Below, one piece after another: positions 1-40,014 of a DNA stretch of 40,014 nucleotides. Below the pieces are notes generated by a model. It searched no databases and had not been told where the DNA came from. It was given only the letters and a program-made list of their open reading frames with translations. Source of the stretch: Bacillota bacterium (GTDB lineage Bacteria > Bacillota > Clostridia > SK-Y3); contig JAKSBV010000075.1 in the NCBI GenBank assembly GCA_022360955.1, positions 1-40,014 on the forward strand, written 5' to 3'. The translations under genes were made by a program, and so were the position numbers. The first letter of the stretch is position 1. Each line of letters begins with the position of its first letter.

Positions 1-741
1 CACTTTTTCAAAACCAAGAGCCATAAGCCCTCCACACTTTAGAATTAATAGCGTCATGGCTGTCGGCACTAACATAGGTATATCAACATAATAAATTTTT
101 TGTAATTGCGTTGCCCCATCAATATTTGCCGCTTCATAAAGACTTGGGTCTACAGCCGAAAGGGCTGCTAAATAAATGATGGAGTCCCATCCTGCATGCT
201 GCCAAATATCCGACCATACATATAAGTGTTTAAAAGCTGCGCCACTCCCCAATAGGTTCGGAGCTTCAAATCCTAGTAATCCACTGATATGTCCGATTAA
301 CCCCGTCCCCGGCGAAAAAACCAAATTAAGCATTCCCACTACAACTACCGTAGAAATGAAGTGCGGCATATATGTTATAGTTTGAAATATTTTTTTATAT
401 CTTGAGGTTCTCATTTGATTTATGCCTAATGCCAAAATGATTGGAATCGGAAAGCTAACCAGTAAATTATAACCGGTAATCGTTAAGGTATTTCTTATTG
501 TTGCAACAAATTGATATGAGTTAAAATATCTCAAAAAATATTCGTACCAGGGATTGGCCCATGGACTACCCATAATGCCAAGTGAACCTTTATAATCTTT
601 GAAGGAAATCAAAATCCCATACATTGGTATATAATTAAAACAGATTAACAAAATCAGAGAAGGCACCAACAACAAATAGAGCCCTCTATTCGCAAATATC
701 CTTTTCCATAAATGGTTTGTTTTAAATATTTTTTGATACAT
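1..741 (-). CDS. Carbohydrate ABC transporter permease, LplB/UgpA type (3' end cut by window edge)
   Basis: Inner-membrane permease subunit of a sugar ABC importer; it would pair with a second permease and a binding protein encoded beyond base 1. Reading the minus strand from ATG at 741 gives 247 open codons starting MYQKIFKTNHLWKR. There is a first membrane span (about residues 20-42), further spans, and the conserved cytoplasmic EAA loop, read as EAANIDGATQLQKI, where the ATPase docks. Start choice: an in-frame TGA lies two codons upstream of this ATG, so no earlier start exists, and AGGAGG sits 12 bases before it. The C-terminus, normally about 50-60 residues more, lies outside the window. 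The gene diverges from a LacI-family regulator, the usual arrangement for a regulated sugar uptake operon. The family is certain; the sugar is not visible. Confidence 0.93.
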   Translation of the reverse strand, partial: MYQKIFKTNHLWKRIFANRGLYLLLVPSLILLICFNYIPMYGILISFKDYKGSLGIMGSPWANPWYEYFLRYFNSYQFVATIRNTLTITGYNLLVSFPIPIILALGINQMRTSRYKKIFQTITYMPHFISTVVVVGMLNLVFSPGTGLIGHISGLLGFEAPNLLGSGAAFKHLYVWSDIWQHAGWDSIIYLAALSAVDPSLYEAANIDGATQLQKIYYVDIPMLVPTAMTLLILKCGGLMALGFEKV

Positions 742-944
742 TTTTCACCACATCCTCCTATTTTTCCGTTAGCATATACCAACGTATTATTACAATCATA
801 AATATATTAAGATTGATGTTTAGATTTTTTTCAAGGCGTTTTGCTCAAGACATTTTTCCAAGAGACTTTTTGTTAAATGTTTATATAAATTCACGATATG
901 TTTATCATTTTTTGTAGGGTTAACGCTAAACCTTTTATGAAGAT

Positions 945-973
945 ATAGTATCATCGTTATATCTTCCTGTCAA
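945..973 (-). promoter_or_regulatory. Putative promoter of the ABC importer operon
   Basis: On the minus strand TTGACA (973-968) and TACTAT (950-945) are separated by exactly 17 bases. The -35 is perfect and the -10 matches 4 of 6. The leader to the ATG at 741 would be about 200 nt. A dyad GGTTTA-GCG-TTAACC (minus strand, near 932-918) and a dyad CGTT...AACG at 767-784 lie downstream of the -10, and TTAGCG recurs near 1026. These are candidate LacI-family operators, but none was tested. Confidence 0.5.
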
Positions 974-1052
974 GAACTAATTAAAAATTTCAGCTCTGGA
1001 AATTAATTTATTTTTAAACCTTTTGTTAGCGTATCATTCATTGACAAAACAG

Positions 1053-1095
1053 CTGGAATCCGCTAAACCAAAGGGTTGATTCCAGTTTTTGTTTT
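1053..1095 (+). terminator. Terminator-like hairpin without an upstream gene
   Basis: CTGGAATC (1053-1060) pairs with GATTCCAG (1078-1085). The loop can extend the stem through AACC/GGTT. TTTTTGTTTT follows at once. This is a good intrinsic terminator on the plus strand, yet no plus-strand gene precedes it. It may end a small RNA, stop stray transcription into the lacI promoter, or be part of a leader. Confidence 0.6.
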
Positions 1096-1244
1096 GCATA
1101 AATATATTCAATATTATATAATCGGTGTTAATAAAACAGCTACCATGCATTTGACCAATGATTAAGCTTGTTATCCTTGTTTATTTCTGATTCCAATAGT
1201 ATAATATACAATAATTTGATGGATTTAACACGAGGTGATAAAAT

Positions 1245-2237
1245 ATGATTACTTTAAAAGATATTGCCGAAAAGGCTAATGTAAGTGTTATGACTGTTTC
1301 ACGGGTTGTAAACGGAAACTATTCGAAAGTATCTAAAGAAACTGCAAAAAAAATTCAAGCGATAATTGAAGAAAGCGGTTACGTTCCCAATTATTCTGCA
1401 CGTAGTCTATCATCAAGGAATTCACATATTATTGCTATTATCACGAAAAAAGAGGATGCTCTTAGCGATCCGTATAATTCAAAAATGTTGGCCAGTATCA
1501 TTCCGATACTTCAGCAAAATGGTTATTATACGATGGTGGCCTGTCTTAATGATTTTAAAGACGTGACGCAACATCTACATGCCTGGAAGGCAGAAGGTGC
1601 CATCTTTTTAGGTCTATTTGAAGAAGATGTTATGAAAATCAAGGAAAACAATCAAATTCCACTAATCTTCACCGACAGCTACAGCACAGTTCAGCAAATA
1701 ACGAATATCGGGATTGATGATTATAAAGGTGGCGTATTAGCCGCAAAGCATTTGCTGGAATGCGGCCACCGAAGCTTCGCTTTTGTTGGTATCGCTTTGG
1801 AGCACAGCAGTGTATCCCAAAAACGTTTAAAGGGCTTTATGGATACCATTAATGCTGCCGATATATCAATTTCTGAAGAACATATACTCTACGACCAAGA
1901 TCCTGCTGTTCTAGCAAAAAAAATAGTCCAATTTAAAACACCGGTTACTGCCATCTTTACCACTGCAGATATTTTAGCTCTGAATATAATGGACCAGTTG
2001 ATCATAAATGCTTATAAAGTACCCGATGATTATTCTTTCATCGGATTTGACAACCTTCCCATAAGTTATTACGTAACACCAAAATTAACGACAATAGCTC
2101 AGGATATTGAACAAAAAGCTCAACTAATCTGTGAGACTTTATTGCGTCATATAGACGACCCGCATTTACCATGTGAAAAAATCACTTTAGATGTGGAGCT
2201 TGTCAAGCGAAATTCTGTAAAAAACATTAACCGATAA
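1245..2237 (+). CDS. LacI-family transcriptional regulator
   Basis: DNA-binding sugar-responsive regulator, probably controlling the divergent ABC importer. The 330-residue protein has the N-terminal LacI helix-turn-helix and hinge (residues 1-58; TLKDIAEKANVSVMTVSRVV), then a periplasmic-binding-protein-like sensor fold (about 60-325) with the typical effector-domain segments GGVLAAKHLLECGHRSFAFVG and DYSFIGFDN. Length is normal for the family. The ATG at 1245 is preceded by GAGGTGA at a good distance, and a promoter candidate TTGTTT-N17-TATAAT lies at 1177-1205. It ends at a bidirectional terminator shared with the convergent aldo-keto reductase gene. Repressor or activator role and ligand cannot be read from the sequence; the genetic layout suggests the ligand is the importer's sugar or a derivative. 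Confidence 0.95.
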   Translation: MITLKDIAEKANVSVMTVSRVVNGNYSKVSKETAKKIQAIIEESGYVPNYSARSLSSRNSHIIAIITKKEDALSDPYNSKMLASIIPILQQNGYYTMVACLNDFKDVTQHLHAWKAEGAIFLGLFEEDVMKIKENNQIPLIFTDSYSTVQQITNIGIDDYKGGVLAAKHLLECGHRSFAFVGIALEHSSVSQKRLKGFMDTINAADISISEEHILYDQDPAVLAKKIVQFKTPVTAIFTTADILALNIMDQLIINAYKVPDDYSFIGFDNLPISYYVTPKLTTIAQDIEQKAQLICETLLRHIDDPHLPCEKITLDVELVKRNSVKNINR

Positions 2238-2381
2238 TTTCATCAGGATATACCTGCTATCTCCGTCAAAGAACATCCGGTATCTTGCTCCCGTTCTTTA
2301 CAGGCCGCCGAGCATATTAAGAAATATCACGCATCTCATAAAATAAATGGTATTTTCAAAAAAGAAATAGGGTACAGGGTT

Positions 2382-2415
2382 AAAAAGGTGAATGAACATG
2401 TTCACCCACCTTTTT
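2382..2415. terminator. Bidirectional intrinsic terminator
   Basis: AAAAAGGTG (2382-2390) pairs perfectly with CACCTTTTT (2407-2415), and the inner TGAACA/TGTTCA continues the stem. With A5 on the left and T5 on the right it can stop transcripts from both the lacI-type gene (plus) and the aldo-keto reductase (minus). Confidence 0.85.
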
Positions 2416-2425
2416 GACCCACCCT

Positions 2426-3556
2426 CTATTCTATTGTTCCCAACTCTTTTAGCGTCTCTTTCAACTGGGCCCTGATTTGAATATTTTGAGGACATTTGGG
2501 TTCGCATACACCGCATTCGATACAGGCCAAAGGGGATTGACCGGTCTCTTTATTTTCACCTAATCGGGCAAATTGATTTTTGGCATATTCCGTGAGACCG
2601 TAGACCCTATGGTAATTCATCAACTGAAATACATTGGGAATCTTAATGCCCTCCGGACATGGCATACAATAATCACACCCCGTACAATAAAGATCGGACA
2701 GCCTCTTGGTCTCTTCCAGCATGGCATTGATTTTATCCCAATCTTCCTTAGAAAGAGGTTCTTCTTTTGACGCTACCCGTGCATTCTCTTGCACCATTTC
2801 CATCGAACTCATGCCCGAAAGCGCACAGTCTACGTTTTGATTCCCCAGTACGAATCTAAGCGCAACTTCCGGTGTGCTCTTTACGTCCGTACCCACCGAT
2901 TGTTCAATAATATGTGAAGGTGCTGCCAGCCTTCCGCCGCCGACAGGTCCCATAATCACAGTGCCCACACCCTTTTCTTTTGCATAGGCAATGGCTTCCT
3001 CATTAGACCTGTCAAGCAAATTGTACTGGCAGAGAAGGGATTCAAATAGACCGACATCAATAAGCCTTTTCAACACCTCGGGCTTATCATGGAAGGAGAA
3101 GGAAATATGCTTGATTAACCCTTCGTCTTTTGCCTTTACAGCCTCTTTCAACAAATCAAATTTCAAAACGATATTCTCCCACTTTTCTTGATTCAGTGCA
3201 TGAAAATGGTAGAAGTCTATGTATGCTGCATCTAATTTCTGTAATTGTTCCTCCAAAAATCGCCTATAATCTCCCTGTTTTTTCACACGCCATGTGGGCA
3301 TCTTAGTAGATACGTATACCCTGTCCCTATACCCTTTTAATGCTTTGCCCACTACAACTTCACTGTTGCCACGGCAATAAACGTAGGCCGTGTCTACATA
3401 ATTGACCCCTAAATCAAAAGCACCGTGCATCATCCCGATCGCTTCATCTTCATTGACATACCATTTGCCGTCCTTCTCGTATTCCGGCAGCCGCATAGCC
3501 CCAAAACCCAAAGCAGAAATTTTAATCCCCGTATTTCCAAAATCCCTGTACTGCAT
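2426..3556 (-). CDS. Aldo/keto reductase with C-terminal [4Fe-4S] ferredoxin motifs
   Basis: Predicted cytosolic oxidoreductase of the COG1453-type AKR group found mainly in anaerobes. The (beta/alpha)8 AKR barrel (residues 1 to about 270) shows the catalytic tetrad: Asp55 and Tyr60 in DTAYVYCRGNSE, Lys85 in STKMP and His119 in DFYHFHAL. A C-terminal segment has two cysteine clusters, CTGCDYCMPCP (Cys291, 294, 297, 300) and CIECGVCEPKCP (Cys345, 348, 351, 355), fit to bind two Fe-S clusters that could feed electrons from ferredoxin. A longer reading frame extends 17 codons upstream, but GGGGTGATG before the ATG at 3556 and homology of MQYRDFGNTGIKIS to AKR N-termini favour this start. The gene is monocistronic, between the shared terminator and its own promoter. 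Substrate unknown. Confidence 0.93.
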   Translation of the reverse strand: MQYRDFGNTGIKISALGFGAMRLPEYEKDGKWYVNEDEAIGMMHGAFDLGVNYVDTAYVYCRGNSEVVVGKALKGYRDRVYVSTKMPTWRVKKQGDYRRFLEEQLQKLDAAYIDFYHFHALNQEKWENIVLKFDLLKEAVKAKDEGLIKHISFSFHDKPEVLKRLIDVGLFESLLCQYNLLDRSNEEAIAYAKEKGVGTVIMGPVGGGRLAAPSHIIEQSVGTDVKSTPEVALRFVLGNQNVDCALSGMSSMEMVQENARVASKEEPLSKEDWDKINAMLEETKRLSDLYCTGCDYCMPCPEGIKIPNVFQLMNYHRVYGLTEYAKNQFARLGENKETGQSPLACIECGVCEPKCPQNIQIRAQLKETLKELGTIE

Positions 3557-3620
3557 TTCATCACCCCATCCGTTATTAGAATCTTTCTTTAAACCGCTAT
3601 TGAACAAAGCCTTCTTACTT

Positions 3621-3649
3621 ATTATAACATTTGCAGTACACTAGGAAAA
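3621..3649 (-). promoter_or_regulatory. Putative promoter of the aldo/keto reductase
   Basis: Minus strand TATAAT (3626-3621) is perfect. The -35 TTTTCC (3649-3644, 17-base spacer) is weak. It lies about 65 bases before the ATG at 3556. Confidence 0.45.
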
Positions 3650-3693
3650 GTAGTTACATTTCGCTTACATAGTTTCATAAAAGTAACTATTCG

Positions 3694-3723
3694 AAAAAGA
3701 ACTGTCTTTAGAATCTAAGACAG
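3694..3723 (-). terminator. Intrinsic terminator of the TetR/PEP-synthase-like operon
   Basis: CTGTCTT (3702-3708) pairs with AAGACAG (3717-3723). On the minus strand the hairpin is followed by TTCTTTTTC. It lies 18 bases after the stop codon at 3742. Confidence 0.8.
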
Positions 3724-3741
3724 CCCTTTTCAGACTTTTAC

Positions 3742-6303
3742 CTAATCAAGTATTTCTACAGTACCTGTTTCCCCGTTCACTCTCACCATCTGACCATCCT
3801 TCAGTAAATCTGTAGCCGATGGAATACCTACCACAGCCGGAATACCGTACTCTCTGGCTACGATACCGCCATGGCTGAGCGGACCACCGTACTCCATAAT
3901 AAGACCTTTAGCTGCCATAAAGAGGGGTGTCCACGCAGGATTTGTACTTTCTGTTACTAAGATTTCCCCCTCTTTAAGCTCCGAAGTGTTGGGGTCAAAG
4001 ACTACTCTCACTCGGCCCTCATAAATGCCTCTGGACAGTGTTAGTCCTTGAAATACCTTGTTTTTCGGATCAAACTTATGAGCTGAATAGAAGGTTTCGC
4101 CTGTGTTGAGAACAATTCTTGGTATGCTGTTTCTAGCCATTTCTTTTTTGTAAACTTCTTTATTCTTAAGAACAATTTGCTTTAAAATCTGTCCATTTAA
4201 AATATCCGTTTTTCTTAGGAAGAAAATATCTTCTGCTTCATCAAGCAGGCCCCTTTGCTGGTAGGACTTACCCACCTCCAGCATCACTCCCCTTGCTGCA
4301 TCTAAAGCTTGAACGATATTGAACTTAGGGTATTCCCTCATACCAGCGGCTCTTCTGAAATCCAGCATAAGCTTTTTGATTTTCTCAGCCCTTCCGGCTC
4401 CTTTTTTGCCCTTAACCGCTTCATAAATTTCCGCAATCAAAGCATCGGCCTCTTTAGCCTTTTCATAAACTTCCGATATATTCCTCTCATACATCTTATC
4501 CACCATATAGGACTTGATTTGACTCAATAGATACTCAGGGGCCTCTCTCCACCTTTTGTATCCGAAATCAAGCTCAACAGTGCTTCTATGGCCGAATTTC
4601 GCAAGAAGAGCTTTCATATTCGGATGATCGGCCGTTGGTTCTAAGCCATTCTCATCAAAATACCTGGCAAGTCTATTGAGTTCCAGCCCAAGTTCTACCG
4701 TCACACAATCAGGCAAAGAATATGACAATATATCCAGGTTAAATCTATCTCCGAACATCTTCTTGACATCTTTTTCTATCTTTGAAAAATGATTAACTTC
4801 TGTAGCATACCAGGCCTGTTTCTGAGTCAGCTTAAATACTTTTAACATTACATCAGAACAAAATTCCAATTTCTCTTTTACTGTCTTTAGGTGCTTGGCT
4901 TGTTCTAAAATCTCTTGATAAAATTCTTCTCCCAGTGTCCTGACCGCATCATATCTCTGATTTGGTTCAATCTTTCTTGCTGCCCGCATATCTCCTATAG
5001 CATTGAAACCATACTTGACAATCCCCCAAGGAATTTTAAACTTTATCCCTTGGTTTGTGAAGGTTTTCCCATGTTTTTCTATGACAGCATCCATTGTGTC
5101 TTTGAAGGGTAAATCATTCCCGGAAAAAACTTTGGCAAACTGTTTTGCTACAAACCTGCTGGCCATGAGATAGGTAATATCTACAAAAATTCTTCCGCCG
5201 GCATATTTTACAAAATCACCCGACACAGGTTTTTTTCTCTTAGTCATAACATTAACGAGAACAGGAAACATACCGCCGTATAAATCCGCACCTAAAGGTG
5301 TAAAAGCCTCTTTCATACCCAGCATCACTGAACTCGCGGCTAAATAAGCCCTTAGTTTCCCATCCCGGTCAAAGGCTTCGATAGGGAACAGCGTTGTAAT
5401 GTCTCTCGACTGTATAATATAGAATTCATCCTTGTCGTCAATAGCGAATTCCATATCTTGAGGCACCCCAAAGTAGTCCTGAACCTTTCCTGCTTCCTTC
5501 ACAACGGCCTTAATATGGTTTGATCTTAGGGAACTCTTTTCCTGTAAAGCTGGGTCAACTGCAACATACTCAATCCCTTCTTTGGCATACCGACATAAGA
5601 ATTCCTTCTTTGAAATTTCTTCATTCAGCAACCCTCCACGCCCATGGTCAATGGTGTACTGATCAGGATTTACCTTTCCGCTAACAATGGCTTCACCCAA
5701 ACCATAGGCGGCATTGACAAGTATCTCGGAACGAACACCGGAAACCGGGTTAGCCGTAAAGATTACACCGGAGATCTTTGACTCAATCATTTCCTGAACC
5801 ACCACACCGTGCGAAAACTTTGCTATCACATCATACTTGTTTCTGTAATCAATAGCTCTTTCATTCCAGAGGGACTGCCAGCACTTCATAACCTTTCCAA
5901 TCAAGTCTTCTGCCGTCACATTCAAATAACTGCTGTACTGTCCTGCAAAACTCATACCGGGTAAATCTTCAACAGTGGAGCTGCTACGAACGGCCACTCT
6001 GCAACTGCCTAACTTTCTAAAGGCTCCTTTCAACTCACTAACCAAATTTTCTCCCATCTGATCTCTTACAAATAAGGCCTTGATAGTCGTTGATTTTTCT
6101 GAGCTGCTTATATCCTGAGCAAGCACTTCATCAATCTTTGATCTTAAATGATTTCTATCCACATAGGCATCATAACCCTCCGAAGTAACGACAAAACCAT
6201 TTGGCACCTTTAAACCATGGTTATACATCTTACTCAGATTGTAGCCTTTACCACCTACTAATTCAAAATCCGATGCTTTTATATCCTTAAACCATTTAAT
6301 CAT
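3742..6303 (-). CDS. PEP synthase-family phosphotransferase (rifampicin phosphotransferase-like)
   Basis: Three-domain ATP-dependent dikinase of 853 residues. The N-terminal ATP-grasp / PEP-pyruvate-binding domain (about 1-310) shows VGGKGYNL, a conserved RSSSTVEDLPGMSFAGQY segment and IIQSRDITTL at its end. A central domain (about 330-740) is the substrate-specific part. The C-terminal swivelling phosphohistidine domain ends with the motif SHGGIVAREYGIPAVVG, with His811 as the phospho-carrier. Length and three-part order fit rifampicin phosphotransferases (about 860 residues) and related PEP-synthase-like enzymes better than true PpsA, whose motif usually reads RTCHAAI. It begins one base after the stop of an upstream tetR gene, with GAGGGG as RBS, so the two are translationally linked. 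TetR control suggests an induced response to a small molecule. Whether it phosphorylates an antibiotic, pyruvate or another alcohol is not shown. Confidence 0.85.
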   Translation of the reverse strand: MIKWFKDIKASDFELVGGKGYNLSKMYNHGLKVPNGFVVTSEGYDAYVDRNHLRSKIDEVLAQDISSSEKSTTIKALFVRDQMGENLVSELKGAFRKLGSCRVAVRSSSTVEDLPGMSFAGQYSSYLNVTAEDLIGKVMKCWQSLWNERAIDYRNKYDVIAKFSHGVVVQEMIESKISGVIFTANPVSGVRSEILVNAAYGLGEAIVSGKVNPDQYTIDHGRGGLLNEEISKKEFLCRYAKEGIEYVAVDPALQEKSSLRSNHIKAVVKEAGKVQDYFGVPQDMEFAIDDKDEFYIIQSRDITTLFPIEAFDRDGKLRAYLAASSVMLGMKEAFTPLGADLYGGMFPVLVNVMTKRKKPVSGDFVKYAGGRIFVDITYLMASRFVAKQFAKVFSGNDLPFKDTMDAVIEKHGKTFTNQGIKFKIPWGIVKYGFNAIGDMRAARKIEPNQRYDAVRTLGEEFYQEILEQAKHLKTVKEKLEFCSDVMLKVFKLTQKQAWYATEVNHFSKIEKDVKKMFGDRFNLDILSYSLPDCVTVELGLELNRLARYFDENGLEPTADHPNMKALLAKFGHRSTVELDFGYKRWREAPEYLLSQIKSYMVDKMYERNISEVYEKAKEADALIAEIYEAVKGKKGAGRAEKIKKLMLDFRRAAGMREYPKFNIVQALDAARGVMLEVGKSYQQRGLLDEAEDIFFLRKTDILNGQILKQIVLKNKEVYKKEMARNSIPRIVLNTGETFYSAHKFDPKNKVFQGLTLSRGIYEGRVRVVFDPNTSELKEGEILVTESTNPAWTPLFMAAKGLIMEYGGPLSHGGIVAREYGIPAVVGIPSATDLLKDGQMVRVNGETGTVEILD

Positions 6304-6304
6304 T

Positions 6305-6982
6305 TTATCGCCCCTCTTTCAGAGCAATTTGCTCCTTAGTATATTCGATATAGTCCAAAATAGGAGTCTTCACTTTTACGGCATTGCTTTCCAAACCCAA
6401 TGCTCTATTAATCATATCTTCGGCAAATTCCAGCTGCTCCACAAAAGCCTTGGACTTAACTTCATCACGCTTGTAGAACTCCTTCCGAGCTATCCGGTTA
6501 ATGTGCAGCATTTCCCTGGTCCAAAGACCGGCAAGTGCTTCAGGATATCTAACACTAAACTCCCCCTGCTCTACACCTTCCCTGATCAGGCCTGCGTAAA
6601 CCTTTGCAGTAAGGGCCTCAAAATCCTTGGCAAGTTTCATGATAACCATATGATTGCCATTAAAGGCAAAAATCTTCTGCAGTTTAGGCCAGTCTTTGAT
6701 CTGTCCCATTTTGTACTCATGAATAATAGCAAAAATTTTATTAAAAAGTTCGGTATACGAGCCTTTATGATCGTCAATTGTTTTTTTATAAAGTTCAGCG
6801 AATTCGTTTAAATATCCGTCTATAATGGCTTCTAAAATCTCTTCTTTTGAATCAAAATGGTGGTAAAATCCACCTCGCGAGCTCCCTGCCATCTTAATAA
6901 TATCTGAAACTGTGGTATCATCATAACCCTTGCCGGCAAATAATTCGTAAGATACTTCCAATATCTTTTCTTTTAAACCCAT
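6305..6982 (-). CDS. TetR-family transcriptional repressor
   Basis: One-component repressor of 225 residues. The N-terminal TetR helix-turn-helix (about 5-50) reads ILEVSYELFAGKGYDDTTVSDIIKMAGSSRGGFYHHFDSKEEIL, shown here in part as TVSDIIKMAGSSRGGFYHHF. The remainder is an all-helical ligand domain that resembles no specific subfamily by eye. AAAGGAG precedes the ATG at 6982. It is the first gene of an operon with the PEP-synthase-like enzyme. A 17-base palindrome sits between its promoter and RBS, so it most likely represses itself and the enzyme until an inducer binds. Confidence 0.93.
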   Translation of the reverse strand: MGLKEKILEVSYELFAGKGYDDTTVSDIIKMAGSSRGGFYHHFDSKEEILEAIIDGYLNEFAELYKKTIDDHKGSYTELFNKIFAIIHEYKMGQIKDWPKLQKIFAFNGNHMVIMKLAKDFEALTAKVYAGLIREGVEQGEFSVRYPEALAGLWTREMLHINRIARKEFYKRDEVKSKAFVEQLEFAEDMINRALGLESNAVKVKTPILDYIEYTKEQIALKEGR

Positions 6983-6998
6983 ACGCGATCACTCCTTT

Positions 6999-7015
6999 AC
7001 CGACACCGTGTCGGT
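6999..7015. promoter_or_regulatory. Candidate TetR operator
   Basis: ACCGACAC-C-GTGTCGGT is a perfect inverted repeat with 8-base arms and one central base, G+C-rich in an A+T-rich spacer. It lies about 10 bases downstream of the -10 box and just before the RBS, the classic place for a TetR-type repressor to block the promoter. Confidence 0.8.
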
Positions 7016-7025
7016 TTCTTGCTTT

Positions 7026-7054
7026 ATTATACACCCAAACACTATTTTCGTCAA
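7026..7054 (-). promoter_or_regulatory. Promoter of the tetR operon
   Basis: Minus strand TTGACG (7054-7049), 17-base spacer, TATAAT (7031-7026). It is a near-consensus vegetative promoter with the palindromic operator immediately downstream. Confidence 0.8.
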
Positions 7055-7097
7055 ATGTATATTATAGATAGGGTGTATAAATTTTGGTTGAAAAATA

Positions 7098-7505
7098 TCA
7101 GTAACTTTTATAAATTCCTTTTTCTCTTAGCCTGCTCGCCCTTTCACTTATATAAGATCCTTCAACAATATTTGTAAAGCCTTTTTTAGAAAGGATCTGC
7201 TTTATATATGCCACATGAGGACACCGGTCATAATGATGATTGTCCGTTACCATGCATGAAGATAAATGGATGGCTACTTCCGTTTTTTTAATATCGGTTT
7301 TCGATTTTAATTTATTGCTGTAATGTTCTAGCTTAGCAGCAACACCTTTACCGCAGCAGCCTCCGCATGTAAAAGATATATATCGAATCCCCTCTTCATA
7401 ATTTTTGAATGCTCCTGTTCTCTCGTAAAAGGCATTAGTACATGCAAAGCCGCTACATCTGTTGTGAGCAATATCACACTGAATAATCACTGCATAGTTG
7501 ACCAT
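7098..7505 (-). CDS. CGGC domain protein (putative metal-binding)
   Basis: Small soluble protein of 135 residues, recognised by its CGGC motif (FTCGGCCGKGV, Cys47-Cys51) together with Cys10, Cys17, Cys22 and later SSC and RCPH segments. This pattern matches the CGGC family, whose proteins are thought to bind metal or Fe-S but have no established reaction. The frame can be opened by TTG one codon earlier; the ATG at 7505 with GGGGGAG eight bases before it is the better start. It lies downstream of two YdcZ-type permease genes on the same strand, with a spacer of about 75 bases containing an imperfect palindrome, so co-transcription is possible but unproven. Confidence 0.75.
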   Translation of the reverse strand: MVNYAVIIQCDIAHNRCSGFACTNAFYERTGAFKNYEEGIRYISFTCGGCCGKGVAAKLEHYSNKLKSKTDIKKTEVAIHLSSCMVTDNHHYDRCPHVAYIKQILSKKGFTNIVEGSYISERASRLREKGIYKSY

Positions 7506-7579
7506 CAATCTTCTCCCCCTTCAGTTTGATTTATATATCACATGATATCATATCAAAACTAATTTATCTGTATTCCATG

Positions 7580-8038
7580 TTAAAATGTTTGTTGCGCAAC
7601 ATCCAAATGTTTTTTATCAACATAAAAATTGTATAACAACCCGGCACAAATCAAAAGGCCACCTGCGATTTTACCTTTTGAAATGGCATGCCCCGTAAAA
7701 TAATCTATTAGGATTGCTGCAAAGAGCTGTCCGATAAAAACAAGCAGGGTTGAATAAATGGTCGGAATTCTAGGGATGATTTTATTGGATGCGGCTACAA
7801 CGATTACGCCTATGAACCCACCGAGATAAATCCAAAAGGGTAGGCGCAATAAGGCATTGAGCGAGATGTTGACAGCGCTATGCCGGAATAATACAATGAG
7901 AAAAATGAAAGATAGGCCTACCGTATAGTTTACAAAAGTTCCCTGAAATATGCCTATTTTTTTCGCTAAATGGGCATTAATGATCATGGACAGAATCACC
8001 AAGCACCCGCTAATAAATGCAAGTATAATATACATCAT
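7580..8038 (-). CDS. YdcZ/DUF606-family small DMT transporter, second of a pair
   Basis: Integral membrane protein of 152 residues with about five hydrophobic segments, starting MMYIILAFISGCLVILSMIINAHLAKKIG. It has the DUF606 pattern of a small half-size drug/metabolite transporter: an early Asn in a SGCLVI...N-x-LAKKIG helix and a conserved GQLFAAILIDYF segment. AGGAGG lies eight bases before the first ATG (8038). It follows the paralogous gene by 12 bases, so the two probably form a heterodimeric pair. Substrate unknown. The C-terminal tail VDKKHLDVAQQTF is short and cytosolic. Confidence 0.85.
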   Translation of the reverse strand: MMYIILAFISGCLVILSMIINAHLAKKIGIFQGTFVNYTVGLSFIFLIVLFRHSAVNISLNALLRLPFWIYLGGFIGVIVVAASNKIIPRIPTIYSTLLVFIGQLFAAILIDYFTGHAISKGKIAGGLLICAGLLYNFYVDKKHLDVAQQTF

Positions 8039-8050
8039 CTATCTCCCCTC

Positions 8051-8473
8051 CTAATAGACTACCATCACAATGATGCCTGCAAATATCAGGATTAGTCCTA
8101 CTAATTTTTCTTTTCGAAATGTATGCGTATCCATGCCTAACAACCCAAAATGATCTATGATTCCCGATGCAATGGATTGTCCGAATAAACCCAGCGCCAA
8201 AGTAATAGAAATGCCCAGATACTTAAAACAGATATTATTAAACAATACCAAAACAACACCGATAGCGCCTGCGCCGAACAAATAAACGGGAATATCGCGG
8301 TTAACATTGATTTTTCTTCTTCCGAAAATTAAAATAAAACTTATTGTGATAAGTCCCACAATATGCACAATCAACACTGCTAAATAATCACCTATTTGAT
8401 TGGCCAGCAACCCGTTAAAAGTTACCATAACAGCAACCAATACCCCTGTCAGTACAGCCGATAGCTTATACAT
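8051..8473 (-). CDS. YdcZ/DUF606-family small DMT transporter, first of a pair
   Basis: Integral membrane protein of 140 residues with about five membrane spans. MYKLSAVLTGVLVAVMVTFNGLLANQIG and the later GLFGQSIASGIIDHFGLLG segment match the DUF606 signature seen in its downstream partner (GQLFAAILIDYF). GGAGGAG precedes the ATG. It is the first gene of the minus-strand pair and diverges from a Crp/Fnr-type regulator; in clostridial genomes such pairs commonly sit beside a YeiL-like regulator, which supports control by that protein. Substrate unknown. Confidence 0.85.
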   Translation of the reverse strand: MYKLSAVLTGVLVAVMVTFNGLLANQIGDYLAVLIVHIVGLITISFILIFGRRKINVNRDIPVYLFGAGAIGVVLVLFNNICFKYLGISITLALGLFGQSIASGIIDHFGLLGMDTHTFRKEKLVGLILIFAGIIVMVVY

Positions 8474-8508
8474 GCAAGCTCCTCCTTCTCTCTTAATTTA
8501 CTTAAAGT

Positions 8509-8576
8509 ATCATACCCGTCACAACATTACTAGGACATATGTCATATTGACAGGTATTTTTATATATAAAAATACC
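8509..8576. promoter_or_regulatory. Divergent control region with three palindromes (Crp/Fnr candidate sites)
   Basis: The gap between the permease pair and the Crp/Fnr gene holds GACATATGTC (8534-8543, perfect), TGTCA-TAT-TGACA (8540-8552, perfect arms) and a perfect 24-base palindrome GGTATTTTTATA/TATAAAAATACC (8553-8576). A -10 candidate TATGAT for the permeases lies at 8514-8509 (minus), with no good -35. The second palindrome would be centred near -44, about where a class II Crp/Fnr activator binds. TTGACA at 8547-8552 could be a plus-strand -35 but lacks a clear -10. Confidence 0.5.
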
Positions 8577-8629
8577 CAAAATGTGATAAAATGGTTTATA
8601 TGATATGTATGGAGAGGAGGTTGCGGTCA

Positions 8630-9325
8630 ATGCAAAGAATATTTGATCAGAAAAAGTTGGACTATTTTATTCGTCAACATCATATTGAAGCGATTGTGGA
8701 TAAAAATATGAAAACGTATATGGAATTGCATCTATTCAATAAGCATGACCTTATCTGCAGAGCTGATGAGAAAATGGATTACTTTTATTTTTTCGTTGAA
8801 GGGAAAGGAAAAGTGTACACCTTATTAAAAAACGGAAAATCTCTCTTATTGCAATTTTATAATCCGCTAAAAGTGATTGGCGACCTTGAATTGATTGATA
8901 TCGATACGGCCAGCTGTAATATTGAAGCTATAGAGGAATCATTCTGCATAGGCATTCCCATGGAGGCTCTCAGAAAAAATGCCCTTGACGATACGAAGTT
9001 CTTGAAATATATGTGTAAAAGCTTAGGCGATAAACTGGATAAAATATCAAAATCCAGTGCGATCAATCTTTTATATCCCTTGGAAAATAGAGTGGCCGGC
9101 TACCTTTTAGCCACCTCACCGGCCGATAACAAATCCTCCGGCCGTGAAAGCCTTTATACGCATAAATTGACGGAAATGGCAGACTTGCTAGGTACCAGCT
9201 ATCGGCATCTGACACGGACTATTCATAAACTATGTAATCAAAAAATCATTAAAAAAGAAAAAAATGCTATTATCATTTTAAACAGAACTGTATTAGGACA
9301 ATTAGCCGGTGATATTTATGAATAG
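8630..9325 (+). CDS. Crp/Fnr-family transcriptional regulator (YeiL-like)
   Basis: One-component regulator of 231 residues with an N-terminal cyclic-nucleotide-binding-like beta barrel (about 20-125; DLICRADEKMDYFYFFVEGKGKVY split around the conserved FxxxG) and a C-terminal winged helix (about 150-225; THKLTEMADLLGTSYRHLTR as recognition region). No cysteine cluster for an Fe-S centre is seen, so oxygen sensing as in Fnr is unlikely. An ATG 13 codons upstream exists, but GAGGAGG nine bases before the ATG at 8630 decides the start. It is divergent from the YdcZ pair and probably controls it through palindromes in the shared spacer. Effector unknown. Confidence 0.88.
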   Translation: MQRIFDQKKLDYFIRQHHIEAIVDKNMKTYMELHLFNKHDLICRADEKMDYFYFFVEGKGKVYTLLKNGKSLLLQFYNPLKVIGDLELIDIDTASCNIEAIEESFCIGIPMEALRKNALDDTKFLKYMCKSLGDKLDKISKSSAINLLYPLENRVAGYLLATSPADNKSSGRESLYTHKLTEMADLLGTSYRHLTRTIHKLCNQKIIKKEKNAIIILNRTVLGQLAGDIYE

Positions 9326-9372
9326 AAAAAAACATTTTGCAGGGACCGCCGGATTAATCTCCGGCAGCCTGC

Positions 9373-9879
9373 TCAACGCCGAAATGACTGGGGCCAGCCA
9401 ATATATTTGTTTAAAATATCCACAAACTGCATTAAGCCCCGGGCATCTTCGTTATCAAATCTTCCAATTTTAGGACTGTCAACATCCAGTACTCCTATCA
9501 ATCTTTCATTTTGTACGATGGGCACAACAATCTCGGATCGGGAGGCAGCGTCACAGGCAATATGTCCCGGGAAATCATGTACATCCTTTACGACTTGTAT
9601 TGTTCTTTCTTTGGCAGCCGTACCACAAACACCTTTCCCTAAAGCAATACGGACACATGCCGGTTTTCCCTGAAATGGTCCCAGTACCAGCTCCCCCTCT
9701 TTGTATAAATAAAAACCGGCCCAATTAATATCCGGCAATTGTAAATACAATAATGCGGCTGCATTGGCGCTGCTCGCCAGCCAATCCGTCTCTTCACCGA
9801 TTAAACCTGCGAGAGTTGCGTTCAGCCGGTCATAGAATGTCGGCTTGTCTTCCCCGCACAATTGGTGCATAGCATGCAT
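9373..9879 (-). CDS. msrC: Free methionine-(R)-sulfoxide reductase (GAF domain, YebR type)
   Basis: Cytosolic repair enzyme that reduces free methionine-(R)-sulfoxide with thioredoxin-type electrons. The 168 residues form one GAF domain with the family's three redox cysteines, Cys75, Cys85 and Cys109. Their spacing of 10 and 24 matches Cys84, Cys94 and Cys118 of the E. coli enzyme. Diagnostic segments are INWAGFYLY, GPFQGKPACVRIALGKGVCG, HIACDAASRSEIVVP and GVLDVDSP. The frame opens six codons earlier at an ATG overlapping ridA, but AGAGGAG lies directly before the ATG at 9879. It is the last gene of an EamA permease - ridA - msrC operon; ridA ends 14 bases upstream. A role in oxidative or amino-acid stress fits with RidA. 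Confidence 0.92.
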   Translation of the reverse strand: MHAMHQLCGEDKPTFYDRLNATLAGLIGEETDWLASSANAAALLYLQLPDINWAGFYLYKEGELVLGPFQGKPACVRIALGKGVCGTAAKERTIQVVKDVHDFPGHIACDAASRSEIVVPIVQNERLIGVLDVDSPKIGRFDNEDARGLMQFVDILNKYIGWPQSFRR

Positions 9880-9893
9880 TTTGATTACTCCTC

Positions 9894-10283
9894 TCATTCT
9901 CCAATGACTGCGATCGCCTCGATTTCAACCCCTACATCCTTCGGCAGTCTTGCAACCTGCACACAAGACCTTGACGGATAATGGGCGGAAAAATATTTTG
10001 CATAGACCTCATTCACCGCAGCAAAATCATTCATATCCTTTATAAATACGGTCGTTTTCATCACATTATCCAAGCTTGTCCCGCCGGCTTCCAATACTGC
10101 TTTTAAATTCTCCAATACCTGCTCCGTCTGCGCTTGAATATTATCCCCAACAATCTCGCCGGTCTCCGGTGAGATAGGGATTTGCCCGGATGTGAAAACC
10201 AAATCTCCGACTCTCGTCGCTTGAGAATAAGGTCCGATTGCAGCAGGCGCCTTCTCCGTATTGATTATTTCTTTTTTAGCCAT
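9894..10283 (-). CDS. ridA: RidA family 2-iminobutanoate/2-iminopropanoate deaminase
   Basis: Cytosolic deaminase that hydrolyses reactive enamine/imine intermediates formed by PLP enzymes such as threonine dehydratase. The 129-residue protein has the RidA N-terminus ([11 protein letters not shown]), the [11 protein letters not shown] loop, catalytic Arg105 in [13 protein letters not shown] and Glu120 in VEIEAIA, the same numbering as E. coli RidA. A longer frame exists upstream, but GGGAGG eight bases before the ATG at 10283 and the family length fix the start. It lies 28 bases after an EamA permease gene and before msrC. Confidence 0.96.
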
Positions 10284-10311
10284 TGTCAATACCTCCCTAA
10301 CCCTTTTGATA

Positions 10312-11211
10312 TTATGATTCCAACTGCTTGATTTTAACACTTGCATTCGACTTCATTTTAAAATCCGATATCATAAAAATACTTGATAAGATAATGAGTA
10401 ATCCTACAACCATCCCCGTCGTTACGTTTTCCTTTAGAAAAAGAATACCCCATATAACGCCAAATAACGGCACAAGAAAAGTGACGGTCAGCGTTTTAGT
10501 AGGACCGACAGCGGCGATAAGATAAAAGTATAATAAATAGGCCAGTGCCGTACACAACACTGCAAGCCCTATCACCGAGACAACAACAACCTTGGAGACG
10601 GGTACGGCAGGAATGTTGAACAGAACCATGGGCAAAAGCACCAATGCGGCGGCCAATTGCTGTCCGGTCGCAAGGGACAAGGGATCAACGCCTGTAAAGG
10701 TTCTTTTGACGTATACGCCCCCAAAGGCATAGGATATAGCCGCCAAAACAGATAATGAAGCTGAAAAAATGACCTGAGACGAAAAGGGAAGCGGGCTCCA
10801 GCCTAACAAAACGACAACACCACTAACCCCTAAGATAATGCCTAGCACCTTTTTAACCGTTAGCTTTTCTTTTAACCATCCCCAGGCTACAAGTGCCGTA
10901 AACAATGGGGTCGTGGAATTCAGGATAGAGGCCAACGATGCATTCAGCGTTAAAGTAGCTGTTGCAATCAGTGTGAAGGGAATGGCGGCATTCACCGCTC
11001 CCACGATCAAATATTCCTTCCACTTTTCTTTAAAGTTAAGCCTGCGTTTCGTGAAATAGGCGTAAAGGAGTAAGACCAATCCGGCTATCAGCACTCTCAG
11101 TTCAATTAGTAAAAAGGGGCCCAGCACGGGAGAACAAATCCTTATAAATAGAAATGATGCGCCCCATAATGACGCAAGAAGAAATAACACGCCGATCTCT
11201 TTATGTTTCAT
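10312..11211 (-). CDS. EamA/DMT-family transporter (RhaT-like, two EamA repeats)
   Basis: Integral membrane transporter of 299 residues with ten predicted spans made of two EamA repeats (about 5-140 and 155-290). Typical features are [15 protein letters not shown] in helix 1, [14 protein letters not shown] in the first repeat and [15 protein letters not shown] in the second. The open frame starts 29 codons earlier, but AAGGAG seven bases before the ATG at 11211 and the normal start [17 protein letters not shown] support this one. First gene of an operon with ridA and msrC; such pairs suggest amino-acid or metabolite efflux, but the substrate cannot be read. Confidence 0.9.
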
Positions 11212-11303
11212 CGTTAAACTCCTTATCATAGTATATACGTTTACAAACCTCATCGGCCTTACGTTTTGAAAGCCCACTGTCAAAAAATCATTGTCCAACG
11301 TTA

Positions 11304-11333
11304 ATTATATACCTTATGCTTGTCCCTTGGCAA
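11304..11333 (-). promoter_or_regulatory. Promoter of the EamA-ridA-msrC operon
   Basis: Minus strand TTGCCA (11333-11328), 18-base spacer, perfect TATAAT (11309-11304). It lies about 90 bases before the ATG at 11211. Confidence 0.65.
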
Positions 11334-11342
11334 CCTAAATTT

Positions 11343-11640
11343 TGATTGGGGGGTGTATAAATGCTGGCTGACGAAAATGATTCCAACAAAAATACCGAAC
11401 TTTAAACTTCAAACTATATTGGAACAAGCAATGATGGTTTTCCATTTTTTGTTCCAATATGAATTCGATTTTAAAGTTCGGTACTCAACAACCGGTATTC
11501 CAATGCTAAAAAGCAGTTAAGCGCTGAAAGTTGAGAATACTTCACTAACAACCTCTAAAACAGCTTATAATTCTTTATTTTAGAATCACTCATGAATCCC
11601 CAATAATCTAATTCTTCATTCTTAATTCTTCATTAACAAC
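11343..11640. repeat. Dispersed AT-rich intergenic repeat, family R1 (copy with embedded hairpin)
   Basis: The left end GGGGTGTATAAATGCTGGCTG and the right part (CTAAAAAGCAGTTAAGCGCTG, then CACTAACAACCTCTAAAAC, then AATCTAATTCTTCATTCTT) recur with changes at 32279-32505; only the left end recurs at 7069-7093. The block fills the gap between the EamA operon and the transketolase genes and has no reading frame with a plausible start. A 91-base double-stem hairpin (11393-11483) sits inside this copy but not inside the copy at 32.3 kb, as if inserted. Confidence 0.65.
11393..11483 (+). repeat. Double-stem palindromic element, copy A
   Basis: Outer arms TACCGAACTTTAAA (11393-11406) and TTTAAAGTTCGGTA (11470-11483) are perfect, as are inner arms ATATTGGAACAA (11416-11427) and TTGTTCCAATAT (11449-11460). 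The loop contains AATGATGGTTTT. A second copy with the same plan and compensating base changes lies in inverse orientation at 35423-35517. No gene is encoded. Confidence 0.8.
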
Positions 11641-11679
11641 CCTTTTCCATCATGCTCTTCAACTTAATAAAACTGCGCC

Positions 11680-12615
11680 TTACTTGCTTAATAGGTCATT
11701 TGCATTCTTTACTATGGTTTCGACGTCAAGCCCATAATACGCTGCCAGGTCCGGCCTTTTCCCCGAGCGCCCGAAGGTATCCTTTACGCCCACTTTTCTG
11801 ATCTTCACCGGATATTTCTCTGTGACAACCTCGGAAACGGCACTTCCCAATCCACCCACGACGTTATGGTCTTCAACAGTCACAATCCCTTGGGTCTCTT
11901 TTGCCGCTTTTATAATGATATCTGCATCAATCGGCTTAATACTGCACATATCAATGACTCTTGCAGCAACCCCTTGATCCTCTAAAACAGCGGCGGCTTT
12001 TACCGCTTCATACACCATCTCTCCTACCGCAATAATAGTGACATCACAACCCTCTTTCAAAACGGTTGCTTTGCCGATTTCAAATTTAAAGGTATTGCTG
12101 TCATAGATAACCGGAACATCCATACGTCCGAATCTCATATATACAGGGCCCTCATAGTTCATGGCTGCTTCCACTACGGCCCGCGCTTCAACGGCGTCGG
12201 CAGGGGCTAAGACAACAAAACCGGGAAGGGTTCTCATGATTGATAAATCCTCAATACATTGATGTGAACCGCCGTCCTCCCCAATTAACAAACCACCATG
12301 TGTGCCCCCTATTTTTACATTCAGGCGGGGATATGCAATTGAATTTCTAATCTGTTCATAGGCCCTGCCGGCAGCGAACATTGCAAAAGTGCTGGCAAAA
12401 ACCATCTTTCCGCAGCTGGCAATGCCTGCAGCCGTCGACATCATATCACATTCTGCAATGCCCATATTGAAGAACCGCTGGGGATAGACATCTTGAAACA
12501 TCTTTGTCATCGTGGCCTTCGATAAATCTGCGTCCAGCACCAAAAAGTCGTATTTTTCTCCTAATTCCGCCAGTGCCATCCCATAAGCCTTTCGGGTCGA
12601 CATCTTATTCTGCAT
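11680..12615 (-). CDS. Transketolase, C-terminal subunit
   Basis: Second half of a two-subunit transketolase (pyrimidine-binding and C-terminal domains), 311 residues. It transfers two-carbon units between pentose phosphates using thiamine diphosphate, together with the N-terminal subunit encoded just before. The Pyr domain (about 5-170) shows LDADLSKATM, FFNMGIAECDMMSTAAGIA with the catalytic Glu of the GIAE motif, and EDGGSHQCIEDL; the C-terminal domain (about 185-305) has TVEDHNVVGGLGSAV. GGAGG nine bases before the ATG at 12615 supports that start, which overlaps the preceding gene by 11 bases. It closes the long operon; the gap downstream has no clear terminator, only an R1 repeat. Confidence 0.94.
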   Translation of the reverse strand: MQNKMSTRKAYGMALAELGEKYDFLVLDADLSKATMTKMFQDVYPQRFFNMGIAECDMMSTAAGIASCGKMVFASTFAMFAAGRAYEQIRNSIAYPRLNVKIGGTHGGLLIGEDGGSHQCIEDLSIMRTLPGFVVLAPADAVEARAVVEAAMNYEGPVYMRFGRMDVPVIYDSNTFKFEIGKATVLKEGCDVTIIAVGEMVYEAVKAAAVLEDQGVAARVIDMCSIKPIDADIIIKAAKETQGIVTVEDHNVVGGLGSAVSEVVTEKYPVKIRKVGVKDTFGRSGKRPDLAAYYGLDVETIVKNANDLLSK

Positions 12616-13462
12616 GATGAAGCACCTCCAAATCCCTTATTTTTTGTTCCAACTCTGCAATGGCCATATCTCTTTGTTCCTTATTTGGAGCTGCTCCATG
12701 CCATTCAACCCGATTTTCCATAAAAGATACGCCCTGCCCTTTGATCGTTTTACAGAGAATCAGCGTAGGCATACCCTGAGTATTTTTGGCGGCATCAACC
12801 GCCTGAAGCAATTGCGCTATATCATGTCCGTCAACTTTGATTACATGCCACCCAAAGGCCTCAAACTTCTTGTCGATAGCACCCAGTGACATCACTTCGT
12901 CAACAGCGCCATCAATCTGAAGCCCATTATGATCCAAAAAGGCAATTATATTGTCGAGCTTATAATGTGCCGCTGTCATTGCTGCTTCCCACACTTGCCC
13001 TTCTTGTGATTCCCCATCCCCGAGAATACAAAATACGTGATAATCCTTTTTCATGTATTTTCCTGCTATCGCCATACCGTTAGCAGCCGACAGCCCTTGC
13101 CCTAAAGAACCGGTTGACATGTCAATGCCCGGTACTTTATTCATATCCGGGTGTCCTTGCAGAAAACTATCGCACTGCCTTAAACGGGATAGTTCCTCGC
13201 GACCGAAAAAGCCTTTTTCTGCCAATGCCCCGTATAGCGCCGGTGCCGTATGACCTTTCGACAGTACTAATCGATCCCTGTCCTCCCATTTTGGACGATT
13301 GGTATCAACATTCATGACACTAAAATATAGAACAGACAGTATATCCGTGATAGACAACGACCCTCCGGGATGCCCGGAACTACAGCTATAGGTTGATTCA
13401 ATGACATGTCTTTTAATGTTGATAGACGTTTTCTTCAATGCAGCAATTTTCTTATCCGTCAT
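12605..13462 (-). CDS. Transketolase, N-terminal subunit
   Basis: Thiamine-diphosphate-binding PP domain of a split transketolase, 285 residues. Motifs are SSGHPGGSLSITDIL, SKGHTAPALYGALAEKGF, STGSLGQGLSAANGMA, and the TPP/Mg signature GDGESQEGQVWEAAM followed by LDHNGLQIDG. Three ATG codons stand in tandem (13468, 13465, 13462). AAAGGAG lies seven bases before the third and only one base before the first, so 13462 is preferred. It overlaps the C-terminal subunit gene, so the two are translationally coupled. In this operon the enzyme would feed xylulose-5-phosphate made by the upstream epimerases into the pentose phosphate pathway. Confidence 0.94.
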   Translation of the reverse strand: MTDKKIAALKKTSINIKRHVIESTYSCSSGHPGGSLSITDILSVLYFSVMNVDTNRPKWEDRDRLVLSKGHTAPALYGALAEKGFFGREELSRLRQCDSFLQGHPDMNKVPGIDMSTGSLGQGLSAANGMAIAGKYMKKDYHVFCILGDGESQEGQVWEAAMTAAHYKLDNIIAFLDHNGLQIDGAVDEVMSLGAIDKKFEAFGWHVIKVDGHDIAQLLQAVDAAKNTQGMPTLILCKTIKGQGVSFMENRVEWHGAAPNKEQRDMAIAELEQKIRDLEVLHHAE

Positions 13463-13506
13463 CATCATACTCCTTTAACCTTTTTATATTTACCGATACC
13501 CAATCC

Positions 13507-14532
13507 CTAAGCCTTTTTAAGCTCATATAATGCAACTTCGTCAATCTGCCTGTTGGCAGACAGTATAAACACACGATCCTTTTCATGGGCCACTGAGATT
13601 TGGCTCGGTCCGGTATCTTCGTCAATTTGAATCGTCACCATCTTACCGGTGCTTTTATCCTTTTGAATACACATAAGTTCCATTCTGTCACGTCTGTAAC
13701 CTACCAGGAAAGATTGCTTCCCTAAGATATCTCCCCCCCAAACCACATGGCCGAAGTCAATATCCTGTTCATATACAGGCTTCCATCCCGCATCCTTTTT
13801 ATAAATGACAAATTTATTGCCATGAAAGGGTTCAATGGTTCCGATTTCCAAATGACCGTCACCATCTATATCACAGACGGCAATGTCACTCACTTCATGA
13901 TCTAATATTCTTTCGGTTTTCCATTCCCCGCCGGCATCTTCCGGTATATAAACAAGAAAAACACCCTCAACGCCGGTTATAAAATATCCCCGTTTTTCAT
14001 CCCACGTCACAGCACAAAAACCATGATTTTTTGTGATACCGTCTAAAACCTTTTTCGTTTCAAAGGGTTTATCAAAACCTTCGCTGAGTTTCCCAACGTA
14101 TACGGCTCCCGGTTTTGACCAATCCTGCTGAAATTCTTTACCGCTGCAAAGGGTGGCACCGATAAAATAGACTTCACCGGAAATAACAAAAAGATCAAAA
14201 CGATGAAGATAGGGAAAGGGCATAACAGGCTTCACCGACCAACTGCCCTCCTCATATTTCACATAATGCAGCATACACTCTTTTGCATCAAATACGGGAA
14301 AGAACTGCTGCGTTGCAAGGAATTCACCTTCTCTGCCCGGTATGGGCACTATATTCATGGTTCCACCGGGCCCATCCCACACCACCGTCTCCTGATTCCC
14401 AGCATGTTCATAGGCACAGCATTGACCTCTTCCTTCTGTTGCGGCTAAAAAAAGCAGCTCGTTATCGATCTTTGTATAAGCTGTAGCATAAACCTTTTCA
14501 ATTGACCCTAATATTTTCTTATGAATGTTCAT
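13507..14532 (-). CDS. Cytosolic FG-GAP/VCBS-like beta-propeller protein of unknown function
   Basis: Protein of 341 residues with no signal peptide or membrane span. It is rich in short beta-strand repeats resembling a propeller. One clear FG-GAP calcium-binding loop is visible, DIDGDGHLEIGTIEPFHG (residues 221-238), with weaker repeats before it (for example NHGFCAVTWDEKRGYFITG) and after it (GHVVWGGDILGKQSFLVGY). FG-GAP proteins are usually secreted, so a cytosolic one inside a sugar catabolic operon is unusual. It lies between the sugar isomerase and transketolase genes, with AAGGAT before the ATG, and is plainly part of the operon. It may be an enzyme (lyase, isomerase or lactonase) in the pathway; no catalytic residues could be assigned. 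The function is not recognised. Confidence 0.65.
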   Translation of the reverse strand: MNIHKKILGSIEKVYATAYTKIDNELLFLAATEGRGQCCAYEHAGNQETVVWDGPGGTMNIVPIPGREGEFLATQQFFPVFDAKECMLHYVKYEEGSWSVKPVMPFPYLHRFDLFVISGEVYFIGATLCSGKEFQQDWSKPGAVYVGKLSEGFDKPFETKKVLDGITKNHGFCAVTWDEKRGYFITGVEGVFLVYIPEDAGGEWKTERILDHEVSDIAVCDIDGDGHLEIGTIEPFHGNKFVIYKKDAGWKPVYEQDIDFGHVVWGGDILGKQSFLVGYRRDRMELMCIQKDKSTGKMVTIQIDEDTGPSQISVAHEKDRVFILSANRQIDEVALYELKKA

Positions 14533-14597
14533 CTTTTATCATCCTTTTATAGTTAATCCCTTCACTCGCATACGGTACCAAACATCAAAAAGTACCG

Positions 14598-15416
14598 CTA
14601 TGCCAGTCCGATTTTGTTAAAAAATTCTATCCCTTTTTCTGCGCAGGTCTTTCCGTCCGGCAAAGCCAGTGCTTCCAGACATAAGTACCCATTATAGCGA
14701 ATCTGCTTTAACACTTCGTATATTTTCACCATATCCATATGACCCATGCCCGGGGCCAATCTGTTGGAATCCACAAAATGGATATGCTGAATGAGTGCTT
14801 GACATTTGATCAGACTATCTTCGATTGAGACATCTTCAATATTCATATGAAATGTATCCAGCATCAAATACAGAGGAAGTCCGCATTTTTGTATAAAATC
14901 ATAGGCCTCTATGCTTGCGTTGAGCGTATTGATTTCATATCGATTGATAGGTTCAACCACCAGCTTTACATCATATTTCTCCGCATAGGGAATCAGCTTC
15001 TCCGAGGAATCTGCAAACCTCTCCAAAAGCGCCTCTGCCGTATCATTTCTTTTTACGCTCCCTCTTACAAGGCCCAGCGAAACCATTGCATTGACCTGTG
15101 AGGCATAAACAATGATTTCCTTCATTCTTTTAATGATTTCTTCTCTGATGTCTTTATCCATATCGCCTAAGAACAATCCGGCTTTTGCCATAGCAGCCGG
15201 CATCACTACGCCAACGCCCAGGCCATTGGCTTTCAATAATGTTATTGCTTTCCTGCTGACCTCCTCTTTAGGGTCCAAAACAAACAAATCCACCCCATCA
15301 TACCCAATCTCTTTGATATAGGGAATATTTTCCTCAATATTGCCGGAGAACAGTACCGGTGCATTTTTATCGGCTTTAAAAAGAGAAAGCGAAACTGACT
15401 TTTTAACTTTAATCAC
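14598..15416 (-). CDS. Sugar phosphate isomerase/epimerase (xylose-isomerase-like TIM barrel)
   Basis: Metal-dependent (beta/alpha)8 enzyme of the AP-endonuclease-2 / sugar isomerase fold, 272 residues. Probable metal ligands are the Glu of VVEPINRYE, Asp of LMLDTFHMN, His of HIHFVDSNR and Glu of CLEALALP, in the usual order. Its place beside lactonase and 4-epimerase genes matches that of UlaE (L-xylulose-5-phosphate 3-epimerase), but sequence likeness to UlaE is not obvious by eye, so the reaction is open. The start is GTG at 15416, immediately after the AraD stop codon, with no strong RBS: translation is probably coupled. There is no alternative ATG nearby. Confidence 0.85.
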   Translation of the reverse strand: MIKVKKSVSLSLFKADKNAPVLFSGNIEENIPYIKEIGYDGVDLFVLDPKEEVSRKAITLLKANGLGVGVVMPAAMAKAGLFLGDMDKDIREEIIKRMKEIIVYASQVNAMVSLGLVRGSVKRNDTAEALLERFADSSEKLIPYAEKYDVKLVVEPINRYEINTLNASIEAYDFIQKCGLPLYLMLDTFHMNIEDVSIEDSLIKCQALIQHIHFVDSNRLAPGMGHMDMVKIYEVLKQIRYNGYLCLEALALPDGKTCAEKGIEFFNKIGLA

Positions 15417-16115
15417 CTACTTGCTTTGATAAAAATATGAATTCTTACCATATTTTCTCGTGTAGTGCTTTTCTGTCATGTATTCGGGCAGCAAGAGCCC
15501 CTTTCCCCCGTTTATATCCATGGACAGCTTAGCCATTTTAGCAATTTCTTCAAGTATTACACTATGTTCCACGGCAGAAGCGGCATCCTTGCCCCAGGTG
15601 AAAGGTCCGTGTCCCGGTGTCAATACCGCACCCATTTCAAGGGGATCTCTGCCGGCAAACAATTCACATATAATTTGTCCGACTATCCTCTCATAATCTC
15701 CCGTTACTTCTTCTTCGGTCAATTGTCTTGTACAAGGGATCTCCCCGTAAAAGTGATCCGCATGTGTCGTACCCAGCACCGGAATGCTTTGGCCGGCTTG
15801 ACTCCATGCTGTCGCCCAGGTCGAATGGGTGTGGGCAATACCTCCTACGTTTTCAAATGCTTTATATATTTCCAGATGGATATCCAAATCTACCGAGGGC
15901 AATAGCTTGCCCTCAACCAACTTTCCGTCCATATCAACCACCGACATATCATCGGCAGTTAATTGATCATATTCAATGCCTCTCGGCTTTATCACTACAA
16001 TATTATTTTCCCGGTCAATCGCACTGACATTACCCCAAGTATATATCACCAGCCCCCTGTCAACCAGTTCCAGATTGGCTCTATAGACCTCTGCTTTCAA
16101 TGTTTTCAAGTCCAT
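15417..16115 (-). CDS. araD: L-ribulose-5-phosphate 4-epimerase (AraD/UlaF/SgbE family)
   Basis: Class II aldolase-fold, zinc-dependent enzyme that converts L-ribulose-5-phosphate to D-xylulose-5-phosphate. The 232 residues match E. coli AraD numbering: Asp76 (PSVDLDIH), zinc ligands His95 and His97 (AHTHSTWATAW), Asp120 (GTTHADHFYG), third zinc ligand His169 (TPGHGPFTWG) and a C-terminal Tyr-rich tail. AAAGGAG precedes the ATG at 16115. It follows the ulaG-type gene by 28 bases and abuts the isomerase gene. No arabinose genes lie near, so its partner here is the lactonase; UlaF is the likely functional counterpart. Product D-xylulose-5-P would be used by the transketolase at the operon end. 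Confidence 0.96.
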   Translation of the reverse strand: MDLKTLKAEVYRANLELVDRGLVIYTWGNVSAIDRENNIVVIKPRGIEYDQLTADDMSVVDMDGKLVEGKLLPSVDLDIHLEIYKAFENVGGIAHTHSTWATAWSQAGQSIPVLGTTHADHFYGEIPCTRQLTEEEVTGDYERIVGQIICELFAGRDPLEMGAVLTPGHGPFTWGKDAASAVEHSVILEEIAKMAKLSMDINGGKGLLLPEYMTEKHYTRKYGKNSYFYQSK

Positions 16116-16143
16116 TATCTATACTCCTTTATAAATATTACTT

Positions 16144-17226
16144 TTATAGGAACGATTTGAACGGTACATTGGGCTCGTCGGTGAATGCATCCGAGAATCC
16201 ACGTTCAAACATAAATCTCTTCTTATCCTTATCGTCAGGATATACATATCCTCCGCCAACTTCCCACAGGAATACATTGAATTGATAATTCAATCTGTCT
16301 TTTCTAAAATTGTATACCAATTCCACCTCTCTCGGATCGCCTAACATATTGGACCAAATATCGTAATGGAACGGAATCAGTACTTTTGCATTAAGGTTTT
16401 CGGCTATTCTGCAGCAATCAACGGACGTCACTTTGTCCGAGCATCCGATCGGATTCTCCCCGTAGGATACCAAAACCACATCAATCTCGTGGTCTTTACC
16501 GTGTTTTACATAGTAGTTAGACATATGAGAATCTCCACTATGATATATGTTTCCGCCCGGGGTTTTGATAATAAAGTTGACTGCTCTGTCGTCCATATCG
16601 TCGGGAAGCCTGCCTCTGATATCTCCGGCCGGCGGTGCCGTAATCAAAGCCGTTCTGTCAAAGGAATCGACTGCAACAATTTCGATATCTTTGATCTTAA
16701 TACTGTCACCGGGTCTTACGACCGTAATTCTCTCTTCCGGCACGCCCCATTTTCTCCAGATGTTCGCACTGAATTCGGGTCCTATAAACGGTGCGTCGGT
16801 ATTCTTAACGATGGCAGCCGCAACATAGGGATCAATGTGATCTCTATGAAAATGAGTGGATAAAACGGCATCCATCTTTGTAAACGCAAACGGGTCAATG
16901 ACCATCGGAGCACTTCTGGCATTGGGCTGCCATTGTCTGCTGCCTGTCATTCTGGCCATTTGAAAATCTTTACCCTGTCCCCACTCGGGCGGTTCGGGAA
17001 ACTTTCTTGTCTGCTTTCCTGTGTCTAACCACAGGTCTATAATAATATTACAATCGGCCGGCGTTTTAACCCATATACCCGTACAACCGAGCCACCACAT
17101 TGCAAATTTATTCGGTTCCACTACCGTATTGTCAATTTTTTCATTGAGGAATGTGCCCCATTCCGGGAATACATTATTAATCCACGTTTGTCTGTCCAAA
17201 TCTTTGATATTTACATCATTTATCAT
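16144..17226 (-). CDS. ulaG: UlaG-type L-ascorbate-6-phosphate lactonase (metallo-beta-lactamase fold)
   Basis: Predicted cytosolic Mn-dependent lactonase of 360 residues, resembling E. coli UlaG (about 354) along its whole length. Shared segments include FAMWWLGCTGIWVKT, the metal motif THFHRDHID (His125, His127, Asp129, His130), GPEFSANIWRKWGVPEERI, FDRTALITAP, DDRAVNFIIKTPGG, YHSGDSHMSNYYVKHG, SYGENP, IPFHYDIWSN and a C-terminus ending in PFKSFL. UlaG opens the lactone of L-ascorbate-6-phosphate. Here there is no ascorbate PTS to make that phosphate; the gene follows tctA by three bases. So the natural substrate may be an unphosphorylated or differently made lactone. GGAGTGAGTAAACG precedes the ATG. 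Family assignment is firm; exact substrate is inference. Confidence 0.95.
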   Translation of the reverse strand: MINDVNIKDLDRQTWINNVFPEWGTFLNEKIDNTVVEPNKFAMWWLGCTGIWVKTPADCNIIIDLWLDTGKQTRKFPEPPEWGQGKDFQMARMTGSRQWQPNARSAPMVIDPFAFTKMDAVLSTHFHRDHIDPYVAAAIVKNTDAPFIGPEFSANIWRKWGVPEERITVVRPGDSIKIKDIEIVAVDSFDRTALITAPPAGDIRGRLPDDMDDRAVNFIIKTPGGNIYHSGDSHMSNYYVKHGKDHEIDVVLVSYGENPIGCSDKVTSVDCCRIAENLNAKVLIPFHYDIWSNMLGDPREVELVYNFRKDRLNYQFNVFLWEVGGGYVYPDDKDKKRFMFERGFSDAFTDEPNVPFKSFL

Positions 17227-17229
17227 CGT

Positions 17230-18741
17230 TTACTCACTCCTTAACGGTTTCATTTTTAATTTGGCCCTTACCTTTGGATTAGATAAGACGGCACTGATGA
17301 TCGGTAACACAACAGCTAGTACAAAAAATACCGTTCCGATTGATACTTGTTTCAGACACTCTTGAAAACTACCGTAATATACAATGGCTCTTCTCATATT
17401 ATCCTCAATAATCCTGCCAAGTACATTGGCCAGTATAAAGGGTGCAAGGGGATAATCATTTTTATCCAAGATATATCCGATGATGACAAAACCTATTAAA
17501 TACACGAGATCAAATACATTGTTATTTAAACTGATTACACCGGTAATACAAAATACCGATATAATGGGAAATAAATAACTTTTGGGGACTTCAATGATCT
17601 TGCTCATATATCTTATGGTGGACACCTGGAACAAGTACATCAGAATGTTAGCAATCAATACTATGAATATGATTGATTTAAACAATACCGGTTGGTTCAT
17701 GCTTAAAAGCGGCCCGGCCGTCAGGCCCTGTAAAGTTAATGCCCCCATGATGATAGCCGTGGTCGTATCACCGGGCACGCCTAACGCAAGCATAGGGATC
17801 AATGCCCCGCCGGTTGTGGCGTTGTTGGCACTTTCACAGCAAAAGATCCCTTCTTCATGGCCTGTTCCAAACAATTCGGGATGCTTGGACGTTTTTTTGG
17901 CTTGGGCATAGGAAATCAAAGAAGCAGCTCCACCCCCCATTCCCGGCAATATGCCTATGAAAGTGCCGAGAACACTGCCTCTAAACATTGTTGACGTATA
18001 TTTTTTAATTGTCGGCATATCCGGTATATAAAATTTCTTTTTCTTAATTTCGGAAGGCTTTATTTTTTCTTTTATTTTTCCGATTGAATAAAGAATTTCG
18101 GGAAGCGCGAATATACCAATGATGACAACAATTAAGTCAAACCCGCTTTCCAAATTATAATTACCAAAGGTATATCTCGCTGCGATGCCGTCAACCGGGC
18201 TCATCCCCACTGTTTTTAACAATAAGCCCAATGTGACTGCTATAAACCCTTTCAGCATTTTACCCTGCATTAATACACACACCAACACAAGGGATAGTGT
18301 AGCCGTGCCAAAGTATTCCCAAGGTCCGAAGCCTATTGCCATTTTTGCAAGCAGCGGCGCCAAAGCCAATAGACATACGGTGCTGAATATGCCTCCGAAA
18401 AAAGAAGCAAATGCACCGTAAGACAACGCTTCCGTTCCTCTTCCCTTTTGTGCCATAGGATACCCGTCAAAGGTAGTAGCAACGGACGCTGCGGTACCGG
18501 GAATTTTTAATAGGATTGCAGATACCAATCCTCCCGATACACACCCCATATATAATCCCATAATAATACATATTGCCGGGATCGTATCCATCGCAAATGT
18601 AATGGGCAGAACCAAAGCCACTGCAATCGGTGCGTTAAGCCCCGGTATGCAGCCAAACACATTACCGACTGCAACGCCTACCAGTATCAGCAATATATAT
18701 TGAGGGTGCAAAACGTTTTGAATAACTTCAATAAATTCCAT
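17230..18741 (-). CDS. tctA: Tripartite tricarboxylate transporter, large membrane subunit TctA
   Basis: Large membrane permease (503 residues, about 11-12 spans) of a TTT-family secondary transporter that imports carboxylates with a periplasmic-type binding protein. Signature segments are FGCIPGLNAPIAVALVLPITF near the N-terminus (split here as GCIPGLNAPIAVAL), IPGTAASVATTFDGYPMAQKG, GILPGMGGGAASLISYAQAKK, and AIIMGALTLQGLTAGP. AAAGGAG lies before the ATG at 18741. It follows tctB by 25 bases and precedes ulaG by three bases, tying the transporter tightly to the lactonase. TTT systems usually carry citrate-like or aromatic and sugar-derived acids; a sugar acid fits this operon. Confidence 0.96.
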   Translation of the reverse strand: MEFIEVIQNVLHPQYILLILVGVAVGNVFGCIPGLNAPIAVALVLPITFAMDTIPAICIIMGLYMGCVSGGLVSAILLKIPGTAASVATTFDGYPMAQKGRGTEALSYGAFASFFGGIFSTVCLLALAPLLAKMAIGFGPWEYFGTATLSLVLVCVLMQGKMLKGFIAVTLGLLLKTVGMSPVDGIAARYTFGNYNLESGFDLIVVIIGIFALPEILYSIGKIKEKIKPSEIKKKKFYIPDMPTIKKYTSTMFRGSVLGTFIGILPGMGGGAASLISYAQAKKTSKHPELFGTGHEEGIFCCESANNATTGGALIPMLALGVPGDTTTAIIMGALTLQGLTAGPLLSMNQPVLFKSIIFIVLIANILMYLFQVSTIRYMSKIIEVPKSYLFPIISVFCITGVISLNNNVFDLVYLIGFVIIGYILDKNDYPLAPFILANVLGRIIEDNMRRAIVYYGSFQECLKQVSIGTVFFVLAVVLPIISAVLSNPKVRAKLKMKPLRSE

Positions 18742-18766
18742 AACGAATCTCCTTTAGACAATACAC

Positions 18767-19243
18767 TTATTTGAGAATTCCTTTCGGTAACAATATATTT
18801 AATACATTGCCAAAGAAATAATTCAGTATTAAAACACCTGCAACAATAGAAATCACAATGATCATTTCGGTTTTTACAGCGGGTAATCTGCCATTTTGCA
18901 GATAATAAAAATAATTAATCAAAATGAATAAATAAAGCAGTGACGAAATGATAAAGCCTAATTGAGTTAATACCGCAATATAAGCAATCGTAAGTAATAA
19001 ATAGACTAATCGGGAGCCTTTAAACATCTCTGTAAACGCAAAAGGCTTTCTTTCTTCTTTCTTTGTTCTTAATATTGCTATAAGCCTTATCAACATAAAA
19101 AATAGCAGCAAAATAATAATAATTCTAGGGAATAGGGCGGCGCCCCCCGACTTGTCGATGATGCTTACGGGAAAATCATACGTCATAATAAACATTATAA
19201 TTGCAGCTATGGCTATGATGACCATGAACAATATTTCACCCAT
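18767..19243 (-). CDS. tctB: Tripartite tricarboxylate transporter, small membrane subunit TctB
   Basis: Small membrane subunit of 158 residues with four predicted spans: MGEILFMVIIAIAAIIMFIM, a pair near 37-60, another near 80-110, and 125-150. The loop after the first span, SGGAALFPRIIIILLLFF, is the TctB-typical segment (usually GPGFFP). AAGGAG lies before the ATG. It sits between tctC (with a 337-base structured gap) and tctA. Confidence 0.92.
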   Translation of the reverse strand: MGEILFMVIIAIAAIIMFIMTYDFPVSIIDKSGGAALFPRIIIILLLFFMLIRLIAILRTKKEERKPFAFTEMFKGSRLVYLLLTIAYIAVLTQLGFIISSLLYLFILINYFYYLQNGRLPAVKTEMIIVISIVAGVLILNYFFGNVLNILLPKGILK

Positions 19244-19580
19244 AACTAATCTCCTTATCTGTCTATTTCGTGATAAACCTTATCGCGAAATGTCTACCTT
19301 GGTACATTCAACGCGAAAAATTCAATATAGCGAATGTATATTCTTTTTCGCGTACAAGGAGCCTTTTGGGGGACATCGCCAATCATGGAAACCGGCATCC
19401 CTTCATATCGTAAAGGCGAATGCAAAAGGGAGAAGGGCCGTATACCCTCACGTTACAAATATCCGGCTTCCAATATGGCATGTCCCCTAAGCTTAGACAC
19501 AAGCCTCAAGACTCTTGGTTTGGGAGTATCGTAAAATACTATTTAAAATAAATAGTCACAACAGGTAAAGCATTCTATCT
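19244..19580 (-). other. Structured tctC-tctB intercistronic region with three hairpins
   Basis: This 337-base gap inside the operon has no convincing gene. It contains (i) arms of about 27 bases, 19369-19395 and 19463-19487, including perfect GGGGACAT/ATGTCCCC and near-perfect GGAAACCGG/CCGGCTTCC; (ii) perfect 10-base arms ACGCGAAAAA (19311-19320) and TTTTTCGCGT (19344-19353); (iii) 12-base arms ATTTCGTGATAA (19265-19276) and TTATCGCGAAAT (19280-19291) with one mismatch and a 3-base loop. The tctC transcript end would be guarded by these folds, which could leave more binding protein than membrane subunits. The sequence may instead be a mobile palindromic insert; GGGGACATGCC recurs at about 21166. 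Confidence 0.6.
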
Positions 19581-20618
19581 CTATTCTCCTATAATTGCTT
19601 TTGCAGTCTTTTGGAAAGCTGCATAGGTTTCTTCCATTGCCTTCGTATACGCTTCAACGGTGGTATAAGCCGGACTATAGGCCAATTTATTGAGTTCTTC
19701 AATACATTCCGGATCATTGGCAGCCTGTTTAATAAGATTATTGATATAATTGACTGCTTCTTTCGGCGTGCCTTTCGGTGCCCAAATCCCGAATGCTTGT
19801 TTTAAATACTCGTAATTTTCATATCCTAATCCTTTAAAGGTATCGAGTTGTTCATATCCTACGATTTCATTATCGCTGATAATGCCTAGACATCTGAATT
19901 CTCCGCTGTCAACATACTGTTTTACGGCACCGAATCCGTCAATATAGCCGTCAATACGATTGCCGAGTAATTCAGGTGCTTTTGACGTTCCGGCTAAGTC
20001 TACTTTCTTGAACTGAATGTCTTTTTGCATTTCGACTTCAATAATCGCAAATAAGGGCAATGTCCCCGTCACCGAACCCATTTTAACGGTTTCGGGATTT
20101 TCTTTGGCTGCATTTATTAAATCGTCAAGGGTTTTGTATTCCGAATCAGCATTAACCACAATAGCCAATTTTGAATCCAGCCACTGTCCTATCGGCTCAA
20201 AGTCTTCATAGGTAAAGTCTGCCACACCCAGGGCATATTGCATAGGGTATCCAACGGGCTGCATAATTAACATTGAACCGTCGGGATCGGATTTCATGAC
20301 TTCTTTTGCTCCGACTCTCCCCCCGGAACCCGTAATATTTGTTACCTTTACTTCTTTTGCAGAGTATTTACTCATATATTTTGCGAAAATTCTTGCGGGA
20401 ACGTCACTGTTTCCACCGGCCGCAAAGGGCACTACGAAAGTAATTTCTTTTTCAGGTACATACGCATCTGCAGGTTTTTCACCATCATCTTTGCCGTTAT
20501 CGGCAACTTTATCCGATGGCTCCTCCGCCTTCTTACCATCATCCGGTGCGCCGCATCCAATCAGCGATACAATCATAACCAGGCCTAATAACAATACTAA
20601 AATTTTTTTCATATGCAT
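19581..20618 (-). CDS. tctC: Tripartite tricarboxylate transporter substrate-binding lipoprotein TctC
   Basis: Extracytoplasmic solute-binding protein (345 residues) of the TTT (Bug) family, anchored as a lipoprotein. A basic start MHMKK, hydrophobic stretch and lipobox SLIGC with Cys22 are followed by an acidic linker rich in Asp, Glu and Lys (23-55). The mature domain begins with the Bug signature ITFVVPFAAGGNSDVPAR, and has GRVGAKEVMKSDPDGSMLI and GIWAPKGTPKEAVNYINNLI. Two ATG codons (20618 and 20612) both fit the AGGAGAGG RBS. It is the first gene of the long operon, with a promoter and operator about 175-205 bases upstream. The bound acid is unknown. Confidence 0.96.
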   Translation of the reverse strand: MHMKKILVLLLGLVMIVSLIGCGAPDDGKKAEEPSDKVADNGKDDGEKPADAYVPEKEITFVVPFAAGGNSDVPARIFAKYMSKYSAKEVKVTNITGSGGRVGAKEVMKSDPDGSMLIMQPVGYPMQYALGVADFTYEDFEPIGQWLDSKLAIVVNADSEYKTLDDLINAAKENPETVKMGSVTGTLPLFAIIEVEMQKDIQFKKVDLAGTSKAPELLGNRIDGYIDGFGAVKQYVDSGEFRCLGIISDNEIVGYEQLDTFKGLGYENYEYLKQAFGIWAPKGTPKEAVNYINNLIKQAANDPECIEELNKLAYSPAYTTVEAYTKAMEETYAAFQKTAKAIIGE

Positions 20619-20667
20619 TGACCTCTCCTTTTATTCATTATTTTTATCTATAATAGTATAAATTAAC

Positions 20668-20715
20668 CTATAGATAACGCATTGTAAAGTTGGAAATATA
20701 ATCGTACTACGGCAA
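20668..20715. repeat. Single MITE-like end (family R2)
   Basis: CTATAGATAAC, then GTAAAGTTGGAAATATAATC and GTACTACGGC match the terminal inverted repeats of the R2 elements at 22.1 and 26.7 kb. Only one end is seen here, in the leader between the operon promoter and tctC. Confidence 0.6.
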
Positions 20716-20772
20716 ACAATTTGCTATCTTTAACGTTATTTTATGCTATTATAAATCAAATGGGTAATAAGG

Positions 20773-20793
20773 TATGGTGGTAATACCTCCATA
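20773..20793. promoter_or_regulatory. Candidate GntR-type operator at the tctC promoter
   Basis: A 21-base palindrome TATGG-T-GGTA-A-TACC-T-CCATA, with nine of ten pairs matching, starts just past the -10 box. Its core GTGGTAATACC is repeated exactly (minus strand) just past the -10 box of the UroD-like gene at 23431-23441. FadR-subfamily GntR regulators bind sites of the TGGT...ACCA type. The nearby GntR gene is the obvious candidate. Confidence 0.75.
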
Positions 20794-20798
20794 TCAAT

Positions 20799-20827
20799 AG
20801 TTTACACAAATATTTGCTATTTGTCAA
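20799..20827 (-). promoter_or_regulatory. Promoter of the tctCBA-ulaG-araD-transketolase operon
   Basis: Minus strand TTGACA (20827-20822), exact 17-base spacer, TAAACT (20804-20799). The operator palindrome begins five bases downstream of the -10 box, so a bound repressor would cover the transcription start. Confidence 0.7.
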
Positions 20828-20837
20828 TATGTTTTTT

Positions 20838-21056
20838 CTACAACCTGCACAATAATTGTATAAAATTCTTCAATTGTCTATGTCGAGATAAGTCAATCAG
20901 ATGGGTTTTATTTGAAATTTCAAGCAATAGATAGCTTCTGCCAATATAAGTGTGGTCAAACATTATACTCTTTTTTTCAATTTTCGCATTAACATTTTTC
21001 CCAGATATATCAAAATCCGCACCGATGCCGACAATACGGTAATATCTTAGGGTCAT
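20838..21056 (-). CDS. Possible small ORF of unknown function (doubtful)
   Basis: A 72-codon frame, MTLRYYRIVGIGADFDISG..., with a basic C-terminus, lies upstream of the tctC promoter. AAAGG is only three bases before the ATG, no promoter is clear and no family is recognised. It could be a remnant of an older gene. The promoter for tctC begins only 11 bases past its stop. Confidence 0.2.
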   Translation of the reverse strand: MTLRYYRIVGIGADFDISGKNVNAKIEKKSIMFDHTYIGRSYLLLEISNKTHLIDLSRHRQLKNFIQLLCRL

Positions 21057-21245
21057 ATGCCTTTGTTATGTTTGGCACCCGGAAGTGGGAGATCAGAAGG
21101 CGGAGGTCGGAAAATGACTAAATAAGGACGCATAGTAAAATAGCAACGAGGTATGTTACAATACTGGGGACATGCCTGCATAGAAAAGATGTCCTGGAAA
21201 TGCGCAGGCCGATTGATGAGTATAAAATGGCCTGAATCCGCCCAG

Positions 21246-21288
21246 AAACCAAAAGGGCTTAATGCCCTCCTAAAAAATTATTTGGTTT
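21246..21288 (-). terminator. Intrinsic terminator of the gntR gene
   Basis: Minus strand AGGGC-ATTAA-GCCCT followed by TTTT; the flanks AAACCAAA and TTTGGTTT can lengthen the stem. It begins just after the stop codon at 21293. Confidence 0.7.
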
Positions 21289-21292
21289 TATC

Positions 21293-22003
21293 TCAGGCAT
21301 CATGATAAATGTGCTCCTTAATAATATTTTCAACTTCCTCAATGTGCTCATACATCGCTTTGGATGCTTTCTCGCCGTCACGAGCAGCAATGGCACGATA
21401 GATCTCTTTATGGTATGATGTTACCTTTTGACGAAAACCCAGTTGTTTAGCCGCTTCTGCTTGATGAATCCTGACGGATGCCCTGATTCCGTCCAAAAAC
21501 TTTACAAACATCGTATTATGCGTTGCTAACGCAATAGCTCTATGGAATCCATTATCCAATTTATATAAAAGCGCCATGTCCTCCGGCCCTTTATTCTCAA
21601 TAATCTGCTGTTCTCTTCGAATCATGAAGTCTTTGATCACTTCCAGCTCTTCCTCGGTTGCATTCTGACTGGCAAGCCTTGCACCCTCCGATTCCATTAT
21701 CTTTCTGACTTCAATGAGTTCGAGTATTGGTGTCTTGTCAAGGAGGGAATACATATAAAGCGTGTGTCCCACTTGCTCCGGATCGTATTCATTGACAAAA
21801 GTGCCATAACCGTGCTTGGTTGTTAAAATACCGATCTGACACAGGGAACTAATAGCCTCTCTGACGGGAACCCTGCTCACATCCAACGCTTCAGCCAGTT
21901 CTCTTTCATTTTGCAGTTTATCACCGGGTTTGAGCTCACCGTTTTTGATGTTTTCCAATATGTAATCAAAGATTTGATCACTGATTCTTTTTTTATTAAT
22001 CAT
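21293..22003 (-). CDS. FadR/GntR-family regulator with FCD ligand domain
   Basis: One-component regulator of 236 residues. The N-terminal GntR winged helix (about 5-72) reads IKNGELKPGDKLQNERELAE then ALDVSRVPVREAISSLCQIG and HGYGTFV. The C-terminal FCD domain (about 95-225) holds likely metal/ligand residues: Asp and His of LDNGFHRAIA, His of TSYHKEIY and His of MYEHIEEV. FCD regulators commonly sense sugar acids or other carboxylates, which fits a carboxylate transporter. AAGGA lies before the ATG at 22003. It is flanked by the two promoters sharing the GTGGTAATACC operator, so it most likely controls both. Its own promoter (TATAAT 22043-22038, TTAACT -35) contains a different palindrome, ATCATATGAT. 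Confidence 0.94.
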   Translation of the reverse strand: MINKKRISDQIFDYILENIKNGELKPGDKLQNERELAEALDVSRVPVREAISSLCQIGILTTKHGYGTFVNEYDPEQVGHTLYMYSLLDKTPILELIEVRKIMESEGARLASQNATEEELEVIKDFMIRREQQIIENKGPEDMALLYKLDNGFHRAIALATHNTMFVKFLDGIRASVRIHQAEAAKQLGFRQKVTSYHKEIYRAIAARDGEKASKAMYEHIEEVENIIKEHIYHDA

Positions 22004-22037
22004 AGTCCATCCTTCTAAAAATTTATTTTATATCCGT

Positions 22038-22066
22038 ATTATATCATATGATGTCATTTAAGTTAA
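22038..22066 (-). promoter_or_regulatory. Putative gntR promoter
   Basis: Minus strand TTAACT (22066-22061), 17-base spacer, perfect TATAAT (22043-22038). A 10-base palindrome ATCATATGAT (22043-22052) lies in the spacer. Confidence 0.55.
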
Positions 22067-22081
22067 CTTTTTTTACTTGCA

Positions 22082-22305
22082 ACACATTGCGGCACTGTAA
22101 AGTTAGAAACATCATGGTACTACGGCAACGGGCATTTCAAAACTAAAAAGCAGTTGAGGGCTGAGAGATGAGCTGCCCACCGTTCACGACACCTGGTTGT
22201 TGTTTTACTCTCCGCCCCTGTTTAATCTTTCCGGCCCTCTGACCTCAGACCTCCGGTCATAAGGTTATTATATTTCTAATGCTAGTGTGGATTATCTATA
22301 CATTC
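22082..22305. repeat. MITE-like element, family R2
   Basis: The left end (CACTGTAAAGTTAGAAACATC) and right end (TTATTATATTTCTAATGC) are degenerate inverted repeats of each other. The interior shares CTAAAAAGCAGTTGAGGGCT, the CTCTGACCTC segment and CATAAGGTTA with the copy at 26688-26930. It fills most of the 333-base gap between the UroD-like gene and gntR; no gene is inside. Confidence 0.7.
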
Positions 22306-22336
22306 ACACCGTTTTCATACAAATTCTTTTTTTCGT

Positions 22337-23365
22337 TCAGGATAATTTACCATATTTCTCAAAACACTCATAGGAAAAAACAAAGTCCTCATGCGTTGCT
22401 CCGATGGAATTTAAGAACCTGTATTCCGCCGCAATCAATCCTCCGCGGGGTGTTGCCCAGTATTCAATCAGATCCTTTACCTCCTGCTCAATAAGTTCTT
22501 TATTGCCTGTCGGCAACGTATCTTGAATGTCTACGGAAACATCAAAGCAGATTCTTCCTGCAAACTTTTCTCCGATTTCTTTTATGCCCAGTGTTCTCGG
22601 TTGGTGAATATTAACGATATCGACACCTATTTCTATCAGGTCTTCTATAATTTCATTGATCTTGCCGCATGAATGAAGCGTAAAAAACATGCCGGCATCG
22701 TGGACAACTTCAATTAACTTTTTGTATCTGGGTTTAAATATGTCTCTCCAGAGCTGGGGTTCAACCATTAATGCATTTTGTGTGCCCCAATCGTCCGAGG
22801 TTTCAAAACAATGGATCCTGCCCTTTCCGATTTCCTGCGCTTGTTTTGCAATGCCTATTTGATAGTCCAGTAATTTGTCACACAAGTCTTCTAAATTCTC
22901 TCTATCCGTATAGAAATCAACCAAGGTATTTTCGAAGCCTCTCAAAAAATGCAGTCTCTCGAATATACAGTACTGGCTGTTGAGCTGAACCCATTGCCCT
23001 TGCGCTTCACTGCAGGCCAAGGCTTCTTCTAACCCGTCAAATCTCCCGGCATCATATGGGTCAGGGACTTTATAGCTTTCATAATCGGTTTCCCAATCTT
23101 CAATGGGATGGGTAATAGGCTGTCCAAGGGCAAAATCGTCGTTCTCTATCTTATTTCCCCACATACAGCCCCATTCATCAATTTCATTGGGATTAAAACG
23201 TGCTTTCTTTCTCATATCCGCTTCTTCATCCGGTCTTCTTCTGCTTCTTGGTTTTTGTATAAAGAGTCTTAACATATCGCCTTTTCCCAACGTCGGATAT
23301 TTGATGCCAATCCGCCCGGGATTATCAAAAGTGACATTTTTCTTTATGATTTCATATCCGTTCAT
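22337..23365 (-). CDS. Uroporphyrinogen decarboxylase-family protein (MtaA/CmuA-like)
   Basis: Soluble (beta/alpha)8 protein of 342 residues in the URO-D superfamily, which includes heme-pathway decarboxylase and cobalamin- or corrinoid-linked methyltransferases. Recognised by HSCGKINEIIEDLIEIGVDI (His231 and Cys233, at the position of zinc ligands in the methyltransferase branch), IHQPRTLGIKEIGEKFAGRI, and a TPRGGLIAAEYRF end. The N-terminal arginine motif of true HemE is not visible, so heme synthesis is unlikely; no heme genes are nearby. GGGGGAG precedes the ATG. Its strong promoter carries the same operator as tctC, so it belongs to the same regulon and may act on the same substrate, perhaps in demethylation or decarboxylation. 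Function is inference. Confidence 0.85.
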   Translation of the reverse strand: MNGYEIIKKNVTFDNPGRIGIKYPTLGKGDMLRLFIQKPRSRRRPDEEADMRKKARFNPNEIDEWGCMWGNKIENDDFALGQPITHPIEDWETDYESYKVPDPYDAGRFDGLEEALACSEAQGQWVQLNSQYCIFERLHFLRGFENTLVDFYTDRENLEDLCDKLLDYQIGIAKQAQEIGKGRIHCFETSDDWGTQNALMVEPQLWRDIFKPRYKKLIEVVHDAGMFFTLHSCGKINEIIEDLIEIGVDIVNIHQPRTLGIKEIGEKFAGRICFDVSVDIQDTLPTGNKELIEQEVKDLIEYWATPRGGLIAAEYRFLNSIGATHEDFVFSYECFEKYGKLS

Positions 23366-23424
23366 CTTATCTCCCCCAATACATTTTAAACCGATTCCCC
23401 TTGATTGGTATATCGATCTAATGG

Positions 23425-23444
23425 TATGTTGGTATTACCACTAA
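23425..23444. promoter_or_regulatory. Candidate GntR-type operator at the UroD-like promoter
   Basis: Minus strand TTAGTGGTAATACCAACATA matches the tctC operator at GTGGTAATACC and CATA. It starts a few bases downstream of the -10 box, the same placement as at tctC. Confidence 0.7.
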
Positions 23445-23448
23445 TCTT

Positions 23449-23478
23449 ATTATACTTTTTTTTATTATTTTCTGTCAA
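23449..23478 (-). promoter_or_regulatory. Promoter of the UroD-like gene
   Basis: Minus strand perfect TTGACA (23478-23473), 18-base spacer, perfect TATAAT (23454-23449). This is among the strongest promoters in the window. Confidence 0.85.
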
Positions 23479-23553
23479 GTACTTTATAGAACAATTCCAC
23501 AAGTATTGACTGCATCGTACCACAGTAAGTGTGCAATATAAACAATGCATGTC

Positions 23554-24750
23554 TCACCGGTTGCCCTTTCCTTCCGATGTCAACAATCTTTCCGCCGACA
23601 GCTTAATAGCTATTGCTCCTAATGGTGCGGTAACCAGTATGGATAGCACTGCAATTGCCAGCATAACCTCTCCTGATTTTACGCCCATTGCCAAAGGAAT
23701 TGAACCTATTGCTGCCTGCACCGTCGCTTTGGGGGTATAAGACAGCACACAAAATAATCGTTCTTTCCAATTCAAATTGCTTCCCCATGTGGATAAAATA
23801 ACCCCAAGGCTTCTTGCTATCAGCCCGGCTGCTATAATGACAATTCCCTTCAGTCCTGCATTAAATGCAACACCAATGTCCACTTGTGCGCCTACTAAAA
23901 CAAATAATAATATTTCTGCAAAAACCCATATCTTATTAAATTTAGTCGATAACCGTTTAGCCACTTTAGGGGCTTTTTCCAGAATGACAGCGCCTATGGC
24001 CATCACCCCTAAAAGAGCCGCTATTTCAATCCTGCTCTTTAGTATATTCTCTATCGTGGTAAGCAATATTGCCGAACCAAGGATGAAAAGCACTTTTTTG
24101 GTGTCACGCAGGTGGTACCTTTTAAAGATTGCTACTAGTACCAGTCCAATCAAAAATCCTAATACAATCCCCAATACAATGGACATAGGAATACTTAGAA
24201 TTTTGATGCCTATATTCCCATGGTGCCCACTGTATAGCCCTAAAAAAGTAGTAAAAATAGTAATGGCAAAAACATCATCCATAGAGGCCCCGGCCAATAC
24301 TAAGGTCGGGATACCCTTTCGGGTTCCCACTCCCTTTTCCTTATATGCAAGCATCAACGGCACAACAACCGCAGGCGAAACCGCAGCAATAATGAAACCC
24401 AGTATTCCACCTTGAATAAATGAATAGCCTAACATTTTTGTTGATATCAATGCAATGGTCAATCCCTCTATCAAACCGGGAAAACAGCCCAGCTTTATCG
24501 CTGTACGCCCAACAACCTTCAAATCATTTTTACTAATGCCCAAACCTGCTCTGAGCAAAATAATAATGAGCGCAATCAACCTATAATCGGCAGATACTTT
24601 TAAAAGGTCGGGATCAAGCCAATTCAAAACATACGGTCCTGTCACGATCCCCAAAAGCAGCATGCCCAAGAGTCCCGGCATTCTAAATTTCGTAAAAAGG
24701 GTATTGGCCAACAACCCAAGCAGTACAATCATCGCCAAACTGGTTGCCAT
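23554..24750 (-). CDS. Cation/proton antiporter (CPA2, NHA-like) under a fluoride riboswitch
   Basis: Membrane antiporter of 398 residues with about 12 spans. The N-terminal half has PGLLGMLLLGIVTGPYVL, typical of KefB/NapA-like carriers. The ion-binding helix carries a double aspartate, GASMDDVFAI (Asp158-Asp159), as in electrogenic NHA-type exchangers. GVMAIGAVILEKAPKVAKRL and LFVLVGAQVDIG are further family segments. AGGAG lies eight bases before the ATG at 24750. The gene is preceded by a complete fluoride-sensing riboswitch with terminator, so expression should rise with intracellular fluoride. It may export fluoride directly, help recover pH, or exchange Na+; the sequence does not tell. 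No other gene shares its transcript. Confidence 0.92.
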   Translation of the reverse strand: MATSLAMIVLLGLLANTLFTKFRMPGLLGMLLLGIVTGPYVLNWLDPDLLKVSADYRLIALIIILLRAGLGISKNDLKVVGRTAIKLGCFPGLIEGLTIALISTKMLGYSFIQGGILGFIIAAVSPAVVVPLMLAYKEKGVGTRKGIPTLVLAGASMDDVFAITIFTTFLGLYSGHHGNIGIKILSIPMSIVLGIVLGFLIGLVLVAIFKRYHLRDTKKVLFILGSAILLTTIENILKSRIEIAALLGVMAIGAVILEKAPKVAKRLSTKFNKIWVFAEILLFVLVGAQVDIGVAFNAGLKGIVIIAAGLIARSLGVILSTWGSNLNWKERLFCVLSYTPKATVQAAIGSIPLAMGVKSGEVMLAIAVLSILVTAPLGAIAIKLSAERLLTSEGKGNR

Positions 24751-24777
24751 ATCATCATCTCCTATAGAACGTCATCG

Positions 24778-24865
24778 AAAAAGACTCCTACCAATAATAA
24801 CGTCGCATTATTAGTAGGAGTCATCAGCTTCTCAGCAGTTAAAGGCGAACTCCATCACCTTATTT
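24778..24865 (-). ncRNA. Fluoride riboswitch (crcB motif) with terminator expression platform
   Basis: On the minus strand the aptamer (24860-24814) reads GGTGATGGAGTTCGCC, then TTTAACTGCTGAGAAGC, then TGATGACTCCTAC. This is the crcB consensus: a GG(C/T)GATGG(A/T)GTTCGCC stem, an AAC joint, a short hairpin and the pseudoknot segment ending in TGATG(A/G)CTCCTAC. The segment GACTCCTAC is also the 5' arm of a terminator, pairing with GTAGGAGTC (24791-24783), with AATAAT/ATTATT extending the stem and TTTTT after it (24782-24778). Fluoride binding should hold the aptamer and free the antiporter transcript. The match was made from memory of the motif. Confidence 0.93.
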
Positions 24866-24885
24866 AATTTTAACGATCTGTGTCT

Positions 24886-24914
24886 ATTATACGCTATATC
24901 CCTTGGCATTGCAA
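24886..24914 (-). promoter_or_regulatory. Promoter of the riboswitch-antiporter transcript
   Basis: Minus strand TTGCAA (24914-24909), 17-base spacer, perfect TATAAT (24891-24886). Transcription would begin about 20 bases before the aptamer. Confidence 0.7.
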
Positions 24915-24924
24915 TCTTCATTTG

Positions 24925-25074
24925 TCCGGAAGTCAGAAGTCGGACCATTATATTGCACGCTCTCCTGATGGCTCACAATTCCGACCTCTGCCCTTTGACC
25001 TCCACCTCCGGTTCACAAGATTGTTTTCATACGATTATATTTCAAACGTTACTGTTTATTATCTATCGATTTTG
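24925..25074. repeat. MITE-like element, family R2 (left part degenerate)
   Basis: The right end ATACGATTATATTTC...TTATTATCTATCGAT (25029-25072) and the interior TTTGACCTCCACCTCCGGTT match the 26.7-kb copy. The left end is missing or rearranged: GGAAGTCAGAAGTCGGACC at 24928 resembles the interior in reverse. No gene is inside. Confidence 0.6.
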
Positions 25075-25164
25075 TACAAACAAAACCCTACAGTATAACA
25101 CCACACCTCCTACTATAGTTAAAATTAGTTTGAATTGCTTGGGCGTGCTCTAACTCCAACGGCT

Positions 25165-25401
25165 TTAGACGGTATAAGCGTAAAGGTTAATCCAAAAACG
25201 CACAAAAATTATAATAAGCGCAGTCATACGGTATATGATATAAAATATCACATAATGTGGCAGCAAAATATAGATATAAAATAGTGTATAAACCAATATC
25301 ACAAAGCCTAAGATACTTAATACGATCAGGTTGCGCAGTAAGGGAAATGACATTATTGCAAGGCCGTATAGGAAAAGAGCATGTACATTTGCCCGCGTCA
25401 T
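25165..25401 (-). pseudogene. Possible remnant of a membrane protein gene
   Basis: A 78-codon frame beginning MTRANVHALFLYGLAIMSF encodes two or three hydrophobic helices and ends at 25165. There is no convincing RBS, and its start abuts an IS200/IS605-type end hairpin, so it looks like the tail of a gene cut by an insertion, or chance. No family is recognised. Confidence 0.25.
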
Positions 25402-25435
25402 ACCCACCTGCTTTAGCAGATGGGTAGTTTAAACC
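25402..25435. mobile_element. IS200/IS605-type end hairpin (remnant)
   Basis: ACCCACCTGCT-TT-AGCAGATGGGT followed by AGTTTAAACCC closely resembles the end hairpins of IS200/IS605 elements, which also form part of the RNA guiding TnpB-like proteins. No tnpA or tnpB frame lies in the window, so only an end remains. Confidence 0.5.
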
Positions 25436-25469
25436 CATAAGGGTCAACTATATATGGAGGTGTTTTTAC

Positions 25470-26690
25470 ATGGAGAAAAAACTACAGTTAGAACAAATTG
25501 AAAGAGACTTAACGGAGCTATGCGTTACTATTGGTGATAGGCATGTGGGGAGCCCAGGAAATCAAAAGGCCACAGATTATGTCGCCAAAAGGCTTGCTTC
25601 CAGCGGATTTAAAGTTGAAAAGCCAGAATTCACATGTATTGACTGGGAATCCGGAGAAGTAATACTTAAAGCTGGAAATGAGCGTATTGAGGCCTTTATT
25701 AGTCCCTATTCCCTTTCATGTGACATTGAGAGCAGCTTTGAGACGGCATGCACCTTTGAGGAGTTAACTGGCAAGGATTTTACAGGGAAGATTGCCGTAC
25801 TACACGGCGAGTTATGTAAAGAGCAGCTAATGCCTAAAAACTTTGTGTTCTATAATCCGGAAAATCATAAGCAAATTATAAGCATGATTGAGGAGAAATC
25901 TCCGCTTGCCGTTGTAGCAATAACGAGTCGAAATCCAGAGCTTGCCGGGGCCTGGTACCCATTCCCACTATTTGAAGACGGTGACTTTAATATTCCCTCT
26001 GTATTTTTAACCGAGGAAGAGGGAAGAAAGATATTAAGTAACGCAGAAAATACAATGTATCTAAAGATTGAATCAAAGAGAATACCGTCAAAGGGATGTA
26101 ATGTCATCGGAACTAAGGATGGATCCAGTAATCAGCGCATCGTTTTCTGTGCACATATTGATACGAAGAAAGGAACTCCGGGGGCCTTAGATAATGGCGC
26201 AGGAGTGACATCTTTACTTGCACTGGCTGATTTGTTAAAGGATTACAAGGGAAAATACGGCATAGAAATTTTAGCAGTCAATGGAGAGGACTATTATGCT
26301 GCTTCCGGGCAAATGCTTTACTTGTCAGAAAATAAAGATGGATTTGAGGATATCCTATTAGCAGTAAATACAGATGGAACCGGGTGCAAAGGTTATAAAA
26401 CCACTTTTAGCTGTTTTGACTGTAAAGAATCCATGGGGCAGGCTATACGTAATGCCTTTAAAGATAATAAAAAATTTATAGAAATCGATCCGTGGTATCA
26501 AAGCGATCACATGATATTTGTCATGAATGGAATACCTGCGGTCGCTTTAACCTCCGAGAACGTTATGGAGGTTATGACCGAGATTGCCCATACGCCCCAT
26601 GATAAAATAGATAAGGTGGATAGTAATAAAATACCGGAAATTGCCCAGGCAATGAAGGACATGATAAATGGGTTAAATGATATTAAATAA
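25470..26690 (+). CDS. M28-family zinc aminopeptidase-like protein
   Basis: Predicted cytosolic metallopeptidase of 406 residues; no signal peptide is seen. An N-terminal part (1-70) is followed by an inserted PA-like domain (about 75-200) and the M28 catalytic core. Metal and catalytic residues are in order: His229 and Asp231 (CAHIDTK), Asp241 (GALDNGAG), Glu273-Asp274 (NGEDYYA, where many relatives have Glu-Glu), Asp302 (NTDGTG) and a His in IAHTPHDKID near the end. TGGAGGTG lies seven bases before the ATG. The stop codon coincides with the left end of an R2 repeat, so the original C-terminus may have been altered. Substrate unknown. It stands alone between an IS-type hairpin and the repeat. 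Confidence 0.9.
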   Translation: MEKKLQLEQIERDLTELCVTIGDRHVGSPGNQKATDYVAKRLASSGFKVEKPEFTCIDWESGEVILKAGNERIEAFISPYSLSCDIESSFETACTFEELTGKDFTGKIAVLHGELCKEQLMPKNFVFYNPENHKQIISMIEEKSPLAVVAITSRNPELAGAWYPFPLFEDGDFNIPSVFLTEEEGRKILSNAENTMYLKIESKRIPSKGCNVIGTKDGSSNQRIVFCAHIDTKKGTPGALDNGAGVTSLLALADLLKDYKGKYGIEILAVNGEDYYAASGQMLYLSENKDGFEDILLAVNTDGTGCKGYKTTFSCFDCKESMGQAIRNAFKDNKKFIEIDPWYQSDHMIFVMNGIPAVALTSENVMEVMTEIAHTPHDKIDKVDSNKIPEIAQAMKDMINGLNDIK

Positions 26691-26930
26691 CAAGCAGTAA
26701 GGTTGGAAATATAATCGTACTCCAACCACAGCTATTCCGAATCTAAAAAGTGGTTGAGGGCTGAGAGTTGAGAATGAACCGCCTACCATTCATGACCCCT
26801 TGTTGCTGATTACTTTGTGCTCCTGTCTGGCTATTTCCGACTTCCACCCTCTGACCTCCGGTTCATAAGGTTACTTCCATACGATTATATTTCTAATTAA
26901 AGTTGGTTATCTATAGATAACCAACTTTAA
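26688..26930. repeat. MITE-like element, family R2 (best preserved copy)
   Basis: Left end TAACAAGCAGTAAGGTTGG plus AAATATAATCGTAC; right end ATACGATTATATTTCTAA. The two ends share GAAATATAATCGTA in inverted orientation. The interior carries AATCTAAAAAGTGGTTGAGG and CTGACCTCCGGTTCATAAGG. Length is about 240 bases, with no frame. The right edge is a perfect 34-base palindrome (26897-26930). With the copies at 20.7, 22.1 and 25.0 kb this makes a non-autonomous element family. Confidence 0.75.
26897..26930. repeat. Perfect 34-base palindrome
   Basis: TTAAAGTTGGTTATCTA is followed directly by its exact reverse complement, with no loop base. It lies at the outer edge of the R2 element. The central CTATAGATAA recurs at the other R2 ends in mutated form. 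It may form a cruciform or, in RNA, a terminator-like hairpin for the peptidase transcript, though no T-run follows. Confidence 0.7.
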
Positions 26931-27103
26931 AATCAAATTATTCATTATTCATTAAACCAGTGGGGCATATATCGATTTGTTTCAAGGGCTTTCTTTTTGC
27001 CGCACAATAGGATATACTAAATATATTATTAAATCATAGTACGGCTATCATAAATTCTGTCTTTAAAATAAAAGACGATTTTGCGATAATACGGAGGAAT
27101 ACA
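26931..27103. other. Spacer upstream of the DtxR-like gene
   Basis: AT-rich, with a TATACT (27013-27018) that could be a -10 box but no matching -35. No clear DtxR-type operator dyad was found. Confidence 0.3.
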
Positions 27104-27487
27104 ATGGAAAAACTGACATCCACAATGGAAAATTATCTTGAAGCAATCTATGAACTTTCAAGGGAAGGAACAGGCGCACGGGTATCGGATATTGCCGATC
27201 GATTAGGCGTTACGAAAGCAAGCACCCATAGCGCCATATCCACTCTTTCTGAGAAAGGATTAATTATAAGAGAAAAATACAGGGAGGTATTTCTCTCTCC
27301 GGCCGGACTTAAACTAGCCGAATCCACGTCTAAAAAGCACAAAGTGATTCAAAGATTTTTCACTGAGGTGTTAAAAATCGATCCCCATATTGCCGATAAG
27401 GATGCTTGTGCCATTGAGCATGTCATCAGCAACGATTCGATTTATGCCATCCAGCAATTTCTGGCTTCATTTAAAGAGGAAAAGTAA
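27104..27487 (+). CDS. DtxR/MntR-family metal-dependent regulator (short form)
   Basis: Regulator of 127 residues with the DtxR winged helix (about 1-65): MENYLEAIYELSREGTGARV and SDIADRLGVTKASTHSAIST, then LSEKGLIIREKYREVFLSPAG. The dimerisation/metal domain (66-125) has HKVIQRFFTEVLKIDPHIADKDACAIEHVIS with His, Glu, Asp and Cys in the usual metal-site positions. No SH3-like third domain, so it is of MntR or short type. GGAGGAATACA lies directly before the ATG. It converges with the permease-ferredoxin gene 22 bases away, and no obvious Fe or Mn uptake genes are close; its targets are unknown. Confidence 0.9.
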   Translation: MEKLTSTMENYLEAIYELSREGTGARVSDIADRLGVTKASTHSAISTLSEKGLIIREKYREVFLSPAGLKLAESTSKKHKVIQRFFTEVLKIDPHIADKDACAIEHVISNDSIYAIQQFLASFKEEK

Positions 27488-27509
27488 TTGTATATTCAAC
27501 AATTAAGTA

Positions 27510-28235
27510 CTATTTAAAGCAGATTGCTTTTGCAGGACATTTTTCAATGGTTAATCTAAGGCCTGCTACTTTTTCCTCCTCTATCTTTTTCTTTTTCACT
27601 TTGGCTTTCTTATCCATTATTTCAAAATGGTCCGGTGAGAATCTGGCACATAACCCGCAGCCTATACAATATTGCTCTTTGATGTCAATTGCATTTATTT
27701 TTTCTATCTCCACTTCTCTATAGATTGGTATATTTTCTTTTTTAACAATTGCGGACATGATATAGGCCGTCATCCATATAGAGATTACTGTCAATATCCA
27801 TCTCACACCCATAAATTCGACTCCTAAAAATTTTGCTTCATTTGCAAGCATCGGAACTTTTACCACAGCCCAAGCACTTAATATAATCACAATATTGATC
27901 ATACTTGCCCCTTTTCTCAAAAGCATCTTACACACCGGAAATGCCGCATATATCGGACCCGCGGAAAAGCTCCCCAATATTAAAGAAAAGACGTTTCCTT
28001 TCCATCCTGATTTTTCACCAAAGCTATTGATAATTAGTTCTCTCGGAGCCCATGCTTCTATGATAGCGGTCAGCAAAAAAATAACCGGTATGATTTCTAA
28101 CATTTCTATTACATAATACATACTGTTTTTAATCGATAAAACTGCTTTATCAGGCATTGTTATAAACAAAACCGCATAGGTCAGGGCCACTGCCGCCAGC
28201 AGTTTATTTCTTTTCGCAAATTGAACGATATTCAT
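27510..28235 (-). CDS. Permease half with C-terminal ferredoxin domain (DUF318/YraQ-like, second part)
   Basis: Membrane protein of 241 residues. About five spans (to residue 175) resemble the second half of a DUF318-type permease (GSFSAGPIYAAFPVCKMLLRKGAS). The soluble tail holds a ferredoxin motif CIGCGLCARFSP ... EKCPAKAICF with four cysteines suited to one [4Fe-4S] cluster, and a basic KAKVKKKKIEEEK loop. It begins within the stop codon of the first-half gene (ATGA overlap), so the two halves are made together. The CSC motif of ArsP-type permeases is absent here. Fusion of a redox centre to a transporter is unusual and suggests electron-coupled transport or redox sensing. Substrate unknown. 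Confidence 0.8.
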   Translation of the reverse strand: MNIVQFAKRNKLLAAVALTYAVLFITMPDKAVLSIKNSMYYVIEMLEIIPVIFLLTAIIEAWAPRELIINSFGEKSGWKGNVFSLILGSFSAGPIYAAFPVCKMLLRKGASMINIVIILSAWAVVKVPMLANEAKFLGVEFMGVRWILTVISIWMTAYIMSAIVKKENIPIYREVEIEKINAIDIKEQYCIGCGLCARFSPDHFEIMDKKAKVKKKKIEEEKVAGLRLTIEKCPAKAICFK

Positions 28236-28714
28236 ATCAGCACCCCCATTGCAAGTGCAATCATCACTGCAAATAAAAAGCTAAGCGTGTTTCTGGTGAC
28301 GGCAAATTTGAGTCCGAACTCCTGTTTTTCTAACGGAAAAGTTACCACACCTACCATCGTCAAGGTAGTTAAAAATGCAACTGCGGGAACGATGCCGGCA
28401 CCTATATCTACAAAGGAGCCAACCAGCGGAAACGCCACAAACGCAGGTATTAATGTTATACTTCCTACAACAGCCGAAACAATGGTCGAAATAAACTGAT
28501 CGGATTGACCTAAAACGCTTTTAATCGTTTCCGGAGGTATAAATGTCAATATCAGGCCTATTAAAAACAATATCGCTGCGATCTCCCCTATCATATTTCC
28601 CATCATCCCTCTTGCTATTTTCATAGCGTTTAACGTTCTCCGCTTATTTTTTGTGAGGGATATCACCAAAGCGCCCCCTGCTATAATCCATAAAAGAATT
28701 GTAAATACATCCAT
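28232..28714 (-). CDS. Permease half (DUF318/YraQ-like, first part)
   Basis: Membrane protein of 160 residues with four or five spans, MDVFTILLWIIAGGALVISL then TKNKRRTLNAMKIARGMMGN and hydrophobic segments including IPAFVAFPLVGSFVDIGAG. It resembles half of a two-part DUF318-type permease and overlaps its ferredoxin-bearing partner by four bases. AGGAG lies before the ATG, one base after the cupin stop codon. Operon order is cupin, this half, then the ferredoxin half. Confidence 0.78.
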   Translation of the reverse strand: MDVFTILLWIIAGGALVISLTKNKRRTLNAMKIARGMMGNMIGEIAAILFLIGLILTFIPPETIKSVLGQSDQFISTIVSAVVGSITLIPAFVAFPLVGSFVDIGAGIVPAVAFLTTLTMVGVVTFPLEKQEFGLKFAVTRNTLSFLFAVMIALAMGVLI

Positions 28715-28715
28715 T

Positions 28716-29042
28716 TTACATACTCCTATAATCTTTGGGATTGGGAGATTTTACAACAAAAAACTCCAGCACTTCTTCATCAAGGTTATTTACATTCATC
28801 TTCGTATGATACGGAATATTAACAATATCTCCTAAGGAATATTTTTGAGGTTCTTGTTCGTCTAGTTGCAGCGTCATTGTCCCTCGGATAACGATCATAT
28901 AGACATTCGAATTCGAATAATGCTCCGGCAGTCCTGTACCGCTTGTGAGTATCATATGATTCAAATGAATGTTTTCATCGTCAACAATCCTTTCCACTAT
29001 TTTCTTATCGCTTTTACCGTACTTATAATTTTTTTCTAACAT
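28716..29042 (-). CDS. Small cupin-domain protein
   Basis: Single-domain cupin of 108 residues. The double-stranded beta-helix core runs from about 28 to 100, with motif 1 around GTGLPEHYSNSNVYMIVIRG and motif 2 around YSLGDIVNIPYHTKMNV. Of the usual metal ligands only some are kept (His41 in PEHYS, His in PYHTKM), so metal binding is uncertain. AGGAGG lies before the ATG at 29042. It is the first gene of the operon with the two permease halves, downstream of a Crp/Fnr-type operator. Role unknown; it could sense or bind the transported compound. Confidence 0.85.
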   Translation of the reverse strand: MLEKNYKYGKSDKKIVERIVDDENIHLNHMILTSGTGLPEHYSNSNVYMIVIRGTMTLQLDEQEPQKYSLGDIVNIPYHTKMNVNNLDEEVLEFFVVKSPNPKDYRSM

Positions 29043-29075
29043 ATTGATGCCTCCTTTTATTTTTGTTAGTTATAT

Positions 29076-29116
29076 ATTATAATTTTAATGATTGCTTTGC
29101 AGTTACCATGGTAACT
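29076..29116 (-). promoter_or_regulatory. Crp/Fnr operator and promoter of the cupin-permease operon
   Basis: A perfect 16-base palindrome AGTTACCATGGTAACT (29101-29116) lies upstream of a perfect minus-strand TATAAT (29081-29076). There is no -35 box, and the palindrome centre is about 40 bases upstream of the expected start, the position of a class II Crp/Fnr activator. The divergent Crp/Fnr gene starts 24 bases beyond the palindrome. Confidence 0.75.
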
Positions 29117-29139
29117 AATCCATATAAAAGGTGATATTG

Positions 29140-29823
29140 ATGAATATAAAAAACTATATACCCTTTCTTAAACAGAATATTTTATTTAAAGATTTTTCTT
29201 CCGAAGCATTATTAACACTCTTTTACACGCATCATTACAGGATTTCGCAATATAAAAAAAACACCATCATTTATTTTGAAGGTGAAAAGTGTTTTGCGTT
29301 TGATATAATCATACAGGGTGAAATACTTATTCAAAAAATTGATGAAAAAGGGAATATTTTAACGGTTGCTCAATTCGCTGCCGGAGACAATATTGGCGGA
29401 AATCTACTATTTTCAAATTATCCCTTTTTCCCAATGAGTATCATTGCCAAATCGGATACGCTGGTCCTTCATATCGGCAAAAGCTTAATTGTGCAGCTTT
29501 GCCAGGACAACCGGAATTTCCTGCTTGAGTTTTTAAAATGTATCTCGGATAAAACAATGATCTTAACAAATAAAATTAAATCAATTTCCATGAAATCAAT
29601 CAAACAATCTATTATTGATTTTTTAAATTACGAATATTACGCACAAGGCAATCGTAAAATTGAACTCAATATGACAAAGAAAGAATTGGCTGAAAGATTA
29701 GGCATTCAGAGAACATCATTGTCTCGAGAGCTCAATAAAATGAAAAAGGCCGGTTTAGTTTCCTATGATTCCCATTCAATAACGATAAAAGATTTTAGTA
29801 TCATCAAAAATATTAATGATTAA
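29140..29823 (+). CDS. Crp/Fnr-family transcriptional regulator
   Basis: Regulator of 227 residues with a cNMP-binding-like beta barrel (about 15-125; NTIIYFEGEKCFAFDIIIQG) and a C-terminal winged helix (about 150-220; MTKKELAERLGIQRTSLSRE). The barrel lacks the strict cAMP-contact residues, so another effector is likely. A GTG three codons earlier is possible, but AAAGGTG before the ATG at 29140 fits better. It diverges from the cupin-permease operon, with one palindrome between them placed as an activator site for that operon. Confidence 0.9.
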   Translation: MNIKNYIPFLKQNILFKDFSSEALLTLFYTHHYRISQYKKNTIIYFEGEKCFAFDIIIQGEILIQKIDEKGNILTVAQFAAGDNIGGNLLFSNYPFFPMSIIAKSDTLVLHIGKSLIVQLCQDNRNFLLEFLKCISDKTMILTNKIKSISMKSIKQSIIDFLNYEYYAQGNRKIELNMTKKELAERLGIQRTSLSRELNKMKKAGLVSYDSHSITIKDFSIIKNIND

Positions 29824-29837
29824 AATTGATGAAAATC

Positions 29838-30605
29838 TTACTTTCCAAGCTTATCGCAATAAATGTGTATGGCGTCTCTTAAAAACTTGGCAAGACCCGG
29901 TTTATATTTGTCGATATTGGCAGTAAAGCGTTCGTCACTGACATAGAGATCGCCCAATCCTCTCAGTGTTTCCGGCGTACATTCGTAAAAGTATTCGGTA
30001 ATATGCTGTCTCCATGCTTCTACGGCTTCTTGAACCACCGCATCTGCCGGTCCTCTATCCATAGCATCCATCATCTTCTTATAGATTTTTTCGCGCTTTG
30101 CTTGAATAGCGGCCCAGTCCTTTGCCGTGTACTCGGAAGTCTTTTGCTGACTTTCCTTGTATGCTTCGGTATTGCCGTACTTCCGCTTCGTCTCCTCCGC
30201 ATATTTTGCCTTGTGTTCTTCTAGCTCGGTCAGATCAAATGCTTTAAACATTTCCTTCTTATCCATATCCATACCTCCTTCGATAGAATTTATTGTTCGT
30301 TCTACGGTTCTAATGATTTTTTCAAGTCTTTTCTGCTTTTCCAAAAGCAATTGCTTGTGAGCCTTTAAAGCCTTTTTCCTGTCAAAATCCGGACGATCTA
30401 AAATTGTTTTTATTTCTTGGAGGCCAAAATCCAATTCCTTAAAAAATAGTACCTGCTGCAACCTTTCAAGTTCTTTCTCCGTATAAAGCCTGTATCCGGC
30501 CGGACTTACACGTCCCGGCTTCAGCAGCCCTATTTTGTCATAATGGTGAAGCATACGTACGCTGATCCCCACCATATCCGCTACCTCTTTTACCTTGTAG
30601 TGCAT
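29838..30605 (-). CDS. MerR-family regulator with TipAS-type drug-sensing domain (Mta/TipAL-like)
   Basis: Regulator of 255 residues, the length of B. subtilis Mta. The N-terminal MerR winged helix (1-70) reads MHYKVKEVADMVGISVRMLH then HYDKIGLLKPGRVSPAGYRL. A long coiled-coil dimer helix (about 78-115) and a TipAS ligand domain (about 125-250) follow, with AWRQHITEYFYECTPETLRG and GLAKFLRDAIHIY. The frame opens 28 codons earlier, but GGAGGTGATCAAA before the ATG at 30605 decides the start. The promoter has the stretched spacer typical of MerR targets, indicating autoregulation. No drug efflux gene lies adjacent; the thioredoxin-like gene upstream ends at its own terminator. Confidence 0.93.
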   Translation of the reverse strand: MHYKVKEVADMVGISVRMLHHYDKIGLLKPGRVSPAGYRLYTEKELERLQQVLFFKELDFGLQEIKTILDRPDFDRKKALKAHKQLLLEKQKRLEKIIRTVERTINSIEGGMDMDKKEMFKAFDLTELEEHKAKYAEETKRKYGNTEAYKESQQKTSEYTAKDWAAIQAKREKIYKKMMDAMDRGPADAVVQEAVEAWRQHITEYFYECTPETLRGLGDLYVSDERFTANIDKYKPGLAKFLRDAIHIYCDKLGK

Positions 30606-30624
30606 TTTGATCACCTCCACCCTT

Positions 30625-30655
30625 ATCATAAACCATAACACAATGTTAGGGTCAA
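30625..30655 (-). promoter_or_regulatory. MerR-type promoter with 19-base spacer
   Basis: Minus strand TTGACC (30655-30650) and TATGAT (30630-30625) are separated by 19 bases. The spacer holds a dyad, CTAACA-TTG-TGTTAT. Over-long spacers with a central dyad are the hallmark of MerR-family activation. Confidence 0.75.
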
Positions 30656-30697
30656 TGGTAAATTTAACAATACTTTTTATTGACAACAAACCTATAA

Positions 30698-30743
30698 GGA
30701 AAACCTCATAAGCGTAAGCAAGATATTGCTTATACTCATGAGG
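30698..30743 (-). terminator. Intrinsic terminator of the permease-thioredoxin operon
   Basis: CCTCAT (30704-30709) pairs with ATGAGG (30738-30743), and TAAGCAA pairs with TTGCTTA inside. On the minus strand TTTTCC follows. It lies about 50 bases after the stop at 30792. Confidence 0.75.
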
Positions 30744-30791
30744 CTCTATTGCATTTACCTTTATATTTTTAACAACGCCAAACCAAAATAT

Positions 30792-31019
30792 TTACAAATA
30801 TTTTTTAATATCTTCTACCGACGGAACTCTGCCCATTGCCTTTACCTGTTCATCCACTACAATCGCCGGGGTTTTCATTACACCATACGCTGCGATCTCT
30901 TTGAAATCCTCCACCTTTTCAACGACGGCATCAATACCCAGCTCTTTTACAGCCTCTTTGACGTTACTCTCTAACTTTTTACAGCTTGCACATCCCGAAC
31001 CTAAAACCTTGATCACCAT
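30792..31019 (-). CDS. Small redox-active disulfide (thioredoxin-fold) protein
   Basis: Glutaredoxin-like domain of 75 residues with a CxxC active site, GSGCASCKKLE (Cys10, Cys13), and the cis-proline region MKTPAIVVDEQV. It matches the small redox-active disulfide protein family common in anaerobes. The frame opens earlier, but GAGGAGG before the ATG at 31019 sets the start. It is the second gene after a YraQ/ArsP-type permease (109 bases apart) and is followed by a terminator. This pairing is frequent and suggests the protein delivers, reduces or binds the metal(loid) the permease exports. Confidence 0.92.
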   Translation of the reverse strand: MVIKVLGSGCASCKKLESNVKEAVKELGIDAVVEKVEDFKEIAAYGVMKTPAIVVDEQVKAMGRVPSVEDIKKYL

Positions 31020-31127
31020 TGAAAATACCTCCTCAATATTATAATACCATCTTTCTTTTATACATATCAATCTCGAAAAAGCGTTGACCTTTCATACCTT
31101 TGGTTCAATTTTATCGTATAAAATCAC

Positions 31128-32144
31128 TTAAATAAAAAGATATGAAAACGCATTAAATACATAACCGATCACAATAATTCCAATAGACACGATAGCTGTA
31201 AATATTGCTAAAAGTTTTGGCTTTACTACTTTGCCGAGCATAATCATAGAAGGAAGCGAAAGAGCAGTTACAGCCATCATAAAGGACAATACCGTACCGA
31301 TACCCACCCCTCTTCCAAACAATGCTTCTGCTATCGGGATAGTACCGAATATATCGGCATACATTGGGATACCTACAGCCGCAGCCAGTATAACTGCAAA
31401 CGGATTATTACCTCCGATCACCGTTTCTATCACCGGCTGTGGAATCCAGTTATGAATAGCGGCCCCAATACCGACGCCGATCAATATATACATCCAGACT
31501 CTTTGGGTAATTTCCTTAACCTGCTCTTTTGCAAAGGATATTCTCTCCCTGCGGGACATTTCCTCTACTTCAACATCCGTACTTTTAATTTCTCTCACAT
31601 AGCCCTGGACATATTTTTCCATATTCAGTTTATCTATCAGCGTTCCTCCTTCAACTGCAAGCACCAACCCCACAACTACATAAGCCAATGCAATCCTGAT
31701 TCCGAAAAAAGACATCAGTATCAAAAAAGAGGCCAAATCTACGAGCGGCGAGGAAATAAGGAATGAAAAAGTGACACCTAACGGAAGCCCTGCCGACGTA
31801 AACCCTATAAAGAGCGGTATACTGGAGCAGCTGCAAAAGGGCGTTACCGTTCCGAGCAACGCGCCTAAAATATTGCCCTTAATACCCTTCATCCCGCCAA
31901 GTATCTTCTTTGTCCTTTCCGGGGGAAAATAACTTTGAATATAGGATATTGCAAAAATGAGAACGGATAAAAGGATGAAAATTTTTACCGTATCATAAAT
32001 AAAAAAATGGACACTTCCGCCCACCCTATCTTCCATTGACAACCCAAATACCTTTTCTACAAGCAGCCTTACAAGTTCGAAAAGCCATGTCATCTTTAAC
32101 AATTGATCATTTAACCAACCGAACATTTGTGTCAGTATATGCAT
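31128..32144 (-). CDS. YraQ/ArsP-family (DUF318) permease
   Basis: Integral membrane permease of 338 residues with about eight spans. The hallmark motif TPFCSCSSIPLFIGF (Cys104, Cys106) lies at the end of the first helix bundle; relatives such as ArsP use cysteines here to bind trivalent organoarsenicals. The second repeat has AAAVGIPMYADIFGTIPIAE. The central cytosolic loop (about 170-205) is charged. AGGAGGG lies before the ATG at 32144. A small disulfide protein follows in the operon, and a 16-base ArsR-type dyad overlaps the promoter. A role in arsenical or other soft-metal efflux is likely but unproven. Confidence 0.92.
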   Translation of the reverse strand: MHILTQMFGWLNDQLLKMTWLFELVRLLVEKVFGLSMEDRVGGSVHFFIYDTVKIFILLSVLIFAISYIQSYFPPERTKKILGGMKGIKGNILGALLGTVTPFCSCSSIPLFIGFTSAGLPLGVTFSFLISSPLVDLASFLILMSFFGIRIALAYVVVGLVLAVEGGTLIDKLNMEKYVQGYVREIKSTDVEVEEMSRRERISFAKEQVKEITQRVWMYILIGVGIGAAIHNWIPQPVIETVIGGNNPFAVILAAAVGIPMYADIFGTIPIAEALFGRGVGIGTVLSFMMAVTALSLPSMIMLGKVVKPKLLAIFTAIVSIGIIVIGYVFNAFSYLFI

Positions 32145-32213
32145 GTATTAACCCTCCTGCCTCACTTTGAACACATCTTTAGATATTTTATCTCATTGCG
32201 TTATTTGTTTATG

Positions 32214-32230
32214 ATTATATGCTCATATAA
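32214..32230 (-). promoter_or_regulatory. Candidate ArsR operator overlapping the -10 box of the permease gene
   Basis: TTATATG-CT-CATATAA (32215-32230) is a perfect dyad covering the minus-strand TATAAT (32219-32214). It shares ATATG/CATAT half-sites with the operator region of the cadC-type gene at 35157-35186. Confidence 0.6.
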
Positions 32231-32278
32231 GTATATTATCATGATACCTCTCTTTCTGACTTTTGTCAACCCTTATGG

Positions 32279-32505
32279 GAAGCGCAGGATGTATAAATTA
32301 GGGCTGAAAAAAATTATTTCAACAGAGATAACAAACCTTACACCTTAAAATCCAAAAGTAGTTGAGGGCTGCAAGATAAGGCAACACTAACAGACTCTAA
32401 AACAACTTATGATTCATTCTTTATTCTAAAATTACTCATAATCCCCCAAAATCTAATTCTTAATTCTTCATTACTCATTATTCATTATTAATTATTAATT
32501 ATCCC
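32279..32505. repeat. Dispersed AT-rich intergenic repeat, family R1
   Basis: GGATGTATAAATTAGGGCTG at the left, AAAAGTAGTTGAGGGCTG in the middle and a right part ACTCTAAAACAACTTATGA ... AATCTAATTCTTAATTCTTC match the copy at 11343-11640. The right end is a run of near-repeats of ATTCATTA/ATTAATTA. It fills the gap between the cadA-type gene and the permease promoter; no gene inside. Confidence 0.65.
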
Positions 32506-32518
32506 TGCGCCCGCCAAA

Positions 32519-34672
32519 CTATTCGTACCTTTTCATCGCCCTCATCGCATTCAGAACAGCCATCAGTGCTACGCCCACATCTGCAAATACCGCTTCCCAC
32601 ATTGTGGCATGGCCCCCGGCACCGAGGAGCAGTACAATGAATTTCACACCCAGGGCAAAGACAATGTTTTGCCATGCGATATTTCTGGTTCTCTTTGCGA
32701 TCTTGATGGCTGTCACTAATTTGGACGGTTCATCAGTCATCAACACGACGTCGGCGGCTTCAATGGCCGCATCGGATCCAAGGGCCCCCATGGCAATACC
32801 TACATCCGATCTGGCAAGAACAGGGGCATCATTGATGCCATCTCCCACGAATACTAATTTTCCTTTAGAAGATTTCTGTTGTTCCAGCATCTCCAGTCTT
32901 TCAACTTTTTGATCCGGAAGCAATTCCGCATACACTTCATCCAGATCCAGCTGCTTTGCAACTTTATCGGCTGTGGTTTGATGGTCGCCCGTAAGCATGA
33001 CCAACCTCTTGATATTGATTTCTTCTCTCAGTGCTTTTATGGTCAAAGCCGCATCTTCTTTGATTTCATCGGATATTACAATATGTCCCGCATATTTTTG
33101 ATCCACTGCCACATGCACTACCGTTCCTTCCGTTTCGGCAATATCCGGTATATTTTCTTGGACCATCAGCTTAACATTTCCTGCGAGAATTGTTTTCCCT
33201 CTTACGTTTACCTTAATACCGTGTCCCGATATTTCTTCATAGCTTTCTATTTCATTTTGATTAATGGGCTTTTCATACGCCTTCAAAATCGAAAGCGCAA
33301 TGGGATGATTGGAATAGCTCTCTGCAAAGGCGGCATATTCCAGCAGCTCCTGTGCCGTGATATCATCCGCGGGATTGATTGCGGTAACCCTAAACGTCCC
33401 TTTCGTCAAGGTCCCCGTTTTATCGAAAACCACCGTATCTACGTTATTTAAGGCTTCCAGATAATTCCCGCCTTTTATCAGCACACCGTTTCTCGATGCA
33501 CCGCCTATGCCTCCGAAAAAGCTCAGAGGAATAGACACCACCAATGCGCACGGGCAAGAAATAACCAAGAATACAAGGGCTCTGTAAAACCACTGGGAAA
33601 ATGTTGCCGTTTCTATAATCAGCGGCGGGACCACCGCTAAGGCCGCCGCAGTAAAGATGACAACCGGGGTATAATACTTGGCAAATTTCGTTATAAAATG
33701 TTCGGTAGGCGCCTTTTTGCTACTTGCATTTTGTATCAGGTCCAGTATTTTAGCCACTGTGGATTCACTAAAGGGTTTAGATACCTCAACGGTTAAAACA
33801 CCATTCTTATTGATAAAGCCGGCTAAAATCTCATCACCCTCTTTGACTTCCCGCGGCACCGATTCTCCGGTTAATGCCGAGGTATCCAGCATGGACTCTC
33901 CGCCGATCACTTTACCGTCTAAAGGTACTTTTTCACCGGGCTTCACAATAATGCTGTCCCCTGCCTTTACATTTTCCGGCGATACTTTTCTGACATCATT
34001 GCCAACCTTGAGATTGGCAAAATCCGGTTTAATATCCAACAACGCTTTAATAGATTTTCTTGAACGGTTAACGGCAAGGCTCTGGAAGAATTCTCCGATC
34101 TGGTAAAACAGCATTACTGCCACCCCTTCGGCAAATTCACCAATGGCAAAAGCACCTACTGTCGCAATCCCCATCAAGAAGTTTTCATCAAACACTTGCC
34201 CTCTCGCTATATTCTTAACGGCTTTCAGCACTACATCCCCGCCGACCAGCATATAGCTTGTTAAATACAGTATCAGTTTCAACCACGGCGCAAAATCAAA
34301 AAGACCCGCTGCTGCAAACAACGCCGCCCCAACCCCAACCCTGAAAATTCTTTTCTTGTTGAGCCGGCTTTCATGGTCGTAGCTATGTTCGTCTATATCT
34401 TTCCTGCGGCCCGTATTTGTATCTTTATCATCATCCACCACTGCTACATCCGGTTCAAGTTTTTTTACAATATCAACAACTTGATTGACAATGCCCACTA
34501 TATCGTATTTCTTACCTATTTCCATGATCAGCTTTCCTGAAACAAAATCTATATAGGCCGTCCTCACGCCCTCCATTTTCTTTACTTTGTCCTCAATTTT
34601 GGCCGCACATCCGCTGCAAACCACTCCTTCGAGCCTTAATACCTTCTTTACCGCATAATCGATAGCTTCCAT
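32519..34672 (-). CDS. cadA: Heavy-metal P1B-type ATPase (CadA/ZntA-like, Cd/Zn/Pb export)
   Basis: Membrane pump of 717 residues exporting divalent soft metals at the cost of ATP. One N-terminal metal-binding domain with VVCSGCAAKIE (Cys19, Cys22) is followed by a short acidic, His-containing linker (79-104). Eight predicted membrane helices include the ion-path motif SCPCALV (Cys373, Cys375). The actuator domain carries SALTGES (about 265-271), the phosphorylation site is DKTGTLT (Asp417), SNHPIAL is the P1B-specific HP motif (His456) and GDGINDAPVL closes the hinge. GGGAGG precedes the ATG. It is the second gene after a CadC-type repressor, 95 bases apart, so it is induced by metal. Length and motifs are intact. 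Confidence 0.96.
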   Translation of the reverse strand: MEAIDYAVKKVLRLEGVVCSGCAAKIEDKVKKMEGVRTAYIDFVSGKLIMEIGKKYDIVGIVNQVVDIVKKLEPDVAVVDDDKDTNTGRRKDIDEHSYDHESRLNKKRIFRVGVGAALFAAAGLFDFAPWLKLILYLTSYMLVGGDVVLKAVKNIARGQVFDENFLMGIATVGAFAIGEFAEGVAVMLFYQIGEFFQSLAVNRSRKSIKALLDIKPDFANLKVGNDVRKVSPENVKAGDSIIVKPGEKVPLDGKVIGGESMLDTSALTGESVPREVKEGDEILAGFINKNGVLTVEVSKPFSESTVAKILDLIQNASSKKAPTEHFITKFAKYYTPVVIFTAAALAVVPPLIIETATFSQWFYRALVFLVISCPCALVVSIPLSFFGGIGGASRNGVLIKGGNYLEALNNVDTVVFDKTGTLTKGTFRVTAINPADDITAQELLEYAAFAESYSNHPIALSILKAYEKPINQNEIESYEEISGHGIKVNVRGKTILAGNVKLMVQENIPDIAETEGTVVHVAVDQKYAGHIVISDEIKEDAALTIKALREEINIKRLVMLTGDHQTTADKVAKQLDLDEVYAELLPDQKVERLEMLEQQKSSKGKLVFVGDGINDAPVLARSDVGIAMGALGSDAAIEAADVVLMTDEPSKLVTAIKIAKRTRNIAWQNIVFALGVKFIVLLLGAGGHATMWEAVFADVGVALMAVLNAMRAMKRYE

Positions 34673-34767
34673 TATGACCTCCCTAATACCTCTTTATCTG
34701 CATTTTTTGCATACTGCTTCTCCTGCTTCTCTGCCGCAGCCCCATATCATGTACTGTCGGCCGTAAA

Positions 34768-35130
34768 CTATTCATTCACATGGGCCCATCCCTGGTCAAA
34801 TATCTTCTTAATATGATCATCATCCAATGAATAATAAACAACCTTGCCTTCTCTCCTATACTTCACCAACCGGGCGTGCCTTAATACTTTCAGCTGATGA
34901 GAGATGGCCGACTGTTTCATGCCCAGTAAGTTCGCAATATCACAAACACACATTTCCGATGAAAAAAGGCCATATAGTATTTTAATCCTGGTAGTATCTC
35001 CAAACACCTTAAAGAGCTCCGCCAAGTCATACAACTTCTCTTCTTCAGGCATATTTTTCTGCACTTCTCTGACTACATCCTCATGTATAACCGTACAGTC
35101 ACAGCTTTCAACATTTGTATGATCCGTCAT
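34768..35130 (-). CDS. cadC: ArsR/SmtB-family metal sensor (CadC-like)
   Basis: Metal-responsive repressor of 120 residues. The ArsR winged helix has ELFKVFGDTTRIKILYGLF, the metal-box region EMCVCDIANLLGMKQSAISH (Cys61, Cys63), and an N-terminal CDC (Cys10, Cys12). These match the alpha3N site of CadC. The C-terminal helix also keeps the alpha5 site, Asp104, His106, His117 and Glu120, with spacing 2, 11 and 3 as in CadC. AAGGAG lies eight bases before the ATG at 35130; a longer frame would run into the operator. It represses itself and the following P-ATPase, releasing DNA when Cd, Pb or Zn binds. Confidence 0.95.
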   Translation of the reverse strand: MTDHTNVESCDCTVIHEDVVREVQKNMPEEEKLYDLAELFKVFGDTTRIKILYGLFSSEMCVCDIANLLGMKQSAISHQLKVLRHARLVKYRREGKVVYYSLDDDHIKKIFDQGWAHVNE

Positions 35131-35156
35131 CTTCCCGACTCCTTCCCTTGAACACT

Positions 35157-35186
35157 TGAACATATATTCATATGTTTATATGTTCA
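35157..35186. promoter_or_regulatory. CadC/ArsR operator
   Basis: Inverted repeat with 10-base arms TGAACATATA and TATATGTTCA around a 10-base centre that contains CATATG. It touches the -10 box and lies just upstream of the cadC RBS, typical of CadC/SmtB operators. Confidence 0.8.
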
Positions 35187-35214
35187 TTATATGCACCATA
35201 AAGAATAATGTCAA
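35186..35214 (-). promoter_or_regulatory. Promoter of the cadC-cadA operon
   Basis: Minus strand perfect TTGACA (35214-35209), exact 17-base spacer, perfect TATAAT (35191-35186), overlapped at its downstream edge by the operator. Confidence 0.88.
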
Positions 35215-35244
35215 TGTTTTTTTAAAAAAAGGGATATAAATTTT

Positions 35245-35278
35245 AAAGGTATGCACCCTAAGATACATACCTTTTTTT
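35245..35278 (+). terminator. Hairpin with T-tract (orphan terminator)
   Basis: AAAGGTATG (35245-35253) pairs perfectly with CATACCTTT (35266-35274), followed by T residues. It points right, where no plus-strand gene ends. It may weakly end the minus-strand regulator transcript. A hairpin sharing AAAGGTATGC lies at 38593. Confidence 0.5.
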
Positions 35279-35422
35279 ATGATCAGTCTTCACAAATACT
35301 ATATTGTCATGGTTCACAATTTCATTATCGAATAGACTCTGCCATCTTTATTAATTCACTTCTTTAGGTTTCTCCTTTTCCGGTTAGCATATTGGAAAAG
35401 ATAGTTTGACACAATTTTATAT

Positions 35423-35517
35423 AGATATCGCACTTTAAGATTGAATTGATATTTGAACAAAAAACGTAAAACCATCGTTGTTTGTTCAAATGTATTGAGG
35501 TATAAAGTGCGCTATCT
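35423..35517 (-). repeat. Double-stem palindromic element, copy B
   Basis: Outer arms CGCACTTTA (35430-35438) and TAAAGTGCG (35503-35511); inner arms ATTTGAACAAA and TTTGTTCAAAT. The loop on the minus strand reads AACGATGGTTTTACG, matching copy A (AATGATGGTTTTCC) at 11393-11483. It lies just downstream of the ArsR-type regulator stop codon, so it may also end up in that mRNA. Confidence 0.8.
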
Positions 35518-35522
35518 TTAAT
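35503..35522. repeat. Left 20-base inverted repeat bounding the regulator-GH2 cassette
   Basis: The reverse complement of this site differs at one base from 38661-38680: ATTAAAGATAGC(G/A)CACTTTA. Together they frame a 3.1-kb segment with two genes. The left copy is also the outer arm of palindromic element B. Confidence 0.65.
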
Positions 35523-35533
35523 CAACTCAACAT

Positions 35534-36436
35534 TTATAATTCAACTTTTACCTCAATGTCTTTGTTATAATTGCCAAAATCCTTCCCAAACAAGGTGATT
35601 CCCCCCGCATGTTCTGCATCTGCGGGAGATGCTATTTTTAGTATAACGTCTTTTCTTCGAGTTATATCAATCTCCTGAAGTGTTATATCTGACAGATGCA
35701 CACCGTCGATGAACGTTCCACTATTTGTTCTTTTTATTGTTTTAAGTAATCCATATTGGGTCCATTTCCACCAATCCGGCGTGTATCTTCCCTTTTTATT
35801 GCCGAAATCCCCAGGACTCGTATACATGCCAATACATAAATTATTCATATAGAAATATATATCCGATGGGTAATCCTGTTTGTACAATGGATATTCCGAA
35901 CATATTTCCATAGATACCTCTAATGATTTTATGTTCTCATTGGTAAATAGGTAACTAGGTATGATGTACTCTACAAAACCTGATCCAAACCACAAAATCG
36001 AAGCGCCAAGCCTTTCCGGGCTGCTGAAATATCTTGGATCATCAAATACACCTATGATTTTTTCAGCAGATGCAAGACCACAAGTCGGCAGTACCTTATA
36101 GCTTGAAAATTGCCCTACCGGTATGGAGAGGCTTTGAGTATTGTCAAGGGGCACCTCCTCGGGCACTGTTTTAAATACGATTAACGCTTCGTCTAAAGAT
36201 AGACTGCATATCCTCTGTATGCCTCTTTTACCCTGTACATTATTTGTTATAACAATGCCTGCTTTTTCAAGCATTGAAATATGCCTTGCAACAATTGTTG
36301 AAGAGATCTTTAATTGATTGGCCATCTCTCCTATGTTCTTAGCCCCTTCACTTAGCAACTCAATAATTTTTAATCGCGTTTTTGATGAAAAGCAGCGAAA
36401 AAAATCATAATTGTCTTCCGAAACAGATATTCCCAT
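35534..36436 (-). CDS. ArsR-type HTH regulator with large C-terminal domain of unknown function
   Basis: Regulator of 300 residues. The N-terminal winged helix (about 5-85) reads FRCFSSKTRLKIIELLSEGA then NIGEMANQLKISSTIVARHI. The C-terminal region (about 100-300) is predicted beta-rich, with LGASILWFGSGFVEYIIPSY, EYPLYKQDYPSDIYFYMNN and GRYTPDWWKWTQYGLLKTI, aromatic-rich segments that look like a carbohydrate- or ligand-binding domain. Such fused ArsR-type regulators occur beside glycoside hydrolase genes in Firmicutes. The frame opens with TTG six codons earlier; AGGAG before the ATG at 36436 is decisive. It diverges from a GH2 gene, and a repeated motif in the spacer suggests control of both. 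Confidence 0.82.
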   Translation of the reverse strand: MGISVSEDNYDFFRCFSSKTRLKIIELLSEGAKNIGEMANQLKISSTIVARHISMLEKAGIVITNNVQGKRGIQRICSLSLDEALIVFKTVPEEVPLDNTQSLSIPVGQFSSYKVLPTCGLASAEKIIGVFDDPRYFSSPERLGASILWFGSGFVEYIIPSYLFTNENIKSLEVSMEICSEYPLYKQDYPSDIYFYMNNLCIGMYTSPGDFGNKKGRYTPDWWKWTQYGLLKTIKRTNSGTFIDGVHLSDITLQEIDITRRKDVILKIASPADAEHAGGITLFGKDFGNYNKDIEVKVEL

Positions 36437-36518
36437 AATGTTCTCTCCTGTCAACCATTAATTATATAACAGCTACGTCATAAGCTATGCTTATTAATCA
36501 GACGATAAGCTTTACACC

Positions 36519-36547
36519 ATTATACAACCAAACGGTTTAGTAGTCAA
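36519..36547 (-). promoter_or_regulatory. Promoter and operator of the ArsR-type regulator
   Basis: Minus strand TTGACT (36547-36542), 17-base spacer, perfect TATAAT (36524-36519). The motif GGTTTAGTAGT (36534-36544) lies inside the spacer and -35 box and recurs as GGTTTATTAGT at 36668. Confidence 0.7.
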
Positions 36548-36626
36548 TTTTTATTTTCGAAACACAAGCAGACAGCGGCCTTCCATTTCATTGTACAGGT
36601 ATTTGCAGATAAGATTTCCAAATGAT

Positions 36627-36686
36627 TTGACAAGATTTCTAAGTTTGTGTATATTATATTATATAATGGTTTATTAGTGAACCAAT
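36627..36686 (+). promoter_or_regulatory. Promoter and operator of the GH2 gene
   Basis: Perfect TTGACA (36627-36632), exact 17-base spacer, TATATT (36650-36655). TGGTT...AACCA (36667-36684), containing GGTTTATTAGT, lies just downstream of the -10 box, where a repressor would act. Confidence 0.75.
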
Positions 36687-36711
36687 GAATTCATTAAAGG
36701 AGGTCTTTTAA

Positions 36712-38472
36712 ATGACAAGTTCAAAAATCAATTTACCTAGACCCGAATATCCACGCCCACAATTCGTTAGAAAACAGTGGATGAATCTTAATGGTATCTG
36801 GGAATTCGAAATCGACAACAATGTAAGCGGTAAAGAACAAAAATACTATGAACGTTCCCATTTCAATGACCGGATTCTCGTTCCCTATGTACCGGAAAGC
36901 AAATTATCCGGTGTAGAATATACGGACTTCATGTTGGCTGTCTGGTATAAGAGAACTTTTGATCTGCCAAGTCATTGGTCAAATCAACGTGTCATACTCC
37001 ACTTTGGTGCTGTTGATTATAAAACAGAGGTATGGATCAACGGCAAATGCGTAGGTACCCCTCACCTCGGCGGCTACAGCTCATTTTCTTATGATATAAC
37101 GCCATATCTCCAACAAAATACCAATACAATTATTGTCTATGTTGAAGACGACACCCGTTCCCCCCTTCAACCTAGCGGTAAGCAATCCCCAAAATATCAT
37201 TCACATGGCTGTTTCTATACAAGGTCTACAGGCATATGGCAGACTGTATGGCTTGAAGCAGTTTCCGACACATATATCCGGTCTGTCAAATATTATCCTG
37301 ATGCCAAAAATTCTCTGCTTCATGTAGAAGGCCTCATTAATGGCTCTGTTAAGAACAAACAGCTGAAAGTTACCGCTTCCTATAAGGGTGATTTCATGGG
37401 AAGTGTCACAGCCAAATTATCAAGTAACTTTTTCAACATAACACTTTCCCTCAGTGAATCATATCTTTGGGAAGTGGGTAATCCTCACTTATATGATTTA
37501 GAATTCACACTTTTAGATCAAGAGCATATTATCGATGAAGCAACGAGCTATTTTGGTCTTAGAAGCCTTAATCTTACAGACAAAGGGCTTGCGATTAATG
37601 ACAAACTTGTTTTCCAAAGACTTGTGCTCGACCAAGGGTATTATCCCGATGGTATATACACTGCACCTTGTGATGCTGATTTAAAGCAAGATATTGAACT
37701 CTCCATGGCACTTGGCTTTAACGGTGCGCGACTTCATGAAAAAATATTCGAACCGAGATTTTTGTACTGGGCAGATCGCTTAGGTTACATTGTATGGGGC
37801 GAACACGCTAACTGGGGTCTTGATAACTCACATCCACATAGCCTTAAATATTTCTTGCCGGAATGGATTGAAGCATTAGAGCGGGACTTCAATCATCCTT
37901 CTATTATTGGCTGGTGCCCTTTTAATGAAACTTGGAACGAATCCAATAAAAATAACAGTCGTCAAGATGACGATCTGCTGCGCATTGTTTACCAAACCAC
38001 CAAGGCTATTGATAAAACACGTCCCGTCATTGACACTAGCGGTAACTTTCACGTTATAACCGATATCTATGACGTGCACGACTACGAACAAGATGTAGCT
38101 ATTTTTTCTAAAAGATACGGCAGCCTTAAAGACGGAAGAATATATGAAAAGTTTGCCGATAGGCAAACACACAAGGGAGAACCTGTTTTTATGAGTGAGT
38201 ATGGCGGCATCAAATGGTCATCCGAAAGCGATCAAGGCTGGGGATACGGTGATGCACCCAGAACAGAGCAGGAATTCCTTGATAGGTACAAGGGTCTAAC
38301 CGAGTGTTTACTAAATAATCCCGATATGTCCGGCTTCTGTTACACCCAGCTATACGATGTAGAGCAAGAGGTTAATGGCTTGTATACCTACGACAGGAAA
38401 CCAAAATTTGATTCAAAGGTTATCAAAAAAATCAATCAATTACCTGCTGCATTAGAGATGAAGCATCTGTAG
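36712..38472 (+). CDS. Glycoside hydrolase family 2 (beta-galactosidase/beta-glucuronidase-like)
   Basis: Cytosolic retaining glycosidase of 586 residues; no signal peptide. The N-terminal sugar-binding domain (about 10-185) has WMNLNGIWEFEID, AVWYKRTFDLP and YKTEVWINGKCVGTPHLGGY. An immunoglobulin-like domain (about 190-285) ends at SYFGLRSL. The TIM barrel (about 290-575) holds acid/base Glu407 in GWCPFNETWNES and nucleophile Glu496 in FMSEYGGI. It lacks the C-terminal domains of LacZ; length is like compact beta-glucuronidase-type GH2 enzymes. AAAGGAGG lies before the ATG. It is divergent from and probably controlled by the ArsR-type regulator. With no transporter adjacent, it probably acts on imported oligosaccharide or glycoside. 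Substrate unknown. Confidence 0.94.
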   Translation: MTSSKINLPRPEYPRPQFVRKQWMNLNGIWEFEIDNNVSGKEQKYYERSHFNDRILVPYVPESKLSGVEYTDFMLAVWYKRTFDLPSHWSNQRVILHFGAVDYKTEVWINGKCVGTPHLGGYSSFSYDITPYLQQNTNTIIVYVEDDTRSPLQPSGKQSPKYHSHGCFYTRSTGIWQTVWLEAVSDTYIRSVKYYPDAKNSLLHVEGLINGSVKNKQLKVTASYKGDFMGSVTAKLSSNFFNITLSLSESYLWEVGNPHLYDLEFTLLDQEHIIDEATSYFGLRSLNLTDKGLAINDKLVFQRLVLDQGYYPDGIYTAPCDADLKQDIELSMALGFNGARLHEKIFEPRFLYWADRLGYIVWGEHANWGLDNSHPHSLKYFLPEWIEALERDFNHPSIIGWCPFNETWNESNKNNSRQDDDLLRIVYQTTKAIDKTRPVIDTSGNFHVITDIYDVHDYEQDVAIFSKRYGSLKDGRIYEKFADRQTHKGEPVFMSEYGGIKWSSESDQGWGYGDAPRTEQEFLDRYKGLTECLLNNPDMSGFCYTQLYDVEQEVNGLYTYDRKPKFDSKVIKKINQLPAALEMKHL

Positions 38473-38592
38473 ATTTCTATATAAAACTAAAAGCAATAAC
38501 ATCAATAATATTATAGGAAATCTATTTACTTATCCTTCCAATATTGCAGCATAATTATATTAGTGTATAGGTTTTTCAATTCGTTCCTTCAA

Positions 38593-38646
38593 AACAAAGG
38601 TATGCCACAGCTCCTCTTTTGCAGTTGTGTAGTATACCTTTGTTCT
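38593..38646 (+). terminator. Hairpin downstream of the GH2 gene
   Basis: AACAAAGGTAT pairs with ATACCTTTGTT, and CCACA with TGTGT inside with small bulges. CTTTCT follows. It lies about 120 bases past the GH2 stop codon, a probable imperfect terminator. Confidence 0.45.
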
Positions 38647-38660
38647 TTCTATCAACTTCC

Positions 38661-38680
38661 ATTAAAGATAGCACACTTTA
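38661..38680. repeat. Right 20-base inverted repeat bounding the regulator-GH2 cassette
   Basis: ATTAAAGATAGCACACTTTA, 19 of 20 bases identical to the reverse complement of 35503-35522. It resembles one arm of the palindromic element; the rest of the element is absent here. Confidence 0.65.
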
Positions 38681-38759
38681 AATCTAAAAATGCAATCTGA
38701 ATCTGCACGTTATATAGCTATCCATACATAAATAAAAGTTAAATGACTAATGCCCTGAA

Positions 38760-39323
38760 TCATAGAACCCCCTCTTTTTTTCGATAAAATCTTTTAATCA
38801 TTAAAAACAGTAAACCCACAATAACGAGAAGAGTGCTGATGATGAGAAACAGGGTTTTCAGCTGTGTCAATACACTGGCGATTTTCGCAACACCATCAAG
38901 ACGCTGTGGATAGTTTCGCAATAGGTTAATAATCATGATATTCTCTAACCAGTCAAAAAGAGCTGCGGCTAACCCAATGGAACCGGCAATCCATGGTCTT
39001 TTCGCCCGCTTTCGTATGTTTTTCATTATAAGTGTTAATGTCATAAAATAGAACAGCCCATAAGATAAAGGGAATGGAAAATCCAGCGGAACGATATATT
39101 TCATATTGAAGGCCCTACCTTCCTCACCCAGGGCCTCCAAAATCTCATACGCCCTATCCGCAGAGTATCCGCCCATCTCCATATCCAGAATACCATGTCC
39201 TCCTGTAATCTCAACAAGTTTGTCTACACCAAAAGGCGAGTGGTTGATTAAAAAATACATACATATAAAAAGTACAAACGAAACAATCAGGTTCCTCAAA
39301 TAAAAAAAACTTTTGATTCGCAT
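38760..39323 (-). CDS. Hypothetical membrane protein
   Basis: Membrane protein of 187 residues with about four spans (near 10-26, 82-100, 110-130 and 150-175). A soluble outer loop (30-75) reads SPFGVDKLVEITGGHGILDM then EMGGYSADRAYEILEALGEE, and AALFDWLENIMIINLLRNYP is a recognisable conserved-looking segment. No family with known function is recognised. AAAGGA lies 12 bases before the ATG, a loose RBS. It is monocistronic, with a promoter TTGAAA-N17-TATAAT at 39431-39403. Confidence 0.75.
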   Translation of the reverse strand: MRIKSFFYLRNLIVSFVLFICMYFLINHSPFGVDKLVEITGGHGILDMEMGGYSADRAYEILEALGEEGRAFNMKYIVPLDFPFPLSYGLFYFMTLTLIMKNIRKRAKRPWIAGSIGLAAALFDWLENIMIINLLRNYPQRLDGVAKIASVLTQLKTLFLIISTLLVIVGLLFLMIKRFYRKKEGVL

Positions 39324-39402
39324 CTATACAATCCGTCCTTTCAATAGTTTTCATCATTTCAGCTTTTTATGGATCTATCCTCCCCACCAACGCTTTTTTG
39401 CC

Positions 39403-39431
39403 ATTATACTTTATTTTCATCTACCTTTCAA
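39403..39431 (-). promoter_or_regulatory. Promoter of the hypothetical membrane protein gene
   Basis: Minus strand TTGAAA (39431-39426), 17-base spacer, perfect TATAAT (39408-39403). Confidence 0.7.
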
Positions 39432-39464
39432 CCTTTTTACAATATCAGGGTAATTTTCTGATTA

Positions 39465-39493
39465 TTGATATGCTATGATGTTTATGGTATAGT
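39465..39493 (+). promoter_or_regulatory. Promoter of the lipoprotein gene
   Basis: TTGATA (39465-39470), exact 17-base spacer, TATAGT (39488-39493), about 30 bases before the ATG. Confidence 0.65.
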
Positions 39494-39525
39494 GAGAATG
39501 TATTGTCAAAAGGGAGGAAATGTCA

Positions 39526-40008
39526 ATGAAAAAAATATCAATATTTATTATAGTGACTTTGATCATTACTATTTTTACAGCGTGTAGTTCTAATACCAAT
39601 AGTATTATTAGCGATCTTAAATTAGAGAAAACTGATGATAGCGAGGCTATGGCATATATTATCAATCATCCGACCGAAGAGCAATTGAAGAAAGTACCTA
39701 ACTTGGAAACCTATGAATACGAAAATAGTAACAAAAAGGAATCTTTTTTATTTGTACCTATTAATAATAAATCAACTATAAAAGTTTTTCAATTAAGCTT
39801 TGAAAATAATAAATTGCAAGAAGAGAAAATGCTCTATCAAAGAGATGATTCAAGGGATTATGCGTTGTATATTAAAACTTTCCGTCCGGAAGGTATTCCA
39901 TTTCTAAAAATAACAATTGAAAATGAAGGCTCTGTTGGAGAATACATTGTAAGCTATAGTGGTAAGGATGGTATCCCCGATGTAGAAATTGTAAATAAAA
40001 CCCAGTGA
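39526..40008 (+). CDS. Hypothetical small lipoprotein
   Basis: Exported protein of 160 residues. It has a signal peptide MKKISIFIIVTLIITIFTAC with lipobox FTAC (Cys20), so it should be anchored to the outer face of the membrane. The mature part is charged and mostly beta, with FLFVPINNKSTIKVFQLSFE and ALYIKTFRPEGIPFLKITIE. No domain is recognised. Two ATG codons exist; GGAGG lies eight bases before the one at 39526 and only two before that at 39520, so 39526 is chosen. The stop is six bases from the window end. Confidence 0.85.
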   Translation: MKKISIFIIVTLIITIFTACSSNTNSIISDLKLEKTDDSEAMAYIINHPTEEQLKKVPNLETYEYENSNKKESFLFVPINNKSTIKVFQLSFENNKLQEEKMLYQRDDSRDYALYIKTFRPEGIPFLKITIENEGSVGEYIVSYSGKDGIPDVEIVNKTQ

Positions 40009-40014
40009 AATGGG

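Follow-up and report, generated by a model that had tools for sequence, protein, structure and literature searches.

Among the closest described systems is the E. coli ula regulon for L-ascorbate (UlaR; ulaG, ulaABCDEF). The locus analysed here lies in a window of 40,014 nucleotides (the whole stretch of DNA that was analysed) from a bacterium of the Clostridia, and resembles that regulon in having a UlaG lactonase and a putative UlaF-type epimerase, with products expected to lead to D-xylulose-5-phosphate. It differs as follows: the window operon carries genes tctCBA of a tripartite tricarboxylate-type transporter (TTT) and not the UlaABC PTS; its regulator is of the GntR/FCD type, with no adjacent UlaR (DeoR) or BglG-type regulator; an IolO-like epimerase probably stands in for UlaE, and there is no UlaD; and a UroD-like gene, a beta-propeller gene and, within the operon, a split transketolase are added.

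All genes of the locus are on the minus strand. The operon begins with tctC (19581..20618), the solute receptor of the TTT, followed by the small membrane subunit gene tctB (18767..19243), assigned by its position and by orthologues in two other genomic loci, L126 (Clostridium sp. MCC353) and L151 (chh4-2), and the large membrane subunit gene tctA (17230..18741), whose product is 75-76% identical to TctA of the same two loci. UlaG (16144..17226) belongs to the L-ascorbate-6-phosphate lactonase family (NCBIfam equivalog, 541.6 bits against a cut-off of 306). The next gene encodes an AraD/UlaF-type L-ribulose-5-phosphate 4-epimerase (15417..16115; PRK08193, 313 bits, cut-off 257), which scores above its subfamily cut-off yet does not reach the TIGR00760 equivalog, and is followed by an IolO-like sugar 3-epimerase (14598..15416), likely in the place of UlaE, which at 221 bits is below the 300-bit equivalog cut-off. 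The FG-GAP-like beta-propeller protein (13507..14532), kept beside UlaG, is a candidate for the missing UlaD step, and the N-terminal (tktN, 12605..13468) and C-terminal (tktC, 11680..12615) halves of a transketolase complete the operon. Upstream of tctC lie the genes of a GntR/FCD regulator of the FadR type (21293..22003) and of the UroD-like enzyme (22337..23365), a member of the URO-D superfamily (Pfam PF01208, 52.1 bits) from a subfamily linked to Ula and TTT genes. A kinase would be required because TTT uptake is non-phosphorylating; neither the operon nor the motif scans described below revealed one.

The two promoters agree with the original prediction, both being on the minus strand: the tctC promoter (20799..20827) has the -35 box TTGACA (20822-20827), a 17-nt spacer and the -10 box TAAACT (20799-20804), and the uroD-like promoter (23449..23478) has TTGACA (23473-23478), an 18-nt spacer and TATAAT (23449-23454). 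The -10 boxes are of unequal quality (4/6 for tctC and 6/6 for uroD-like). The 11-mer GTGGTAATACC, predicted to follow both -10 boxes, is found exactly at 20777-20787 on the plus strand and at 23431-23441 on the minus strand. Its placement had been called identical; the position after the -10 box is indeed the same, but the 11-mer is inverted, lying on opposite strands relative to transcription, which hardly matters since its core is a palindrome. The putative operator of tctC, O1 (20773..20793, without strand; TATGGTGGTAATACCTCCATA), is a near-perfect 21-bp palindrome just 3′ of the -10 box, with 9/10 arm positions paired; that of the uroD-like gene, O2 (23425..23445, without strand; ATTAGTGGTAATACCAACATA on the minus strand), also 3′ of the -10 box, is weaker, with 6/10 paired. 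The core GGT begins 11 nt (tctC) and 9 nt (uroD-like) past the -10 box. Both cores have the GGT-N3-ACC form typical of half-sites for GntR/FadR-type regulators, as in the E. coli PdhR box; no such site was found upstream of gntR itself.

The PdhR box is AATTGGTnnnACCAATT, for which a comparison of 35 targets gave the core GGTnnnACC (PMC7660256). The window regulator has an N-terminal GntR winged helix-turn-helix domain (68 bits) and a C-terminal FCD domain (85.9 bits), both above the Pfam cut-off, and the solved structures closest to it include FadR, PdhR, NanR and PDB 2di3. It thus shares with the FadR subfamily (PdhR, LldR, GlcC) both the domain architecture and operators with a GGT-N3-ACC core, but has other target genes, and it falls under every NCBIfam equivalog cut-off, the best being LldR with 120 of 311 bits. 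As predicted, its gene lies between the two promoters. This position, together with the binding of GGT-N3-ACC by FadR-type regulators, makes it the natural candidate binder and presumed repressor at O1 and O2; judging from sequence, it probably binds both. Its specificity is uncertain, since the window genome has 18 GntR-family matches and one paralogue has the same core at its own promoters. That GntR/FCD paralogue (contig C256; its locus is L086, 8040-13581) is 34-36% identical and adjoins a sulfatase gene and another tctCBA set; GGTATTACC directly follows the -10 box of the paralogue's gene, and GGTAATACCACATACC (GGTAATACC) precedes the sulfatase gene, so the core GGTAWTACC is present at both promoters of this locus, as in the window operators. 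The core alone therefore assigns no site to one paralogue and defines no regulon; the sulfatase-tctCBA operon may be a third target. Across six genomes of the family, one of them the window's, no GntR orthologue exceeded 36% identity. In L126, a sulfatase gene is also located 3′ of gntR.

The motif was scanned over the window genome, a 4.64-Mb draft in 522 contigs that is 97% complete. When up to one mismatch was allowed, the extended motif TNGTGGTAATACCNNCATA, with 15 fixed positions, had no matches other than those at the tctC and uroD-like promoters; many unrelated copies would have spoken against the prediction, and the next independent match (contig C166) has 2 mismatches. The symmetric 21-mer was found at O1 and O2 and, with 3 mismatches, at two other places (contigs C211 and C272), which were not retained as further targets, as one overlaps an unrelated ORF at its start and the other is inside an unrelated ORF. 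The bare 11-mer occurs 5 times genome-wide against about 2 expected from 4^11, and its 2-mismatch matches within the window (13 versus 8.0 expected) are barely above chance; the case therefore depends on the exact matches at the two promoters and on the conservation of this pair. Of the predicted motif and regulon, then, the uniqueness of the extended motif to the two promoters stands, whereas the GGTAWTACC core is not specific. The genome scan had also been expected to reveal the missing kinase and decarboxylase genes, but neither the TNGTGGTAATACCNNCATA nor the symmetric 21-mer scan yielded any.

Sites of the same type, likewise placed after the -10 box, recur in three other genomes. In L126 and L151, TTGGTAACACCAA and TTGGTAAGACCAA are located 13 nt past the tctC -10 box (counted from GGT). 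In L135 (Epulopiscium), where tctC and uroD lie on different strands, GGT-N3-ACC is found 6 nt (uroD) and 5 nt (tctC) past the -10 box, and a further site precedes the propeller gene; no gntR was found within the stretch read, although the sites are present.

Gene order provided further evidence. In both L126 and L151 the genes tctC-tctB-tctA-ulaG-araD-iolO-tktN-tktC-uroD-FGGAP-gntR follow one another and share a strand; in L126, where the string ends in gntR, tktC and uroD are separated by 0 bp, and uroD and FGGAP overlap by 4 bp. What in the window are two operator-joined units therefore form one continuous string in these loci. A Spirochaetia contig, L127, has uroD adjoining gntR. A search of genome contigs for UroD orthologues gave 80 loci with an alignment query and none with a single-protein query, and a plasmid search gave remote URO-D matches only. 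UlaG, Ula-PTS or TTT genes were located within 10 kb of 23/27 close orthologues (47-65% identity), compared with 1/52 remote homologues. The window genome itself has a UroD paralogue (53-54%) on contig C78, in the order MtlR-UlaA-UlaB-UlaC-UroD-HPr-EI, with Pfam support for IIC and IIA; C78 overlaps contig C424 (EI-UlaG2-FGGAP2) by 323 bp at 99%, so that a second ula locus extends over two contigs (L070 1-7717 and L101) and comprises MtlR, UlaABC, UroD2, HPr, EI, UlaG2 and FGGAP2.

The gene string, the linkage of 23 of the 27 orthologues and the recurrence of the sites in three genomes bear out the assignment of the UroD-like gene to the TTT/UlaG operon, and the gene linkage, which is stronger evidence than the motif for a functional link, supports the unexpected role in sugar-acid metabolism proposed for this URO-D-family protein. 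The enzyme very probably works in the breakdown of vitamin-C-like sugar acids. That the shared motif is a coincidence or the site of another regulator, with the UroD-like gene a mere neighbour, might be argued from the GGTAWTACC core, of which tens of chance occurrences are expected in 4.6 Mb and which also occurs at the C256 locus; against the uniqueness of the extended motif, the placement kept in three other genomes and the L126/L151 string, this explanation is very improbable. A search of the open-access literature for UroD with UlaG or the ascorbate PTS returned no relevant paper, although absence there does not prove novelty. After consideration, the methyl-sulfur/selenium mlp clusters (PMC10418091) were set aside; the main text of that paper says nothing of ascorbate or PTS.

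The structure model of the UroD-like protein (pLDDT 94) has MtaA (4ay7) and then UroD as its nearest folds, with a TM-score of about 0.6. The zinc ligands of MtaA/CmuA are His-x-Cys plus a third Cys. The window protein has His-x-Cys (H231-S-C233), which is found in 5/29 close sequences, namely those linked to TTT or GntR genes, the window's included; H-x-D replaces it in the other 24/29, mostly from Ula-PTS operons. No third Cys ligand is conserved at the expected place among the 29, while E314 is conserved in the UroD-like sequences. The motif E-x14-E-x20-H, the zinc motif of methyltransferase I of O-demethylases, is absent from the window protein and from 23/29 orthologues and present in 6/29. 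The protein resembles MtaA/CmuA and other URO-D corrinoid methyltransferases in fold, in His-x-Cys and in the corrinoid genes co-located in some orthologue loci, but differs from them in sequence (19% identity, and an MtaA/CmuA family score of 32.7 of 235.4 bits, far under the curated cut-off), in the H-x-D of most orthologues and in that most members have no adjacent corrinoid gene. HemE, uroporphyrinogen decarboxylase, shares the superfamily and the fold (TM about 0.57), but identity in structural alignments is 14-18%, there is no match to the hemE equivalog, only weak MtaA/MtbA-type ones, and the context of the UroD-like gene is that of sugar acids.

Which reaction the UroD-like enzyme catalyses was considered against the missing UlaD step. 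UlaD was not found in the window genome, where the PF00215 matches are PyrF- and Rpe-like only, nor in the 11 further genomes with UlaG in the class sample, nor by BLAST in 12/15 UroD-orthologue genomes; one of the three BLAST matches (G397) has a SIS-domain protein as its neighbour and resembles HPS-PHI. These absences, together with small gene sets such as kinase-UlaG-UroD (L142) and PTE lactonase-tkt-AraD-UroD (L130), would fit a UroD-like enzyme that is itself the missing UlaD, a metal-assisted 3-keto-L-gulonate(-6-phosphate) decarboxylase new in the URO-D superfamily. However, UlaD is likewise missing where a UlaG operon has no UroD-like gene, which means that the step is filled in some other way, and the nearest fold is MtaA, not UroD. 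The FG-GAP-like propeller is present in 26/27 genomes (12/12 with UlaG in the class sample and 14/15 with a UroD orthologue), where it coexists with the UroD-like enzyme; G396, the only checked genome without it, has a UlaD homologue. The propeller has no Pfam match over the cut-off, and a PDB sequence search found no match for it or for the UroD profile, but its structure model is confident (pLDDT 95), and its invariant Asp and His residues, the latter including four (110, 170, 237, 262), suggest an enzyme. It appears to be the best candidate for the UlaD step and a better substitute than the UroD-like enzyme, which therefore probably performs an added step. Replacement of UlaD by the UroD-like enzyme alone is thereby weakened, and we regard the decarboxylase as unlikely.

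A serious possibility, short of an even chance, is that the enzyme is a corrinoid-dependent methyltransferase, a demethylase through which O-methylated substrates resembling ascorbate would enter the ula pathway. Genes for a corrinoid protein and RACo accompany UroD/UlaA at 7/27 close loci (L141, L146, L148, L150, L152, L134 and L140), where they lie within or alongside Ula-PTS/UroD clusters of Lachnospiraceae and relatives; three of these loci (L141, L150 and L152) also have MtaA-like genes. These are possibly uncharacterised demethylation clusters. A pterin-binding protein is encoded directly 3′ of UroD in L141 and, by its sequence, in L152, and corrinoid proteins of stand-alone size were found in 16/16 genomes checked, the window genome included. 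These observations favour demethylation over decarboxylation, and the MtaA-like fold and the His-x-Cys of the TTT clade agree with it. Conversely, most UroD loci, including that of the window, have no corrinoid genes nearby, the H-x-D of most sequences and the lack of a clear third Cys and, in most, of the E-x14-E-x20-H motif argue against it as described above, and in any case a corrinoid protein may be nothing unusual among such anaerobes. A reaction other than demethylation or decarboxylation is conceivable, with slightly less confidence than demethylation.

Taken as a whole, a local GntR repressor with two co-controlled units and a variant of the ascorbate route with a UroD-like step is, in our judgement, probable. 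The GntR/FCD protein would bind the GGT-N3-ACC palindromes over the start region just 3′ of each -10 box and so control two units, tctCBA-ulaG-araD-iolO-FGGAP-tktN-tktC and a monocistronic uroD-like gene; the substrate or an intermediate would release it, and both units would be induced together. In the pathway, TTT uptake would replace the PTS, followed by the UlaG lactonase, a substitute for the UlaD step, an IolO-type 3-epimerase for UlaE, the AraD 4-epimerase (L-xylulose-5-phosphate to D-xylulose-5-phosphate) and transketolase, with the UroD-like enzyme carrying out one step specific to its substrate class. We infer binding by this GntR protein, repression, the inducer, co-transcription and the reaction of each enzyme.

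With these results a URO-D subfamily of Clostridia, Chloroflexi and Spirochaetes that had no assignment before gains a place in a sugar-acid pathway, and the UlaG-type ascorbate operons sampled in the class are without UlaD, with a conserved propeller instead. Tentatively, they may represent a widespread anaerobic ascorbate-type branch that uses a URO-D enzyme for a step outside the known ula pathway, either B12-dependent demethylation of O-methylated sugar acids or keto-gulonate decarboxylation, and the propeller for UlaD. The operator pair would be a ready reporter for identifying the true substrate.

Dispersed intergenic repeats, 73-96% identical, were found in the window at 11388-11635, 20679-20715, 22092-22267, 25004-25070, 26697-26930, 32385-32480 and 35426-35519; the tctC leader holds one of them, and another precedes gntR. 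In four UroD-containing ula operons, L128 (6412-8031), L129, L131 and L144, creatininase-family genes were found to be located between UlaC and UlaA, accompanied by a HAD gene in L128, L129 and L131.
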